A DNA stretch of 64,000 nt, taken from Salinicola avicenniae. GTDB lineage: Bacteria > Pseudomonadota > Gammaproteobacteria > Pseudomonadales > Halomonadaceae. The position numbers were made by a program, and so were the translations under genes. Of this stretch, positions 1 through 64,000 are shown piece after piece. The stretch spans positions 496,001 to 560,000 of the forward strand of contig NZ_JAKQZC010000004.1 in the NCBI RefSeq assembly GCF_023736115.1, in the 5' to 3' direction. How positions within the stretch are numbered: position 1 is the stretch's first letter; the number at the start of each line of letters is the position of its first letter. Under the pieces are notes generated by a model. That model searched no databases and was not told where the DNA came from. It saw only the letters and a list, made by a program, of their open reading frames with translations.

Positions 1-47
1 AGGTCGGCCGCGTCGCGTTCGAGGCGGGCGGTGGAGGGGGCGTTCAT
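1..47 (-). CDS. N-terminal fragment of an unidentified protein, cut by window edge
   Basis: A minus-strand ATG at 47 is preceded by an AGGAG ribosome binding site about seven bases upstream. Only about 15 residues (MNAPSTARLERDAADL) lie in the window, too few to identify the family. It lies downstream of and in the same direction as the AraC-type regulator (93 bp gap), so it may be a target or a co-transcribed neighbour. No function is claimed. Confidence 0.5.
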   Translation of the reverse strand, partial: MNAPSTARLERDAAD

Positions 48-140
48 GCGGAGCTCCTGGCTGACGGATATCGAAAAGGTGATGTCAGCGTGGCTCAAGC
101 CCGAGCTGGAGATTTGATACCAATCGACGGATTGTTGCGT

Positions 141-1127
141 TTATTGGCCATCGATCGGTCGTGCCGACAGGCGGCGCGCGGCGCTAGGCGAGTGGCCGAA
201 GTGCTGGCGATAGGCACGCGAGAAGCTGGAGGCGGAGGTAAAGCCGCAGCCGAGCCCGATGCTGAGCACGTCGCGGTCGGTCTCTTCTAGCAGGTGACGG
301 GCGCGATCCAGGCGCAGTTCGAGATAATGATCGCGCGGACGCTTGCCCAGTTCCTGCAGGAAGAGACGCTGCAGCTGGCGCGGTGACAGGCCGATGCGTG
401 CGGCCAGCGTGGCCATGCTGAGGGGCTGTTCGAGGTGTTGCTCCATCAGGGCGACGGCGTCGACCAGCGGGCGGTGGTGCGTGCCCAGGCGCCGCGTCAG
501 TGGCAGGCGCTGCGGGTCCTGGCGTGGGCGAAGCCGAGCGTGGATAAGCTGTTCGGCTACATCGTCGGCCAGCGCCTGGCCATGGCGCTGGGCGATCAGG
601 CTGAGCGTCATCTCCATGGCCGCGGCGCCGCCGGCACAGGTGAAGCGACGCGTGTCGATCTCGAACAGCGACTCGACCGCGTCCAGATCGGGAAAGCGTT
701 CGCGAAAGGCGGGCAGACTTTCCCAGTGCAGTGTCAGACGGTGGCCGGCGAGCAGGCCGGCCTCGGCCAGCAGCAGCGGGCCGGTGTCGATACCGCCGAG
801 GAGGCAACCGGCGCTTGCCTGACGATGAAGCCACTGCGTCAGCCGGCGCGAGAGCTCGCGGGGCGGTTCGAATCCGGCGCAGACCGCGACGGTGGGCAGG
901 TTGGGGGCATCGGCCAGGCCGCAGTCGACCAGTAACGTCATGTCGTTACTGGCCGTGACCGGTTGCCCATCTACGCTGATCAAGGTCCAGCGATAGAGCG
1001 CCTGCCCTGCCAGCCGGTTGGCGATACGCAACGGCTCCACGGCGGAGAAGAACGCCATCATCGAGAAGCGCGGTACGAGCAGAAAACCCACGGGCTCCGG
1101 CAGCGGACTGGTGTAATCGACACGCAT
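141..1127 (-). CDS. GlxA-family AraC-type transcriptional regulator (CdhR/GbdR-like)
   Basis: 328 residues, the usual length for the family. The N-terminal two thirds is a DJ-1/PfpI-like (class I amidotransferase-like) sensor domain beginning GFLLVPRFSMMAFFSAVEPL, typical of regulators of carnitine, betaine and arginine catabolism. The C-terminal ~100 residues form two AraC helix-turn-helix units (MATLAARIGLSPRQLQRLF and then IGLGCGFTSASSFSRAYRQHFG). It is divergent from the haloacid dehalogenase gene at 1246, and the 118-bp gap between them contains inverted repeats. The family resemblance to CdhR/GbdR suggests control of a quaternary-amine or amino-acid pathway, but the inducer cannot be told from the sequence. 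Confidence 0.85.
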   Translation of the reverse strand: MRVDYTSPLPEPVGFLLVPRFSMMAFFSAVEPLRIANRLAGQALYRWTLISVDGQPVTASNDMTLLVDCGLADAPNLPTVAVCAGFEPPRELSRRLTQWLHRQASAGCLLGGIDTGPLLLAEAGLLAGHRLTLHWESLPAFRERFPDLDAVESLFEIDTRRFTCAGGAAAMEMTLSLIAQRHGQALADDVAEQLIHARLRPRQDPQRLPLTRRLGTHHRPLVDAVALMEQHLEQPLSMATLAARIGLSPRQLQRLFLQELGKRPRDHYLELRLDRARHLLEETDRDVLSIGLGCGFTSASSFSRAYRQHFGHSPSAARRLSARPIDGQ

Positions 1128-1208
1128 GTTTTGTCACCCCGGTTTTACAAAACAACACAATGATTTGTCTCGGAATTTTTCCGGTTTCATGCGCTCATAG
1201 TGACAAAA
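1128..1208. promoter_or_regulatory. Inverted repeats in the AraC-regulator / dehalogenase divergent region
   Basis: Two overlapping symmetries are visible. GTTTTGT (1128-1134) is mirrored by ACAAAAC (1147-1153). TTTTGTCAC (1129-1137) is mirrored by GTGACAAAA (1200-1208). The surrounding DNA is AT-rich compared with its neighbours, as expected for a divergent promoter. They are candidate binding sites for the adjacent AraC-type regulator. No consensus is matched. Confidence 0.35.
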
Positions 1209-1245
1209 AAAGCACGCTGAAACACTTGGACTAAGGATCTCACAC

Positions 1246-1950
1246 ATGCAAACACCGGTACTCGCCTTTGACGTGTACGGGACGCTGGTCGATACGCAAG
1301 GCGTCACCGTCACGCTGAGCGCACGGATCGGCCAGGACGCGACGGCTTTCGCCGAGCGCTGGCGCGACAAACAGCTCGAATTCGCCTTTCGGCGCGGCCT
1401 GATGGGGGCGTATGCCGACTTCGCCCAGTGCAAGCGCGAGGCGCTCGATCTGGTCGACCAGGAGCGCGGCACGCGTTTCAGCGAGGATTTCAAGCAGAGC
1501 TTGATGGCCGCCTATCGCCGTCTGCCCGCCTTCGATGACGTGCCACAGGCGCTGGAGCGTATTCGCGCGCTCGGCGTGCGCTGCGTGGCCTTCTCCAACG
1601 GCAGTCGCCAGAGCGTCGAGATGCTGTTCGACAACGCCGGCCTGCGGGCCCTGTTCGACGATATCGTCAGTGTCGAGGAGGTCAGGCGCTTCAAGCCGGA
1701 CGCGGTCGTCTACTCGCACCTGCGCCGGCGCACCCACAGCCGCCCCGACAATACCTGGCTTGTCTCCAGCAACCCCTTCGACATTATCGGCGCTCGCTAT
1801 GCCGGTCTGCGCGCTGCCTGGATCCAGCGCAATCCCAAGCAGCCGTTCGAGCCCTGGGGCGACCCGCCCGACATGATGGCGCCAGACCTGGGAGCACTGG
1901 CCGAGCAGTTCCAGGTGCAATTGAAGCGCGAGGGACATCTGGCGGGCTAG
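1246..1950 (+). CDS. Haloacid dehalogenase type II (L-2-haloacid dehalogenase family)
   Basis: 234 residues, full length for type II haloacid dehalogenases of the HAD superfamily. The nucleophile motif is FDVYGTLVD near residue 8; the second motif is FSNGS, and the C-terminal motif is SSNPFDIIGARYAGLRAAWI, diagnostic of the type II group. These enzymes hydrolyse short 2-halo acids such as L-2-chloropropionate, releasing halide, but many family members have other small substrates. The ATG at 1246 has AAGGA upstream. It is divergent from the GlxA/AraC regulator, which may control it. Confidence 0.85.
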   Translation: MQTPVLAFDVYGTLVDTQGVTVTLSARIGQDATAFAERWRDKQLEFAFRRGLMGAYADFAQCKREALDLVDQERGTRFSEDFKQSLMAAYRRLPAFDDVPQALERIRALGVRCVAFSNGSRQSVEMLFDNAGLRALFDDIVSVEEVRRFKPDAVVYSHLRRRTHSRPDNTWLVSSNPFDIIGARYAGLRAAWIQRNPKQPFEPWGDPPDMMAPDLGALAEQFQVQLKREGHLAG

Positions 1951-2040
1951 GACGCAGGGTAAGCGGCCAAGCGTTCGGGTCTGGAGCTGGCGCGTTGAGG
2001 GCGTATCGGTCGCACGCTAACGGCGGCTACTTGTCGTTGC

Positions 2041-3504
2041 ATGCGCTACGCTCAAGAGATGCGACGCTCACTACCCGCCGCGCCTAGCCGCCTTGGCAGC
2101 CGGGCGATCTGGCTTCTCTGTCTGCTGCTGGGGGCTTCTCTGGTCCTGGCGCAGGCCCCCTCTGCCCGGCAGGGGGTCGTGATGACCCTAGCGGACGCGA
2201 TCAACCCGGCCACGCGAGACTATCTCGAACGTGGCCTTCGGCATGCCGAAGAGAGTGCGGCCGAGCTCGTCATCATCGAGCTCGACACGCCCGGCGGCCA
2301 GGTCGAGTCAATGCGTCGTCTCGGTCAGGCGATCCTTGCCGCCGACGTGCCGGTAGTCACCTGGGTGACGCCGGCCGGCGCCCGGGCCGCGAGCGCCGGC
2401 ACCTACCTGCTCTATGCCAGTCACGTTGCCGCGATGACGCCCGGCACGCACCTCGGTTCGGCGACGCCGGTCTCCTTGACCGGTGACGATGGCGAAAGCG
2501 AGCAGGCCAACGCCGGTGCCATGCGGCGCAAGGTCGTCGAGGATGCGGTCGCGCAGATTCGCGGCTACGCCGAGCACCACGGCCGCAACGCGGCGTGGGC
2601 CGAAGAGGCGGTGCGCGAGGCCGCCAACCTGAGTGCCGAGGAGGCGCTATCACGCGACGTCATCGACCTGGTCGCCGCCGACCGTGATGACCTGCTCGGT
2701 CAGCTCGATGGGCGAACGGTGCAGATGGCGAGCGGTGAACGCCAGCTGTCGACGCAGGCGCTTTCCTTGACTCGCGAGCCGGCCGGCTGGCGTACCGCGC
2801 TGCTCTCGTTGATCGCCGATCCGGTCATCGCCTACGGCCTGCTGCTGATCGGCATCTATGGCCTGATCTTCGAGCTGGCCAGTCCCGGCACGCTGTTTCC
2901 CGGTGTCATCGGCGGGATCAGCCTGCTGCTCGGGCTGTTCGCGTTTCAGGTGCTGTCGATCGATCTCGCCGGGCTGGGGCTCGTGCTGCTGGGGTTGGCG
3001 ATGATCGTCGGTGAAGCCTTCCTTCCCAGTTTCGGCGTGCTCGGCGTCGGTGGCATCGCCGCCTTCATTTTCGGTTCGATACTGCTGATGGACGAAGCCA
3101 ACAGCGCGCTGGCCTGGCCACTGGTTGGCGGCACGGCGCTCGTCGCCGCGGGCTTTCTTTTGTGGTGCGTACTGCGACTGGTAAGTGTGCGCCGGCGCTT
3201 GCCCAAGACCGGGCGTGAAGAGATGGTCGGTGCCGAGGCGAGGGCGCTGGGTGACTTCCGCCACGGGCGTGGCAAGGTCATGCTGCATGGTGAGCGCTGG
3301 CAGGCCCGGGCTGTGGAAGTGGCTGGCAGTGGTGCACCGATCGTACCGGTGCAAGAGCTCGAGATACGCGATCGCCAGCGCCTGCGCGTGCTCGCCGTTC
3401 ACGGGCTGACCGTCGATGTGGCGGTCTATGCCGAAACGGAGACGCTCGAGAGCGATTTGTCTCGTCGCGTTAACCCGCGAGTCGACGACGATACCGGCGG
3501 TTGA
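2041..3504 (+). CDS. NfeD-family membrane-bound ClpP-class serine protease
   Basis: 487 residues. A signal-like hydrophobic segment (AIWLLCLLLGASLVLAQA) is followed by a ClpP/SppA-like protease domain with the serine in GARAASAGTYLLYASH and a candidate catalytic lysine in MRRKVVEDA. Then come several membrane spans (about residues 250-390) and a C-terminal OB-fold NfeD domain. Family members (e.g. archaeal PH1510) cleave stomatin-like partner proteins. The next gene, 74 bp on, is exactly such a slipin, the classic STOPP operon. The start could also be the second Met (2059, MRRSLP). Confidence 0.85.
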   Translation: MRYAQEMRRSLPAAPSRLGSRAIWLLCLLLGASLVLAQAPSARQGVVMTLADAINPATRDYLERGLRHAEESAAELVIIELDTPGGQVESMRRLGQAILAADVPVVTWVTPAGARAASAGTYLLYASHVAAMTPGTHLGSATPVSLTGDDGESEQANAGAMRRKVVEDAVAQIRGYAEHHGRNAAWAEEAVREAANLSAEEALSRDVIDLVAADRDDLLGQLDGRTVQMASGERQLSTQALSLTREPAGWRTALLSLIADPVIAYGLLLIGIYGLIFELASPGTLFPGVIGGISLLLGLFAFQVLSIDLAGLGLVLLGLAMIVGEAFLPSFGVLGVGGIAAFIFGSILLMDEANSALAWPLVGGTALVAAGFLLWCVLRLVSVRRRLPKTGREEMVGAEARALGDFRHGRGKVMLHGERWQARAVEVAGSGAPIVPVQELEIRDRQRLRVLAVHGLTVDVAVYAETETLESDLSRRVNPRVDDDTGG

Positions 3505-3578
3505 GCAGTGCGTCCGACGGCGGTGTGGACCGTCACGATGCGATGGCGCGGACCGTCGCGCTATAGAGGAGACGACCG

Positions 3579-4406
3579 ATGTTGGCCTATCTGATTCCTG
3601 TCGTACTGCTGATCCTGCTGCTGGTGGCCTCGATCCGGATCCTGCCGGAGTATCGGCGTGGCGTGGTCTTCTTTCTCGGCCGCTTCCAGAGCGTCAAGGG
3701 GCCGGGACTCTTCTTCTTGATTCCGGTGGTACAGAAGATGGAGGTAGTCGATCTCCGGGTGATCACCATGGATGTGCCGGAGCAGGACGTCATCTCTCAG
3801 GACAACGTCACGGTGCGCGTCAATGCCGTGCTCTATTTTCGCGTGGTCGATCCGGAGCGGGCGATCATCCAGGTCGAGAATTTCGTCAATGCCACCAGCC
3901 AACTGGCTCAGACCACGCTGCGGTCGGTACTCGGCAAGCATGACCTCGACGAGATGCTTTCCGAACGCGACAAGCTGAATGACGATATTCAGGAGATCAT
4001 CGACACCCAGACCGAGGTCTGGGGTATCAAGGTCGCCAACGTCGAGATCAAGCATGTCGACCTGGACGAGAGCATGATCCGGGCCATCGCCCGGCAGGCC
4101 GAGGCGGAGCGAGAGCGCCGGGCCAAGGTGATCCACGCCGAGGGCGAGATGCAGGCGTCCGAGAAGCTGCTCGAGGCGGCCAATGTGATGTCTGCCAACC
4201 CGGCGGCGCTGCAGCTGCGCTACCTGCAGACCATGAGCGACATGAGCAACAAGAACGCCTCGACCATCGTCTTTCCGCTGCCGCTGGACATCATGGAAGC
4301 GTTCAAGGCGATGCAGGGAATGGGCGGTAGGGGCGGCGACACGCACGATGGCCACCGCGACGAGCCGTCGGCAGGGCCTTCTGCGGGTGGTACCGGCGAA
4401 GACTAG
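3579..4406 (+). CDS. Slipin (stomatin/prohibitin-like SPFH membrane protein)
   Basis: 275 residues. An N-terminal membrane hairpin ([18 protein letters not shown]) is followed by an SPFH/Band 7 domain ([40 protein letters not shown]) and a helical coiled-coil tail rich in Glu/Arg (about residues 170-215). A GAGGAG ribosome binding site lies before the ATG. Slipins organise membrane microdomains and are the substrates or partners of the NfeD protease encoded immediately upstream. The C-terminal tail is glycine- and acid-rich and probably disordered. Confidence 0.9.
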
Positions 4407-4516
4407 CGTGGGGGCCGTCGCCAGTGGCCTTTGCTCGTGATGCCGCCGGGCGCTTTCGAGCCAATGCGGAATGTGTATGCTGAGGGTTTCCCGACGACAC
4501 GATCCGGAGACCCCGC

Positions 4517-5248
4517 TTGGCCACCTCACCATCCGCCTCTTCTTCACCATCCGCGTCATCGTCTACCGCGAATCCGCCCTCGGCGCTCGCGATCTTCGAT
4601 CTCGACGATACGCTGCTCGACGGCGACTGCACCCAGCTGTGGCTCGAGTGGATCATCGATTGCGGCTGGGTCGCCGACGGCGAGGCGCTGTTGGCGCAGA
4701 TGCATGACCACGATCGCCAATATCACGCCGGCACGCTCGACATGACCGCGCATCTACGCTTTACCTTGGCGCCGCTCAAGGGGCGATCGCGCGATTCGGT
4801 GCGCACCCAGGTCGAAGCGTTCGTGTCACAGTCGGTGCGTCCGCGACTGATGGCTGGCGGCGTCGAGCGTCTGCAGCAGCATGCTCGCGATGGCCATGCC
4901 ACGCTGGTGATCTCCGCCTCCATGCATCATCTGGTCGCGCCGATCGCGCGCGCCATCGGCGCCGACGGCGCGCTCGCGACGCTGCCTGAGTTCGACGCCG
5001 ACGATCGCTTTACCGGCGAGCCCATCGGTATCCAGACCTATCAGCGCGGCAAGCTGGAGGCCTTCTCCGCCTGGCTGGACGCCCACGATACCGGTTTCGC
5101 GGCCGGCTGGGAGACCTGGGGCTACAGCGACTCCTTCAACGATCTGCCGCTGCTGGAGTTCGTCGACTATCCGCACGCGACCCAGCCTGACGCGCGCCTG
5201 CGCGAGACGGCCGACGCGCGCGGCTGGCCCATACTGCAGTGGCGCTGA
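4517..5248 (+). CDS. HAD subfamily IB hydrolase (SerB-like phosphatase)
   Basis: 243 residues from a TTG start with GGAG seven bases upstream. No ATG fits before the HAD motif. A Ser/Ala-rich leader of about 22 residues precedes motif I, AIFDLDDTLLDGD; motif II is TLVISASMHH; motif IV is WGYSDSFNDLPLLEFV. Subfamily IB members include phosphoserine and related small-molecule phosphatases; the tail (HATQPDARLRETADARGWPIL) is typical of this uncharacterised bacterial group. The physiological substrate is unknown. Confidence 0.82.
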   Translation: MATSPSASSSPSASSSTANPPSALAIFDLDDTLLDGDCTQLWLEWIIDCGWVADGEALLAQMHDHDRQYHAGTLDMTAHLRFTLAPLKGRSRDSVRTQVEAFVSQSVRPRLMAGGVERLQQHARDGHATLVISASMHHLVAPIARAIGADGALATLPEFDADDRFTGEPIGIQTYQRGKLEAFSAWLDAHDTGFAAGWETWGYSDSFNDLPLLEFVDYPHATQPDARLRETADARGWPILQWR

Positions 5249-5379
5249 TGCAGAGGCAGTGGCGCTGAACGACGACCCCAGCCAGGGCCCGATCGAAAGG
5301 GGCAAAGCGCGTCGCTATCGACTCGATTGAAACAACTCATCTAGCGGGAGCGTTGCGTCCCGGCCGCCTCGCGGGTAAT

Positions 5380-5405
5380 TTATCAACCTAGGTTTAACTT
5401 GATAA
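5380..5405. promoter_or_regulatory. Candidate MntR operator upstream of mntH
   Basis: TTATCAA (5380-5386) and TTGATAA (5399-5405) form an inverted repeat enclosing the perfect palindrome AACCTAGGTT (5385-5394). It lies 50-75 bp before the mntH start and just upstream of an AT-rich TATAAA (5414-5419) that could serve as the -10. Because mntR lies directly downstream of mntH, metal-dependent repression here is the natural reading. Most of this element recurs upstream of the RND pump (50909-50925), which complicates that reading. Confidence 0.45.
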
Positions 5406-5454
5406 CCGGGGCATATAAAAGTGCCGGTCGGTCAATCCATTCCGAGAGGCCTAC

Positions 5455-6732
5455 GTGTCAGATATTCTCGCCGACTCCCGCCGTCACAGCGACGCCGCGC
5501 CCGACGCGCGCCGGCGCCGCTCGGCGCTGACACGGTTTCTGCCCTTCTTCGGCCCGGCACTGATCGCGGCGGTGGCCTATATCGATCCGGGCAACTTCGC
5601 GACCAATATCGAAGCCGGTTCCCGCTATGGCTATACGCTGCTCTGGGTCGTGCTGTGGGCCAATCTGATGGCGATGCTGATCCAGACGCTCTCCGTGCGC
5701 CTGGGGCTCGCCACCGGGCGCAATCTGGCCGAGATGATCCGTGACCGTTATCCGCGTCCGCTGGTCTGGTGCTACTGGGTGCAGGCGGAGCTGGTGGCGA
5801 TCGCCACCGATCTGGCGGAATTTCTCGGCGCGGCGCTGGCGTTCAATCTGCTGTTTGGCCTATCGATGCTGGAAGGGGCGCTGCTGACCGGCGTTATCAC
5901 CTATGCGGCGCTCTACATGCAGCGCTTCGGCTTCCGCCTGCTCGAGGTGATCATCGGCAGCATGCTGCTGGCGGTGGCGGCCGGTTTCGTGGTCCAGATC
6001 ATCATGGGCGGGCCGGCGGCCGCACCGGCGCTGGAAGGCATGTTGCTACCGCAGTTCCCGGATGGTTATGCGGTCTTTCTGGCCGCAGGCATCCTCGGGG
6101 CCACGGTCATGCCCCATGTGATCTATCTGCACTCGTCGCTGTCGCAGCGGCGCATCCCCACCCGAACCGACGCCGAGCGTCAGCGTGCGATGCGCTACTA
6201 CCGTTGGGACGTGATCATCGGCATGGGGATTGCGGGCATCATCAATCTGTCGATGCTGGCACTCGCGGCCGCGGTCTTCTTCGACAGCGGGTGGACCGGC
6301 GTGGCATCGATCGAACAGAGCTATCAGCTTCTTGCGCCGCTGATGGATCGCGATCTCGCCAGCACGCTGTTCGGTCTCACGCTTCTGCTGGCCGGGCTCT
6401 CCTCGTCGATCGTCGGCACGCTGGCCGGGCAGGTCGTGATGCAGGGCTTTGTCGGCTTCACCATCCCGATCTGGCTGCGTCGGCTGTTGACCATGCTGCC
6501 GGCCATCGTGGTGATCATGCTCGGGTTTCCCGAACAGCAGGTACTGGTCGCCAGCCAGGTGGTGCTGAGCTTTGGCATTCCCTTCGCGCTGATTCCGCTG
6601 ATCCAGTTCACCGCGCAGCGCGGCATCATGGGCAATCTGACCAACCGGCGCGGGGTGACGCTGCTTGCCTGCGGCGCGGCGGCGATCATCATCCTGTTGA
6701 ATGGTTATGTGTTGGCCTTCGAGTTGCTGTAG
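5455..6732 (+). CDS. mntH: Nramp-family divalent metal (Mn2+) / H+ symporter
   Basis: 425 residues, full length for bacterial Nramp proteins, with about 11 hydrophobic segments. The metal-binding DPGN motif is seen in YIDPGNFATNIEAGS (TM1), and the TM6 motif MPHVIYLHS is intact. It starts with GTG, preceded by GAGAGG. It imports manganese (also iron) across the inner membrane. The MntR-type regulator follows 70 bp downstream in the same direction, supporting manganese homeostasis as its job. Confidence 0.93.
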   Translation: MSDILADSRRHSDAAPDARRRRSALTRFLPFFGPALIAAVAYIDPGNFATNIEAGSRYGYTLLWVVLWANLMAMLIQTLSVRLGLATGRNLAEMIRDRYPRPLVWCYWVQAELVAIATDLAEFLGAALAFNLLFGLSMLEGALLTGVITYAALYMQRFGFRLLEVIIGSMLLAVAAGFVVQIIMGGPAAAPALEGMLLPQFPDGYAVFLAAGILGATVMPHVIYLHSSLSQRRIPTRTDAERQRAMRYYRWDVIIGMGIAGIINLSMLALAAAVFFDSGWTGVASIEQSYQLLAPLMDRDLASTLFGLTLLLAGLSSSIVGTLAGQVVMQGFVGFTIPIWLRRLLTMLPAIVVIMLGFPEQQVLVASQVVLSFGIPFALIPLIQFTAQRGIMGNLTNRRGVTLLACGAAAIIILLNGYVLAFELL

Positions 6733-6802
6733 GCTCTGCTAGTCGTGGCACAATGGCCGGTTCCGGCCGCCGCGCCAACCAATAGCCCTTGATGAGAGCG
6801 CC

Positions 6803-7222
6803 ATGTCTGTCACGCCAGGCCCACGTTATGCCCGCTTCGAGCGCACGCGTCTCGATCACCAGCAGGAGCTGGTGGAAGACTACGTGGAAGAGATTGCCCA
6901 GCTGCATCGCGATCACGGCGAAGCGCGCGCCAGCGATCTGGCCGAACGCTTCGGCGTCAGCGCCGCGGCCGTCTCCAAGGTCATCGCGCGGCTCAAGCGC
7001 GACGGTCTCGCCGAGGCCCGTCCCTATCGGGGCGTCTTCCTGACCGACAAGGGTCGCCATCTGGCCGAGAAGGTCGAGGCGAGACATCAGCTGGTGCTGT
7101 CCACGCTGGTCGCACTGGGCGTGCCGCCGCATGTGGCCGAAGCCGATTCCGAAGGTATCGAGCACCACTGCAGCGACGCCACGGTCGAGGCGATGAAGCG
7201 TTTTCTGGAGACGCAGAACTAG
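6803..7222 (+). CDS. mntR: DtxR/MntR-family manganese-dependent transcriptional regulator
   Basis: 139 residues. The N-terminal winged helix (HGEARASDLAERFGVSAAAVSKVIARLKRDGL) is followed by the metal-binding/dimerisation helices (HQLVLSTLVALGVPPHVAEADSEGIEHHCSD) with the conserved Glu, His and Asp residues of the MntR subgroup. It lacks the SH3-like third domain of DtxR, as MntR does. It should repress mntH when manganese is sufficient; the likely operator is at 5380-5405. Confidence 0.9.
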   Translation: MSVTPGPRYARFERTRLDHQQELVEDYVEEIAQLHRDHGEARASDLAERFGVSAAAVSKVIARLKRDGLAEARPYRGVFLTDKGRHLAEKVEARHQLVLSTLVALGVPPHVAEADSEGIEHHCSDATVEAMKRFLETQN

Positions 7223-7583
7223 CCTCGGCGGATGATCCGCTGCGGATTCGATGGTAGACTCCGCGCCCTCGACACTGACTGAATCCCCGCGCGTCGGCCT
7301 TTTCGACGTGCTCACCTGGGCTGGCCACATGCAGCAAGCTGACCTCCGAACTACGCCACCCTAGCGGTTTGCCCCCCTTCGCGACGTGCGTCGTCGTCCC
7401 GATCGTCGTGGAGCGCTGGTCTTCGCGGCGATGATTCTCGTATCTTACGTTCAATTCGTCATGACCTGTCTCGCACCAAGCTGCGCGTCATCGGTGCCGT
7501 CCCTCTGCCGTCAGGCGAGTGCGTCGGCCGATCACGAGACGTGGCCCGCCACGATAGGCCGCCAAAGCAACAAGGGAACTCCC
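7223..7583. other. Gene-free stretch between mntR and the SulP gene
   Basis: 361 bp without a convincing gene. The SulP reading frame extends open into it, but the codons before 7584 look non-coding and the ribosome binding site sits at 7572-7577. A short perfect symmetry GCGGAT-G-ATCCGC (7229-7241) lies just after mntR and may help end its transcript. I looked for a riboswitch or SRP-like RNA and saw none; presumably it carries the SulP promoter. Confidence 0.4.
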
Positions 7584-9071
7584 ATGCTCGAGTCGATAAG
7601 ACAACAATGGTTCTCCAACGTGCGTGCCGATGTGCTCGCCGGCGCCGTGGTCGCCATGGCGCTGATACCGGAGGCGATCGCTTTCTCGATCATCGCCGGT
7701 GTCGACCCCAAGGTGGGGCTCTACGCCTCCTTCTCGATGGCCGTGGTGATCGCCTTCGCCGGTGGCCGTCCGGGGATGATCTCTGCCGCGACCGGTGCCA
7801 CGGCGCTGTTGATGACCACGCTGGTGCGTGATCACGGGCTGCAGTACCTGCTGGCGGCGGCGCTGCTGACCGGGGTACTGCAGATCGTGTTCGGCTATCT
7901 CAAGCTGGGCAATCTGATGCGCTTCGTCTCGCGTTCGGTGGTGACCGGCTTCGTCAATGCCCTGGCGATCCTGATCTTCATGGCCCAGCTGCCGGAGCTG
8001 ACCGGAGTGACCTGGCACGTCTACGCGATGACGGCCGCCGGCCTCGGCATCATCTATCTGTTCCCCTATCTGCCGGTGATCGGCAAGGCGCTGCCATCGC
8101 CGTTGGTTTGCATCGTGGTGCTGACGGCGGTCTACATGCTCAGCGGCATGGACATCCGCGCGGTGGGCGACATGGGCGAGTTGCCGGATTCGCTGCCGGT
8201 CTTCCTGTGGCCGGATGTCCCGCTCAATCTCGAGACCCTGATGATCATCTTCCCCTACTCGCTGGCGATCGCCGTTGTCGGCCTGCTGGAGTCGATGATG
8301 ACGGCGACGATCGTCGATGAGCTGACCGATACCGACAGCGACAAGAACCGCGAGTGCAAGGGACAAGGGCTGGCAAACTTCGTCTCGGGCCTGTTCGGCG
8401 GCATGGGCGGGTGCGCGATGATCGGCCAGTCGGTGATCAACGTGAAGTCCGGCGGCCGCACGCGCCTGTCGACCCTGGTGGCCGGCGTTTTCCTGCTGAT
8501 TCTGGTGGTCTTCCTCGGCGACTGGGTATCGCAGATTCCGATGGCGGCGCTGGTGGCCGTGATGATCATGGTCTCGATCGGGACCTTCAGCTGGGAGTCG
8601 ATCCGCAATCTGCGACGTCATCCGCTGTCGACCAACGTCGTCATGCTGGCCACCGTCGTCGTCGTGGTCACCACGCATAATCTGGCGATCGGCGTGCTGG
8701 TCGGTGTCCTGCTGGCCTCGCTGTTCTTCGCCAACAAGGTCGGTCAGATCCTCTACATCGGGAGTCGCATGGACGACGACGGCCGGACGCGAAACTATGC
8801 GGTCGTTGGGCAGGTGTTCTTTGCCTCCACGACCCGCTTCACCGCCGGCTTCGATTTCAAGGCCGCCGTCGAGCGCGTGGTCATCGATGTCTCCCGCGCG
8901 CACTTCTGGGATATTACCGCCGTCGAGGCGCTCGACAACGTGGTGATCAAGTTCCGTCGCGAGGGTACCGAAGTCGAGGTGGTCGGTCTGAATCAGGCCA
9001 GTGCCACGCTGGTGGACCGCTTCGCCGTCCATGACAAACCGGAGGCGGTCGAGAAACTGATGGGGCACTGA
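7584..9071 (+). CDS. SulP-family anion (sulfate/bicarbonate) transporter with STAS domain
   Basis: 495 residues from the ATG at 7584, chosen because AAGGGA precedes it and the family N-terminus ([38 protein letters not shown]) begins right after. About 10-12 membrane segments are followed by a C-terminal STAS domain (about residues 410-490: [22 protein letters not shown]). SulP proteins import sulfate, bicarbonate or dicarboxylates; the substrate is not readable. A universal stress protein follows within 110 bp, a pairing commonly seen with SulP transporters. Confidence 0.9.
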
Positions 9072-9179
9072 GCGGCCATCGGTCACGCCCCGGAGAGAGT
9101 GATCCGGGGCATTATCGCAGGGGGGACGCGTCGGCGCGCGATCACCGGCAGGCGTCACGATGAATCCAAGGAGAACGCC

Positions 9180-10040
9180 ATGAGCGAACGTCAGGTACTG
9201 GCCTGTATCGATGACTCCCGGCATGCGCTGGCGGTCTGTGCCGCGTCGGCCTGGGCCGCACAGCGCCTCGGTGTACCGCTGGAGCTGATGCACGTGCTGA
9301 GCAAGGGGCAGTCGAGCGGGCCAGCGGACGCCAGCGGCCAGATCGGTCTCGGCAGCCGCGAGCATCTGCGCGAGCAGTTGACCGAGCTCGATGCGCAGCG
9401 GGCGAAGCTTTCGCAGCAACACGGTCGCGAGCTGCTGGCGGCGGCGCAGGCACAGGTCGAGCGCATCGCGCCGACGACGACAAGCACGATTGCCCTGCGT
9501 CATGGCGACCTGATCGAGTCGCTGGTCGAACGCGAGCCGCAGTCCCGACTGGTCGTGCTGGGCAAGCGCGGCGAGTCCGCCGACGAGGCACAGGGTCACC
9601 TCGGCAGCAATCTCGAGCGAGTCGTGCGCACGCTGCATACGCCGATTCTGGTCGTACCCGAGTCGTTCGCAGCGCCGACGCGGCTGATGCTGGCCTTCGA
9701 CGGTAGCCGGACCACGCGCAAGGGCGTCGAAATGATTGCCGACAGTCCGCTGCTTAACGGTCTGGTCTGCCACGTGGTGATGGTCGGGGCGGGAACCGAC
9801 GACCAGCGCGCCCAGCTTTCCTGGGCGCTGGAGACGCTACGCGAAGGCGGCGTCGAAGCGGAGGGGGAAATTCTCGCGGGTGACGTCGACGAACAGCTAT
9901 CGGACTACGTCGATAGCCGGCGCATCGATCTGACGATCATGGGCGCCTATGGCCACTCGCGAATTCGCCATCTGCTTGTCGGCAGTACCACGACCGCGAT
10001 GCTGCAACAGTCTCGTGCTGCGACGCTGATCCTGCGCTGA
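9180..10040 (+). CDS. Tandem universal stress protein (UspA-like)
   Basis: 286 residues with two Usp domains in tandem. The first begins VLACIDDSRHALAV, the second at about residue 160 (RLMLAFDGSRTTRKGVEMIA). The second ends with the ATP-binding signature GAYGHSRIRHLLVGSTTTAML, and the first has a less canonical GKRGESADEAQGHLGSNLERV. AAGGAG precedes the ATG. It is likely co-transcribed with the SulP transporter, as in Usp-associated SulP loci, where it may adjust transporter activity. Confidence 0.88.
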   Translation: MSERQVLACIDDSRHALAVCAASAWAAQRLGVPLELMHVLSKGQSSGPADASGQIGLGSREHLREQLTELDAQRAKLSQQHGRELLAAAQAQVERIAPTTTSTIALRHGDLIESLVEREPQSRLVVLGKRGESADEAQGHLGSNLERVVRTLHTPILVVPESFAAPTRLMLAFDGSRTTRKGVEMIADSPLLNGLVCHVVMVGAGTDDQRAQLSWALETLREGGVEAEGEILAGDVDEQLSDYVDSRRIDLTIMGAYGHSRIRHLLVGSTTTAMLQQSRAATLILR

Positions 10041-10143
10041 CAGTCGGACGCGCCTTCGCCGTCGGCGGTGGGCGCGTGTCGTGCCCCGCTCGGTATGTCG
10101 TCATTCGCCGTATTGAATTCGCAACATCGGTCGCGCCTGGGGG

Positions 10144-10761
10144 TTACTCGTCGTCGCGCGGCGGCGGGGCGGGGCGATGGGCGAGGAAGCGAGAGAGCTT
10201 ATCCGTCTGGCTTTCGCCGATCTGGCAGAGCTGCCAGGCGATATCGGCATACTGCATCAAGGTCGGCAGCATCAGCTGCAGCCGGTGGTGGTCGTGCTCG
10301 TGGCGCTTGGCCTCGTCGTCAAGCCACTCGAACAGCCGTGCCAGGCGCGTGTAGTTGACGTCGCCGCGCCCGCGGTTGCCGCGTAGCGCATCGATCGCCA
10401 GGCAGCGCATCACGCTACGCTTGTTGGGATCGAGGCTCTCCTTGTCGAGCAGTGCTTCGGTGTGGCGCACGAACTGCCCCATCAATTGCGACAGTTCCGC
10501 CGCCTCGAGCTGGTGGCGCACGGCCTGCTGACTGTCGGTGAGCGCTTGTTGCTGGCGCGAGAGCCCGCGAACCAGAATGACCAGCTGCACGCAGAGCCAG
10601 CCTGCCAGTACTAGCGCCAGCAGATAGAGCCCCAGGGGCGCCAGCGCCTCGGCAGGCAGCGGCCAGCTCAGGTCGCTGGCGAGAATCCCGCCGCCCGCCA
10701 TGGCCAGCAGCAGGATCACGATCAGGGCGATGGAGACGCCGGATTTCATAGCCAAGTCCAT
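10144..10761 (-). CDS. Conserved-looking membrane protein of unknown function
   Basis: 205 residues. Two hydrophobic segments near the N-terminus (SIALIVILLLAMAGGGILA and LGLYLLALVLAGWLCVQLVIL) are followed by a cytoplasmic helical region rich in Gln, Glu and Arg (QQQALTDSQQAVRHQLEAAE), likely a coiled coil. I do not recognise the family. It lies 104 bp downstream of the last gene of the APE-like cluster in the same direction and may be at the tail of that transcript. The start could alternatively be the Met at 10749. Confidence 0.55.
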   Translation of the reverse strand: MDLAMKSGVSIALIVILLLAMAGGGILASDLSWPLPAEALAPLGLYLLALVLAGWLCVQLVILVRGLSRQQQALTDSQQAVRHQLEAAELSQLMGQFVRHTEALLDKESLDPNKRSVMRCLAIDALRGNRGRGDVNYTRLARLFEWLDDEAKRHEHDHHRLQLMLPTLMQYADIAWQLCQIGESQTDKLSRFLAHRPAPPPRDDE

Positions 10762-10865
10762 TGCGAAGGCGTTAGCCGCCGATAGCGTGATCTATCGGCT
10801 TGCGCTGAGGTTTCTTGAGCCTGTCGGCGCGGCGACTACCCATTTCCCTGTGATGACCGCTGCGA

Positions 10866-11603
10866 CTAGAACATGCCGCCGTTGACCGCGATCACCTGGC
10901 GGGTGATGTAGGCCGCATCCTTCGAGCACAGAAAACTCACGGTGCCGGCGATCTCCTCCGCCTGACCGGTACGCTGCATCGGGATCAGCTTGCGCACTTC
11001 GTCACGCGACAGCGCATCGGTCATGCGCGTGTCGATCCAGCCCGGCGCGACGCAGTTGACGGTGATCTGGCGCTTGGCCAGCTCCACCGCCAGCGCCTTG
11101 GTGGCGCCGATAATCCCGGCCTTGGCGGCACTGTAGTTGACCTGCCCGCGATTGCCGGTTAGCCCCGACATGGACGATAGGGTGACGATGCGCCCGGGGC
11201 GGCGGCGCTGGATCATCGGCATCACCAGCGGGTGCAGCACGTTGTAGAAACCATCCAGGTTGGTGCGCAGCACGCTGTCCCAATCCTCGCCCTCTAGCGC
11301 CGGGAACGGCTTGTCTGCGGTGATCCCGGCGTTACAGACCACGCCGTGATAGCAGCCGTGCTCGGCGATATCGGCTTCAAGCTGTGTCCTGACCGTCTCA
11401 CGGTCGGTGACATCGAAGTGGATCAGTCGCGCCTGGCGACCCTCGGCCTCGACCGCCGCGCGCACCCGTTCGATGTCCTCGCCGGGTCGCCGGCAGTGCA
11501 GCGCCAGGTCGAAGCCGTCACGCGCGAGACGTAGGGCGATAGCTTCGCCGATGCCGCGATTGGCGCCGGTCACGAGAATGGTGTCGGAAGTCGTCTCTTT
11601 CAT
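10866..11603 (-). CDS. 3-oxoacyl-ACP reductase (FabG-like; ApeQ-type ketoreductase)
   Basis: 245 residues, a short-chain dehydrogenase with the NADPH-binding motif TGANRGIGEAIA and the catalytic Ser-Tyr-Lys set (SSMSGLTGNRGQVNYSAAKAG). The C-terminus IAVNGGMF is typical of FabG. As the last recognisable enzyme of the APE-like cluster, it should reduce the beta-keto group of the growing polyene chain on the ACP. In E. coli-type APE clusters a second ketosynthase (ApeR) follows this gene; here none does. Confidence 0.9.
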   Translation of the reverse strand: MKETTSDTILVTGANRGIGEAIALRLARDGFDLALHCRRPGEDIERVRAAVEAEGRQARLIHFDVTDRETVRTQLEADIAEHGCYHGVVCNAGITADKPFPALEGEDWDSVLRTNLDGFYNVLHPLVMPMIQRRRPGRIVTLSSMSGLTGNRGQVNYSAAKAGIIGATKALAVELAKRQITVNCVAPGWIDTRMTDALSRDEVRKLIPMQRTGQAEEIAGTVSFLCSKDAAYITRQVIAVNGGMF

Positions 11604-11630
11604 GCAGCCTCGAATACGAAATCGCCGCGC

Positions 11631-12137
11631 TCAGGCATCGCCGAGCGCGGGCAGGGAGTCGGGACGATAAAGCGTCAGGGTGCCTTCGGCCAGCGGTTCG
11701 GCGCCCTCATCGTCATCGCGCCACGCCAGCCGCCCACTGACCTGAGTGACCCCGTTGTCGGCAACGAAGTCGAGTGAGGCGACAACGACGATCTCGCGAC
11801 CGAACGGCCAGTGTGCGAGGCGGCTGCGGTAGCGGCGGCTGCCGAGCAGCAGCCCGGGCGTGACCGGCTCACCGCTGGCGGCCGCGCGATAGCCGCCCCA
11901 GGCGGCGACCGTCTGGGCGATCCACTCGATGCCGACCCAGGCCGGGATGCCCGCCGCTTCGGCGAACAGGTCCTCGGGCTGTGTCAACGCTGTCGCCGTG
12001 GCGCTGTCATCGTCGACCGCGATCAGCTGCGCCAGCAGACACATGCCGCGGGCATGAGGGACCAGCGGTGCCACGGGACACGGCAGGACCGGGGCGAGCG
12101 GTGCAGGCGTGGGAGGGGGGGGAGCGAAAGTAGCCAA
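11631..12137 (-). CDS. Hotdog-fold 3-hydroxyacyl-ACP dehydratase (ApeP-like)
   Basis: 168 residues with a Pro/Ala-rich N-terminal stretch, then a FabZ/ApeP-like hotdog core (LVPHARGMCLLAQLIAVDDD, ending GTLTLYRP). The helix IPAWVGIEWIAQTVAAWGGY matches the central hotdog helix. It sits between the ketosynthase and the ketoreductase, 10 bp from the former, the same KS-DH-KR order as apeO-apeP-apeQ. It would dehydrate hydroxyacyl intermediates to build the conjugated chain, possibly as partner of the second dehydratase fused to the ligase. Confidence 0.8.
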   Translation of the reverse strand: MATFAPPPPTPAPLAPVLPCPVAPLVPHARGMCLLAQLIAVDDDSATATALTQPEDLFAEAAGIPAWVGIEWIAQTVAAWGGYRAAASGEPVTPGLLLGSRRYRSRLAHWPFGREIVVVASLDFVADNGVTQVSGRLAWRDDDEGAEPLAEGTLTLYRPDSLPALGDA

Positions 12138-12146
12138 AGGTCGAGA

Positions 12147-13334
12147 TCACGCGTCGTCGGTCAGGGTTAACAGCAGGCTGGCGTTGTTGCCGCCGAAGGC
12201 GAAGCTGTTGCTCAGGGTGCGGCGGGGAGCTCGCGCGGGTACCTCTGCGGCCAACACCAGCGGCAGCGGCGCCAGATCCGGGTCGTAGTCGCCGTCGAAA
12301 CGGTGCAGCGGAAGCCGTCCCCGAGCCAGTGTCAGCCAGCAGAAGGCGGCCTCGAGGGCGCCGGCGGCGCCCAGCGTGTGTCCGGTCAAGGCTTTCGTCG
12401 AGCTGCAGGCCGGAGGCGTCGGAAACAGCGCCGTCACGGCGGCGGCTTCCATACTGTCGTTGAGCGGCGTGCCGGTACCATGAAGATTGAGATAGTCGAT
12501 GTCGTCGACGTCATAGCCGGCCATGGCGAGCGCCTGGCGCATGGCGTCGACGGCGCCGCTGCCATCCGGTCGCGGTGCCGAAATATGGTGGGCGTCGGCA
12601 CTCTCGCCGATGCCGGCGAGCTGTACGCCGCCGCCTTCCGGCGTGACCACGAACAGCGCCGCCGCCTCACCCAGGTTGATGCCGTCGCGCTGGCGCGAGA
12701 AGGGCAGGCAGGGATGGGCGCTCACTGCATCCAGGCTGGCGAAGCCGTTGACGGTGAGCTGGCACAGGCTGTCGGCGCCCCCGGCGATCACCGCATCGCA
12801 CTGGCCGCTTTTCAGCAGGCGCCGTGCGCTGGCGAGGGCGCGGGCGCTGGAGCTGCACGCGGTGGAGAGGGCGTAGCAGGGGCCTTCGAGACCCAACCGG
12901 TCGGCAACGAAGCGCGCCGGCGCGCCGAGTTCCTGACGCGCGTAGGCGAAATCCTCGGGCAACGCGCCTTCGTGGCCGCTGGCGGCGATGGCTTGTTCGG
13001 TCTCGCCAATGCCCGAGGTACTGGTACCGATCACCACGCCGATCCGCTCGACAGGCACGCGTGCCAGCAGCGCTTCCAGGGCGGGACTGAGCCGGGCCAG
13101 CGCCAGCGCCAGCAGACGATTGTTGCGTGAGCGATGGTCGCGCGGCCAAGCGCTGGCGTCGGGTAGCGGCTCGTCAACCCGGCCCAGCGGCAGCGCGCGG
13201 CCGGGCGTGAAGGCATCGCTGAGGGGCAGATGACGTTCGCCACTGAACAGGGCGTCGGCGATGGTCTCCAGGTCGCTGCCGAGCGAGCAGACCACACCCG
13301 GGCGAGAGAGGCGGCAGGGGAAGGTCGATGTCAT
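12147..13334 (-). CDS. Beta-ketoacyl-ACP synthase (ApeO-like)
   Basis: 395 residues, FabF/FabB-class thiolase fold. The active-site cysteine is in LSTACSSSARALASARRLL, the two catalytic histidines in NLHGTGTPLNDSMEA and KALTGHTLGAAGALEAAF. It is the only complete ketosynthase in the cluster. By analogy with E. coli APE synthesis it would pair with the ApeC-like chain-length factor at 22694-23404. Its ATG overlaps the stop of the DUF3261 lipoprotein gene by 4 bp. Confidence 0.92.
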   Translation of the reverse strand: MTSTFPCRLSRPGVVCSLGSDLETIADALFSGERHLPLSDAFTPGRALPLGRVDEPLPDASAWPRDHRSRNNRLLALALARLSPALEALLARVPVERIGVVIGTSTSGIGETEQAIAASGHEGALPEDFAYARQELGAPARFVADRLGLEGPCYALSTACSSSARALASARRLLKSGQCDAVIAGGADSLCQLTVNGFASLDAVSAHPCLPFSRQRDGINLGEAAALFVVTPEGGGVQLAGIGESADAHHISAPRPDGSGAVDAMRQALAMAGYDVDDIDYLNLHGTGTPLNDSMEAAAVTALFPTPPACSSTKALTGHTLGAAGALEAAFCWLTLARGRLPLHRFDGDYDPDLAPLPLVLAAEVPARAPRRTLSNSFAFGGNNASLLLTLTDDA

Positions 13335-13945
13335 GGGCTGCCGTGCTCCTCCAGCGGCGTGATCGTCAAGCGGTAGCCGCCCTGGCGGTCATCCAGCGTC
13401 AGCGGCTGGCGGTGCCGGGGATCTGGCGGCGGGGTGATGCGCGCGGCCAGCCGCGCGTGATAAGTGATCTCTCGGGCATGCCGATCTTCGCTGACGTCCC
13501 AGGCACTGCCGGCAAATGCCTCGGTGAGCGTTGGCAGCGGCCACAGGCTCCACTCCAGGCGTGAGGCGAGCCAGGCCGGCGGTATCGGCAGCGGCGGTTC
13601 GCCGGGGGCGTCGCCGGCTTCGAAGCGGGCGCCTTCGGCATCGCGAACCAGCGTCGTCAGACGCTGGCCGTAGGGCGTCACCAGCACGGCACGCAGGGCT
13701 GCCGGCGTGATACGGATCACGGCCATCAGCGTGCGCGTCTCGCCGTCGTCGGGCGTGAAGGCGAGTCGGGCGCGCAGCGTCTCGTTGGTGGCGGCAGCGG
13801 CCAGCGGTGGTGAGGGCGAGACCGGCGGTGTCAGGCTGCAGGCACTCACGGCGAGTAGCAGTGCGGCGAGCCCCAGGCCGCCAAGCTTGCGACGTAGGGT
13901 GGTTCGATGTCTTTCCTGTGCGGTGGCAGTCACCCGGTCGATCAC
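13331..13945 (-). CDS. DUF3261 lipoprotein (ApeN-like)
   Basis: 204 residues from a GTG start that overlaps the halogenase-like gene stop (GTGA). A positively charged N-terminus is followed by a hydrophobic stretch and lipobox (LGLAALLLAVSACSL), so it should be a lipid-anchored envelope protein. The remainder is a beta-rich domain of the DUF3261 type found in APE clusters between the exporter and the ketosynthase. A role in moving or anchoring the product at the outer membrane is inferred from context. Confidence 0.75.
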   Translation of the reverse strand: MIDRVTATAQERHRTTLRRKLGGLGLAALLLAVSACSLTPPVSPSPPLAAAATNETLRARLAFTPDDGETRTLMAVIRITPAALRAVLVTPYGQRLTTLVRDAEGARFEAGDAPGEPPLPIPPAWLASRLEWSLWPLPTLTEAFAGSAWDVSEDRHAREITYHARLAARITPPPDPRHRQPLTLDDRQGGYRLTITPLEEHGSP

Positions 13946-15210
13946 GTTCCGACTCCCTGCGTTTCGCTATCGTCGCCCGTCTTTCGGCGCAGGTGGCAGA
14001 GCGCCGCCAGCGTGTCGATGTGTCGGCGCGAGGCGCTGGCGAAGGGATTGCTGCGGTCCCAGGCATAGCCGGCCAGAATCGCGCTGATACGGGCACGGAT
14101 CTCCGCTGGCGCATCGTCGTGGAAGATGATCGTCTGCAGGCGGCCGTCGTACCAGGCATCGACGAAGGCGCGGAAGGTCTCGATTCCCTCGCGCAGGGGG
14201 CGCTCGAACGCCGCCTCCCAGTCCACGGTTTCGCCGTCGAGCACGCGGTCGACCAGCGGTGCCGCCAGGCTGGCCGAGCGCAGGGCGATGGTGACGCCGG
14301 AGGAGAAGACCGGATCGAGGAATTCACCGGCATTGCCGAGCAGCGCATAGCCCGGGCCGTGCAGGCGGGAGACATCGGCGGAGTACCCGTGCAGTTCGCC
14401 GACCGCCCGCAGCGGCTCGGCGTCGGCGAGGAGTTCGGCAAAGCGTGGCTCGGCGTCGACCCACGCCTGCCAGCAGGCCGCGGGAGTGTCGCCGGCGGCG
14501 GCTAGCGTCGCGTCGTCGCCCACCACGCCGACCGAGGCGCGGCCGTCGCGGAAAGGGATCAGCCAGTACCAGATGTCGGGCTGCTGCGGATGCACGCCGA
14601 TCAGGATCTTCTCGCGGTCGTGCCGCGGGTCGTCGGTGCGTATCTGCACATGGGTGAAGAGCGCACTGCGGGGCGCCAGGCGGGCGTCGCGCTCGAGCTG
14701 TTCGAGACGCGCCAGCACGCGGCCATAGCCGCTGGCATCGAGCACGAATCCGGCGCTCAGGGTTTGCGTCTCGCCAGTCTCGTCGCGCAGCGTGACCGTC
14801 GGGCGAGTCGCGTCGGCGACAAACGCCTCGACGCTGACGCCAAACCGAACCTCGACGCCCTTGGCGCACGCCGCGTCGATCAGGCGCTGATCGAAGTCGG
14901 CACGCTCGACCTGGAAGGTGGTGCCCCAGCCCGGGGTGAACTTCTCGCGAAAGTCGATGGCCGTTTCGTGGCCGTTCCGGGTGAAGGCGGCGCCATTCTT
15001 CGGCTGGTAGTCGGCGGCGATGACCGTTTCCAGCAGGCCGGCCTCCTCGAGGTGGCTCATGCACTGTGGCAGTAGGCTCTCGCCGATGGAGAAGCGCGGG
15101 AAGTGGCTGCGCTCGAGTACCAGGACGCGGCGCCCGAGGGTCGCCAGACGTGCTGCAGCTGCGGCGCCTGCGGGGCCGGCACCGATGACGATGACGTCGA
15201 CGTCAGACAT
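13942..15210 (-). CDS. FAD-dependent oxidoreductase with flavin-halogenase motif
   Basis: 422 residues. The FAD-binding motif GAGPAG is at residues 10-15. It is followed by ERSHFPRFSIGESLLPQ, typical of the geranylgeranyl reductase/tryptophan halogenase superfamily. A WYWLIP motif at 214-219 fits the WxWxIP signature of flavin-dependent halogenases, and Lys71 in YQPKNGAAF is a possible counterpart of the halogenase lysine. It overlaps the MMPL exporter by 8 bp. In the related xanthomonadin pathway the pigment is brominated, so halogenation is plausible, but non-halogenating oxidoreductases of this superfamily also occur in such clusters. Confidence 0.8.
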   Translation of the reverse strand: MSDVDVIVIGAGPAGAAAAARLATLGRRVLVLERSHFPRFSIGESLLPQCMSHLEEAGLLETVIAADYQPKNGAAFTRNGHETAIDFREKFTPGWGTTFQVERADFDQRLIDAACAKGVEVRFGVSVEAFVADATRPTVTLRDETGETQTLSAGFVLDASGYGRVLARLEQLERDARLAPRSALFTHVQIRTDDPRHDREKILIGVHPQQPDIWYWLIPFRDGRASVGVVGDDATLAAAGDTPAACWQAWVDAEPRFAELLADAEPLRAVGELHGYSADVSRLHGPGYALLGNAGEFLDPVFSSGVTIALRSASLAAPLVDRVLDGETVDWEAAFERPLREGIETFRAFVDAWYDGRLQTIIFHDDAPAEIRARISAILAGYAWDRSNPFASASRRHIDTLAALCHLRRKTGDDSETQGVGT

Positions 15211-17515
15211 GTGTGCGCTCCTCGTGACTGTCGGTCGAAGGGGGACGCACCCAGGGCACCAGTAGCCAGACGCTGGCCAGGCCGATCAGGCAGGTCAGGC
15301 CCAGGTAGTGCAGTGCCGGGGTAGCGCTGAAGGCCAGCGTGCCGAACGCCAGCAGGCTGGTGAGCGTGGACAGCGTGATCGCCAGCCAGGCCGACGGCCG
15401 GCGGGCGTGCTCAACGTTGAAGATACCGGCATCGAGCCCGATCCCCAAGACCAGCAGCAGGCCCAATTGGTTGAAGAGGTTGAGCGGGACACCGGCGATG
15501 GCGAAGACCGACAGCACGATCAGCGTAGCGCCGAAGGGGGGCGCCACCACCCGCCACGCTCGCCGGCGATAGCGCCAGGCCAGGCCAAGGCTCATCAACG
15601 CCATGGCCAGCGCGACCCAGCCGGCGGTGTGGCGGCGCAGCTCGCCGAGCAGCAAGCCGATGCGCTCGACACGATCGACGTAGGTCACGCCGTCGCGGGT
15701 CTCGGCCAGGGTCGTCAGGCGGGCATCGACCTCGGCACTGCGCTCGCCCTGGAGTACCACCGTGGCAGCGACGTCTCCCGCCGGCGTCTCGCCCAGCCAG
15801 AGTCGCTGCTGAAACTGACCCAGCGGCGTCTCCAGCCAGGCGGCTATCGTCAGCGGCGTGCTCTCGTCGAGCGCCACTCGGGCACGTTCGGGTAGTGTCG
15901 ATGGCAGCCCGGCGCGCGCGACCAGTGTCTCCAGCGGCACGGCGTAGAGCGTGCGGACACGCGCCAGATTGCGCTGCTGTTCGGCCAGTGTCGGCACGGT
16001 GTCGGCTAGCGACTGATAGTCGATCGCCAGGCCGTCCGCGATGGCCGCGTCGAGGGCCGTATCGAGCTCGCCGAGACGGGCCAGCAGCGCCTGTTCGTCG
16101 GCGGCGCGCACCAGGAAGTAACGGCTACCGGTATCGCGGTCGAGCAGGCGCTGAACACGGGCTTCGCTCTGCATCAGCGAGGCTGGCGAGGGGTTGAGCA
16201 GCTCAAGACTGTCGTCGCTGTCGAGGCGCCAGGCACACAGGGCGATCAGCAGCACAGCGGCGATCAGGGCGACCCGAGGCGAGAGACGTCGCCGCGGCTG
16301 GCTGAGCCGCCACCAGCGCTCGGCCAGCCGCGCGGTCGCCGGATTGGCGCGCAGGCGGAAGCGTGGCAGCCACAGCACCACGGTCAGCCAGGCGCCGATC
16401 AGCCCGAAGGCCGCGAAGGCGGCCATCTGGCGCAGGCCAGGCATGGGCGTCAGCGCTTGGGCGACGTAGGCGACCACGCTGGAGATCAGTCCCAGTGTCA
16501 GGCTCGGCAGCAGCCGGCGCAGGCGGAAGGCCGTTCCCTGGATGGCGCGGTCGCACTGCAGGTGCAGCACGTAGTCGATGGCGATGCCGATCAGGCTGGC
16601 GCCGAAGGCCAGCGTCAGCAGGTGCAGGCGACCGAATACGCCGAGCGTCAGTGTCAGGGCGAACAGCGAGCCGGCTAGCAGCGGCAGCATCAGCTGCAGC
16701 AGCACGCGCGGTGACCGGAAGACGAAGCCGATCAGCAGCAGCACGCCGACGAGCGATGCCGCGCCGATGGTGGAAATTTCGTGGCGTGCCTGGCGCGCGC
16801 CGGCGGCCGCGTGAAACACCAGTCCGGAGCGCAGCAGCTCGGCATCGGGATGGGCCTGCTGAAACGCCGTCAGCGTCTCGTGCAACGCCTGCTGTAGCGG
16901 CAGTGAATAGGGAGAGCCGTCGAGCTGACCGATCAGCACGCTGAAGCGCTCACCGTCGGCGTCTAGCGTCAGCAGGCCGTCGGCGGCGCGGATCGGACTG
17001 CCAGGCTGGGTTGCCAGCCACTGATCCAGCAGGGCGAAGGGATCGGCGACCGGGTCCGGCCGCGAGGCAGGCGAGAAGAGCCGGCGCAGGGCCGGGGCGA
17101 CCAGCGACTCGCCGTTATCGGTGTCAATGGCCTGCTGCACCGCCGGGGTGAGCAGCCGATAGCGCCAAGCCCCCATCCAGTCGTGCGGATCGTCATCGGC
17201 GAGGTCGAGTTCGCGCCAGTCCAGGCCGGCGAGGCGCCCCGGCGTCTCGAGTGCCTGCAGGCGCTCGGCCAGCGCGCGAGTGGTTTCGCGCCGGTCGTCG
17301 CTATGCAGCAGCAGCAGGAATCGATCCTCGAAGCCGCGCCCGAGCGAGCGGTCCGCCTGCTCGGCAAGCGGTGCCTGGCGATCGGCGGGCAGCAGCGCGG
17401 TGAGATCGGTATCCGCCGGCACGCCCTGGCGCAGCATCACTGCGAGCCAGACGGCGCAGGCCAGCAGGACGACCAGCCATAGCCAGGCGAGTCGACGGGA
17501 ACCCGGATGGCTCAT
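15203..17515 (-). CDS. MMPL/RND-type lipid exporter (ApeM-like)
   Basis: 770 residues with about 12 membrane segments in two halves. Each half has one N-terminal span, a large periplasmic loop and a five-span bundle (e.g. GAASLVGVLLLIGFVF, and LGLLLVLGIGLDAGIFNVEHARR with acidic residues in the fourth helix of the bundle). This layout is that of MMPL transporters that export lipids and polyketide-like products. It overlaps the LolA-like gene by 4 bp. In this cluster it should move the aryl-polyene lipid out of the inner membrane. Confidence 0.87.
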   Translation of the reverse strand: MSHPGSRRLAWLWLVVLLACAVWLAVMLRQGVPADTDLTALLPADRQAPLAEQADRSLGRGFEDRFLLLLHSDDRRETTRALAERLQALETPGRLAGLDWRELDLADDDPHDWMGAWRYRLLTPAVQQAIDTDNGESLVAPALRRLFSPASRPDPVADPFALLDQWLATQPGSPIRAADGLLTLDADGERFSVLIGQLDGSPYSLPLQQALHETLTAFQQAHPDAELLRSGLVFHAAAGARQARHEISTIGAASLVGVLLLIGFVFRSPRVLLQLMLPLLAGSLFALTLTLGVFGRLHLLTLAFGASLIGIAIDYVLHLQCDRAIQGTAFRLRRLLPSLTLGLISSVVAYVAQALTPMPGLRQMAAFAAFGLIGAWLTVVLWLPRFRLRANPATARLAERWWRLSQPRRRLSPRVALIAAVLLIALCAWRLDSDDSLELLNPSPASLMQSEARVQRLLDRDTGSRYFLVRAADEQALLARLGELDTALDAAIADGLAIDYQSLADTVPTLAEQQRNLARVRTLYAVPLETLVARAGLPSTLPERARVALDESTPLTIAAWLETPLGQFQQRLWLGETPAGDVAATVVLQGERSAEVDARLTTLAETRDGVTYVDRVERIGLLLGELRRHTAGWVALAMALMSLGLAWRYRRRAWRVVAPPFGATLIVLSVFAIAGVPLNLFNQLGLLLVLGIGLDAGIFNVEHARRPSAWLAITLSTLTSLLAFGTLAFSATPALHYLGLTCLIGLASVWLLVPWVRPPSTDSHEERTHV

Positions 17516-18072
17516 GCGTCGGGCGCGAGGGTGTGTTGATCGAACAGGCGGACGTGGAGTCTGTCGCCCGTCGGGGTCTGCATCTCGAGACGCTGGAGAT
17601 AGCGTTCACCGCCGTTCAGGATGATGCGCTCGATGCGTTCGCGCAGGGCGGCCTCCCGCGGAATCAGATTGACCGTCCATTGCGCCGCCTCGCCCGAGAG
17701 CGTGATCGAGAAGCGCGACTCCAGCGCCTGCCAGTCGCCTTCCAGCAGTTGCAGAAAGAGCTGGGCGACCTGCTCACCGCCCGGCGGGGCCTGGTCGCCG
17801 CTGCCGCTGGTGATCGCTTCCGGCGTCAGCTCGATGCGCTCCTCGACGGGCGCCTCCAGCTGCCAGACCACGCGTTCGCCCCGCACGAAACGGAAGCGCC
17901 CGCGGCTATCGAGGGTGCTGTCGAGGTCGGCAAGATAGCGTTGCTGCTCGAAGCTGCCGGCCAGCGAGGGTGTGGCCGCGAGTCGCTGCTGGAGATCGCC
18001 GAGATCGAAGGCCTGGGCGCTGACCGGTAGCAGGCACAGCAGCAGGCTCAAAAGCAGGATTCTGGGAGACAT
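17512..18072 (-). CDS. LolA-like periplasmic outer-membrane lipoprotein carrier (ApeL-like)
   Basis: 186 residues from the ATG at 18072, chosen because AAGGA precedes it and a clean signal peptide follows (MSPRILLLSLLLCLLPVSAQA). The mature protein has the LolA fold signature (LQQRLAATPSLAGSFEQQRYLADLDSTLDSRGRF). LolA-like proteins shuttle hydrophobic molecules across the periplasm. Between the acyltransferase and the MMPL exporter, it probably chaperones the polyene lipid rather than general lipoproteins. Confidence 0.85.
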   Translation of the reverse strand: MSPRILLLSLLLCLLPVSAQAFDLGDLQQRLAATPSLAGSFEQQRYLADLDSTLDSRGRFRFVRGERVVWQLEAPVEERIELTPEAITSGSGDQAPPGGEQVAQLFLQLLEGDWQALESRFSITLSGEAAQWTVNLIPREAALRERIERIILNGGERYLQRLEMQTPTGDRLHVRLFDQHTLAPDA

Positions 18073-18125
18073 GCCTACGTCCTTGTGATGTCTGTCGTCA
18101 TGAGGATTTCGCGCGCCGGCGTCGC

Positions 18126-19115
18126 TCAGCGAGGCGGCGGCGTGGTTTCCGAATCGCCGTCGGGGTGTGCGTCGTCGCAGTCGAGCCAGAAGGGAAAGAA
18201 GTTGAACCACTGCAGCGGGGTCGTCTCGCACTGACGGGTCAGCCAGTCGACGTAGCGCTGCATGGCGGCGTCGAGCCAGGCGCTGCGCTCGCGTCGGCCC
18301 AGGGCGCTGGTATCGTCAAAGGGCGCGAAGTCCACGCGGTAGCCGTCGTCGTCACGAAAGCAGCCGATGGTGTAGACCGGGCAGCGTAGCAGGCTGGCGA
18401 GCCAGAACGGGCCTTCCGGAAAGCGGGCCGGATGGTCGAGAAACGACAGTGTACGGGCCCGGCCGCTGTCGCTGATCGGCACCCGGTCGGCGGCGATGAC
18501 CACGAAACCGCCCTCGGCGATGCGGCGACCCAGCGTCATGGCCGTCGAGGGCGTGATTTCGCTGACCTCGATGATCTCGGGCGGATGAGGGCGATGGGTC
18601 GAGCGTGCCAGCACTTCGTCGAACTGACGGGCGTTGCGCGTATGCATCAAGAGGGTGGCGCGGAAGTCCTCGCGCAGATCGCTCATCGCCGTGCAGATCT
18701 CCATGTTGCCGACATGGGAGACGAACATCACGCCGCCGCGACCGCTGCCGACGGCGTCGAGGAAGTGGCGACGCGATTCGTCGTCGAAGCGCACGTTCGG
18801 CGGAATGCCGCTCCAGGCATCGATCTTGTCCATCAGGCTCTGTCCGAAGCTGCGGAAGTGGCGCAGGCTGAGCCAGGTGAGATGGCGTGGCGGCTGGCCA
18901 TGGCGGTGCTGCCAGAGACGCTTCAGATAGGTGTGCGAGGCACGTCGATGCAGGCCATGAGCGACGTAGTAGTAGGCGATGACCAGCGTCAGCATGATCT
19001 GGAACGGCAGGCGGCCGAGCCGGCGACGTATCCAGACCATGGCGCGGATGCCGGCGGCACTGCCGGTTTCGCGGATTCTTGACCAGTGGTGAGGGTTGCT
19101 GCTTGCCGGCGTCAT
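18126..19115 (-). CDS. LpxL/HtrB-like lysophospholipid acyltransferase
   Basis: 329 residues. An N-terminal membrane segment (PFQIMLTLVIAYYYVAHGL) is followed by the LpxL-type core with the catalytic H(x4)E motif in VSHVGNMEICTAM and AADRVPISDSGR further on. In E. coli-type APE clusters this activity is usually fused to the glycosyltransferase (ApeJ); here it is a separate gene directly after the glycosyltransferase. It would acylate the glycosylated aryl-polyene lipid. Confidence 0.85.
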   Translation of the reverse strand: MTPASSNPHHWSRIRETGSAAGIRAMVWIRRRLGRLPFQIMLTLVIAYYYVAHGLHRRASHTYLKRLWQHRHGQPPRHLTWLSLRHFRSFGQSLMDKIDAWSGIPPNVRFDDESRRHFLDAVGSGRGGVMFVSHVGNMEICTAMSDLREDFRATLLMHTRNARQFDEVLARSTHRPHPPEIIEVSEITPSTAMTLGRRIAEGGFVVIAADRVPISDSGRARTLSFLDHPARFPEGPFWLASLLRCPVYTIGCFRDDDGYRVDFAPFDDTSALGRRERSAWLDAAMQRYVDWLTRQCETTPLQWFNFFPFWLDCDDAHPDGDSETTPPPR

Positions 19116-19152
19116 GGGCGCGGTTCCACGCGTTGAGAAGGAAAGTGGGTAC

Positions 19153-19938
19153 TCACTGGCGACTTTGGCCGTCGGCCGACGAGGCCCGCGGGCGCATTCG
19201 GTGGCGAGCGAGCAGCGCGGGCAGACGCGTCAGCATGCCTCCCAGCAGGCGCAGGTGCATGCCGGCGAGCAGGCAGTTGTCGCGCCATAGGGCAAAGTGC
19301 GAAATGCCGTCGACCGGATAGTGAACGCGAACCGGCAGGTTTTCCACCCGTCCGCCCTGCCAGTACCAGCGTACCGGCAACTCGCTGTCGAGCTGCATAC
19401 GGTCGCCGCAAGGATAGCGCGATAGCAGGCGGTTGGTGGCCGCGACCGGGTAGAGCTTGACGCCACACATGGTGTCGCGCAGCGTGAAGGAGAGCGTCGC
19501 CAGCCACACCAGCGAGTGCGTGATGTAGCGTGAATAGAAGCGATGTCGCGGCACGCTGGCATCGAAGCGGGGATAACCGATGCGTAGCACCTCGTCGTCG
19601 GCGCGCAGCCCGCCGAGAAAAGGGGGCAGGTCGTCAACCTCGTGCTGGCCGTCGGCGTCGACCTGCAGCACATGGCTCAGGTTGCGCGCCGCCGCACGCT
19701 CGAGTCCCGCCCGCACGGTGGCGCCCTTGCCGCGATTGTGCGGCAATCTCACCAGATCGACATCGGCGGCCTCGGCGAGCCGGTCGAGGACCGCGGCACA
19801 GGCGAGATCGCTGCCATCATCGACGAGCAGGATCGGCTGCCCCAATGTTCGCAGTCGCATCAGCGTCGGGCCGATAGCCTCGGCATGGTTGTAGACCGGG
19901 ATCAGAATCGCTGTCCGCGCGGGGCTATCCATCGACAT
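19153..19938 (-). CDS. Family 2 glycosyltransferase (ApeJ N-terminal domain-like)
   Basis: 261 residues from the ATG at 19938, which has GGGAGG six bases upstream and overlaps the ligase stop by 14 bp. GT-A fold: AILIPVYNHAEAIGPTLM, LLVDDGSD, then the DxD-like QVDADGQHEVDDLPPF. The C-terminal part (YITHSLVWLATLSF, FALWRDNCLLAGMHLRLL) is membrane-associating, as in dolichyl-phosphate-sugar synthase-like enzymes. It probably adds a sugar to the polyene or its lipid anchor. Confidence 0.87.
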   Translation of the reverse strand: MSMDSPARTAILIPVYNHAEAIGPTLMRLRTLGQPILLVDDGSDLACAAVLDRLAEAADVDLVRLPHNRGKGATVRAGLERAAARNLSHVLQVDADGQHEVDDLPPFLGGLRADDEVLRIGYPRFDASVPRHRFYSRYITHSLVWLATLSFTLRDTMCGVKLYPVAATNRLLSRYPCGDRMQLDSELPVRWYWQGGRVENLPVRVHYPVDGISHFALWRDNCLLAGMHLRLLGGMLTRLPALLARHRMRPRASSADGQSRQ

Positions 19939-21658
19939 CGGTGACCTCCCGTCGCAGAGGGAGGCGGCCGCTCGCATGCTGGCCCCGGGGGCTGTCGCAC
20001 TGGACATGCAGCGTGGCGCGTTCGCCGTCGTCGCGAAGGGCAAGCGTTAACGTGAAGCGGTCACCGGGCAGCAGCGGCAGCGGGAACCGCAGTCGCTCCA
20101 GGCCGCCGAAGCCTCCGGGAAGCGCGAACAGACGGCTCGCCTGCTGCATCGCCCAGTGCACCAGCGTCACGCCCGGCAGCACCGGCTGGGAGTCGAAGTG
20201 ACCGTCGAGATAGAGGCAGTGCTCGGGCACTTCGAGAGAGACGCACCAGCCTGTCGCCGTTGGCTGCTCGCCGAGCCAGCGCGGGGCGCGGCGGTCGTCG
20301 AGATCCTGGAACAGACGCTGGCGGATATCCACATCGAGCTTGCCCTGCGTGTTGGTCGGCCAACTGGCGACGAATCGCCAGTAGCGCGGCAGTACCGGGG
20401 TCTCGAAGCGGGCGCCCAAGGCCTGGCGCAGGTGCTTGACCATGGCGCGGTGGCTGGCGTGGTCGTGCGGTAACGCCTCGGGTGCGAGCTGGACCACCGC
20501 TGCCAGCCGGAGTTCCCGGCGGGCCAGTGGCAGCGTCAGTGCTCGTTCGACGCTGGGGAGAGCACCGAGTGCCTGATCCATGGCGGTCAGCGACAGCCGC
20601 TTGCCGCCGATCTTGACGATCCGGTCGGCGCGACCAAGGAGGTGGAAACCGCTCCCGATGGTTTCGATCCGGTCCGCCTGTCGCTGCCATGACGCACGCT
20701 CGGCCAGGTGCGGCGAACGCAGCCAGAGGCGCTGCTCGGCGTCGGTGTCCACCTCGACAGCCGGGAAGGGCGTCCAGGCATCGCCTTGCTGTTGTGTGCG
20801 CCAGGCGATGCCGCCGGTCTCGGAGCTGCCATAGACCTCATGCACTGGCGTGGCGAAGCTGTCGAACACGGCGTCGCTCGCGTTGCGGGAGAGCGGTGCG
20901 CCGGAGCTGTGGATGCGAGTGACCGCCTCCCGTACGGCAACCCACGATAATGCCTCGGGCAGTCGGGACAATGCCGGCGGGGCGCTGATCAGCGCAACGC
21001 CACATTCATCCTCGCGACACTGTTCTAGCCAGGCGTAGAGCGTTTCCGGATAGCGGCATGACTGCGTAGCGAAGGGGCTCGACTCGCACAGCGGGCGCAG
21101 GATCGCGAACAGCAGGCCGTAGATATGCTGATGACTGACCTGGCTGATGACGCGACGCTGCTCCAGTGGCCACAGTCGGACCTGCGCCTCGAGCTCGGCA
21201 TCGAGCTGGTCGAAGCGCTTGTCCAGGCGCTGCGGGTCGCCGGTCGACCCCGACGTATAGAGCGAGACGGCGACCGAGGGCAGGGGCGCCGTGCCCCAGG
21301 TGGGTGACGTTCCCGAGCCCGGCGCGGGTTGGCTGCCGAGACTGCCCAGCGCGACGCCGCTGGCCGCGAGGGAGGCGAGCGTCGCCGGTTGGTTGTCAGC
21401 GGGCAGTACCAGCTGATCGCCGCGCTCCCAGATCGCCACCATCGCGGCGCTGAATTCGATCGGGTCGGGCTCGAACAGCAGCCACGTGCGATCGGGGTTG
21501 GCGAGCGAGTCGAGATGTTGCTGCCAGGCGCCGATGCGCCTCTGCCAGGTCGCGACGGTGATCGTCGCTGCCGGCTGCCCCGGCGAGGGTGGCTGCCAGG
21601 CAAAGGCGTCTTCGGCAGGACGCTGGCGCCAAGGGCGCTGGTCGAGTCTATAGGGCAT
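19925..21658 (-). CDS. Fusion of acyl-ACP/CoA ligase (ApeH-like) and hotdog dehydratase (ApeI-like)
   Basis: 577 residues from the ATG at 21658 (GAGG upstream). Residues 1 to about 440 are an ANL adenylating enzyme with P-loop SLYTSGSTGDPQR and the motif VHEVYGSSETGGIAWRTQ; it should activate the aromatic starter acid and load it on the ACP. Residues about 461-577 are a FabA/FabZ-type hotdog dehydratase with the active-site motif GHFDSQPVLPGV (His about 487). In E. coli APE clusters these are two separate neighbouring genes, apeH and apeI; here they form one frame with no stop between. Confidence 0.87.
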   Translation of the reverse strand: MPYRLDQRPWRQRPAEDAFAWQPPSPGQPAATITVATWQRRIGAWQQHLDSLANPDRTWLLFEPDPIEFSAAMVAIWERGDQLVLPADNQPATLASLAASGVALGSLGSQPAPGSGTSPTWGTAPLPSVAVSLYTSGSTGDPQRLDKRFDQLDAELEAQVRLWPLEQRRVISQVSHQHIYGLLFAILRPLCESSPFATQSCRYPETLYAWLEQCREDECGVALISAPPALSRLPEALSWVAVREAVTRIHSSGAPLSRNASDAVFDSFATPVHEVYGSSETGGIAWRTQQQGDAWTPFPAVEVDTDAEQRLWLRSPHLAERASWQRQADRIETIGSGFHLLGRADRIVKIGGKRLSLTAMDQALGALPSVERALTLPLARRELRLAAVVQLAPEALPHDHASHRAMVKHLRQALGARFETPVLPRYWRFVASWPTNTQGKLDVDIRQRLFQDLDDRRAPRWLGEQPTATGWCVSLEVPEHCLYLDGHFDSQPVLPGVTLVHWAMQQASRLFALPGGFGGLERLRFPLPLLPGDRFTLTLALRDDGERATLHVQCDSPRGQHASGRLPLRREVTDVDG

Positions 21659-22229
21659 CTTGGTGAGCCTCGGCGCGGCGTTTGACGCGTTGGCGTATGC
21701 ACCATTCGCCAGCAAACATCGACAGCATCAGCCCGTAGGCGATGATGCCGTTGTAGAGCGTCCACAGATCCATGTCCGCGAAGAGCGCGGTGGCCAAGGC
21801 GATACCGCCATTGAGCGCGAAAAAAAGGCACCAGGCCTGAGTCACGCGGCGGGTATAACGCACGGCGTGGGGCGGCAGGTCCGGTTCCTGGCGTCTGGCC
21901 AGTCGTTCGATCAAGGGGGGCGGGTGGCGTAACCCATGCGCGAACAGTAGCAGCAGGGCCAGGTTGATCACGAACGGCCACAGGCGTAGACCGAGCTCCG
22001 CGCTGCCCGTCAGTAGCAGCAGGCCGATCAGGGCTGCCAGCGCCCAGCCCCAGCGGCGATGGGCCGACGGCAGTCGCCACCAGGCCAGCGCCGCCAAGGC
22101 TATCAGCAGTGGCCAGGCACCGTAGCGGGGCAGCAGATAATGCACCAGCAATGGCCAGAGCAGCCCCAGGGCGCCCAGCACGATCAGCAGCAGGCGCTTG
22201 CGGCCGTCGCTTGGTGTCTCGGCAAGCAT
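21648..22229 (-). CDS. COG4648-type multi-span membrane protein (ApeG-like)
   Basis: 193 residues with about five to six membrane segments (LLLIVLGALGLLWPLLVHYLL, WGWALAALIGLLLLTGSAELGL, LFFALNGGIALATALFADMDLWTLYNGIIAYGLML). It belongs to the uncharacterised COG4648 membrane proteins found in APE and related lipid clusters just before the acyl ligase; it overlaps that gene by 11 bp. The start is either the ATG at 22229 or an in-frame GTG at 22238. Its biochemical role is unknown. Confidence 0.78.
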   Translation of the reverse strand: MLAETPSDGRKRLLLIVLGALGLLWPLLVHYLLPRYGAWPLLIALAALAWWRLPSAHRRWGWALAALIGLLLLTGSAELGLRLWPFVINLALLLLFAHGLRHPPPLIERLARRQEPDLPPHAVRYTRRVTQAWCLFFALNGGIALATALFADMDLWTLYNGIIAYGLMLSMFAGEWCIRQRVKRRAEAHQDAL

Positions 22230-22243
22230 GCGTCTCACACGCC

Positions 22244-22510
22244 TTACTTGACGCGCCGTGCTTCGACCAGCGCGGCCAGGCTCTTCAGGTTGGCGAAGTG
22301 CTGACGCGAGGATTCGGCGTCCGATTCCAGTGTGATGCCATAGCGCTTCTGTAGCGCCAGTCCCAGCTCGAGCGCATCGATCGAATCGAGCCCCAGGCCT
22401 TCGACGAACAACGGCTCCTGTGGGTCGATGTCGTCGGCGGTAACGTCCTCGAGCTCAAGCGTCTCGATGATCAGTTCCTTGAGTTCGTGCTCCAGCGCGG
22501 TCGTCGTCAT
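22244..22510 (-). CDS. Acyl carrier protein (ApeE/ApeF-like)
   Basis: 88 residues, the expected size for a free ACP. The phosphopantetheine-bearing serine lies in GLGLDSIDALELGLALQKRYG. The N-terminal helix (LEHELKELIIETLELEDVTADDIDP) is strongly acidic, as in other ACPs. E. coli-type APE clusters usually carry two ACP genes in a row; only one is seen here. It carries the growing polyene between ligase, ketosynthase, reductase and dehydratases. Confidence 0.92.
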   Translation of the reverse strand: MTTTALEHELKELIIETLELEDVTADDIDPQEPLFVEGLGLDSIDALELGLALQKRYGITLESDAESSRQHFANLKSLAALVEARRVK

Positions 22511-22602
22511 CGTATCTGCGGTCCTTCATTGAGTCGTTATCGATCGGGGCCGATGCAACCACCGGCACGCCGCCGGCTCCTTGCCGGTCTTGTTTCCGAA
22601 GA

Positions 22603-22641
22603 GAGCCCCGGGCCCGGTGATCGCGGGCCGATTCGGGGCTC
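22603..22641. repeat. Long GC-rich hairpin in the gap between the chain-length factor and ACP genes
   Basis: GAGCCCCG (22603-22610) pairs with CGGGGCTC (22634-22641), and inside it GGCCCG (22611-22616) pairs with CGGGCC (22624-22629), leaving a small bulge. There is no T-run after it on the minus strand, so it is not a standard intrinsic terminator. It sits in a 183-bp space that separates two genes of an otherwise overlapping operon, and may attenuate or protect the transcript. Confidence 0.55.
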
Positions 22642-22693
22642 CTGGCTCGGAGGCTGCCGCTAGCGCCTTGGTTACCTGGCGTCTTGCGGTACG

Positions 22694-23404
22694 CTACTGC
22701 GTGTCGCTGGCGGGCTCCCAGCACCATTCTCGGTGCGTTCGCGCGCAGCGAATGAACGCCTGCTGTCCGGTCAGCCAGTCGATGATATCGAGTGGTTGAG
22801 GCGCCGGCAGCAACGCGTGATCGGGGCCGGTCTCGAGCGATCTGTCGACCAGACGCCGGGTATCGGCGCCGGGCACGAGCCCTAGGCGCAACGCCACGGC
22901 GGCGGCAAGGGTATTCGGGGCATAGGCGGCGAAGCGTTCGGGCACCGGTTGATCGCCGAAGACCACCAGCACGCTGGATTCGCCGTCGGCCAGATAGCCC
23001 CGGGCCTCCGCCATCAGCGCACCCCACTCCGCACCGCTGGCGGCAATCGCCTGCTGGCTGCGGCGGTTGCCGCTGGCGATGGAGTAGACACCGATAGTGG
23101 CGTTGTGCACGGAGAGACCGAAACGCGCAGGCGACAGGGGATCCCCGTCATCGAGCGCGTAGAGCATCTCCAGCGTGCGATCGCCGTCGCCGTGGCGGGA
23201 GGCGTGCAGCACCACGTGGTTCGACGCCGGGTCGAGCTCGAGGAGCATGTCGCAGACCGCGCGGCCGATCAGGTTCAGGCGCCGCCGCAGCATCGCGGGA
23301 ATGGCCGTACCGGCGGGCTTGTCCCGCGTGTCCAGACGCGTGTTGCCCGCCGCATCGCGATGGGGTGTCCAGCCTCGCCAGTCCTGTAGATAAAGATCCG
23401 TCAT
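22694..23404 (-). CDS. Ketosynthase-like chain-length factor (ApeC-like)
   Basis: 236 residues from the ATG at 23404. It matches the short beta-ketoacyl synthase-like family of APE clusters: SVHNATIGVYSIASGNRRSQQAIAA stands where a ketosynthase would have its cysteine loop, but no active-site Cys is present, and the C-terminal half of a normal ketosynthase is missing. In E. coli ApeC forms a heterodimer with ApeO and sets chain length. It is the first gene of the minus-strand cluster. A 183-bp gap follows it, where apeD and the first ACP gene usually sit. Confidence 0.82.
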   Translation of the reverse strand: MTDLYLQDWRGWTPHRDAAGNTRLDTRDKPAGTAIPAMLRRRLNLIGRAVCDMLLELDPASNHVVLHASRHGDGDRTLEMLYALDDGDPLSPARFGLSVHNATIGVYSIASGNRRSQQAIAASGAEWGALMAEARGYLADGESSVLVVFGDQPVPERFAAYAPNTLAAAVALRLGLVPGADTRRLVDRSLETGPDHALLPAPQPLDIIDWLTGQQAFIRCARTHREWCWEPASDTQ

Positions 23405-23836
23405 CACGCCGTATCGAACATCCAGTGGTCACGGGTTTTCGCATCATAACGGATTCGGGCCGCGACGCCGTGCAAGCAATATGCATTCGGCGAGATTGGC
23501 AGTCGTCATGGTCGGCGGGGAGGGGGCGGTGCGGATCGCTGCGCCGGGATGCAGGTTCCGAGCGCGTCACATAAAAGCGCCGGACCGGAGCCCGACGCAC
23601 TCGGGAAGGACGATTCCACGAGTCAGGATAGCGTACCGCCGGCTCCCGCCGACTGATTTAACCCATGCTAATTATTGAGTTATCTCGGTGAATCTACGGC
23701 TTTTTTCGCCGTTTTCCCAGAGCCGCCCCTTTCGGTGGCGCACTTTCGGGGGCGTTATTTTGCGTGCGTGGCTTGCTGTTGATAGTGACAAGCCTACTGA
23801 CGCGACCTGGCCTTGCCAAGCGAGGCAATAAAATAG
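23405..23836. other. Gene-free region upstream of the APE-like cluster
   Basis: About 430 bp without a credible protein gene. An AT-rich patch (23655-23695) lies where a minus-strand promoter for the cluster would be; the best pair I see is TTCACC and TAGCAT with 16 bp between (about 23664-23691), which is weak. The symmetry GGCTTG/CAAGCC lies around 23770-23795. The region ends at the promoter of the putative small RNA at 23873. Confidence 0.4.
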
Positions 23837-23866
23837 TTGTACAGTTCCTGTACTGATTGCTAATCT
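23837..23866 (+). promoter_or_regulatory. Promoter of the putative Csr-type small RNA
   Basis: TTGTAC (23837-23842) and TAATCT (23861-23866) are separated by 18 bp, a fair sigma70 pair, placing transcription start near 23873. The inverted repeat GTACAG-TTC-CTGTAC (23839-23853) overlaps the -35 hexamer and is a candidate site for a regulator. The canonical GacA upstream element TGTAAG-N6-CTTACA was not seen in the 100 bp above. Confidence 0.5.
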
Positions 23867-23872
23867 TGGTTA

Positions 23873-24036
23873 GGTATCGTCGGGTCAGGATGACCAGATG
23901 GCAGGACGCCAATCACCAAGGAAGGTGGTATCGGCAGGGAAGCGGCGCGCGGCAGGACGCCACACACTCGCATCGGAAGCCGTTTTTGATGATACGCCCC
24001 CGACACGCCCGGCAGCCGCTGGGCGTTGTTTTTATT
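23873..24036 (+). ncRNA. Putative CsrB/RsmY-type CsrA-sequestering small RNA
   Basis: No protein frame is convincing here, but the plus strand carries six GGA triplets in 90 nt (23888, 23904, 23920, 23938, 23955, 23975), five matching A(N)GGA. Four lie in small hairpin loops: GGTCAGGATGACC (23883-23895), TGGC-AGGAC-GCCA (23899-23911), CACC-AAGGAA-GGTG (23914-23927) and GGC-AGGAC-GCC (23951-23961). The transcript would start near 23873 and end at the intrinsic terminator 24006-24036, about 164 nt. Repeated GGA loops are the known hallmark of RsmX/Y/Z and CsrB/C RNAs that titrate CsrA/RsmA. The assignment is by architecture, not by a database match. Confidence 0.72.
24006..24036 (+). terminator. 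Intrinsic terminator of the small RNA
   Basis: CGCCCGGC-AGCC-GCTGGGCG (24006-24025) folds into an 8-bp stem (one G-U pair) followed by TTGTTTTTATT on the plus strand. No plus-strand protein gene lies upstream of it, so it points to a non-coding transcript. Confidence 0.8.
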
Positions 24037-24075
24037 GGCGAGGGGCTTAGTTTTTTTTACTGGTGAGGGGCTTAG
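24037..24075. repeat. Two copies of GAGGGGCTTAG at the end of the permease gene
   Basis: GGCGAGGGGCTTAG (24037-24050) and GGTGAGGGGCTTAG (24062-24075) differ by one base. The second copy covers the permease stop codon. A run of eight T lies between them. This looks like a small local duplication of the gene end. Confidence 0.6.
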
Positions 24076-25568
24076 CGGCTGCAGGGGTCGTCCAGCGGTG
24101 CTTCACGCGGGCGGAAGCGACGCGAGAGGGCGTCGACCGCGATGTTGAGCGCCGCTGTGATCAGCAACAGGAAGAAGGCCTGGTCGAACATCAGATATTC
24201 GAAGCTGGAATCGATGTAGAACCCGAGCGTGGCCACACCCAGCATGCCGAGAATCGCCGTCTCACGCAGAATGACCTCGGCGCGGTAGCAGATCAGCGCC
24301 AGCAGGTTGGGATAGAGTCGCGGCAGCAGCTCATAGGCGTAGCGGCCACTCGCGGGCAGCCCCGGCATGCCAGGCGTCAGTCCATCCGCGTGGCGGGCAA
24401 CGAGAAAGGCAATCAGCGCACCGTTGTGCAGCGCCAGCGCGAGCCACGCCGGCAGCATCGATGGGCCGAGCATCAGTAGAAAAATGAACGCCAGCATCAG
24501 TTCCGGCGTCGAGCGCAGCACGACCAGCAGCAGCCGCCCGCCGGCCCGCTGCCAGCGGTGGCCGAAATGCCGACTGGCCAGCGGCCATAGCAGTAGCGCG
24601 AGCACCAGGCTTCCGACCGTTCCCATCAGGGCCAGCAGCAGGGTGTTACCGATCGCCGGTAGCAGATCGGGGATGTCGGCGAGCCAGGCGCCCATTCCGA
24701 CGATATCGCCTTCCAGTAGCGGTGCTGGCCAGAGATCGTGGCTGACGAAGCGCCATAGCAGGTCGCCATCGACGGCCGGCCAAGGCCCTAGCCAGAAGAG
24801 TGCCCCGACCAGGAGCAAAGGCAGCAGGCGTCGATGCCCCCACACTGGCAGCGTGGCGATCAGCAGATAAAAGAGCCACAGCAAGGCGCCGGCCTCGCCA
24901 AAGCGACCCTCGCGAAACGCGCTCTCCAGGTAGAACCCGAGTGTCGGCAGGCCGACAAAGCCGAGCAGCACACTGGCCCGCATGGCGCATTCGAAGCGAT
25001 AGCGGGTGTAGCTCGCCAGCCGCCCCCACACCAATGGTAGCTCCGTGTAGAGAAAGCGCGAGAGCCGATCGACGCCAGGCGGGAGCGCATCGCCGGGTGC
25101 CTTCGGCGTCAGTTCCAGAATCTCCGCATAGACCTTGGCGAAGATTCCTGCGTAAGGGATGGCGAGCGCGGCGAGCGCGGTGATGGCGGAGAGGCCGAAC
25201 ACCTGCAGGAACAGCAGCGCCCAGAACAGTTCATGAATCGCGCGAATAAAAGCACAGAACCCCCGCAACAGTCGCGACCGATGGAACAACAGCGCCAGCG
25301 GAAAGCCCAGCAGAGCGCCGAGGAAGGTCCCCCAAAGGGCGACACTGACCGTGAGCGCGATGGCTTGCAGTGGGCTTTCCAGTGCCAGCCAGTTCGGCCA
25401 GGCGAAGCCGAGCGCCATGCGCTGCAGCTCGTGCCATGGGTCTGCGGCGGTGACGTCGAGATCGGCTAGCGGCAGCAGCAGCACGCAGAGCGCCACCAGC
25501 GCCAGCGAGCGGCGGGCGAGCACGAGGCCGGGGCTGTCGCCGCGCAGCCAGCCGGGCGCGCGGCTCAT
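24072..25568 (-). CDS. PhnE-like ABC permease, two fused permease domains
   Basis: 498 residues, about twice the length of a single PhnE (about 260). Two copies of the binding-protein-dependent permease domain are seen: the first around GFPLALLFHRSRLLRGFCAFIRAIHELFWALLFL, the second around LLLVVLRSTPELMLAFIFLLMLGPS, each with a following ILE/LLPRLYP-type coupling region. It overlaps the ATPase gene by 4 bp. The protein would form the whole membrane channel of a phosphonate/oxyanion-type importer. Confidence 0.87.
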   Translation of the reverse strand: MSRAPGWLRGDSPGLVLARRSLALVALCVLLLPLADLDVTAADPWHELQRMALGFAWPNWLALESPLQAIALTVSVALWGTFLGALLGFPLALLFHRSRLLRGFCAFIRAIHELFWALLFLQVFGLSAITALAALAIPYAGIFAKVYAEILELTPKAPGDALPPGVDRLSRFLYTELPLVWGRLASYTRYRFECAMRASVLLGFVGLPTLGFYLESAFREGRFGEAGALLWLFYLLIATLPVWGHRRLLPLLLVGALFWLGPWPAVDGDLLWRFVSHDLWPAPLLEGDIVGMGAWLADIPDLLPAIGNTLLLALMGTVGSLVLALLLWPLASRHFGHRWQRAGGRLLLVVLRSTPELMLAFIFLLMLGPSMLPAWLALALHNGALIAFLVARHADGLTPGMPGLPASGRYAYELLPRLYPNLLALICYRAEVILRETAILGMLGVATLGFYIDSSFEYLMFDQAFFLLLITAALNIAVDALSRRFRPREAPLDDPCSR

Positions 25569-26266
25569 CGGGATACTGCCCGGGCGCCGTCGTGCGACGC
25601 CGCGGGGGCGGCATCCGGGTAGAGGGCGTCCAGTTGTGCCAGGGTCAGCGCATGGCTGGGGGCGTCGAGGACGACCTGGCCGTCGCGCAAGCCGATGACG
25701 CGGTCGAAATGGCTCAGCGCCAGACGGTGCTGGTGCAGGGCGATCAGGCTGGTCGCGTGGCGATCATGAATGCGTTCGAGCAGGCGCACGGCCTGGTGCG
25801 GATCGACGCTGGCCAGCGGTTCGTCGCCAAGGAACAGCTCACGGGACTGGTAGAAGGCGCGGGCGATGGCCACGCGCTGGCGCTGACCGCCGGAGAGCGT
25901 CTCCACCGGCCGGCGTATCAGGCCCTCGAGGCCAAGTTCATCGCACAGTGTCTCGATCGCTTGCCAATCCGCCGGGTAGGGGCGCAGCAGATTGCGCAGA
26001 TTGCGCCAGGCAGCGTGGCGCTCCAGACGGCCCATGTAGACGTTGTGATAGACCGACAGCAGCGGTACCAAGCCGTGACCCTGCGGGCACCAGGCTGCGC
26101 GCGCGTGGAGACGCCGACGAACTTCGCCCAGCAGGGTCGACTTGCCGGCGCCGCTCTGGCCAAGCAGGGCGACATGCTCCCCGTTGTCGAACGTCAGGTC
26201 GAGCGAGGGCAGCACGACCTGGGCGCCATGGCCCAGGTCGGCCTGTTCGAACCTCAGTAGTGGCAT
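25565..26266 (-). CDS. PhnC-like ABC transporter ATP-binding protein
   Basis: 233 residues from the ATG at 26266. Walker A is LLGQSGAGKSTLLGEV, the ABC signature is ETLSGGQRQRVAIARAF, Walker B is LFLGDEPLASVDP, and the switch histidine is in SLIALHQHRLALSHFDRVIGL. The sequence resembles PhnC but is slightly shorter than usual. It sits between the binding protein (4 bp away) and the permease (4-bp overlap), so the three genes form one importer operon. Confidence 0.9.
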   Translation of the reverse strand: MPLLRFEQADLGHGAQVVLPSLDLTFDNGEHVALLGQSGAGKSTLLGEVRRRLHARAAWCPQGHGLVPLLSVYHNVYMGRLERHAAWRNLRNLLRPYPADWQAIETLCDELGLEGLIRRPVETLSGGQRQRVAIARAFYQSRELFLGDEPLASVDPHQAVRLLERIHDRHATSLIALHQHRLALSHFDRVIGLRDGQVVLDAPSHALTLAQLDALYPDAAPAASHDGARAVSR

Positions 26267-26270
26267 TGGT

Positions 26271-27125
26271 TCAGCGCAGCAGACCGATCGATTTGCCGAC
26301 CGACTCGATGGGCGCGTAGTCGTCATTGCTGGCGGGAATAAAGCCGGAGCGGGGGAAGCTCTCGAGCAGTGCCGGATCGGTCATGTCGAGCAGTGCCTGC
26401 TGGACCTTGTCGGTAAAGCCCTCGCCGTAGCGCTCGTCCGCGTCGCCTCGCAGCGTCCACTGGTAGTCGGGGTAAGTGGGCGACTCCCAGATGACTTCGA
26501 CCTTGTCGGTATCGACGCGGCCATCCTCGACGGCGGCCTGCCAGACGGTGAAGTTGACCGCGCCGATATCGTAGGTGCCGGATTCGACCAGCGCGATCGT
26601 GCGCGAATGGTCGCCGGAGAAGCCGACGCGAGAGAACACTTCCTCCGGGGCCTCGTCGAAGCGCTGGCGGATGAAGTGCTCCGGCATCAGGCGCCCCGAG
26701 GTCGAGGTCTTGGCGCCGAAGGTGAACGAGTGATCCCGAACCGCGTCCGGCAGGTTGTCCTGTTCGGGTTCGATGCCGGTCTCGGTGTTGGCGATGAAGT
26801 AGCTGCTGAAGGCGGCGTCTTCTTCGCCCTGGGCAATCGCCTGCGAGCCCGGCACCAGCTGGCGCGCCTGGACGCCGGAGAGCCCACCGAACCAGGCCAG
26901 CTGGACCTGATCGTTGCGGAAGGCGGTGACGGCCGCGCCGTAGGAAGTGACCGGGACATACTCCACGTCGACACCGAGCTGCGCCGAGAGATAGTCGGCG
27001 ACCTTCGAGAAGCGCTCGACCAGGCGCGACTGGTCCTCGTCGGGAATGGCGGTGAAGCGGAACGTGTCGGCGTGGGCCAGCGAGCCGACGGTCATCAGGG
27101 CCAAGACAGCGATCCAGCGAAACAT
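26271..27125 (-). CDS. PhnD-like periplasmic substrate-binding protein (phosphonate/selenate-type)
   Basis: 284 residues with a signal peptide (MFRWIAVLALMTVGSLAHA). The mature part follows the PhnD family: FTAIPDEDQSRLVERFSKVADYLSAQLGVDVEYVPVTSYGAAVTAF, LAWFGGLSGVQA, and the anion-contact region TSTSGRLMPEHFI. No phosphonate-degrading genes are nearby. Relatives of this sequence have been proposed to carry selenate, so the ligand (phosphonate, phosphite or selenate) is undecided. Confidence 0.85.
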   Translation of the reverse strand: MFRWIAVLALMTVGSLAHADTFRFTAIPDEDQSRLVERFSKVADYLSAQLGVDVEYVPVTSYGAAVTAFRNDQVQLAWFGGLSGVQARQLVPGSQAIAQGEEDAAFSSYFIANTETGIEPEQDNLPDAVRDHSFTFGAKTSTSGRLMPEHFIRQRFDEAPEEVFSRVGFSGDHSRTIALVESGTYDIGAVNFTVWQAAVEDGRVDTDKVEVIWESPTYPDYQWTLRGDADERYGEGFTDKVQQALLDMTDPALLESFPRSGFIPASNDDYAPIESVGKSIGLLR

Positions 27126-27233
27126 GGAGGGAACCTCGATCCGTTCAGGGGGGGGCTTATGATAACCGGATTCTTGCGCGCGGATTAAGCCGATCGTGGT
27201 TGTAAGTGATCGCTGACAGGTTCGGCACTGCCG

Positions 27234-28094
27234 TCATGGCGTCGGCGGTGGAAACTTGGTCGGCCGCAGGCTCTCCTTGATGGTCTTCAGATGCGGCAGG
27301 AAGGACTCGCCTCGGCGCAGGGTGACGCCGGTGGCCAGCACATCGATCAAGGCCATGTGGATCATGCGCGAGGTCATCGGCATGTAGACCTCGGTGTCTT
27401 CCGGCAGGTCGATCGGCAGCAGTTCGGTGCAGACCTCCGCCAGCGGCGAGCCTTCGCGGGTCAGGCCGATGACCAGCGCACCACTGTCGCGTGCCAGGCG
27501 TGCGACGTCGACCAGATCGCGGGTGCGCCCGGTGTAGGAGATCACGACGATGACGTCGCCGGTGTGGGCGGCGGCGGCGATCATGCGCTGCATCAGGACG
27601 TCATTGTGCGCAGCGACAGGCAGGTTGAAGCGGAAGAACTTGTTCTGCGCGTCGAAGGCGGCAGGTGCTGAGGCGCCCAGCGCGAAGAAGTGAATCTGGC
27701 GCGCCTGCGACAGATGATCGACGATTCGCTCAATGCGCTTGGGATCGATGGCGCGTCGTGCTTCGTCCAGCGCGGCGATGGTCGCCCCGATGATCTTGTC
27801 GGTATAGGCGGCGGCATCGTCGTCGCTCTCGACGCTGCGGCTGACGTAGGGCGTGCCGCCCGCCAGACTCTGCGCCAACTGGATCTTGAAGTCGGGATAC
27901 CCCTTGGTGTCGAAGTTGCGACAGAAACGGTTGACCGTGGGTTCGCTCACCGTGGCAGCCTGTGCCAGAGTGGCTATGCTCATGCCAATCGCTGCGTCGG
28001 GATCCTGCAGGATGACGTCTGCCACCTTGCGCTCCGAGCGATTCAGTTCGTCGACCCGCGAGCGGATACGGGCGATGAGATCATGGACGGCCAT
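27234..28094 (-). CDS. hexR: RpiR-family regulator of central carbon metabolism (HexR)
   Basis: 286 residues. The N-terminal HTH_6 domain has [42 protein letters not shown], the C-terminal SIS domain has [22 protein letters not shown] and [23 protein letters not shown], where KDPG would bind. It is divergent from zwf-pgl-eda, the usual HexR arrangement. HexR represses Entner-Doudoroff genes and is released by 2-keto-3-deoxy-6-phosphogluconate. A candidate site lies at 28240-28252. Confidence 0.92.
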
Positions 28095-28239
28095 GTGGCG
28101 GGGTCTCTCCTAGAGGCGAATGGTCGGATCGAGCGGCGCAGGCCCTGCATCCTAGCCTGCGAGGCGGGGTGCGCCAAGTCGATGGCGGCAGGGGCATGAC
28201 CCGAGGCCGACGACGCGCGCTATACTGGTGCGCGCGGCG

Positions 28240-28252
28240 GTAATTTTGTTAC
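28240..28252. promoter_or_regulatory. Candidate HexR operator between hexR and zwf
   Basis: GTAATTTTGTTAC is an inverted repeat with GTAA/TTAC arms and a five-base centre, close to the published HexR consensus TGTAATnnnATTACA. It lies about 75 bp before the zwf start, just upstream of an AT-rich -10 candidate TATTTT (28285-28290). Confidence 0.5.
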
Positions 28253-28324
28253 GCGGTCGCGTGTCAAAATGTGCGGGAATGGCGTATTTTATTCGTAAAT
28301 TAACGACTTTGTCGGAGGGAGGCA

Positions 28325-29809
28325 ATGACTCGAGAGGCAACGCCCAATGTGGACATGGCGCTGTTCGGAGCGCTGGGCGACCTGGCGCTGCGCAAGCTGT
28401 ACCCGGCGCTCTACCACCTCGATCGGGACGGCTTGCTCGGCACCGAGACTCGAATTCTCGGCCTGGCGCGGCGCGAGCACGATGCCGATAGCTTCCGCGA
28501 TACCGTCATGGGAATGCTCAAGAAGCGGGTCAAGAGCCACGAGCTCGAACAGACCTGTCTCGAGCGCTTTCTCGCCCGGCTTGACTACGTCCAGCTCGAC
28601 TTCGACACGGTGGACGGCTACGACAAGATTCGCGACTGGCATGCGCAGAGCCCGGACGAGACCTGTCCGCTGACCATCTACCTGGCCGTACCGGCGAGCA
28701 TCTATGGCGCGATCTGCGCCAACCTCGAGCAGAGCGGCAGCCTCGACGAGGAGTCACGGGTCGTGGTCGAGAAGCCGATCGGTTACAGCCTGGAGTCCTC
28801 CCACGAGATCAACGACGCCATCGGTGCGGTCTTCCCCGAGTCCCGCATCTATCGCATGGACCATTATCTCGGCAAGGAGACGGTCCAGAACCTGATCGCG
28901 CTGCGATTCGCCAACCCGATGTTCGGCAATCAGTGGAATCAGAGCCAGATCTCGCATGTCGAGATCACGGTCGCCGAGCAGGTCGGTATCGAGGGGCGCT
29001 GGGGGTACTTCGACAAGGCCGGTCAGCTGCGCGACATGGTGCAGAACCATCTGTTGCAGCTGTTGACCATGCTGGCCATGGATCCGCCGGCGAATCTCGA
29101 CGCCGACGCCATTCGTGACGAGAAGGTCAAGGTGCTCAAGGCGCTCAAGCCGCTCGAGGGCGAGGCGCTCAATCGACATGTGGTGCGCGGGCAGTATGTG
29201 GCCGGTGCCATCGATGGCGAGAACGTGCCTGGCTATCTCGATGAAGACGAAGCCAACACCTCGAGCACCACCGAAACCTTCGTGGCCATGCGTCTGGAGG
29301 TGGCCAACTGGCGCTGGGCGGGCGTACCGTTCTATCTGCGCACCGGCAAGCGCATGCCGGAGAAGCTGTCGCAGATCGTCATCCACTTCCGTCAGCAGCC
29401 GCACTATATCTTCGATCCCGATCAGCGCAATCTGGCCGCCAACAAGCTGGTGATCCGACTGCAGCCGGAAGAGGGGATTGCGCTGCAGGTGCTGACCAAG
29501 GACGGCGGGCTCGACAAGGGCATGCGCCTGCGCCCCGGTCCACTGCATCTGGACTTCAACCATGCCTTCCCCAAGGCGCGTATCCCCGATGCCTACGAGC
29601 GCCTGCTGCTGGAGGTGATGAAAGGGCAGCAGTATCTGTTCGTGCGCCGCGACGAGGTCGAGTACGCCTGGAAGTGGGTCGATCAGCTGATCGATGGCTG
29701 GGAGAAGCGCGATATTCCGCCGCGCCGCTACCCGGCTGGTTCCTGGGGGCCGGTGGCGTCGATCGCCATGATCACCCAGGACGGCCGCTCCTGGTATGAA
29801 GACTACTGA
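28325..29809 (+). CDS. zwf: Glucose-6-phosphate 1-dehydrogenase
   Basis: 494 residues, full length. The nucleotide-binding motif is [17 protein letters not shown]; the catalytic His region is [17 protein letters not shown]; the substrate region is [14 protein letters not shown]. It oxidises glucose-6-phosphate to 6-phosphogluconolactone, producing NAD(P)H, the first step of the Entner-Doudoroff branch. A strong GGAGGGAGG ribosome binding site precedes the ATG. It overlaps pgl by 14 bp. Confidence 0.96.
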
Positions 29810-30470
29810 GCGAGCTCGGGATCAACTGGCCCGGCAACTGGCGGAGAGTGCCGCGCTGGCGCTGGGTCAGGATCTCGCCGAACGCGAGCGGGTGCTGCTG
29901 GTGGTCGCCGGCGGCACCTTGCCGCTGGCTTTCTTTCGCCATCTGGCGCAGCAGCCGTTGGCTTGGTCACGGGTCGACATCACGCTCACCGATGAGTGCT
30001 GGGTCGCCGAGGATCATGCCGACAGCCAGGCGCGCCGGGTGCGTGAATCGCTGCTGGTGGGGCCCGCCGCCGCCGCTTGTTTTCATTCGCTGATCAGCGA
30101 CGACGCCACCCCCGAGCAGGGCGTGGCGTCGATCGCGACACGGGTCGAGGCACTGCCGTGGCCGGCCAGCCTGGTGGTACTCGGCATGGGCAGCGACGGT
30201 CATACCGCCTCGCTGTTTCCGGACAGTGCCGAGCTGTCGCTTGCGCTCAGCAGTGACGAAGCGGTGGTCGCGACGCGTTCCCCCAGTGCGGCGCATCCGC
30301 GCATTACCCTGAGCGCTGCGCGCTTGCACTCGGCGCATCGTCATGCCCTGCATATCGTCGGCGAAGCCCAGAAAGCCGTGCTAGGTCAGGCTCTTGCTGG
30401 CGACGATGTGCGCGAGCTGCCGATCCGCGCCTTTCTGACCTGTCCGCTGACGCTCTACTGGGCACCATAA
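29796..30470 (+). CDS. pgl: 6-phosphogluconolactonase (DevB type)
   Basis: 224 residues. Motifs of the DevB/NagB superfamily are [25 protein letters not shown] and [21 protein letters not shown]. It hydrolyses 6-phosphogluconolactone to 6-phosphogluconate, directly after Zwf. The start lies inside the 3' end of zwf, suggesting translational coupling. Confidence 0.93.
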
Positions 30471-30518
30471 CGCGGTGTGGCGCGCGCCTTTGCGTGTCTC
30501 GCCAACAAGGAGTCGAAG

Positions 30519-31181
30519 ATGTCATCCGTTACCCAACTGCCCGCATCGCAGACCGCACGTCTCGATGCCATCTGTGCCTCGACCAGCATTATTCCCGTGC
30601 TGGTGATCGAGAAGCTGGAACACGCCGTACCGCTGGCCAAGGCGCTGGTCGACGGCGGCCTCGGTGTGCTCGAGATCACGCTGCGCACCGACTGTGCCGT
30701 CGAGGCCATGAAGCAGATCCGGGAGGCGCTGCCGCAGGCGACGATCGGGGCGGGAACGGTCCTCGACGTCGATCAGTATCGGCAGTGCGAGGAGATCGGT
30801 GTCGATTTCGTCGTGACGCCGGGTACCACGCCGGCGCTGTTCGCTTACGCCGCCAACAGTGAGGTGCCGCTGCTGCCGGGCGTGGCGACCGTTTCCGAAG
30901 TGGTGACGGGGCGTGAATTCGGCTTTCGTCGCTTCAAGTTCTTTCCGGCGGAAGCCAATGGGGGCGCCAAGGCGCTCAAGTCTTTCGGTGGGCCGTTGCC
31001 CGAAGTGAAGTTCTGCCCGACCGGCGGTGTCACGGTGGACAATGCGGCGGATTATCTAGCGTTGCCCAATGTGATCTGCGTGGGCGGTTCCTGGATGGCG
31101 CCTCAGTCACTGATCGACCAGGAAGACTGGGCCGGCATCACCGAGCTGACGCGCCAGGCTACCCAGCGCTACCCGCGCTGA
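30519..31181 (+). CDS. eda: 2-keto-3-deoxy-6-phosphogluconate aldolase
   Basis: 220 residues from the ATG at 30519 (AAGGAG upstream). The catalytic Glu and Arg lie in GVLEITLRTDCAVEAM and the Schiff-base lysine in RRFKFFPAEANGG. It cleaves KDPG into pyruvate and glyceraldehyde-3-phosphate, the last Entner-Doudoroff step. Third gene of the zwf-pgl-eda operon under probable HexR control; it may also act as 4-hydroxy-2-oxoglutarate aldolase. Confidence 0.95.
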   Translation: MSSVTQLPASQTARLDAICASTSIIPVLVIEKLEHAVPLAKALVDGGLGVLEITLRTDCAVEAMKQIREALPQATIGAGTVLDVDQYRQCEEIGVDFVVTPGTTPALFAYAANSEVPLLPGVATVSEVVTGREFGFRRFKFFPAEANGGAKALKSFGGPLPEVKFCPTGGVTVDNAADYLALPNVICVGGSWMAPQSLIDQEDWAGITELTRQATQRYPR

Positions 31182-31190
31182 TAACGGGTC

Positions 31191-31212
31191 GGCCCGGCGC
31201 GGGTGCCGGGCC
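31191..31212. terminator. GC-rich hairpin after eda
   Basis: GGCCCGGC-GCGGGT-GCCGGGCC is a perfect 8-bp stem 10 bp after the eda stop. It lies between convergent genes and could stop transcription from either side, though no T-run follows. Confidence 0.45.
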
Positions 31213-31283
31213 GGCCGAACAGCGGCGACCGACCGTGATGGGCGACGAGGCCCTGCCGCGCTCGACCGCTCGTGTTCCTGCCG

Positions 31284-31571
31284 TCAGTCCTCCAGGCGTG
31301 ACAGAATCCTTTGCCCGCGCCGCGATCGCCGCGTGCGACGCATCCCGGCGGATGCCACTTTCCAGCCGACGACGCGGGCTACGCCAACCGCCATGCCGGA
31401 GGCGGCCCCCCACAGTAGCGCCTGGCGCCACTGGACGTCGTCGCGATCCGGGTTGACCGGCGGTTCGAGTGCGCCGCGGCGTGCGCCCTGCTTGAGACTC
31501 TGACGCGCCAGCACGCCGGTCAGTACCGCCGTGCCGGTTCCCACGAGTGTCCATAGTGTCTCTGGCTTCAT
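31284..31571 (-). CDS. DUF4235-type small membrane protein
   Basis: 95 residues from the ATG at 31571 with AGGAGG eight bases upstream. It has an N-terminal hydrophobic segment (LWTLVGTGTAVLTGVLARQSL), a hydrophilic middle (PPVNPDRDDVQWRQAL) and a second hydrophobic segment (LLWGAASGMAVGVARVVGWKV), then a basic tail. This layout matches DUF4235 proteins, whose function is unknown. It is convergent with eda and follows no clear operon. Confidence 0.72.
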   Translation of the reverse strand: MKPETLWTLVGTGTAVLTGVLARQSLKQGARRGALEPPVNPDRDDVQWRQALLWGAASGMAVGVARVVGWKVASAGMRRTRRSRRGQRILSRLED

Positions 31572-31665
31572 AGTGGCCTCCTGCCGTTTGCCTGAAGTGA
31601 TGCAGACAGTCTGGTCTATCCTGGCGCGACGCTCCAGTCGCGAATCGACGCTGGCCTGCGCGAAA

Positions 31666-32865
31666 TCAGGTGCGCTCCACTGCGGTCGCCACGCCTTGTC
31701 CGCCGCCGATGCAGAGGGTCGCCACGCCGCGCTTGGCATCCCGACGCTGCATCTCATGGAGCAGCGTGACCAGCACGCGGGCACCGGAAGCGCCGATGGG
31801 GTGTCCCAGTGCAATGGCGCCGCCGTTGACGTTGACGCGCTCGGGCGACCAGCCGAGCTCGCTGGCGACCGCCAGCGTCTGCGCGGCGAAGGCCTCGTTG
31901 GCTTCGATCAGGTCGAGCTGCTCGACCGACCAGTCGGCCCGGGCAAGGCAACGCCGGGTCGCCGGTACCGGGCCGATGCCCATGGTCGCCGGATCGACGG
32001 CCGCGCTGGCGCAGGCGCGTATGGTGGCCAGTACCGGCAGGCCCAGGGCGCGGGCGCGCTCGGCGCTCATGATCAGCAGCGCGGCGGCGCCGTCATTGAT
32101 CGAGGAGGCATTGCCGGCGGTGACCGTGCCGTCGCGCTGGAAGGCTGGCTTCAGCTTGGCCAGCGATTCGGCACTGATTCCGTCGCGGGGCTGCTCGTCG
32201 CGGGCGACCGTCACCGGATCGCCACGGCGTTGCGGGACGTCGACAGGGGTGATTTCGGTGTCGAACCGTCCGGCATCGCGCGCGGCCAGCGCGCGTCGCT
32301 GGGACTCGGCGGCGTAGGCATCCTGCGCCTCGCGCGAGAGGTTCCAGCGTGCGGCGACGTTCTCGGCGGTGATGCCCATGTGGTAGTCGTTGAATGCGTC
32401 CCATAGGCCGTCGTGGATCATGCTGTCGAGCAGCTCGGCATGGCCCATGCGCAGTCCCGTCCGCGCCTTGGGCAGGACATAGGGCGCGAGGCTCATGCTC
32501 TCCATGCCGCCGGCGACAATGGTCTCGGCATCACCGCAGCGGATCGCCTGTGCGGCAAGATGCACCGCCTTCAGTCCCGAGCCGCAGACCTTATCAATGG
32601 TCATGGCCGGAACGCCCTCGGGCAGGCCGGCGGCGATCGCCGCCTGACGGGCCGTGTTCTGTCCCAGGCCGGCACGCAGTACGTGGCCCATGATGACTTC
32701 GTCGACCGTGGTGGGGTCGATCTCCGAGAGCACGCGGCGAATGACTGTCGCGCCGAGATCGACGGCGGGGACGCTGGAAAGCCCGCCCTGGAAAGTGCCG
32801 ATCGGCGTTCGCGTGGCGGCGACGATCACGGCATCGCGATGACTGTTTGCAGTGGCATCAGGCAT
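31666..32865 (-). CDS. Acetyl-CoA C-acetyltransferase (thiolase)
   Basis: 399 residues. The acyl-accepting cysteine is in [18 protein letters not shown], the second-half signatures are [18 protein letters not shown] and CIGGGQGVA with the second catalytic Cys. With the adjacent CoA-transferase subunits it completes acetoacetate breakdown: acetoacetate to acetoacetyl-CoA, then two acetyl-CoA. It overlaps the CoA-transferase B gene by 8 bp. Confidence 0.92.
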
Positions 32866-33505
32866 GTGTCACCTCCCGCTGATCGAGCAGCTCGCAGCCG
32901 GTGGCTGTGCGGATCTCCTCGAGCGTGACGTCAGGTGCCAGTTCGATCAGCGTCAGGCCCTCGTCGGTGATATCCATGACGCCCAGGTCGGTGATGATGC
33001 GGTCGACCACGCCAACGCCCGTCAGCGGTAGGGAGCAGGCGTCGAGAATCTTGTGCTCGCCCTTGGCGGTATGCGTCATCAGCACGACCACGCGCTGAAC
33101 ACCGGCAACCAGATCCATCGCGCCGCCCATGCCCTTGACCATCTTGCCGGGGATCATCCAGTTGGCGAGATCGCCATGGCAAGACACCTGCATCGCGCCC
33201 AGAATCGCTAGATTGATGTGGCCGCCGCGAATCATCGCGAACGACTCGGCGTTATCGAAATAACTGGAGCCGGGCAGGGCGGTGACGGTCTGCTTGCCGG
33301 CGTTGATCAGATCGGGGTCGACCGTCGCCTCGGTGGGGAAGGGTCCAATGCCGAGCAGGCCATTCTCCGACTGCAGCCAGACATCCATGCCCTCGGGAAT
33401 GTAGTTGGCGACCAGAGTCGGCTGGCCGATACCGAGGTTGACGTAGTAACCGTCCTGCAGCTCGTCGGCGGCGCGTGCCGCCATCTGTTCCTTGGTCCAG
33501 GCCAT
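32858..33505 (-). CDS. scoB: 3-oxoacid CoA-transferase subunit B
   Basis: 215 residues. The catalytic glutamate sits in [14 protein letters not shown], the invariant SENG motif of class I CoA transferase beta subunits. [14 protein letters not shown] and [10 protein letters not shown] are also typical. It transfers CoA from succinyl-CoA or acetyl-CoA to acetoacetate together with the A subunit encoded one base upstream. Confidence 0.92.
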
Positions 33506-33506
33506 C

Positions 33507-34211
33507 TCAGTTCGTCTCCCTGAGCGTGCGTTTCTCGATGCGTTTCTCCGGGGTCGGGTTGTGCACGATACGATGCACGAAGATGCCCGGCAGGTGAACG
33601 TCGTCTGGATCGATGGCGCCAGTCTCGACGATCTCTTCGACTTCGGCGATGCAGATTTTGCCGGCCATCGCCGCCAGCGGGTTGAAGTTGCGAGCGGTCT
33701 TGTTGAAGCGCAGGTTGCCGGCGCGGTCGGCGACCTGTGCCTTGATCAGTGCCACGTCGACCGGCAGGCCGCGTTCCATCACGTAGTGCTCGCCGTCGAA
33801 TTCGCGCACCTCCTTGCCCTCGGCGATCTTCGTGCCGTAGCCGGTGCGGGTAAAGAAGGCCGGAATGCCTGCTCCACCGGCGCGTAGCCGCTCGGCCAGC
33901 GTGCCCTGAGGACAGAATTCGAGCTCTAGCTCGCCGGAAAGGTATTGGCGCTCGAACTCCTTGTTCTCACCGACATAGGAAGAGAGCATCTTCTTGATCT
34001 GGCGTGATTCGAGCAGCAGACCGAGACCGAAGCCGTCGACGCCGGCGTTGTTGCTCGCGACGGTCAGGTCGCGCTTGCCACTATCTCGCAGCGCGCCGAT
34101 CAACGCCTCGGGAATGCCGCAGAGGCCGAAGCCGCCGACGGCCAATGTCATGCCGTCCTCGATCAGTCCATCGAGCGCCTCGCCGGCGCTGGGAAAACAT
34201 TTGTTCATCAT
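33507..34211 (-). CDS. scoA: 3-oxoacid CoA-transferase subunit A
   Basis: 234 residues from the double Met at 34211/34208. The alpha-subunit signature [20 protein letters not shown] is near the N-terminus, with [24 protein letters not shown] after it and FFTRTGYGT in the middle. First gene of the scoA-scoB-thiolase operon for ketone-body or acetoacetate use. Confidence 0.92.
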
Positions 34212-34423
34212 GCTTCTCGCTTCTGGGGTTCTCGGCGTCGCCAAGGAGCATTATGGCGCCAAACCAGTTTACGAGTTTGCATGAAGCGACGACGTTATAC
34301 CTTGGGCGGTCAGCGGCGCTTCATGCCGGCAGGGCGCTATCTCAAGGTGGCAGGGAATGGCGGGTTCGACAATGGCGATGCGGCGGGCGTCGTAGGGAGG
34401 GCGAACGGCGAGCGCTGGCCCGG

Positions 34424-34451
34424 CATGGGGCGGCACAGGTGCCGCCCCATG
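34424..34451. terminator. Perfect 13-bp hairpin after the sugar kinase gene
   Basis: CATGGGGCGGCAC (34424-34436) and its exact complement (34439-34451) are separated by AG. It lies 17 bp beyond the stop of the minus-strand kinase gene, so it probably ends that transcript, though there is no clear T-run. Confidence 0.55.
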
Positions 34452-34467
34452 GTCGAGTCGGTCGGGA

Positions 34468-35436
34468 TCAGGTCGGCAGGTTTTCCAGGTCGGCCTCGCC
34501 GGGCAGCGAGACGAAGGCGCCGGCTCGGGTGGCAGCAAACGCCCCGCAGCGACCGGCGAAGCGCAGCGCCTCGGAGAGTCTCGCCTCGTCGGCCAGCCAG
34601 GCGGTCAGGGTCTCGCAGGTGACATCGTCGCGCGACAGGGAGGCGAGCAGGCCGCCGATGAAGGCATCTCCCGCAGCGGTCGTGTCCACGGCGGCAACGC
34701 TCGGTGGCGTGACCTGAAGCTGGCGGTCGGCGAGGTGTGCCACCACCGGCCCCGGGCCATCAGTTACCACGATGAGGCGCGTGCCGCGCGCCAGGCGCAG
34801 GCTGATCCACGCCTCGGCGCTCTGCTCGCCGCGCAGCGCGTCGAGCTCCTCGGTAGAGAGCTTGACCAGGTGGGCGCGCTCCAGCAGCTGCTCCACCAGG
34901 GCGATATCGACCTGCCCCTGCGGCCAGAGCGGTGGGCGCAGGTTGGCATCCACGCTGATCAAACAGCCGCCACGTCGGGCGATGCTGGCAAGATCCAGTG
35001 TAGTGCGGGCGATCGGGGTGTCGGTGAGGCTGTTGCTGCAGAGGTGCACCAGTGCCGGCTCGGTGAAAATGCCGGCCGGCAGGTGTTCGCGCCGGTAGAG
35101 CAGGTCGGCCGCGGGGGGGCGGTAGAAGTCGAACTGGCGCTCGCCATGCGCGTCGCGAGAGACGAAGGCGAGTGCCGTACGCGCTTCTCGCGTGCGCACG
35201 ATGTGCTGGGTATCGACGCCGTAGCGTTCGAGCTCTTCGACCAGGAAGTCGCCGAAGCGGTCATCGCCGATCATGCCGAGAAAGCAGCTCGGCAGCCCCT
35301 GGCGGGCGCAGGCCACGGCGGCATTGGCGGGAGCGCCACCCGCGTAGGGGGTGAAGGTCTCGGGCGCGGTATCGTCGCCCAGACGACTGGACAACATGTC
35401 GACGAGGGCTTCGCCGAAAGCGATGATAGGGGTCAT
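34468..35436 (-). CDS. PfkB-family sugar kinase (fructokinase-like)
   Basis: 322 residues from the ATG at 35436. The family signatures are IIAFGEALVDMLS (start), PYAGGAPANAAVACARQGLPSCFLGMIG (PfkB motif 1) and VDTTAAGDAFIGGLLASL (motif 2 with the catalytic Asp). Similar proteins phosphorylate fructose. Its position beside the glucose-catabolic operon fits feeding fructose into hexose-phosphate metabolism, but other sugars are possible. Confidence 0.87.
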   Translation of the reverse strand: MTPIIAFGEALVDMLSSRLGDDTAPETFTPYAGGAPANAAVACARQGLPSCFLGMIGDDRFGDFLVEELERYGVDTQHIVRTREARTALAFVSRDAHGERQFDFYRPPAADLLYRREHLPAGIFTEPALVHLCSNSLTDTPIARTTLDLASIARRGGCLISVDANLRPPLWPQGQVDIALVEQLLERAHLVKLSTEELDALRGEQSAEAWISLRLARGTRLIVVTDGPGPVVAHLADRQLQVTPPSVAAVDTTAAGDAFIGGLLASLSRDDVTCETLTAWLADEARLSEALRFAGRCGAFAATRAGAFVSLPGEADLENLPT

Positions 35437-35706
35437 GATAGGTCGACTCTCTCCTCGACTCTTGCCGGTGGAACGGAGCCCTCCGTTCCGGTGAAGGCAC
35501 CGGCCCGCGGTGCGGCGATGCGCAGTACCACCGTGTTCTCTCTGTCTGGATGCCGAGGCAGTCTGGATACCGAGGCCTCGCGTGAGGCCGGGTCGTGATC
35601 GCGGTCGGCATCGATGCACTTCGGTCGCCTGGTGCGCGTCACGTCCCGCTGTCGAGATGCGGGATGACCGCGCAGGCCCTCGAGACGGGGCGGCAAGCCG
35701 TCGCGG

Positions 35707-36582
35707 TCAGGGCACCCGGTGGCTGCGGGCTTCCTCGAGCAGCGCGAACCAGGTGGGGCGATCGATCTCGAGATTACTGCTCAATAGCAGGTTGTCGATA
35801 CGACGCTCGTTCAACGTGCCGATCACGGGGACCGGTGAGCCCGGCAGGCGACGCAGCCACGCCAGCGCCAGCCCGGCGGTCGTGGAGTTGAGCTGCTCGG
35901 CCAGGCGCGACAGCGCCGTGCCCAGCACATCCTCGAAGACCGAGCCGCCGCCCAGCGGCGACCACGCCATCGGCGCCAGTCCGTCGGCGAGGATGGCGTC
36001 GTAGAAGCCGTCGAACAGCGCGTCCGGATGGGCGAGCGACAGTTCCAGCTGATGCACGCCCAGGCGGTGATGCATGGTCGCCTGCAGCCGCCGCCATTGC
36101 TCGGGGAGAAAGTTGGAGATGCCGACGGCGCCGACCTTGCCCGCATCGATGGCATCGTCCAGCGCGCGGGCGGTGGCTTCGGCATCCATCAGCGGATCGG
36201 GGCGATGCAGCAGGAAATGGTCGAGACGCTCGACGCCGAGCCGCGACAGCGAGCCGTCGATGACGCTTGTCAGATAGCGCTCCGAGGTGTCGTAGTGCTT
36301 GACCCCGAACGGCGATCGGTCGCGACTGGGCAGCACGATGTCGCCCTTGGTGACCACGCGTACGCGGGACTTGAGTCCCGGGCGGCGGGCCAAGGCTTCG
36401 CCGAAGCGCTTCTCGCCCTCGTGATTGCCGTAGCTGTCGGCATGATCGAACCAGTGCAGCCCGCGCTCCACGCGGGACTCGAGCCAGTCGCCGAAGCGGT
36501 CGGCGTCGTCGAACTCGGGGCGTTCGTTGAGCCGCATCATGCCGAGGATGAAGGGGGAGTCGAAGATCAGGTCGTCGCTCAC
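35707..36582 (-). CDS. Aldo/keto reductase
   Basis: 291 residues from a GTG at 36582 that overlaps the stop of the mutarotase gene (GTGA). The TIM-barrel AKR motifs are seen: FDHADSYGNHEGEKRFGEAL (catalytic Asp-Tyr), VVTKGDI (Lys), DHFLLHRPDPLMD (His) and IGTLNERRIDNLL (NADPH site). It resembles the YdhF subgroup. Its inclusion at the end of the edd-glk-mutarotase operon hints at a sugar-related substrate, which is unproven. Confidence 0.86.
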   Translation of the reverse strand: MSDDLIFDSPFILGMMRLNERPEFDDADRFGDWLESRVERGLHWFDHADSYGNHEGEKRFGEALARRPGLKSRVRVVTKGDIVLPSRDRSPFGVKHYDTSERYLTSVIDGSLSRLGVERLDHFLLHRPDPLMDAEATARALDDAIDAGKVGAVGISNFLPEQWRRLQATMHHRLGVHQLELSLAHPDALFDGFYDAILADGLAPMAWSPLGGGSVFEDVLGTALSRLAEQLNSTTAGLALAWLRRLPGSPVPVIGTLNERRIDNLLLSSNLEIDRPTWFALLEEARSHRVP

Positions 36583-37454
36583 GCCGAGGTCGCCTCTCGT
36601 GCGATGGTGGTGGCCAGCAAGTGTTGAGCATCCGGCACCAGCCACACCGGGTCAAGTCGGGTGCAGGCGGCCTCGACGCAGAGAAAGCGCTGGCCGGCAT
36701 CGGCTGGCGTATCGCTCGGCAGGTCGCTGCCGGGGTGCCACACCACCGTCGAGTCGCTGCCCTGCTTGGTGATCGTGAGGCGCCGCTGGCCGTCGTCGAG
36801 CACGACCGGTCGATGCGACTGGTAGATCCGGTCGAGGGCGCCACGGATGCCGAGCTCGCCCAGTTGATCCTTCTCGGCGAAGCGCTCGAGCTTGTCCAGA
36901 TAGCGGGCGCCGGCGAGCCCTTCCACGCGGCATCGGTGGGTGTCGGCAACCGCGAAATAGGTGTGCAGCGCGCCGGTCATCTTGACTGGCGTAGTCCCGG
37001 TGTGGCGGGTAACCAGCTCGACGCTGAGATGACGCGCATTGGCATGGACCACTGCGCTAGGCGTCAGTTCGTCGTGCAGGCGAGTCAGCGGCGAGAGATG
37101 GATCTCCACGCCGTCGCCGCTGACGTCCTCGTCGACCGCATCGACACGCCAGTCGGCCGTGCGTGCCGGTCCGTGCATCGGCCCCTGGCCATCGGGAGAT
37201 TCATCGGCGAACCATGGCCAGCAGAGCGGAATGCCGCCTCGGATGGCCTTGGGCAGCGGCTGCGGAGTCGGTGTCACCCAGAGCCAGCCATGGTCGTCGT
37301 CGGCCGGACGGTAATGCAGTACCTGCGCGCCTTGCAGCGAGATCGCGAGTTCGCCCCAGGTGTCGTTGATCAGCAGGAGCGTGCGACCTTCCCACTCCGC
37401 CTCGCGCTGGCCATCGGTCGTCTCGATCAGCTCTCGGAGCGTATCGGGGATCAT
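36579..37454 (-). CDS. D-hexose-6-phosphate mutarotase (YeaD-like)
   Basis: 291 residues. Aldose-1-epimerase-like beta-sandwich family with GGIPLCWPWFADESPDGQGPMHGPAR, where the His after PMHG is a conserved active-site residue, and TGALHTYFAV further on. It interconverts anomers of glucose-6-phosphate. It lies between glk and the aldo/keto reductase with 4-bp overlaps on both sides and would supply the beta anomer that Zwf uses. Confidence 0.9.
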   Translation of the reverse strand: MIPDTLRELIETTDGQREAEWEGRTLLLINDTWGELAISLQGAQVLHYRPADDDHGWLWVTPTPQPLPKAIRGGIPLCWPWFADESPDGQGPMHGPARTADWRVDAVDEDVSGDGVEIHLSPLTRLHDELTPSAVVHANARHLSVELVTRHTGTTPVKMTGALHTYFAVADTHRCRVEGLAGARYLDKLERFAEKDQLGELGIRGALDRIYQSHRPVVLDDGQRRLTITKQGSDSTVVWHPGSDLPSDTPADAGQRFLCVEAACTRLDPVWLVPDAQHLLATTIAREATSA

Positions 37455-38410
37455 GTCACTTCCTCGTTATGCAGAGCTTCCGCCGCGCCCAGTAGGCCGG
37501 TCCACGGCGCTGTCACCACCCATGTCGGGATGCCGGCATTGTAGGCACTCAGGCGCCCTTTGTCGGCAAAGGCGCGGCGGAAATCGCTGCGCGGGAGCCA
37601 CTCGAGGAGTCGTGGCAGAATACCGCCGCACAGATAGACGCCGCCGAGCGCACCGAGCATCAAGGCCGCATCGCCGCTGGCGCTGCCGAGTATCTTGAGA
37701 AAGCGCATCAGGGTTTCCCGGGCGACGCGGTCGCCGGCGCGCGCGGCACCGGTCACCTCGGCCGGGGTGTTGTAGTGCGCGGTCACGTTGAGCAGGGCCG
37801 CGTGGGCGAGATAGAGATCGAGAAGCCCCTGGCCACAGAGCAGGCGCTCGAGCGAGACCCGGCCGTAACGGGCGCGAAAGTAGTCGAGTAGTTGCCGCTC
37901 GCGCTCGTCGGTCGGAGCGAACGTGGCATGACCGCCCTCGGTGGTCAGCGGAATCCAGTGGCGCTGGCTGGGGACCAGCCCGGCGACACCGAGGCCGGTA
38001 CCGGGACCGATCACCAGGCGCGGGTTGCGTGGTTCGGCCTCGCCCTCGCCGATCTTGACCAGGTCCTTCTCGTCGACATGGGGCACGCCGAGCGCCTGCG
38101 CGGTGAAATCGTTGATCACCTTGAACGTCGCCATGCCCAATGTCTCGGCGACTTCACGCTTCGAGAATGCCCAGTCATTGTTGGTCATCTTGACCCTGTC
38201 TTCGTGCACCGGACAGGCGAAGGCCAGGCAAGCCTCGCTCGGTGTCTCGGCGCCGACGCGCTCGAGATAGGCCTGGATGGCCTCGACCAACCCGGCGTAG
38301 CGCGCGCAGGGCAGCGTCTCGATGGACTGCAGTTCCACGCTGCCTGGCATCACCAGGGCAAATCGTGCGTTGGTTCCACCGATATCGCCAATCAAGGCGG
38401 GAGTTGTCAT
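37451..38410 (-). CDS. glk: Glucokinase
   Basis: 319 residues, proteobacterial Glk type. The phosphate-binding motif is [13 protein letters not shown], the sugar-binding Asp lies in [16 protein letters not shown], and the second phosphate motif is [15 protein letters not shown], followed by [14 protein letters not shown]. It phosphorylates glucose with ATP. It overlaps edd and the mutarotase gene by 4 bp each, so glucose entry and Entner-Doudoroff steps are co-expressed. Confidence 0.95.
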
Positions 38411-40257
38411 GTATGCCCTCCGGGCAGATCGGCGGCGTCGAAGCCCCCAAAGGTGGCTGCCCCATCCTCGGCGCCGCCCACCAGCTGTCGGAAGCCGGCG
38501 AACAACTCGCGCCCCATGCCGTGATGATAGTGATCCAGATCGCAGCTCGCCGGTTCCCGCTCGGACCAGGTCTGCGCATCTACCAGTGCCTCGAGCACGC
38601 CGTTGTCCGGATCGAGCCGAACGACGTCGCCGTCGCGCAGGTAGGCCAGCGGCCCAGCGTCGACAGCTTCCGGCGTGACGTGAATGGCAGCGGGTACCTT
38701 ACCAGAGGCGCCGGACATGCGCCCGTCGGTGACCAGCGCGACCTTGTGGCCGCGATCCTGCAGGACCCCAAGGAAAGGCGTCAACTGGTGCAGTTCCGGC
38801 ATGCCGTTGGCGCGGGGGCCCTGGAAACGCACCACCACGATGATGTCGCGATCCAGTTCGCCACTCTCGAACGCGGCCTTGACCTGGCTCTGGTCGTCGA
38901 AGATGCGCACCGGGGCTTCCACCAGGCGGAACGCCGGCTTGACCGCTGAGACCTTGATCACGCCGCGCCCCAGGTTGCCATCGAGTACCGCCAGCCCGCC
39001 GGTGGGGGCGAAGGGGCGAGCCACCGGTCGCACGACCTCCTCGTCGAGGCTCTGCGATGTGCCTTCGCGCCAGGTCAGGCGCCCTTCGTCGAGGAACGGC
39101 TCCTGCGTGTAGGCGCGCATGTCGGTGCCGAAGGCGCTGTGGACATCGGCATGCATCAGTCCAGCGTCCAGCAGTTCGCGCACCAGCAGGCTGACGCCGC
39201 CGGCCGCATGGAAATGGTTCACGTCGGCCTGCCCGTTGGGGTAGATGCGCGTGAGGCTCGGTACGACGCTCGACAGCTCCGAGAAATCATCCCAGGTGAT
39301 GGTCACACCGACGGCCGCCGCCATCGCCACGAGGTGCAGGGTATGGTTGGTGGAACCGCCGGAGGCCAGCAGACCGATCATCGCGTTGACGATCGCATGG
39401 GCGTTGATCTGGCGATAGAAAGGCCGGTAATCGCCGCCCTGTTCGCTGTTGCGGATCACCTGCTCGGTACTGAACTTGGTGATCGCGTCGCGCAGCGGTG
39501 TGCCGGGGTTGACGAACGAGGTGCCGGGCAGGTGGAGGCCCATCATCTCGAGCATCAGCTGATTGGAGTTGGCTGTACCATAAAAGGTGCAGGTGCCAGG
39601 GCTGTGATAGGACTCCGACTCCGCCTCGAGCAGGGCGTCACGGCCGACCTTGCCTTCGGCGTAGAGCTGGCGGATACGGGATTTTTCGGCGTTGGGCAGG
39701 CCACTGGGCATCGGCCCGGCGGGGACGAAGATGGCCGGCAGGTGGCCGAAGCGGGCGGCACCGATGAATAGGCCTGGCACGATCTTGTCACAGACGCCGA
39801 GATAGAGTGCGCCATCGAACATGTTGTGGGATAGCGCGACCGCGGTCGCCATGGCGATGACATCGCGGGAGAACAGCGAGAGTTCCATGCCCGGCTGGCC
39901 TTGGGTGACGCCGTCGCACATTGCTGGTACGCCACCGGCAAACTGGGCGGTGCCGCCCATGCCGCGGGCCGCTTCCTTGATCAGCTCGGGAAAGTGTTCC
40001 AGCGGCTGGTGGGCCGAGAGCATGTCGTTGTAGGAGGAGACGATCCCCACGTTGGCACTGTTCATCAGCTTCAGACTGTTCTTATCGGCAGCGCCGCAGG
40101 CGGCGAAGCCATGTGCCAGGTTGCCGCAGGAGAGCTCGCCACGGTGCACGCCGCGGCGGTGCTGCTGCGCCATGCGATCTTCATAGAGCCGACGACGATC
40201 CGCGGAGCGATCCTCGATACGCCGCGTCACACGGTCGATGGTGGGGTTGAGCGTCAT
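38407..40257 (-). CDS. edd: 6-phosphogluconate dehydratase
   Basis: 616 residues from the ATG at 40257 (GAGGC upstream). IlvD/Edd family with the cluster-binding cysteines in [34 protein letters not shown] and [15 protein letters not shown]; the C-terminal [20 protein letters not shown] is typical. It dehydrates 6-phosphogluconate to KDPG, the key Entner-Doudoroff step. First gene of the edd-glk-mutarotase-AKR operon; the promoter region at 40258-40473 is shared with gapA. Confidence 0.96.
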
Positions 40258-40284
40258 GGTCTGCCTCATCGAGCTGTCAGGGTA

Positions 40285-40302
40285 TTTGGTAAACTTACCA
40301 AA
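40285..40302. promoter_or_regulatory. Perfect 18-bp palindrome in the edd 5' leader
   Basis: TTTGGTAAACTTACCAAA has 8-bp arms around a central AC. It lies 28 bp before the edd start and downstream of the edd promoter candidate, a good repressor position. It does not match the HexR spacing (GTAA and TTAC are two bases apart instead of about five), so another regulator is likely. Confidence 0.55.
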
Positions 40303-40343
40303 AAAATGCCCAGTTGTTTGCCGATACGTCCTTAGTCTTAGGC

Positions 40344-40372
40344 TTTAGAAGTAATATTCTTTCACGTTTCAA
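40344..40372 (-). promoter_or_regulatory. Candidate edd promoter
   Basis: On the minus strand TTGAAA (40372-40367) and TCTAAA (40349-40344) are spaced by 17 bp, a reasonable sigma70 pair that would start the edd transcript near 40337, upstream of the palindrome at 40285-40302. Confidence 0.45.
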
Positions 40373-40473
40373 TGTTCTAGACTGGGGGTAGTCTGGCGGT
40401 TGTCGCCGGCCGACCCGGCCGGCGTGCCGCCTCTATCTCACTGCCGTAGTCACGTCATCATAAGGAGAGCAGC

Positions 40474-41475
40474 ATGACCTTGCGTGTCGCCATCAACGGA
40501 TTTGGCCGCATCGGCCGCAACGTGCTCCGCGCCCTTTACGAAAACGGTTACCGCGACAAGGTCGAGGTCGTGGCGATCAATGACCTTGGGGACCCCGCGC
40601 TCAACGCCCACCTGCTGCGTCATGACAGCGTGCATGGTCCCTTCGGCTTCGCGGTCTCCCACGACAGCGATACCTTGAGCGTAGACGGTGACAGCATCCG
40701 CATCCTGTCCGAGCGTGATCCGGCACAATTGCCGTGGCAATCGCTCGACGTGGATCTGGTCATGGAGTGCACCGGCCTCTTCACCAAGCGCGACGCCGCG
40801 GCCAAGCACATTGAGGCGGGTGCCGGACGCGTGCTGATCTCCGCACCCAGCGGCGATGCCGATGCCACCATCGTTTTCGGTGTCAACGAGAACACGCTCA
40901 AGGCCGAGCATCGTGTCGTTTCCAACGCGTCTTGCACCACCAATTGCCTGGCACCGGTCGCGCAGGCGCTGCAGGATTCGGTCGGTATCGAGAACGGCCT
41001 GATGACCACCGTCCACGCCTACACCAACGACCAGAACCTGTCCGACGTCTATCATAAGGACCCGTACCGGGCGCGTAGCGCGACCCAGTCGATGATCCCG
41101 ACCAAGACAGGGGCCGCGGCGGCGGTTGGCCTGGTGCTGCCGGAACTCAACGGTAAGCTCGATGGTCTGGCCGTGCGTGTGCCGGTGATCAATGTCTCGC
41201 TGGTCGATCTGACCTTCACCGCAGGGCGCGACACCAGCAAGGAAGAGATCAACGAGATCGTCGAGAAGGCGGCCGCGGCTTCCCCGGTTCTCGCGGTCAA
41301 CGCCCAGCCGCTGGTCTCGATCGATTTCAACCATGATCCGAACTCATCGACGTTCGACGCCAACCACACGCGTGTCAACGGGCGCCTGGTCAAGGTGATG
41401 GCGTGGTACGACAATGAGTGGGGTTTCTCCAACCGCATGCTCGATACCGCTCTGGCCATGCAGGCTGCCAACTAA
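40474..41475 (+). CDS. gapA: Glyceraldehyde-3-phosphate dehydrogenase, type I
   Basis: 333 residues, full length. NAD-binding [15 protein letters not shown]; catalytic Cys154 in [13 protein letters not shown]-terminal [20 protein letters not shown] precedes the ATG. It oxidises glyceraldehyde-3-phosphate made by Eda to 1,3-bisphosphoglycerate. Divergent from edd, so the two share a regulatory region; in pseudomonads both belong to the HexR regulon. Confidence 0.95.
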
Positions 41476-41495
41476 GCGCCATTCGATACCTGGCT

Positions 41496-41550
41496 GGAAA
41501 GGCCGCCGAGCCTTTCCGGCCTCCCTCCGGCGACAACCTCTGTTGTCGCC
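41496..41550 (+). terminator. Two tandem hairpins after gapA
   Basis: GGAAAGGC-CGCCGA-GCCTTTCC (41496-41517) and GGCGACAAC-CTCT-GTTGTCGCC (41529-41550) are perfect stems of 8 and 9 bp, 12 bp apart, directly after the gapA stop. Neither is followed by a long T-run; together they probably stop or stabilise the gapA transcript. Confidence 0.6.
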
Positions 41551-41843
41551 TGTTCATCGCCACCACTGGCCCGTTCTCGACGGTGCTAAAGGGTGTGTGA
41601 GCCCTCTTGGCATTGACTGCCCGCCTGTCGCCAATTGCCGACGATTTTGCCCGTCGGACGAAGTGGTGTATTTTTCGCGCTCAAGTCGGCTGATCAAGCG
41701 TCGATAAGCCCTGTAGGATATGAGCCCATGTCGCATGACGAGTGTGCCGCGGGCTTGGACTGACCGGGCTGACGCTCTAAGGTGGAGTCGGCAAGATCCG
41801 GTTTTTCCATCTATCTTCTCTTTCCATCGAGGTCGGCGTCGTC
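41551..41843. other. Gene-free stretch with a promoter candidate before the small protein
   Basis: About 290 bp without a credible gene (with the hairpins, 368 bp between gapA and the next gene). TTGCCC (41647-41652) and TATTTT (41669-41674), 16 bp apart, are the best promoter candidate and would give a 5' leader of about 165 nt for the gene at 41844. Nothing else was recognised. Confidence 0.35.
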
Positions 41844-42146
41844 ATGCAGGACACGATCACCAACGCCCATCGCCTGATCGGCGAGAATATTCGTGAACCC
41901 GGCGAGGCGCGCTGTGGCCGTATCGTCGGGGTGGATCAGTACCGCGCCCAGCCCGTCATTTTTGTGATCTGGCAGGGGCAGGAGGGTATCCACCGCTTCG
42001 AGCTGACATTCGACGAGCTGGGGCAGTTGGCAGAGGCCTGCATCGAAAGACAGGATCGAGGAGCCCGACGCGAGTCGACGGTCGATCAGCACGACGACGC
42101 GGACGCTTCCCGCACTTTTTCACGGCGCCGAGTGGGTTCCCGCTAG
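41844..42146 (+). CDS. Small uncharacterised protein
   Basis: 100 residues. A compact acidic N-terminal two thirds (RCGRIVGVDQYRAQPVIFVIWQGQEGIHRFELTFDELGQLAEAC) reads like a small beta-rich domain followed by a helix; the C-terminal third is Arg/Asp/Ser-rich and probably disordered. I do not recognise the family. It precedes the PAS-GGDEF gene by 54 bp in the same direction. Confidence 0.6.
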   Translation: MQDTITNAHRLIGENIREPGEARCGRIVGVDQYRAQPVIFVIWQGQEGIHRFELTFDELGQLAEACIERQDRGARRESTVDQHDDADASRTFSRRRVGSR

Positions 42147-42200
42147 CGGCGTCAGTTCATTTCCCTGCCGCCATGCCGCGGCTTGATGAGACCGGAGTGC

Positions 42201-43490
42201 ATGGAACGATCGGATGCCTTCGAGACCGGCGATAGCGCGCTGGGCGTGAAGACGCAACAGTGGTTGCAGGCGCTGCCGGCGACTGCCTATGTCACCGACG
42301 CCGGCTGGTGGTTGGGGCAGGTCTCGTTCCTCGGGCATTCGGTGGCGACACTGGCGCAGCGTCCCTCCGAGGAGTTCCTCGCGCATCCCGAACGGTGGCT
42401 GGATCAGATTCCGGAGCTGGCACGTCGGGCAGCGCTCGAGCAGCTGCAGAACGCCCAGGTCACCGGTGAAGCCCGGGTGACGCTGCGCTATCGGCTCGTG
42501 CGTCCGGACGGCTCCGAGTGCCAGATCGAGGACTCGCTCTCCATTCAGCGCGATGCCGGCGGCGGCATCACAGCCCTGGTGGGTCTACTGCGAGAGGCCT
42601 CGGAGCGGAGCGACGACGAGGCCGATACGCCGGACGAGCGCTCGCTGCTGGCCCATGTCGGCGATCTGGTGCTGACGCTCGACGACGAGCTTCACTGTGT
42701 CGAGGCGCTGGGAGCCGCCAGCGAGCTGCTGGGTATGCCGGCAGCACAGCTGCAGTCCCAGTCGCTGTTTGGCCTGATGGCGCCGGAGGACGGTGCGCGG
42801 GTACAGCGTACGCTGCTCGACCACGCGGCGGAGGGGCGATCCGCGATGCTGGAAGTTCGCCTGCGTCATTTGCGTGGCGGCTATCGTTGGTTCGAGATCC
42901 ACTTCTCCCCGTATGCCACGGTCTCGGCGGCTACCCCAGGCTGGGTCGCCATCGCCCGGGACATTACCGAGCGTCGCCATCAGTCGCTGCAGTGGGACGC
43001 CTACACCGCGACCGATGAGTTGACATCCGCCCTCAATCGGGAAGCCTTCATGGGGCTGCTGCGCCATGCACTTTCGCTCGAGGGGGGCAAGCTGCGCCTG
43101 ACGCTGATACTGTTCGACGTCGACCACCTATGCGATATCAATCAAGCTTGGGGCCGCGAGGGCGGTGATCTCGTGCTGACCTGCATCGGCGAGATGTGCC
43201 GGGCGACGCTGCGTGAGCGTTTCAGCTTCGGCCGGCTCGAAGACGATACTTTCGCCCTGCTCCTGAGCGGCAAGTCGCTGCAGGAATCCGCGTCGATCGC
43301 CGAACGCCTTCGCGAGCGGTTCGCCTCCACCCGAGTCGAGTTCCATGGTCACTGGCTCTCCTTCTCGGTTAGTCTGGGGGTTGCCGAGCGGCGTGCCGAC
43401 GAGTCCGCGGAGAGCTTTCTGCAGCGGGCCGACGGTGGCCTGCGTGGCGCCAAGGCGCACGGGCGTGATCGAGTGCAACAGGCGCTCTGA
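42201..43490 (+). CDS. PAS protein with a degenerate GGDEF domain
   Basis: 429 residues from the ATG at 42201 (GGAG upstream). An N-terminal PAS-like region (residues about 15-140) is followed by a clearer PAS domain with PAC motif (LVLTLDDELHCVEALG to WVAIARDITERRHQ) and a GGDEF-type domain (DELTSALNREAF, LFDVDHLCDINQAWG). The metal-binding Asp is kept, but the signature loop reads EDDTF at 347-351 instead of GGDEF and no RxxD inhibitory site precedes it. It is therefore probably not a diguanylate cyclase and may act as a c-di-GMP or GTP sensor or by protein contact. Confidence 0.82.
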   Translation: MERSDAFETGDSALGVKTQQWLQALPATAYVTDAGWWLGQVSFLGHSVATLAQRPSEEFLAHPERWLDQIPELARRAALEQLQNAQVTGEARVTLRYRLVRPDGSECQIEDSLSIQRDAGGGITALVGLLREASERSDDEADTPDERSLLAHVGDLVLTLDDELHCVEALGAASELLGMPAAQLQSQSLFGLMAPEDGARVQRTLLDHAAEGRSAMLEVRLRHLRGGYRWFEIHFSPYATVSAATPGWVAIARDITERRHQSLQWDAYTATDELTSALNREAFMGLLRHALSLEGGKLRLTLILFDVDHLCDINQAWGREGGDLVLTCIGEMCRATLRERFSFGRLEDDTFALLLSGKSLQESASIAERLRERFASTRVEFHGHWLSFSVSLGVAERRADESAESFLQRADGGLRGAKAHGRDRVQQAL

Positions 43491-43539
43491 ACCGAGTCGA
43501 CGTCCGCGTCGTGACAGTCTGAATGAAGGAGAAAAATGC

Positions 43540-44343
43540 ATGGGACGACTGTTGCTGGTCGCACTGTTGAGCCTGATCTGCCTGCCCGTCTGGGCCGATG
43601 AAGTCGAAGGTCCCCATGTTCAGGGAGAAACCTTCGAGTACTCGACCGGAGGCCAGACCTATCAGGGATATCTCGCCTATAACGCGGCCGACGACGAGCC
43701 GCGTCCGGCGGTGCTTCTGGTTCATGAATGGTGGGGCCTGAACGACTATATCGAACACAAGGCGGACCAGCTCGCGGCATTGGGTTTCGTGGCGCTGGCG
43801 GTCGATATGTATGGGGACGGCAAGGTGGCCGATCACCCGGATCAGGCGCAGGCCTTTTCCAGCCAAGTGATGTCGGACTGGCCCTCGGCGCGCGCACGCC
43901 TGGAAGCTGCCATGGAGGCGCTGCGCCAGCATCCTGCGGTGCGCGAGGACGATATGGCGGCGATCGGCTACTGCTTTGGCGGTGGCGTGGTGATGAACAT
44001 GGCGCTGGCCGGCATGCCGCTGGACGCGGTGATCAGCTTCCATGGCAGCCCGACGCAGGCGGTCTCCAATCCTCAGCCGTTCGAGGGGCTAGTGCGTATC
44101 TACAACGGCGCCGCTGACCCGCTGGTCGATTCGCAGGCGCTCGCCGACATGGCCGGCGAGCTGGAAACGCAGGGTGCCGACGTCCGTGTGGTGCAGTACC
44201 CGGGGGCGAAGCATGCGTTTACCAATCCGGAAGCGGATGCGCTGGCGGCCGAGTACGACCTGCCGCTTGGCTACGATGCTGCTGCCGATGCCGCCTCTTG
44301 GCAGGCCGCGCTGCTGGCCCTGGACAAGGCGCTGAATCAGTAG
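43540..44343 (+). CDS. Exported dienelactone hydrolase family protein
   Basis: 267 residues from the ATG at 43540 (AAGGAG upstream) with a signal peptide (MGRLLLVALLSLICLPVWADE). The alpha/beta-hydrolase core has the DLH nucleophile cysteine in AIGYCFGGGVVMNMA, the Asp in YNGAADPLVDSQAL and the His in PGAKHAFTNPEADA. Periplasmic DLH-like proteins are hydrolases of unknown substrate. It follows the GGDEF-like gene by 49 bp and ends at a strong terminator. Confidence 0.87.
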   Translation: MGRLLLVALLSLICLPVWADEVEGPHVQGETFEYSTGGQTYQGYLAYNAADDEPRPAVLLVHEWWGLNDYIEHKADQLAALGFVALAVDMYGDGKVADHPDQAQAFSSQVMSDWPSARARLEAAMEALRQHPAVREDDMAAIGYCFGGGVVMNMALAGMPLDAVISFHGSPTQAVSNPQPFEGLVRIYNGAADPLVDSQALADMAGELETQGADVRVVQYPGAKHAFTNPEADALAAEYDLPLGYDAAADAASWQAALLALDKALNQ

Positions 44344-44387
44344 GTTTTCCTAGAGGTTACCTTGCGAAGCGGGGCGCCTCGCGAAAT

Positions 44388-44419
44388 AACGCCAGCGACA
44401 GATGTCGCTGGCGTTTTGC
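44388..44419 (+). terminator. Intrinsic terminator after the dienelactone hydrolase gene
   Basis: AACGCCAGCGACA-GA-TGTCGCTGGCGTT (44388-44415) is a perfect 13-bp stem with a short T-run. It lies between two convergent genes and is symmetric enough to serve pncB on the other strand too. Confidence 0.8.
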
Positions 44420-44457
44420 GTTGGCGTGACCGCCGTCAAGCGCCCTGGGTCGAGCGA

Positions 44458-45630
44458 TCAGGGGGCATGGCTGAGCGCGAGCACTCGCTTGGCCAGTGAG
44501 ATCATCTCCGGCTCGCCGGTGTGCTTGTCGGGGACGTCGGAGAGCTTGATCACCGGCAGCCAGTGTTGCCCCTCCGGCTTGGCCTCGACCATCTTGATAA
44601 CCATGTTCATCGGCGTCACGCCAACGTCATTGGTGAAATTGGTGCCGATACCGAATGCCATGCCGATGCGACCCTGGCAGAACGTCTGGATGCGCTCGAC
44701 ACGCTCTGGTGTCAGGGCATCGGAGAAGATGATCGTCTTGCTGCGCGGGTCGATGCCGAGGCGCTCGTAGTGGGCGATGGTGCTGGCGGCGAAATCCAGG
44801 GGGTCGGCGCTGTCATGGCGCACGCCGTCGAAGAGCTTGGCGAACTTCTTGTCGAAGCTTTCGAAGAAGGCCCGGCTGGTAAAGGTGTCGGTCAGTGCAA
44901 TACCGAGATCACCGCGATAGACGTCGACCCAGTGCTCCAGCGCCAGGCTGTTGGCCATCTTGAAGCCGAAGCGAGCGCCGTGGAACATGAACCACTCGTG
45001 GGCATGCGTGCCGATTGGCTTGACGCCGTGGCGCATCGCCAGCAGCACGTTGCTGGTGCCGCTGAAGGCGTTGCCGCCATACTGACGCAGGGCACCGACA
45101 ACGCGGTCGTGGACATCGAACGAAAAGCGTCGGCGGGTGCCGAATTCGGCGATCTTCAGGCCCAGTCGACGATAGTGTTCGATCTTCTCCCGCGTGCGCT
45201 GCGCCACGGTGTCATCGGCTGTGCGTTCGATGCCGCGCAGGCGATACCAGAGTTCGCTGATCAGCGCCATCAGCGGCACTTCCCACAGGATCGTGCGATA
45301 CCAGAGCCCCTCGATCACCACCGACAGGGCGCTGCCCTCCTGCTCGATGACCACCTCGGCGGGGTTATAGCGAAACCCGGCGAGGAAGTCGAGATAGGTC
45401 GGGTCGAGGTAGGGGCAGGTCTCCTCGAGGTAGCGTTTCTCGGCGTCGCTCAGCGTGAGTTCGGCCATCGCGTCGACTTCTCGGCGCAGGGCTTCGCCGA
45501 ACCCCGGCGGAAAGGCGTGGTCGCCACGGTTGATGAAGGCGTAGCGGGCCTGCGCATAGGGGAAGCGCTTGATCACGGCATTCTGCATCGTGATCTTGTA
45601 GAAATCGTTATCGAGAAGCGAAGTCAGCAT
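44458..45630 (-). CDS. pncB: Nicotinate phosphoribosyltransferase
   Basis: 390 residues, full length. The N-terminus SLLDNDFYKITMQNAVIKRFP and the motif GTSNVLLAMRHGVKPIGTHAHEWF (with the phosphorylated/PRPP-binding His) are characteristic; GVRHDSADPLDF follows. It converts nicotinate plus PRPP (with ATP) to nicotinate mononucleotide in NAD salvage. It is transcribed alone, convergent with the dienelactone hydrolase gene. Confidence 0.95.
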   Translation of the reverse strand: MLTSLLDNDFYKITMQNAVIKRFPYAQARYAFINRGDHAFPPGFGEALRREVDAMAELTLSDAEKRYLEETCPYLDPTYLDFLAGFRYNPAEVVIEQEGSALSVVIEGLWYRTILWEVPLMALISELWYRLRGIERTADDTVAQRTREKIEHYRRLGLKIAEFGTRRRFSFDVHDRVVGALRQYGGNAFSGTSNVLLAMRHGVKPIGTHAHEWFMFHGARFGFKMANSLALEHWVDVYRGDLGIALTDTFTSRAFFESFDKKFAKLFDGVRHDSADPLDFAASTIAHYERLGIDPRSKTIIFSDALTPERVERIQTFCQGRIGMAFGIGTNFTNDVGVTPMNMVIKMVEAKPEGQHWLPVIKLSDVPDKHTGEPEMISLAKRVLALSHAP

Positions 45631-45702
45631 GAAAACTCGTCATCAGCATGAGCGAAAGTCGCGCGGGTAAGAAGAGAGGGCACCCCGCGGTCCCGGGCGG
45701 CT

Positions 45703-45999
45703 TTAAAGAAAGGCCATGACGCCGAACATTGTCGCCACGAAACCGCCGAACAGCAAAAGTCCGGCCAGCGAGAGCAGGATCAGCAGATATCCCAGGATCA
45801 AGCCCGCCAGTGCCCAACTGTCGCCGGACTCGCGACGATGACGAATTTGACGGCGGGCGAGATGGCCGCAGACCACGCCGCCCAGGGCGGCAGGTGGGAC
45901 TAGCGTGCCCAGCACGCTCAGGGCAAAGGCCGCGAGTGCCATGAGATTGGTCGGCCCGGCCGGGGCCGGTGGCTGAGGGGGAGACGGAGCCGGGGTCAT
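45703..45999 (-). CDS. DUF4190-like small membrane protein
   Basis: 98 residues. A Pro-rich N-terminus (APSPPQPPAPAGP) is followed by two membrane segments, NLMALAAFALSVLGTLVPPAALGGVVCGHLAR and ALAGLILGYLLILLSLAGLLLFGG, separated by a basic loop (RRQIRHRRES). This is the DUF4190 layout (NxxAIxSLVLGIL... GHxAR...GxxxAxxGLIxGY). Function unknown. It lies 72 bp upstream of pncB in the same direction. Confidence 0.72.
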   Translation of the reverse strand: MTPAPSPPQPPAPAGPTNLMALAAFALSVLGTLVPPAALGGVVCGHLARRQIRHRRESGDSWALAGLILGYLLILLSLAGLLLFGGFVATMFGVMAFL

Positions 46000-46149
46000 G
46001 GGCGGAGCATCTCTCGATCTTGACTGTCGCGACAGTATCGCATGCTTGCTCGCGGGGCTCGAAGTTTTCAAGATGCTAAGCTGGCTAATCACGCTGGATG
46101 GCAAGTGTGATGGGCGTGGGCGGGAATCGCTATTCTGCGGAGGCACGGC

Positions 46150-47292
46150 ATGACATTTCAGGTGGAGCGTATAGGCAGTCTCACCACGGTGGCGCCCGAG
46201 GGCTGGAACGCCGTGGTCGGCGATCGCTACCCTTTTCTGCGCCACGAGTTTCTTGCCGCGCTGGAGGCCTGCGGTTGCGCCACGGCGGCGACCGGCTGGG
46301 CGCCGGATCATCTGGTGGTGCTCGCCAATGCAGTGCCGGTCGCGGTGCTGCCACGCTACGCCAAGGCGCACTCCCGCGGCGAATACGTGTTCGACTGGTC
46401 CTGGGCCGACGCCTGGGAAAACGCGGGGGGCGACTATTACCCCAAGTCGCTGTCGGCGATTCCGTTCACGCCTGCGACGGGCCCCAGACTGGCGGTGGCC
46501 GAGGGCGTCGATCGGCGTGCGGTGGTCGAGGCGCTGGCCCCCGTGATCCGCGAACGTGGCTTGCCAAGCTGGCATCTGCTGTTTGCCGACGGTGACGAGG
46601 TGGACGATTGGCAGGCTGCTTTCGGCGCGCCGCTGATGGAAAGGAATGCCGTTCAGTTCGCCTGGCACGACGATGGCTATGGCGACTTCGACGGGTTTCT
46701 GGCGCGGATGAACTCGCGCAAGCGCAAGGAGATTCGGCGTGAGCGACGCCGGGTCGCCGAACAGGGCTTTGCCTTCGAGCGCCTGCGTGGCGAGGCGATC
46801 GATGATGCGGCCCTGGCGCAGTTCTACCGCTGCTACTGCATGACCTATCTCGAGCGCGGGCAGCGCCCCTACCTCAACCTCGAGTTCTTCACGCGACTGC
46901 GCGACGCCATGGCCTCGCGCCTGCTACTGGTGCGTGCCAGCGTGGCCGGGCGGGCGGTGGCGGCAGCCTTGTGTCTCGAAGGCAGCGATACCCTCTACGG
47001 GCGCTACTGGGGCAGCGAGGTGGAGGCCGATTTCCTGCATTTCGAGACCTGTTATTACCAGGGTATCGAGCACTGCCTCGAGCGCGGGCTCGTCCGCTTC
47101 GATCCCGGTACCCAAGGCGAACACAAGCTGTTTCGCGGTTTCGCACCGACGCTTAGCCGTTCGCTGCACTATCTCGAGCACAGCGGCTTTCGCGAGGCGG
47201 TCGAGGATTTCTGTCACGAGGAACGTGCCCACGTCGAGGCTTACCTTGATGCCTGCCGACAGCGGCTACCCTTCAAGGCGCACGACGCCTGA
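46150..47292 (+). CDS. COG3146-type GNAT/FemAB-like N-acyltransferase
   Basis: 380 residues. Matches the family of FemAB/GNAT-like proteins once annotated as peptidogalycan biosynthesis proteins: PFLRHEFLAALEACGCA near the start, SRGEYVFDWSWADAWENAGG, and FDPGTQGEHKLFRGFAPTLSRSLHYL near the end. The donor and acceptor are not established. Its ATG has GGAGG upstream. It lies 81 bp before the antiporter gene. Confidence 0.87.
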   Translation: MTFQVERIGSLTTVAPEGWNAVVGDRYPFLRHEFLAALEACGCATAATGWAPDHLVVLANAVPVAVLPRYAKAHSRGEYVFDWSWADAWENAGGDYYPKSLSAIPFTPATGPRLAVAEGVDRRAVVEALAPVIRERGLPSWHLLFADGDEVDDWQAAFGAPLMERNAVQFAWHDDGYGDFDGFLARMNSRKRKEIRRERRRVAEQGFAFERLRGEAIDDAALAQFYRCYCMTYLERGQRPYLNLEFFTRLRDAMASRLLLVRASVAGRAVAAALCLEGSDTLYGRYWGSEVEADFLHFETCYYQGIEHCLERGLVRFDPGTQGEHKLFRGFAPTLSRSLHYLEHSGFREAVEDFCHEERAHVEAYLDACRQRLPFKAHDA

Positions 47293-47373
47293 GCGCAGAC
47301 GTGTGCCGGGATGCTATGCTCGATAGCCGCTCGCCGTGCCAGGCGGATTGTCGCGATCAAGGACACCAACCCG

Positions 47374-49266
47374 ATGGATTTTCTCAATGAAGCCGCGGTG
47401 CTGCTAGGGGCTGCGATCATCGCGGTTCCGCTCTTCCAGCGCCTAGGCCTCGGCTCGATACTCGGCTACCTGTGCATCGGGCTGCTGGTCGGTCCTTCGA
47501 TCAGCGGCTTTATTTCCGAACCGGATGCTGTACTGCATTTTTCCGAGTTCGGCGTCGTCATGCTGTTGTTCATCATCGGCCTGGAACTCGAGCCGCGACG
47601 GCTGTGGTCGATGCGCAAGCGGCTGCTGGGGCTGGGGAGCGCGCAGCTTGCCGGCTGTGCAGCGCTGCTGACGCCGATCGGTCTGCTGCTGGATCTGCCG
47701 CCGAGTATCGCGATCTTTCTCGGTCTGACGCTGGCGCTGTCGTCGACCGCATTCGCGCTGCAGGTGCTCAACGAGCGCCGCCAGCTGGCAACGCCGCATG
47801 GTCAGAGCGCCTTCGCCATGCTGCTGTTTCAGGATCTGGCCGTGATTCCGCTGCTGGCGCTGCTGCCGTTCCTGGCCGGCCGAGCCGACGCCGCGCCGGA
47901 CGATGGCTGGGTCATTGCCCGCAGCATCGGCACGGTGATCGCGGCGATCGCCTTTGGGCGACTGGTCTTTCCGCGTGTGCTGTCGCTGATCGCACGCAGC
48001 GATGCCCACGAGATCTTCACCGCCGCGGCGCTGTTTCTGGTGCTGGGCATGGCGATGGTCATGGAATGGGCCGGTCTGTCGATGGCGCTGGGGGCCTTCC
48101 TGGGGGGGGTGATGCTGGCGGATACGCCCTATCGGCATGAGCTCGAGGCCAATATCGAGCCGTTCAAGGGGCTGCTGCTGGGGCTGTTTTTCATCGCCGT
48201 CGGCATGTCGGTCAATCTGTCGCTGGTCATGCAGAATCTGCTGCTGGTCGCCGGGCTCGCGGTGGCGATGACGATCGCCAAGATGCTGGTACTAGGGCTG
48301 ATCGGCTGGCTGGCGAAACTGCCGCGTACGGAGATCCCGCGACTCGCTACCATTATCGCCCAGGGCGGCGAGTTCGACTTCGTGCTGCTGACCGCGGCAG
48401 TGACGGCGGGCGTGATCGACCAGCGCATTGCCAGCCTCTGTATCGCCGCGGTGACGATCAGCATGGCGGCGACACCTTTTCTCTATCAGTTCGGCGAGAA
48501 GGTCGGCAATCGGCTGCGCGAAAGCCGGCCTTACGATACCGATTTCGGTGACGATACCCCGCCTGTGATCATTGCCGGACTGGGGCGCTTTGGCCAGATG
48601 GTCGGGCGTACCCTCAAGATGCAAGGCGTCAGCTTCACGGCGCTCGATCCCAATATTGCCCAGGTCGAGTTCATTCGTCGCTTCGGCTCGCGGATCTTCT
48701 ACGCGGATGCCACGCGGCCCGACCTGTTGCGGGCGGCAGGAATCGACAAGGCTCGGCTGCTGGTGATTGCCGTCGACGGCGAGCACGCGGCGTTGACGAT
48801 TGCCCGGGTGGCCAAGACGCATTTTCCGCATCTCACCGTGTGCGCGCGGGCGCGTAATCGTCACCATGCCTGGCAGCTGATGGAGGCTGGTGTGGACAGC
48901 GTGGTTCGCGAGACCTTCGCCTCGAGCATGGAGATGAGTGTCGAGGTGCTGAAGGGGCTGGGCTATCCAAGTGGCAACGCCATCAACGCGGTCCGTACCT
49001 TCCGCGATTTCGATAACCAGTTGCTCAAGGACACCTATACGCACCGAAACGATACCGAGCAGTTGATGGCGACCGAGAAGGCCGCGATGGCCGAGCTGAA
49101 GTCGCTATTCCAGCAGGAACTGAACCGGGGGCGCCAGAAGGGAGCGATGGCAGGCGTGACCGACGAGGCGCCGCCAGCAGCTTCGGAGGACAATGATGAC
49201 CACGCAGACTCAGAAACCGACCCAGAGACAGATGCAGACGCTGATACAACGCCTCGCCGCGCTTGA
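47374..49266 (+). CDS. KefB/KefC-like CPA2 cation:proton antiporter with RCK domain
   Basis: 630 residues. About 12-13 membrane segments (FNEAAVLLG onward; GVVMLLFIIGLELEPRRLW; LTLALSSTAFALQVLNER; FAMLLFQDLAVIPLLALLPF) are followed by a TrkA-N/RCK domain (IIAGLGRFGQMVGRTLKMQG, with NAD-binding GxGxxG) and a C-terminal acidic, low-complexity tail. These proteins exchange K+ for H+, in E. coli under glutathione-adduct control. The 3' end of the gene is overlapped by the fructosamine-kinase gene by 74 bp. Confidence 0.9.
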   Translation: MDFLNEAAVLLGAAIIAVPLFQRLGLGSILGYLCIGLLVGPSISGFISEPDAVLHFSEFGVVMLLFIIGLELEPRRLWSMRKRLLGLGSAQLAGCAALLTPIGLLLDLPPSIAIFLGLTLALSSTAFALQVLNERRQLATPHGQSAFAMLLFQDLAVIPLLALLPFLAGRADAAPDDGWVIARSIGTVIAAIAFGRLVFPRVLSLIARSDAHEIFTAAALFLVLGMAMVMEWAGLSMALGAFLGGVMLADTPYRHELEANIEPFKGLLLGLFFIAVGMSVNLSLVMQNLLLVAGLAVAMTIAKMLVLGLIGWLAKLPRTEIPRLATIIAQGGEFDFVLLTAAVTAGVIDQRIASLCIAAVTISMAATPFLYQFGEKVGNRLRESRPYDTDFGDDTPPVIIAGLGRFGQMVGRTLKMQGVSFTALDPNIAQVEFIRRFGSRIFYADATRPDLLRAAGIDKARLLVIAVDGEHAALTIARVAKTHFPHLTVCARARNRHHAWQLMEAGVDSVVRETFASSMEMSVEVLKGLGYPSGNAINAVRTFRDFDNQLLKDTYTHRNDTEQLMATEKAAMAELKSLFQQELNRGRQKGAMAGVTDEAPPAASEDNDDHADSETDPETDADADTTPRRA

Positions 49267-50074
49267 GCTGCCTGTCGATGAACTGGCGCCGCTTGGTGGC
49301 GGCGATAGCGGTGCCAGCGTGTGGCGAGCCAAGGGCGAGCGTGACCTGGTCGTCAAGCGCGACGAGCCCGCGCGTATCGCCGGCGAGGCGGATGGGCTAC
49401 GGGCGCTGGCGGCCGCCAGTCGATGCCTGATCGTGCCGGAAGTGCTCGCCGAGGACGCGGACCTGCTGGTGATGACTGCGCTGGAACGCGGCGGCCGACG
49501 GGATCCCGTGGCGCTCGGCGAGGGTCTGCGTCAGTTGCACGTCGACTCGCGAAGCTCGGAAAAGGGGCACGGCTGGCCCAGGGACAATGCTTGTGGGTTG
49601 ACGCCGCAGCCCAATGCGCCGCTGGACGACGGTCGGCGGTTTCAGCGCGAGCGACGCTTGTGGCCGCTGATGGCCCTGTGCCGGGAGCGCGGTCTGCTCG
49701 ATGCGGCCCTGGCGGCGCGGATAGCACGGGTCGCCGAGACGCTCGAATCGTGGTTGCCCGACACCCCCGCCTGTCTGGTGCACGGTGATCTGTGGTCCGG
49801 CAATGTGATCTTCACGCCCCGGGGGCCGGCGATGATCGATCCGGCGGTATATCGTCACTATGCGGAGGTCGACGTGGCGATGCTGACGCTGTTCGGCGAT
49901 CCCGGCGCGGCCTTTCACGAAGCGTACTGGGATGGTGATTGCCCGGACGACTGGTCGCGCCGGGAAGCGTTGTTTCAGCTCTATCCGCTACTCAACCACC
50001 TCATCTGTGTTCGGGACAGGCTATCGACGTGGCGTCGAGCGAGCGGTGTCGCGCGTGCTCGACGCCTGAGTTGA
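49193..50074 (+). CDS. Fructosamine kinase family protein with probable 3' frameshift
   Basis: 293 residues. Kinase fold of the FN3K/YniA family: LGGGDSGASVWRA, LVVKRDEPA (ATP-binding Lys), GLRQLHV, the catalytic loop VHGDLWSGNVIF, and IDPAVYRHYAEVDVAML. These enzymes phosphorylate glycated amines for repair. The tail after YPLLNHL (about 50002) is unlike the family, but skipping one base gives SVFGTGYRRGVERAVSRV and a stop at 50069, which resembles the normal end. Either a real indel or a sequence error is present. The start overlaps the antiporter gene; GGAGG lies before the ATG. Confidence 0.85.
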   Translation: MMTTQTQKPTQRQMQTLIQRLAALELPVDELAPLGGGDSGASVWRAKGERDLVVKRDEPARIAGEADGLRALAAASRCLIVPEVLAEDADLLVMTALERGGRRDPVALGEGLRQLHVDSRSSEKGHGWPRDNACGLTPQPNAPLDDGRRFQRERRLWPLMALCRERGLLDAALAARIARVAETLESWLPDTPACLVHGDLWSGNVIFTPRGPAMIDPAVYRHYAEVDVAMLTLFGDPGAAFHEAYWDGDCPDDWSRREALFQLYPLLNHLICVRDRLSTWRRASGVARARRLS

Positions 50075-50095
50075 AGCCAGGACCTACAGGCCTAC

Positions 50096-50129
50096 AAGGT
50101 GAGGCTAGCGCCAAGGTGAGGCTAGCGCC
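50096..50129. repeat. Perfect tandem duplication of 17 bp
   Basis: AAGGTGAGGCTAGCGCC occurs twice in direct tandem (50096-50112 and 50113-50129), between the convergent ends of the fructosamine-kinase gene and the tetR-type gene. It looks like a replication-slippage duplication. Confidence 0.9.
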
Positions 50130-50135
50130 CGGGTA

Positions 50136-50762
50136 TCAGGCGGTGGGTGGGGTGCGCAGTATGCGGGCAAAGAACGTGTCGATCATGCGCGGGCCGACGT
50201 CGCCGATATCATAGCTTTCCGGATCGCGCAGCCAGTCGTACATGAGCCCCGCGAACATCGACATCAACATGCGGGTGGCGATCTCCGGCGAGATGCTCTC
50301 GGTCAGCGTGCCGCGCTCGCGGGCCTGCTCGAAGCGTTCGACCATGGTGTCGTAGCACTCGCTGGCGAGCTTTTCGTGCAGCGCCTGCACGTCGACGTCG
50401 CTGGCGACCTCGCAACGATGGAACAGAATGGTATGAACGCGGCGGGAGCGGGGGCGCTGGAGTCGCTCGATGGCGTGCAGCGTGGCCCGTCTCAGGCTTT
50501 CCAACGGCACGTAAGGGCAGTTGGGATCCTCGACTTCGTCAAGAAGTTGGCGCAGGGGGGTCTTGACCCGCTCGAGCATGGCATGGAACAGGTCGGACTT
50601 GTTCTTGAAATGCCAGTAGACGGCGCCACGGGTCATACCGGCTTGGCGCGCAATCTGCTCGAGCGAGGTCTTGGAGACGCCGCGTTCGAGAAAGATGACT
50701 TCCGCTGCGTCCAGCAGCGTTTCTCGGGTGGCCTCGGCTTCGGCCTTGGTGCGTTTGGGCAT
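50136..50762 (-). CDS. TetR-family repressor (AcrR/TtgR-like)
   Basis: 208 residues. The N-terminal DNA-binding domain reads RETLLDAAEVIFLERGVSKTSLEQIARQAGMTRGAVYWHFKNKSDLF, close to AcrR, TtgR and MexR-like pump regulators; the C-terminal ligand domain contains FHRCEVASDVD. It is divergent from a two-gene RND pump and very likely represses it through the palindrome at 50867-50896. Confidence 0.9.
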   Translation of the reverse strand: MPKRTKAEAEATRETLLDAAEVIFLERGVSKTSLEQIARQAGMTRGAVYWHFKNKSDLFHAMLERVKTPLRQLLDEVEDPNCPYVPLESLRRATLHAIERLQRPRSRRVHTILFHRCEVASDVDVQALHEKLASECYDTMVERFEQARERGTLTESISPEIATRMLMSMFAGLMYDWLRDPESYDIGDVGPRMIDTFFARILRTPPTA

Positions 50763-50866
50763 GGGCTGTCGATTCGTGAGCGTGGCGTTGACTGGCTACA
50801 GGGCGTCTGACAGCGAATTGTTGAATAGTGCTTGCAGCCGTGTCGAAGCAGCATACCGCATTCGTC

Positions 50867-50896
50867 ACAAGTTTACATTCACGTATGTATGCTTGT
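50867..50896. promoter_or_regulatory. 30-bp imperfect palindrome, candidate TetR operator of the RND pump
   Basis: ACAAG (50867-50871) mirrors CTTGT (50892-50896), and TACAT (50874-50878) mirrors ATGTA (50885-50889), both about the same centre (50881.5). The TACAT/ATGTA core matches the known AcrR operator halves. It lies in the gap between the repressor and the pump genes, just upstream of TATAAC/TATCAT-like -10 elements. Confidence 0.65.
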
Positions 50897-50908
50897 AAGC
50901 TCTCTATC

Positions 50909-50925
50909 ATCAACCTAGGTATAAC
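50909..50925. promoter_or_regulatory. Second copy of the mntH upstream element
   Basis: ATCAACCTAGGTATAAC differs by a single base from ATCAACCTAGGTTTAAC at 5382-5398 upstream of mntH. It covers the likely -10 region (TATAAC, 50920-50925) of the pump operon. It may be an operator shared by both genes. Confidence 0.45.
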
Positions 50926-50943
50926 CTTCCAGGACGGATACAC

Positions 50944-52239
50944 ATGCGCCCTTACAAGATGAATCGTGCCATGGCTCTCGGTGGCGCGATAATGCTCTCT
51001 TTTGCTCTGTCGGCCTGTGGCGGTGACGACCCGTCGGAGCAAAGCAGTCAGCAGCAAGGCGGTCAGGAACAGCCGCCCACTCCGGCCGAGGTCCTGCAGG
51101 TACAGTCGCGGGATATCGCGCTTTCCAAGCAGTATCCGGCGCAGATCCGCAGCAATCGTGAAGTCGTCGTCATGGGCCGCGTCGAGGGTATCCTTGAGTC
51201 GCGTCACTACCGCGAGGGCAGCCTGGTCGAGGAGGGCGACAAACTCTTCACCATCGAGCCGGCGCCATATCAGGCAACCGTCGAGCAGCGCCAGGCGGAC
51301 GTACAGAGCGCCCAGGCGGAAGTCTATCGTGCCCAGCGTGATGCTGACCGCTACGAGCGTCTCTACAACCAGAATTCCGTGAGTCAGCAGCAGCGCGATC
51401 AGGCCCAGGCCGACCTGCGCACCGCGCGTGCCTCTCAGGCCCAGGCGCAGGCAGCACTGCGCAGTGCCGAGATCGATCTCAGCTATACCGAAGTCAATGC
51501 GCCGGTCAGTGGCATGATCAGCCTGAGCGAGGTCAATGTCGGTAATCTGGTCCAGCCGCCGCAGGAGCTGGCAACGATCACGCCGTTGAATCCTATCGAA
51601 GTGCGCTTCTCGCTGCCGGCCAGCGATGCCGCTGCGCTTCGTCGTCAGCGTCAGCAGGGCGATGAGGAGGCGGCCAACATGGCAGTCTTGACGGCGCCCG
51701 GTACCGAAAGCGCGACACAGGATGCGCTGGAGCTCGAGGGCACGGTCGACTTTCTGGGGTCGCGCGTCGACGAAGCGACCAGCACGGTGCAGGCCGAAGC
51801 CGTGTTCGAGAATGACGAGCAGCTGTTTCTGCCCGGCCAGTTCGTGCGCGTCTCCTTGCCGCAGGTCAAGCGCTACGACGTCTTTGCCGTGCCGGCGATC
51901 GCGGTCACCGAGGGCCTGAAGGGCCCGCAGGTCTATGTGGTCGACGACGAAGGCAACGTCGAGGCGCGTTTCGTGTCGCTGGGCGAGGTTGCTGGCGACT
52001 GGCAGATCATCACCGGTGGTCTCGAGTCCGGCGATCGGGTCGTCGCGACCAACATTGCCAGCGTCTCCCCGGGTGACAAGGTCGATGCCCAGTCGTTCAG
52101 CGGTGACGTGCCCGAGCCGCAGGACAACGCCGGCGAGAATCCGTCACAGGTCGACGGCGCCCAGGGTGGCGAGGGCGTCGAAGGTAGTGAAGGTCAGGCG
52201 TCGGCATCTGAGCGTTCGCAGCAGGACGGGAGCCAGTAA
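50944..52239 (+). CDS. RND efflux periplasmic adaptor lipoprotein (AcrA/MexA family)
   Basis: 431 residues. A lipoprotein signal ends in the lipobox LSAC (Cys about 25). A barrel-sandwich and alpha-hairpin domain follow (VEGILESRHYREGSLVEEGDKLF; the long coiled hairpin from VEQRQADVQSAQAEVYRAQRDADRYERL), then the beta-barrel (LNPIEVRFSLPASDAAAL). The C-terminal 50 residues are Gly/Glu/Gln/Ser-rich and disordered. It links the inner-membrane pump to an outer-membrane channel. Confidence 0.93.
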   Translation: MRPYKMNRAMALGGAIMLSFALSACGGDDPSEQSSQQQGGQEQPPTPAEVLQVQSRDIALSKQYPAQIRSNREVVVMGRVEGILESRHYREGSLVEEGDKLFTIEPAPYQATVEQRQADVQSAQAEVYRAQRDADRYERLYNQNSVSQQQRDQAQADLRTARASQAQAQAALRSAEIDLSYTEVNAPVSGMISLSEVNVGNLVQPPQELATITPLNPIEVRFSLPASDAAALRRQRQQGDEEAANMAVLTAPGTESATQDALELEGTVDFLGSRVDEATSTVQAEAVFENDEQLFLPGQFVRVSLPQVKRYDVFAVPAIAVTEGLKGPQVYVVDDEGNVEARFVSLGEVAGDWQIITGGLESGDRVVATNIASVSPGDKVDAQSFSGDVPEPQDNAGENPSQVDGAQGGEGVEGSEGQASASERSQQDGSQ

Positions 52240-52242
52240 CGC

Positions 52243-55200
52243 ATGAATGTCTCCAGCGTTTTCATCAGGCGGCCGATCTTTGCGACCGTCATCTCGATCA
52301 TCATCACGCTGGTCGGCGTGATGGCGATGCGGGTGCTGCCGATCGAGCAGTATCCGCAGGTGGTCCCGCCGACCATCAGCGTATCGACCAGCTATCCGGG
52401 CGCCAGTGCGCAGACGGTGTCCGAAACGGTGGCTTCGACCCTGGCGCAGGAGATCAACGGCACCGAGGACATGATCTATCTGACCTCGTCGAGCTCCGAC
52501 AGCGGTCAGATGTCGATGACGGTCTACTTCGCGATAGGCACGGACCCGCAGACGGCGACGATCAACGTCAACAACCGGGTGCAGCGGGCGCTGTCGCAAT
52601 TGCCCAGCGAGGTCCAGTCCCAGGGCGTCACGGTCGAGCAGCGCTCCTCCAGCGTTCTGATGTTCATCGGGATCACGTCGACTTCCGATGCCTATGATTC
52701 GCTCTACCTGACCAACTACGCCAACATCAACGTTACCGACTCGCTCAAGCAATTGCCGGGCGTCGGGCAGGCCGAGGTATTGGGGAGTCAGGAATTCGCG
52801 ATGCGGGTGTGGCTCAACCCCGACAAGCTGGCTCAGTACGACCTGACGCCGGCGGAGGTCTCCTCGGCGATCCAGGTGCAGAATACGGTGGTGGCCGCGG
52901 GTAAGGTGGGGGGCGAGCCGCAGCGTGATCCGGCGCCTTACACCTATACGATCACCACCCAGGGCCGCTTCAGCGACGTCGACGAGTTCCGCGACATCGT
53001 CTTGCGTACCAATGCCGATGGCTCGTCGTTGCGCCTGGGCGATGTGGCGCGCGTGGAACTCGGCAAGAACAGCTACGGCATTCAGGCCTACGTCAACAAC
53101 GCGCCGATCGCACCGATCGCGATCTATCTGCAGCCGGGTGCCAACGCACTGCAGGTCGCGGGCGAAGTCAAGGACGAAATGGCGCGGCTGAAAGAGCGCT
53201 TCCCGCCGGGGCTCGACTATCAGATTCCCTACGACACCACGCTGTTCATCAACGCGTCGATCGAGTCGGTGGAACACACCTTCGTCGAGGCGCTGCTGCT
53301 GGTCGCGGTGATCGTGTTCGTCTTCCTGCAGAGCTGGCGCTCCACGCTGGTGGCGATGTCGGTGGTCCCGATCGCCGTGGTGGGCACCTTCGCCGGCATG
53401 TACCTGCTCGACTTCTCGATCAACCTGCTGTCGCTGTTCGGCATGATACTGGCGATCGGGATCGTGGTTGACGATGCGATCGTGGTCATCGAGAACGTCG
53501 AGAGGATACTCGAGGAGGACGAGGAGGCGACGCCGTTCAGCGCCTGTCTGGAGGCGATGAGGGAGGTCTCCGGGGCCGTCATCGCGACCGCCTTTATCAT
53601 GACCGCCGTCTTTGTGCCGGTCGGCTTCATGAGCGGCATGACCGGCCGCATGTACCAGCAGTTCGCGATCACCATCGCGATGTCGGTCGCCATCTCGGCC
53701 ATCGTCGCCCTGACCTTCACCCCGGCGGTCAGCGCCCTGTTCCTCAAGCATCAGGAGCGGGCCAAGCAGTCGAAGCTGGTGCAGGTCATTCGCAAGCCGT
53801 TCGACTGGTTCAACAAGATATTCGACAAGATCACCGACTTCTTCATGCTGCTGACCAACCTGGTCATTCACCAGGTGTGGCTGGTCGTCGTCGGCATGGC
53901 TGCGGTCGCGGTTATCTCCTGGTCGCTCTACAGCAACCTGCCGAGCGGGCTCTTGCCGACCGAAGACCAGGGCATCGCGATCGCCTCGATCTCGCTGCCG
54001 GCCGGCTCATCGGTGGCCCGGACGGATGCCTACATCCAGCAGTTGAGCCAGCGTCTGCAGGACGAGGTGCCCGGGGTCGAGTACGCCGTGGGCGTGCCCG
54101 GCTACGATATTCTGTCGAGTTCGCCAAACACGGCCAAGGGCGTCATCTTCATTGCCTTGAAGCCGTGGGAGGAGCGTGACATCAGTGTCGATCAGCTGAT
54201 CGGTCGGGTCATGCAGATGGGCGCCGAGATTCCCGGTGGCCAGACTATCGCCTTCAACATGCCGCCGATCCAGGGGCTATCGCCGACCGGCGGCTTCACC
54301 GGCTATCTGCAGTCCTTCGACGGTGCCTCACCGCAGGAGTTGTCGGATGCGGCCAACAAGGTGATGCAGGCCGCCGGCGAGCGTCCGGAAATCGGGCAGG
54401 CGTTCTCGACGCTCGACGTCAACGTTCCCTCTTACGAGGCTGACGTGGATATCGAGAAGGCACGCAGTCTGGGCGTGGATATCGGCGATCTGAACACCAC
54501 GCTGTCGAGCACGTTCGGTAGCTCGTTCGTCAACTACTTCACGCGCTCGAGCCGCAACTTCCAGGTCTATCTGCAGTCGGACGACAATTTCCGTCGCAAC
54601 CCGGAAGATATCGACAAGGTCTACGTGCGCGGCGGCGATGGCCAGCGGATCCCGCTCTCCGAGCTGGTGACGCTCACCCGCAGCAAGGCGCCGACCGTCA
54701 TGCAGCGCTATGACGTCTACCCGGCCGCACAGTTCTCGGGTGGCCCGGCGGCAGGCTACAGCTCCGGCGAGGCTGTCCAGGCCATGCAGGAAGTGGTCTC
54801 CGAGACGCTCGGGGCCAACTATGGCATGGGCTGGTCCGGCGAGGCCTATCAGCAGGTCAACGTTGCCAGCGGTGCGGCACTGGCCCTGACGTTCGGCGTG
54901 GTCATGATGTTCCTGATCCTGGCGGCGCAGTACGAGAGCTGGACACTGCCGCTGGCGGTCGTGACGGCAGTACCGTTCGCCTTCATCGGTGCCGTGCTGG
55001 CGGTACACCTGGCCGGACTGACGACCAGTGTCTACCTCCAGGTCGGATTGCTCGTGGTCGTCGGACTGGCGGCGAAGAACGCGATCCTGATCGTCGAATT
55101 CGCCGAACAGCAGCGCCAGAACGAAGGGCTTTCGGTGATCGAAGCGGCCAAGACCGCCGCGCGCCAACGTTTCCGCCCGATCGTCATGACCTCGCTGGCG

Positions 55201-55416
55201 TTTATTGGCGGTACGCTGCCGCTGGCACTGGCCAGTGGCGCGAGTGCCGCAAGCCGTAATCAGATCGGTACGCCGGTGGTCGGCGGCATGATCTCGATCA
55301 CCCTGCTGGCCACGATCTTCGTGCCGGGCGCCTATGTGCTGATCATGCGCGTCACGATGTGGCTACGGTCGAAAACACACAAGGACGACGACCAGAAGCA
55401 GATCGAAAGCCATTGA
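52243..55416 (+). CDS. RND multidrug efflux transporter, HAE1 family (AcrB/MexB-like)
   Basis: 1057 residues, full length. N-terminus FIRRPIFATVISIIITLVGV; proton-relay aspartates in GIVVDDAIVVIENVER (TM4); the TM10 lysine in GLAAKNAILIVEFAEQQ; the motif VGFMSGMTGRMYQQFAITIAMSV in TM6. It uses the proton gradient to extrude drugs, detergents or solvents. It follows the adaptor by 3 bp. No outer-membrane TolC/OprM-type gene follows, so a TolC encoded elsewhere is needed. Confidence 0.95.
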   Translation: MNVSSVFIRRPIFATVISIIITLVGVMAMRVLPIEQYPQVVPPTISVSTSYPGASAQTVSETVASTLAQEINGTEDMIYLTSSSSDSGQMSMTVYFAIGTDPQTATINVNNRVQRALSQLPSEVQSQGVTVEQRSSSVLMFIGITSTSDAYDSLYLTNYANINVTDSLKQLPGVGQAEVLGSQEFAMRVWLNPDKLAQYDLTPAEVSSAIQVQNTVVAAGKVGGEPQRDPAPYTYTITTQGRFSDVDEFRDIVLRTNADGSSLRLGDVARVELGKNSYGIQAYVNNAPIAPIAIYLQPGANALQVAGEVKDEMARLKERFPPGLDYQIPYDTTLFINASIESVEHTFVEALLLVAVIVFVFLQSWRSTLVAMSVVPIAVVGTFAGMYLLDFSINLLSLFGMILAIGIVVDDAIVVIENVERILEEDEEATPFSACLEAMREVSGAVIATAFIMTAVFVPVGFMSGMTGRMYQQFAITIAMSVAISAIVALTFTPAVSALFLKHQERAKQSKLVQVIRKPFDWFNKIFDKITDFFMLLTNLVIHQVWLVVVGMAAVAVISWSLYSNLPSGLLPTEDQGIAIASISLPAGSSVARTDAYIQQLSQRLQDEVPGVEYAVGVPGYDILSSSPNTAKGVIFIALKPWEERDISVDQLIGRVMQMGAEIPGGQTIAFNMPPIQGLSPTGGFTGYLQSFDGASPQELSDAANKVMQAAGERPEIGQAFSTLDVNVPSYEADVDIEKARSLGVDIGDLNTTLSSTFGSSFVNYFTRSSRNFQVYLQSDDNFRRNPEDIDKVYVRGGDGQRIPLSELVTLTRSKAPTVMQRYDVYPAAQFSGGPAAGYSSGEAVQAMQEVVSETLGANYGMGWSGEAYQQVNVASGAALALTFGVVMMFLILAAQYESWTLPLAVVTAVPFAFIGAVLAVHLAGLTTSVYLQVGLLVVVGLAAKNAILIVEFAEQQRQNEGLSVIEAAKTAARQRFRPIVMTSLAFIGGTLPLALASGASAASRNQIGTPVVGGMISITLLATIFVPGAYVLIMRVTMWLRSKTHKDDDQKQIESH

Positions 55417-55485
55417 TCCGCTCGCGTCCGTACCGCGCGATCCGCCGAGTGGGTGCGACAAATTAACCACTCGGCTGGTCATGCC

Positions 55486-55518
55486 AAGGCAACCCTCTAA
55501 ATGGGTTGCCTTTTTTTT
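55486..55518 (+). terminator. Intrinsic terminator of the RND operon
   Basis: AAGGCAACCC-TCTAAAT-GGGTTGCCTT forms a perfect 10-bp stem followed by eight T. A further stem (GCCGAGTGG with CCACTCGGC, 55444-55475) lies just before it. Confidence 0.9.
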
Positions 55519-55837
55519 GTGCCGACGACAGGCATAGCGGACCGAGTGACAGCGCGCGCTTTGACGCCCCGGAAGCGTTGGCATATATCTGTTCAGGAGG
55601 GCCGCAGAGGAAGGTGCTGTTAAGGCCGGCCCGTCTCGATCGACATCATCCGACCTGCGCGCCCACGGGCACAAGAGATCCTCTTCGCGTTCGCGACACT
55701 CGAGGTCGACGCCACGCGGACCCTGTCAACGTGTTAACGCGCGTTATGGCAAGAGTGGGGACAGCCGGCGCAGGATGTCGAATCGGTGTTGGCTAATGCA
55801 CTTACATGCTGGTGACTGGCTGTTCAGGAGGCTGGAC
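55519..55837. other. Leader region of the glgA-tre operon, no gene
   Basis: About 320 bp between the RND terminator and glgA. A good sigma70 pair, TTGACG (55561-55566) and TATATC (55584-55589) with 17 bp spacing, would start transcription near 55596 and leave a 5' leader of about 240 nt. The 12-bp perfect palindrome TAACGCGCGTTA (55735-55746) has a central CG as in LacI-family operators. No protein gene is convincing. Confidence 0.5.
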
Positions 55838-57433
55838 ATGACGCAGGCGGCAGTTCGAGTCAGAAGAAAGGAAACCAGCCGGCAGGGGGAGAGCGTACCC
55901 GGTTACGCGATACCCGCCGACCCCGCGGAGCCGCGCTCATCGACCGGCCCTTCGGTCGCGCCGATGTCGGCCCACCGTCGTCACGTGCTCTTCGTGACCA
56001 CCGAGATCGCGGATTTCATCAAGGCTGGTGGGCTGGGGGATGTCTCCGCCGCGCTGCCGCGCGCGCTCAAACCCACCTACGACGTTCGCGTGCTGATGCC
56101 CGGCTACCGACAGCTGCTGTCATCGGGCCGCCCCATCGTGACGGTCGCCAGGCTGCCCGCCGTTCACGATCTCCCCGCTTGCGAGATCGGTCGCCTGCTC
56201 TGCGAAGACGGCCTGGTGATCTATGTGGTGCTCTGCCCGTCGCTCTATGACCGCGAAGGCAATGCCTATGGCGACGAACTGGGCGAAGGGTGGGACGACA
56301 ACGATATCCGCTTTGCCAGGCTGGCCATGGCCGCGGCAGCCATCGTCAACGACCCTGCGTTGCTGGACTGGCAGGTGGACCTGCTGCATCTCAACGACTG
56401 GGCAACGGGGCTCACGGCCGGTTACGTGAGGTGGTTGGGCAAGCGCTACGTTCCCTCGGTCTACACTATTCACAACTTGGCCTATCAGGGGGTCTTTCCG
56501 GTCGAGCGGCTGTCGGCGCTGGGGATTCCGGCCTCGGCGTTCCATATCGATGGCGTCGAGTTCCACGGCCAGCTCTCCTTCATGAAGGCCGGCCTCTCCT
56601 ACGCTTCCCAGGTCACGACCGTCAGCAGCAACTATGCGCACGAGATCACGACACCGGCTTTTGGCTGCGGGCTCGAGGGACTGCTGGCAAAACGGGCGCT
56701 CGAAGGGCGTCTCAGCGGCTTGCTCAACGGTATCGACGACCGTTGGGACCCGCGTACCGATCCGCACCTGTCGCCGAACTTCGGCATCAACGATTGGCAC
56801 GGCAAGCGCGCCAATACCCAGCGCGTACGCCGTTTGTTCGGCCTCGCGCCCAGCAGCGGTCCGCTGTTTGCCGTGGTCTCCCGATTGGTGGCCCAGAAGG
56901 GGCTGGATCTGACCGCGCAGGTTGCCGAGACTATCGTGCGCCGCGGCGGGCAGCTGGTGGTGATCGGTCGCGGCGAGTACGTCATCGAGCAGTCGCTGAT
57001 CGAGATGGCGGCGCGCTACCCCGGTCAAGTCGGGGTCAATATCGGCTTCGACGAGGGCGAGGCGCGCCAGATCTATGCGGGCAGCGACTTCCTTCTCATG
57101 CCATCGCGTTTCGAGCCGTGCGGCCTGAGCCAGCTCTACGCTCAGCGCTTCGGTTCGCTGCCGGTGGCCCACCGTACCGGCGGTCTTGCCGATACCATCC
57201 AAGATGGCATCAATGGCCTGCTGTTCGACGAGATGACGCTCGAGAGCTACCGCACCACGGTGTCGCGCGCCTTCGATCTATTCCGGGCCACGGATCTCTT
57301 TTATGCCATGCGGCGGGCGGCGATGGCCGGCCGACTGCACTGGCGCCAGGCGGTGGTTCCCTACCGAAGTCTCTATGCGGAGCTGCTGTCGGAGGCGACG
57401 GTACGTAGCGGTGATACCGTCGAGCTACGCTGA
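55838..57433 (+). CDS. glgA: Glycogen/starch synthase (GT5)
   Basis: 531 residues from the ATG at 55838 (CAGGAGG upstream). The first ~45 residues are a basic, probably disordered extension; the GT5 core starts HVLFVTTEIADFIKAGGLGDVSAALP, the KxGGLGDV motif that binds the ADP-glucose phosphates. TVYTIHNLAYQG-like VYTIHNLAYQG, HLNDWATGL, and the C-terminal SRFEPCGLSQLYAQRFGSLPV with TGGLADTI are intact. It elongates alpha-1,4-glucan from nucleotide-glucose, the presumed source of malto-oligosaccharides for TreY/TreZ downstream. An alternative start is the Met at 55964. Confidence 0.92.
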   Translation: MTQAAVRVRRKETSRQGESVPGYAIPADPAEPRSSTGPSVAPMSAHRRHVLFVTTEIADFIKAGGLGDVSAALPRALKPTYDVRVLMPGYRQLLSSGRPIVTVARLPAVHDLPACEIGRLLCEDGLVIYVVLCPSLYDREGNAYGDELGEGWDDNDIRFARLAMAAAAIVNDPALLDWQVDLLHLNDWATGLTAGYVRWLGKRYVPSVYTIHNLAYQGVFPVERLSALGIPASAFHIDGVEFHGQLSFMKAGLSYASQVTTVSSNYAHEITTPAFGCGLEGLLAKRALEGRLSGLLNGIDDRWDPRTDPHLSPNFGINDWHGKRANTQRVRRLFGLAPSSGPLFAVVSRLVAQKGLDLTAQVAETIVRRGGQLVVIGRGEYVIEQSLIEMAARYPGQVGVNIGFDEGEARQIYAGSDFLLMPSRFEPCGLSQLYAQRFGSLPVAHRTGGLADTIQDGINGLLFDEMTLESYRTTVSRAFDLFRATDLFYAMRRAAMAGRLHWRQAVVPYRSLYAELLSEATVRSGDTVELR

Positions 57434-58776
57434 TGAGGCAAGACGTTGTCGCCACCAGCGATCCCGGTCGGGAAGGTCACGCCCGCGCGATGGCGATCTC
57501 CGTGCTGCTGGCAGCGAGCGTACCGACGGGGGCGGGCCAGGCGGGCGACGTTTGGCCGTGGGACGACGATGCCTGGATGCGCTCGCGGGCGGGCCGGCAC
57601 GGCGGAGACCTGCCGCTGTCGCTCTACCGCCTGGATGCCGCCGACTGGTATGCCTCGCGCTTCTCGTTGCCGCTCGATTGGGACCGGTTGGCACAGGAAC
57701 TGGTGCCCTACGTCGCCGATCTCGGGTTCACGCATATCGTGCTCGATGCGGCGCTGATCGAACAGCCACCCGCCATCGTCTGCCAGTTCGTCGAAACCTG
57801 CCACGTGGCGGGTGTCGGCGTGCTGGTGCGACGCCCGACCACGATGGCGCCGTTGGCCTGGCAGCGCTGGTGTCGTCAGTGCCATGTCGATGGTAGCGAG
57901 GAAGCGGCGGCCGACAGCGGGCTCGACGGGCGGGAGGGCGCTCTAGCCGCCGAGAGTGCCCCACCCGATCACTATCGACTGTTTCTCGATGCCGCTGCCA
58001 GCGATACGGTCGCGCTCCGCGTTCGTTCCCGCTGGGCGAATGCTTGTCTCCGTTATCTGGCCGATGGTCCGGGCGGGCGTTCGCGACAGCACGAGGCGTG
58101 GGTCGCGGCGCTGACGCCGGGCGATGCCGACCGCAGCATCCTGATGCAGCTGCCGGAAACACCGCTGGCGCTGGGCCAGTGGCGGCTCTCCGTGGCCGGC
58201 AATTCGTGGCAGCGGTTCGCGGCGCTGCGTGCCTGTCTGGCACTGATGTGGGCGTTGCCCGGCGACAAGTTGCTGGCCATGGGCGTCGAACTGGGACAGG
58301 TGCTGGCGCCGCCAAGCGATCGTCCGCTGCACTGGCCGCTGCTGTTCGAGAATGCCCATGCCGGTGTGCTCCGGCTGGTCGCGGACCTCAATCGTCTTTA
58401 TGTCAACGAGCCGGCGTTGCAGGTACCGCCGGACGAACGCCTCGGCTTCGAATGGCTGATCGACGACGACCGCGACAATAGCGTCATCGTGTTCGCGCGC
58501 CACGCCGAGAGCGGGCATGCCACGCTGATCTGCCTGAGCAACTTCCAGGGCTGCGTGCATCAGCGTTATCGCCTTGGCGTGCCCTATGCCGGCTGGTGGC
58601 GCGAGATCTTCAACAGCGACAGCGTCTTCTATACGGGTGACAACATCGGCAATGGCCGTGGTGTGCGCGCGGAGCCGATCCCCAGCCACGGTCATGCGCA
58701 CTCGCTCGATGTGAGCGTGCCGCCCATGGCGACGCTCTTCCTGCGTCACGAGGTATGGCACGGAGCGGCATCATGA
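57433..58776 (+). CDS. Branching-enzyme-like (GlgB-type) protein lacking catalytic residues
   Basis: 447 residues against about 730 for GlgB. Pieces of GlgB can be followed in order: LDWDRLAQELVPYVADLGFTH (81-101), CHVAGVGVLV (123-132), SWQRFAALRACLALMWALPG (258-277) with LLAMGVELGQ, HAGVLRLVADLNRLY (309-323) and the C-terminal domain with GVPYAGWWREIFNSDS. The N-terminal sandwich domains are missing, and so are the DGLRVDAV nucleophile loop, the acid Glu and the HDEV histidine (the matching stretch reads LPETPLALGQ). It cannot be a normal branching enzyme; it may bind glucan or be a decayed gene kept in frame. It overlaps glgA by one base (TGATG) and treZ by four. Confidence 0.82.
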   Translation: MRQDVVATSDPGREGHARAMAISVLLAASVPTGAGQAGDVWPWDDDAWMRSRAGRHGGDLPLSLYRLDAADWYASRFSLPLDWDRLAQELVPYVADLGFTHIVLDAALIEQPPAIVCQFVETCHVAGVGVLVRRPTTMAPLAWQRWCRQCHVDGSEEAAADSGLDGREGALAAESAPPDHYRLFLDAAASDTVALRVRSRWANACLRYLADGPGGRSRQHEAWVAALTPGDADRSILMQLPETPLALGQWRLSVAGNSWQRFAALRACLALMWALPGDKLLAMGVELGQVLAPPSDRPLHWPLLFENAHAGVLRLVADLNRLYVNEPALQVPPDERLGFEWLIDDDRDNSVIVFARHAESGHATLICLSNFQGCVHQRYRLGVPYAGWWREIFNSDSVFYTGDNIGNGRGVRAEPIPSHGHAHSLDVSVPPMATLFLRHEVWHGAAS

Positions 58777-60626
58777 ACCTGCCTTCGGGAGCGTCAGTGT
58801 CGGACTTCCTACCCACCTATGGTGCCAATCGACTGGCCGATGGCCGGTTCCGGTTTCGGCTATGGGCGCCGGACGCCGTGAAGGTCGAGCTCGAATGCGA
58901 AGGAGAACGACCGCTTCCGATGCGGCCCGTCGGTGAGGGCGACTTCGAGCTGACGCTGTCGTGCGAGCCGGGTACGGCCTATCGCTATCGCGTGCATGTC
59001 GATGCCGACGGGGCCGGCATGGCCGTTCCCGATCCGGCCTCCCGCGCGATGCGCGAAGACGTCGATGGTTTTTCGCTGGTGGTCGATTCGCAGGCCCATG
59101 TCTGGCGCGAGACGGCCTGGCGAGGTCGGTCGTGGGAAGAGAGCGTGATCTACGAGTTTCATCTCGGCGCCGGTGGTGGGGTCGAGGGACTGCGCGAGCG
59201 CCTGCCCGCCCTGCGCGAGCTGGGCGTCACGGCGATCGAACTGATGCCGATTGCCGAGTGCCCGGGGCGTCGCAACTGGGGCTACGACGGTGTCCAGCCC
59301 TACGCGGTGGCCTCGCACTACGCGACGCCGGCGGCGCTCAAGGCGTTGATCGACGATGTGCACGCAGCCGGGCTCATGATCTTCCTCGATGTCGTCTACA
59401 ACCACTTCGGGCCGGATGGCAATTTCCTGCCCCACTATGCCAGTGCCTTCTTTCGCGACGATCTCGAGACGCCCTGGGGCGGGGCGATCGATTTCCGTCG
59501 GCCTCAGGTGCGGCGTTTCTTCATCGATAACGCGTTGATGTGGCTGCTTGAGTATCGCTTCGACGGCCTGCGGTTCGATGCCGTCCATGCGATCAGCGAG
59601 CGCGATTTTCTGGTCGAACTGGCGCGCACGCTGCGCGAGCGGGTCGACCAGGATCGGCACTGCCACCTGATTCTCGAGAACGAGCACAATCAGGCCAGCC
59701 TGCTCGATCCGTCGCTGTTCGATGCCCAATGGGCCGACGACTGGCACAACGTGATGCACGTGCTGCTGACCGGCGAGCGCGAAGGCTACTACATCGATTT
59801 TGCCGATGATGCCACGGCCAAACTGGCGACGGTGCTGGGCGAGGGCTTCCTGTTTCAGGGGCAACCGTCACGCAAGGGTGAAGCGCGCGGCGAGCCGAGC
59901 GCCCACCTGCCACCGACCGCGTTCGTCAATTTTCTGCAGAACCACGATCAGATCGGCAATCGCGCCCTTGGCGATCGGCTGTCGACCCTGGCCGACCCGG
60001 ATTCGCTGGCGGCCGCGACCCTGCTGCTGCTGCTCTCGCCCGGTATTCCGCTGCTCTTCATGGGTGAAGAGTGGGGCTCGACGCGTCCTTTCCTGTTCTT
60101 CACCGATCATCGCGATGCGCTCGCGGATGCGGTACGCGAAGGGCGACGGCGCGAATTTGCCGATTTCAGCGCCTTCGAGGATCCCGAGCAGCGGGCGCGG
60201 ATTCCCGATCCCAACGCCGGTGCAACCTTCGATGCCTCGCGGCTCGACACGGGCGAAGCGGCGCTGCCGGTACATCGGCGCTGGCATACCCGGTTTGCCG
60301 CCTGGCTGGCATTGCGCCACGCGGAAATCGTGCCGCGCCTGGCGGGGAGTCGCGCGCTGGGCGCGACGGTCCTGGACGAGCACGCGGTTCAGGCGAGCTG
60401 GCAGTTGGGCGACGGCAGCCGGCTGACCATTGCGCTTAATCTGAGTGCCCACCGGGTACCTGCCGAGCCCGGCGCAGGCCGCCTGCTGGCGTGCTCGCGC
60501 GAACCGGCGCCATCGGTCTCGCTGTCTGGCGGTCTACCGGCGCGCTGTGCTGTGGCCTGGTTGGCACCCCAGCCGGCCGAGTCCGCGTCGGTGCGGCAGG
60601 TAACCCGGACGGAGGAGGGCGCATGA
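58773..60626 (+). CDS. treZ: Malto-oligosyltrehalose trehalohydrolase
   Basis: 617 residues from the ATG at 58773 (GGAG upstream; overlaps the previous stop, ATGA). An N-terminal early-set domain (ADGRFRFRLWAPDAVKVELE) precedes the GH13 barrel: IELMPIAECPGRRNWGYDGVQPYA, FLDVVYNHFGPDGN, nucleophile Asp in DGLRFDAVHAI, acid Glu in LILENEHNQ, and NFLQNHDQIGNRALGDR. It releases free trehalose from maltooligosyl-trehalose produced by TreY. Second half of the TreYZ route. Confidence 0.95.
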   Translation: MNLPSGASVSDFLPTYGANRLADGRFRFRLWAPDAVKVELECEGERPLPMRPVGEGDFELTLSCEPGTAYRYRVHVDADGAGMAVPDPASRAMREDVDGFSLVVDSQAHVWRETAWRGRSWEESVIYEFHLGAGGGVEGLRERLPALRELGVTAIELMPIAECPGRRNWGYDGVQPYAVASHYATPAALKALIDDVHAAGLMIFLDVVYNHFGPDGNFLPHYASAFFRDDLETPWGGAIDFRRPQVRRFFIDNALMWLLEYRFDGLRFDAVHAISERDFLVELARTLRERVDQDRHCHLILENEHNQASLLDPSLFDAQWADDWHNVMHVLLTGEREGYYIDFADDATAKLATVLGEGFLFQGQPSRKGEARGEPSAHLPPTAFVNFLQNHDQIGNRALGDRLSTLADPDSLAAATLLLLLSPGIPLLFMGEEWGSTRPFLFFTDHRDALADAVREGRRREFADFSAFEDPEQRARIPDPNAGATFDASRLDTGEAALPVHRRWHTRFAAWLALRHAEIVPRLAGSRALGATVLDEHAVQASWQLGDGSRLTIALNLSAHRVPAEPGAGRLLACSREPAPSVSLSGGLPARCAVAWLAPQPAESASVRQVTRTEEGA

Positions 60627-62719
60627 CGACGCGCGACGATACGCTGCGAACGCTGGCCGAGAACGTGGGTTTGATGTTGACGTGGACCGACAGCAGCGAG
60701 CAGCCTCGCGAACTGCCACCGGAGCGTCAGCGTGACATGCTGACTCGTCTCGGCTGGCCGGCGAGCAGCGATGCCGAGGTCGCCGAGAGTCTGGATCGCT
60801 GGTACGCCGCGCGGCATCCCACGCAGGTACAGCAGTTGCCGCCGCTGTTGATCGCCGACCAGGGTTGCGGCTACCGGATCGGTCTGGCTCGCCCTGAGGG
60901 CATCCATTTCGTCCTGCACCAGGAGGATGGCGCGACGCTGGAGGGGCGACTGGACGCGACGGGATGCCTGCCACCGGTGGCTGTACCGGGTTACCACCGG
61001 CTGACCTTGCTGCAAGGCGATGGTAAAGAGGGTGTGAACCTGACGCTGGCGGTGGCGCCATCGCGCTGTTTCGGGATCGCCGATCTTCCCTCTGCTTCTT
61101 CCGCTTCCCCATCGCCAGCTGGCGCACCCTGGGGCATCACGGTTCAGCTCTACGCGCTGCGTCGGGATGACGATGCCGGCATCGGCGACCTGCAGGCCCT
61201 GGCATCGCTGTCGCAGGCACTGGCCGCGCAGGGCGCGGATGCGCTGGGCATCAGCCCGGTTCATGCCCTGTTCGGTGCGCATCCGGAGCGTTTCAGTCCC
61301 TATTCCCCCTCTAGCCGGCTGTTCTACAACGTCTGGCACGCCGCCCCCGAAGGCATTTTCGATGACGAGACGGTGGCGCGGGCCACGGCGCCCTTCGTCG
61401 AAGAGATGGCGGCGGCCGCGAGAGGCGATCTGATCGACTGGCCGGCCAGCGTCAAGCTGAAAATGGCCGTGCTCGAGCGCCTGTTCGTGCAGCTGCAGCG
61501 CGACGAGTCCGCGATCGAATGGCGCTCGCGTTTCGTCGCCTTTCGCCGCGATGGCGGCGACAGTCTGGAACGCCACTGCCGCTTCGAGGTACTGCTTGCC
61601 CATGCCGACGATCCGGATTGGCGCCGCTGGCCCGATGCCTGGCGGCGTCCCGACAGCGCCGAGATCGAGGCCTTTGCCGAGACGCATCGCGAGGCGGTGA
61701 CCTTTGTCGCCTTTTTGCAGTGGCTGACGGCGGTTGGGCTCGAGCGTGTCCAGCAGAATGCGCTCGAGGCGGGCATGGCCATCGGCTTGATTGCGGATAT
61801 CGCCGTGGGCGCCGATCCTGCCGGCAGCCAGGCCTGGAGCCATCCGGAGACGCTGCTTGGCGGCTTCAGCGTGGGCGCGCCGCCTGATGCCTTCAATGCC
61901 TTGGGACAGGACTGGGGGGTGGCCGCGTTCTCGCCGGACGGCCTGCGTGCCTCGGGCTACCGTGGCTTTATCGACATGCTGCGCGCCGGCTTTGCCCATG
62001 CCGGCGGCGTGCGTATCGATCATATTCTCGGCTTTTCGCGGCTATGGCTGGTGCCCGAAGGGGCATCCGCCGACGCCGGGGCCTACTTACGTTTCCCGTT
62101 CGACGATCTGATGCGGCTGCTGGCGCTGGAGTCCTGGCGGCATCGAGCCATCGTGATCGGCGAGGATCTCGGTACGGTCGAGCCGGGACTGCGCGAGCGA
62201 CTCGCCGCGCGTGGCGTGCTGGGCATGAGCGTGCTCTGGTTCGAGCGCGAGGGCGACCACTATTTGCCTCGAGAGGCCTGGCGGCGCGATACCGCGGCGA
62301 CGACCAGTACCCATGATCTGCCGACCGTTGCCGGTTGGTGGGAGGGCCGTGATCTGGCGTGGCGCGAGCGCCTGGACCTGTTGGCGCCGGATGAGAGCGC
62401 CGAGTCGCTGCAGGCGATGCGCGAGCGCGATCGTCGGGAACTGGTGAGCTGCCTGGGTCACGGACTGAAGTCGCAGAGCCCGGCCGAGGCGGTGGTCGAT
62501 GCCGCGCTGGAACATGTGGCGGCCACGCCGACGGCACTGGCACTGCTGCCGTTGGAAGATGTGCTGGGGCTGGAAGAGCAGGCGAACCTGCCCGGAACGC
62601 TGGAAACTCATCCCAACTGGCGGCGTCGGCTGCCGGTGGCCGCGGAGCGCTCGCTGGCCGAGCCCGGTATTCGCGAGCGGCTGGCAAGAGTGAACCGACA
62701 CCGGAGTCCGACGCGATGA
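60623..62719 (+). CDS. malQ: 4-alpha-glucanotransferase (amylomaltase)
   Basis: 698 residues from the ATG at 60623 (GGAGG upstream; ATGA overlap with treZ). GH77 enzyme of the long proteobacterial type with an N-terminal helical/sandwich region. Catalytic signatures: GGVRIDHILGFSRLWLVPEG (nucleophile Asp), IGEDLGTVEPGLRERLAARG (acid Glu), TSTHDLPTVAGWWEGRD (third Asp). It disproportionates maltodextrins, so it can regenerate chains long enough for TreY from the maltose and maltotriose left over. Confidence 0.94.
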   Translation: MTTRDDTLRTLAENVGLMLTWTDSSEQPRELPPERQRDMLTRLGWPASSDAEVAESLDRWYAARHPTQVQQLPPLLIADQGCGYRIGLARPEGIHFVLHQEDGATLEGRLDATGCLPPVAVPGYHRLTLLQGDGKEGVNLTLAVAPSRCFGIADLPSASSASPSPAGAPWGITVQLYALRRDDDAGIGDLQALASLSQALAAQGADALGISPVHALFGAHPERFSPYSPSSRLFYNVWHAAPEGIFDDETVARATAPFVEEMAAAARGDLIDWPASVKLKMAVLERLFVQLQRDESAIEWRSRFVAFRRDGGDSLERHCRFEVLLAHADDPDWRRWPDAWRRPDSAEIEAFAETHREAVTFVAFLQWLTAVGLERVQQNALEAGMAIGLIADIAVGADPAGSQAWSHPETLLGGFSVGAPPDAFNALGQDWGVAAFSPDGLRASGYRGFIDMLRAGFAHAGGVRIDHILGFSRLWLVPEGASADAGAYLRFPFDDLMRLLALESWRHRAIVIGEDLGTVEPGLRERLAARGVLGMSVLWFEREGDHYLPREAWRRDTAATTSTHDLPTVAGWWEGRDLAWRERLDLLAPDESAESLQAMRERDRRELVSCLGHGLKSQSPAEAVVDAALEHVAATPTALALLPLEDVLGLEEQANLPGTLETHPNWRRRLPVAAERSLAEPGIRERLARVNRHRSPTR

Positions 62720-64000
62720 GGGCGCTGCGGGCGACGGTCCGTCTTCAGTTGCATGCCGGGTTCGATTTTGCCGCCGCACAGGCGCAGGTCGATTACTACG
62801 CGGCGCTTGGCGTCAGCCATTACTACCTGTCCCCGATTCTTGCCTCGAGACCCGGTTCGCCGCACGGCTATGACGGAATCGATCCGACGCGCGTCGATCC
62901 GGAATTGGGCGGAGAGGCCGGGCTCGAGCAACTGGTCGCAGCCCTGCATGCGCGCGAGATGGGCATTATTGCCGATATCGTGCCCAACCATCTGGCGGTC
63001 GGTGCGGACAACCCCTGGTGGCAGGATGTGCTGGCGCTGGGCCGCGAGAGTCGATACGCCGGCTGCTTCGATATCGACTGGGCACAGCCGGGTTGCGACG
63101 GCAAGCTGCTGCTGCCGTTTCTCGGCGACCGCTACACCGAGGTGCTGTCGCGGGGCGAGCTGGTGCTCTCGTGGGCGGCGAGCCGGCAGCGTTTCGAGGT
63201 CGTCTATCACGACCATCGCTTCCCGATCGCCCCGGACCAGATGGCCGAGGTGATCGACGCCGAGGTGCCGGCTTCCGGTCTGCGGGAGGACGATCCTCGC
63301 ATCCGGACGGCGCTGCTGCGCCACGACGCGAGCCACACGGAGGGCCGCGCACGCCTGCATGCGCTGCTCGAGCGCCAGGCCTATCGGCTGGCCCACTGGC
63401 GTACGGCCAACGACGCGCTCAACTGGCGGCGCTTCTTCGATATCACGGAGCTTGCCGGTGTCCGCGTCGAAGACGAGAGCGTGTTCGATCTCTCTCATGT
63501 CTATCTGCTGTCGCTGGTCGAACGTGGCTGGATCGACGGGCTGCGCATCGATCATATCGATGGCCTTGCCGATCCGAAGGGATACTGTCGTCGCCTGCGG
63601 GCGCGGCTGGATGGTATCGCGGCGCAGCGCCGCGACGGTGACTCGCTGCCGATCTTCGTCGAGAAGATCCTCGGCGGGCACGAGGCGCTTCATGACGACT
63701 GGGGCGTGGATGGCACGACTGGCTACGAATTTCTCGATCTCGTCTCCGGGGTGCAGCATGACCCGGCCGGGCAGACGCCGTTGCAGGCGTTGTGGCAGTC
63801 GGTCAGCGGCCGGCCGGCGGATTTCGCCGTCGAGATCGCACGCGCACGACGCGAGATGATCGCCGGGCCGTTGACCGCCGAGTTTGAGCGTGCAGTGGCG
63901 GCGATTGCTGTGCTGGCCATGTCGCAACCGGCGACACGCGAGTTCAGCGTGCCGGCAATACGGCGCGTGCTGGGCGCACTCGCGGTCGGCTACCCGGTCT
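62716..64000 (+). CDS. treY: Malto-oligosyltrehalose synthase, C-terminus beyond the window
   Basis: The first 428 residues of a protein usually 800-950 long; the frame is still open at the window end. ATG overlaps the malQ stop (ATGA). Family motifs: VRLQLHAGFDFAAAQAQVDYY, YLSPILASRPGSPHGYDGIDP, GIIADIVPNHLAV, nucleophile Asp in GLRIDHIDGLADPKGY and the acid Glu in FVEKILGGHEAL. It isomerises the reducing end of maltodextrins to a trehalosyl unit, which TreZ then cleaves. Confidence 0.95.
   Translation, partial: MRALRATVRLQLHAGFDFAAAQAQVDYYAALGVSHYYLSPILASRPGSPHGYDGIDPTRVDPELGGEAGLEQLVAALHAREMGIIADIVPNHLAVGADNPWWQDVLALGRESRYAGCFDIDWAQPGCDGKLLLPFLGDRYTEVLSRGELVLSWAASRQRFEVVYHDHRFPIAPDQMAEVIDAEVPASGLREDDPRIRTALLRHDASHTEGRARLHALLERQAYRLAHWRTANDALNWRRFFDITELAGVRVEDESVFDLSHVYLLSLVERGWIDGLRIDHIDGLADPKGYCRRLRARLDGIAAQRRDGDSLPIFVEKILGGHEALHDDWGVDGTTGYEFLDLVSGVQHDPAGQTPLQALWQSVSGRPADFAVEIARARREMIAGPLTAEFERAVAAIAVLAMSQPATREFSVPAIRRVLGALAVGYPV

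Follow-up and report, generated by a model that had tools for sequence, protein, structure and literature searches.

Known Csr/Rsm RNAs and the Halomonadaceae

The closest described counterparts of the predicted small RNA (sRNA) considered here are RsmY and RsmZ (PrrB) of Pseudomonas (Rfam RF00195 and RF00166), which are like it in length class, in carrying a row of short GGA hairpins and in being stand-alone units with a terminator. CsrB and CsrC of enterobacteria and vibrios are alike as GGA-hairpin sponges of the protein CsrA, and are longer, with more sites. In Vibrio, the available text of one study describes several sibling sponge RNAs per genome (PMC6262261), as predicted below for the Salinicola genome analyzed here. 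RsmW of Pseudomonas aeruginosa is an RsmY/RsmZ-type RNA with three of its seven GGA motifs in outer loops, is not activated by GacA, and seems to arise by processing of a gene's 3' UTR (PMC4950607); the RNA described here differs from it in having, by sequence, its own promoter.

Much less has been written on the Halomonadaceae, the family to which both Halomonas anticariensis and Salinicola belong. The table of a 2020 review gives the sRNA partners of the Gac system of H. anticariensis as unknown (PMC7366521), and the accessible text on Halomonas hydrothermalis gives CsrA and names no sRNA for it (PMC12889724). No Csr-type sRNA of this family was described in the openly licensed titles and abstract openings covered by our search (Halomonas, Salinicola, and aryl polyene with CsrA/GacA).

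We analyzed a 64-kb stretch of Salinicola DNA (the window; G000:C6:496001-560000) in which a CsrB/RsmY-type RNA had been proposed from the letters alone. The plus-strand segment 23873-24036 is, with a probability of about 0.87, a stand-alone gene for a Csr/Rsm-type sRNA that would sequester CsrA. This reading is favored because of the anatomy of the unit, its conservation by compensatory change, the absence of a reading frame common to its copies, the presence of CsrA and a UvrY homologue, and the sibling RNA candidates located elsewhere in its genome. By score it is not a member of the Rfam families RsmY, RsmZ, or CsrB/CsrC, and most likely it works as they do; genome comparison makes a new member of the Csr/Rsm type a well-supported prediction.

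Anatomy of the locus

The unit has the parts anticipated by the original prediction. Its sigma-70-like promoter (23837-23866, plus strand) consists of a -35 element TTGTAC at 23837 and a -10 element TAATCT at 23861, separated by an 18-nt spacer, with the TG of an extended -10 one base 5' of the hexamer. A strict sigma-70 scan of 23300-24500 reported no promoter, because eight of the 12 consensus positions match here and the scan requires nine. From the position of this promoter, the start of the sRNA is placed at 23873, giving a predicted transcript of about 164 nt (23873-24036), supported by its fold, its copies in the genus and compensatory changes. The transcript would end in an intrinsic terminator (24005-24036) formed by a nine-pair stem (24005-24026) and a T run.

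Six GGA triplets (at 23888, 23904, 23920, 23938, 23955, and 23975) lie within 90 nt, as originally proposed. Five had also been described as A(N)GGA; five are indeed preceded by A or AN, and only two follow A-N-GGA in the strict sense. The fold places four triplets in small hairpin loops, again as anticipated. GGTCAGGATGACC is located at 23883, within the first hairpin (GGTC-AGGAT-GACC, 23883-23895), which is followed by a second (TGGC-AGGAC-GCCA, 23899-23911) and a third (ATCACC-AAGGAA-GGTGGT, 23912-23929). The two predicted copies of GGC-AGGAC-GCC were found at 23900 and 23951, and the latter (23951-23961) is confined to the window and G016, being absent from the other four orthologues.

The sRNA gene stands head to head with the gene for a beta-ketoacyl synthase (22694-23407, minus strand; Pfam Ketoacyl-synt_2, 4e-47), the first gene of an aryl-polyene-like cluster that further along encodes ApeI-like, ApeP-like, KR, and ketosynthase domains. 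On its other side, and convergent with it, lies a gene for a PhnE-like ABC permease (24072-25568, minus strand), whose TIGR01097 score of 215.7 bits is just below the cut-off of 216.7.

Comparison with Rfam families and with chance

The covariance search called for by the original prediction was run and gave no hit to a Csr/Rsm model at its threshold: a search of the window at the Rfam gathering thresholds accepted no family, and none of RsmY, PrrB_RsmZ, CsrB, CsrC, and RsmX reached its curated cut-off. RF00166 aligned along 23865-23986 with a score of 13.3 bits (E 0.85; cut-off 44), covering the full model and opening large gaps. It is the only Csr/Rsm family in the list at E 10, which omits one hit of lower score from its clan, and CsrB and CsrC do not appear in that list. 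The sRNA thus differs from RsmY and RsmZ both in this score and in that no GacA box (TGTAAG-N6-CTTACA) was found for it. RF00166 also gave matches in eight of the 14 control genomes, and the cut-offs of RF00166 and RF00195 were exceeded in none of the 18 Salinicola genomes. Matches to RF00195 in the genus were set aside: many fall near model positions 96-121 and look like terminators, some loci gave matches on both strands, and nine of the 14 control genomes gave matches among those listed.

Taken by itself, the sequence of the window copy is suggestive, modestly above chance (p about 0.02-0.03). Folding of 23873-24036 shows the GGA hairpins and gives z = -2.05, with six of 200 shuffles folding as well or better, and the GGA-hairpin count yields p = 0.029 and 0.021 against 5,000 shuffles. 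When both strands of the window were scanned in 110-nt stretches (25,556 in all), some other places equaled or exceeded this count, the top one being 53456, where the letters appear to resemble coding DNA. The excess varies among the six copies of the sRNA described below (p 0.026 to 0.145) and is weakest in G016 (p 0.145) and G004 (p 0.073). Since a single sequence is only suggestive, the comparative evidence decides.

Conservation of structure across six genomes

Both the promoter and the terminator are kept in all six copies, with TTGTAC invariant, as is TG-N-TA in the -10 region. The terminator stem has 96.7% of its cells paired and one pair changed on both sides. The three GGA hairpins have 97.1%, 95.7%, and 92.7% of cells paired, with two, zero, and three pairs, respectively, changed on both sides. 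RNAalifold, applied to the six-row alignment, gave 45 pairs, and 13 of these are changed on both sides at least once. Covariation was counted on 32 of these 45 pairs (four hairpins and the terminator), leaving out the closing helix and one helix of the 3' part. Past about 23960, the copies of the window and G016 are unlike the remaining four. Across the alignment, 94.2% of cells pair and eight of the 32 pairs are changed on both sides, with a covariation score of 0.252 where shuffles average 0.126; none of 500 shuffles reached the observed values for pairing, double changes, or covariation. Further pair types numbered 15, compared with 12.9 in shuffles; since 44 of 500 reached this number, it is not beyond the shuffles. 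Controls with slid partners paired 29%-45% of cells, a comparison that flatters the structure because the structure was derived from the same alignment.

GGA stands in three or four hairpin loops of every one of the six copies, while the stems vary (for example GGTC-AGGAT-GACC, GAGATC-AGGAA-GATCTC, and GGGATC-AGGAA-GATCCC). This bears on an alternative in which the locus encodes a structured sRNA working through base pairing or through a protein other than CsrA, with the GGA loops incidental. The modest excess of GGA hairpins (p about 0.02-0.03, and up to 0.145 in the copies) and an Rfam score far under the cut-off speak for such an RNA; the retention of GGA in loops despite stem change speaks against it, as does the recognition of two copies by a model trained on sibling RNAs (see below), and we consider it improbable.

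The proposed lack of a protein gene is supported, as none of the four longest frames per copy is common to all six. Kept GGA hairpins without a frame shared by all six among these are the opposite of the pattern named beforehand as refuting the RNA reading. The close copies G005, G015, and G013, and partly G004, do have some frames in common, of 24 to 48 codons; in the window, 49- and 46-codon open frames run off the end of the sRNA copy, and a mechanical plus-strand frame of 138 codons (24063-24479) lies antisense to the permease gene. These frames are what a gene for a small protein, or its leader, could draw on, and against the compensated stems and the lack of a frame shared by all six among the four longest we regard such a gene as barely credible.

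Distribution and history within Salinicola

The comparison set comprised 58 related genomes, 18 of them of the genus Salinicola, family Halomonadaceae. BLASTN over the 58 genomes found one other copy, in G016 (S. rhizosphaerae KCTC 32998), 67% identical to that of the window. Synteny of the permease and synthase genes in the 18 Salinicola genomes led to five copies besides the window, namely those of G016, G005, G004 (S. endophyticus CPA92), G015 (strain MFB021), and G013 (S. tamaricis F01), so that six of the 18 carry the sRNA, all upstream of the same ketoacyl synthase gene. A BLASTN search for the sRNA in plasmids gave no match, nor did a synthase protein search of genome contigs.

A covariance model trained on the six copies (R1) scored 97.8-150.4 bits in six genomes, all of them its training rows; nothing else scored above 22.8 bits (stricter filters), so over the 58 genomes no copy outside the training set was found. 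A second R1 match in the window (22686-22810, minus strand; 16.5 bits, E 0.0014) was taken as chance, and weak R1 E-values are therefore not trustworthy.

The six copies represent about three deep lineages. Four form one clade in the PhnE tree, and in neither the PhnE nor the KS tree do the six carriers form a single clade. One early gain followed by losses, or several gains, are both possible histories of the sRNA, because the basal forks of the two trees are open. The presence of the gene in only six of 18 genomes, together with the persistence of a conserved minus-strand motif (see below) in G012, where no copy was found, could also suggest a relic or chance assembly, conserved only through recent ancestry or as part of a back-to-back promoter region. 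Such an origin is very hard to reconcile with copies as diverged as those of the window and G016, whose stems are kept by double changes, or with the retention of promoter and terminator in all six, and we give it little credence.

Csr components and candidate sibling RNAs

CsrA, which a sponge of this type would require, is encoded once in each of the 18 Salinicola genomes (92.8 bits in G000), and each also has a single UvrY homologue with an E-value no higher than 1e-40 (47% identity in G000). With the hairpins conserved by compensatory change in six genomes, the presence of CsrA throughout the genus lends support to the original CsrB/RsmY-type interpretation.

Sub-threshold RF00166 matches and weak R1 matches served as pointers to other GGA-rich loci of the genus, from which two sets of sibling candidates were aligned (A7, six rows, giving model R2; A8, three rows, giving model R3), both without any copy of the window sRNA. 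Each model matches in all 18 Salinicola genomes at E 0.01 (6 of 18 for the window sRNA). In G000, they point to C5:577354-577474 and C3:553240-553360, both with rows of GGA hairpins and a terminator, and each recognizes the other's locus (R2 at C3:553241, 61.1 bits; R3 at C5:577361, 79.7 bits). The genome thus has at least two sibling candidates, which makes the window sRNA, different from them in sequence and place, at least the third such candidate.

In whole-genome searches, R3 found two copies of the window sRNA (G015:C105:10383-10510, E 6.2e-5; G005:C1:997081-997213, E 3.5e-4) and missed four of the six at E 0.01. Within the 64-kb window, R3 gave no match at E 1, and the sole R2 match, a weak one, was 23879-23992 (9.6 bits, E 0.96).

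Several observations concern the siblings themselves. The first G000 locus (L046, plus strand) matches Rfam RsmY at 32.6 bits (E 1.2e-4), under the cut-off of 57. An exact TTGAT-N4-ATCAA box, which we take to be that of FNR/ANR, lies upstream in five of six loci (L046, L036, L037, L039, L047, and L055) and is absent from six other sibling loci examined; it may point to oxygen control of a candidate Csr sponge. The second family, with GGA hairpins, comprises the other G000 locus (L120, plus strand), L097, and L106; R3 gives 90-146 bits at one place per genome in 14 of the 18, three being its training rows. For a further family of GGA-rich RNA candidates (L041, L042, and L044), BLASTN with the G003 copy as query gave matches with E-values no higher than 1.5e-10 in 10 of the 18 genomes, G003 included, and weak partial matches in three more, among them G000:C8:27815-27983.

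The permease-synthase interval of G003 holds a sibling of another family (L064 1892-2009; G003:C1:81671-81788, minus strand), and the corresponding matches (from about C1:81666 to 81788) score 83.8 bits with R2 and 80.2 bits with R3. This single case hints at turnover of Csr-type genes at this place.

Under the CsrA-sequestering reading, the transcript would fold into a row of short hairpins with GGA in the loops, CsrA dimers would bind these loops, and production of the sRNA would draw CsrA off its mRNA targets; together with its siblings, it would probably act on the cell-wide CsrA pool. Transcription of the sRNA, its binding by CsrA, and the signal that would drive it are inferred.

Upstream control and the aryl-polyene operon

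The UvrY/GacA box TGTAAG-N6-CTTACA, as given in the available text of PMC4682653, has no match within three mismatches near the sRNA gene. In the 300 nt upstream, the best candidate has mismatches at six of 12 positions, and the window as a whole contains four matches with at most three mismatches against 4.72 expected by chance. Since the best candidates at 14 sibling loci likewise have three to six mismatches, the genus may use another box. Lack of a GacA box is also no bar to the Csr type, because RsmW is not GacA-activated. Elsewhere in the window, 27201-27218 reads TGTAAGTGATCGCTGACA, which departs from this box at one position; it is flanked by the genes for a phosphonate/selenate-type binding protein and an RpiR-type regulator.

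Between the divergent genes, at 23789-23819, lies a conserved motif, CAAGCCTA-N15-CTTGCCAA, that reads on the minus strand as a sigma-70-like TTGGCA-N17-TAGGCT. It occurs exactly, once each, in seven of the 18 Salinicola genomes and always at the sRNA/synthase locus. At up to two mismatches there are 12 occurrences in all against 11 for a backward control, so only exact matches count. The likeliest interpretation is a leftward promoter that would serve the aryl-polyene operon and stand back to back with the sRNA promoter. An activator site for the sRNA was considered for the same motif and dropped, since the motif fits a promoter when read on the minus strand and also occurs in G012, in which no copy of the sRNA was found.

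The synthase end of the interval has features of its own. By eye, a GGA lies within the last 45 nt before the synthase start in 17 of 18 Salinicola genomes, mostly 16 to 20 nt away, and is a possible candidate CsrA site. The synthase leader (23577-23640, minus strand) holds two hairpins, GCGCCGG...CCGGCGC (followed by T in many rows) and GGA-ATCG-TCC, the pair being alike in 16 of 17 aligned rows and not in G012; this alignment omits two rows, G015 (an insertion) and G018 (another genus). In the window, this leader region is terminator-like on the minus strand, and a possible role for the pair is that of an attenuator. Farther out, about 200-380 nt upstream of the synthase gene, a TTGAT-N4-ATCAA-like box with at most two mismatches occurs in 14 of the 18 genomes (L056-L073) and is lacking in the window, G012, G009, and G014; in the rows inspected by eye it is followed by TAGGCT at a spacing suited to a class II activator.

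The placement of the sRNA upstream of an aryl-polyene-like cluster stands as first described, and the regulatory link suggested with it is hypothetical: the synthase gene is present in all 18 genomes, and 12 of them have it without the sRNA. The connection between the sRNA and the aryl-polyene genes is positional only, and a special effect on the adjoining operon is possible. One more specific form of such an effect, which we think rather unlikely, is a sponge tied to the cluster, in which back-to-back promoters would drive the operon and an sRNA that removes CsrA from the GGA located about 16-20 nt ahead of the first biosynthetic gene.

Implications for the family

If the cluster-tied arrangement were true, pigment synthesis would bring with it its own local release from global repression by CsrA, and the promoter-like motif on the opposite strand, together with the GGA near the synthase start, makes such local coupling testable. 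More broadly, a candidate Csr-type RNA adjoins a pigment cluster in Salinicola, and the sets of siblings differ within this one genus. The window sRNA and its siblings provide concrete candidates through which the output of the Gac/Csr system in the Halomonadaceae would become directly testable.
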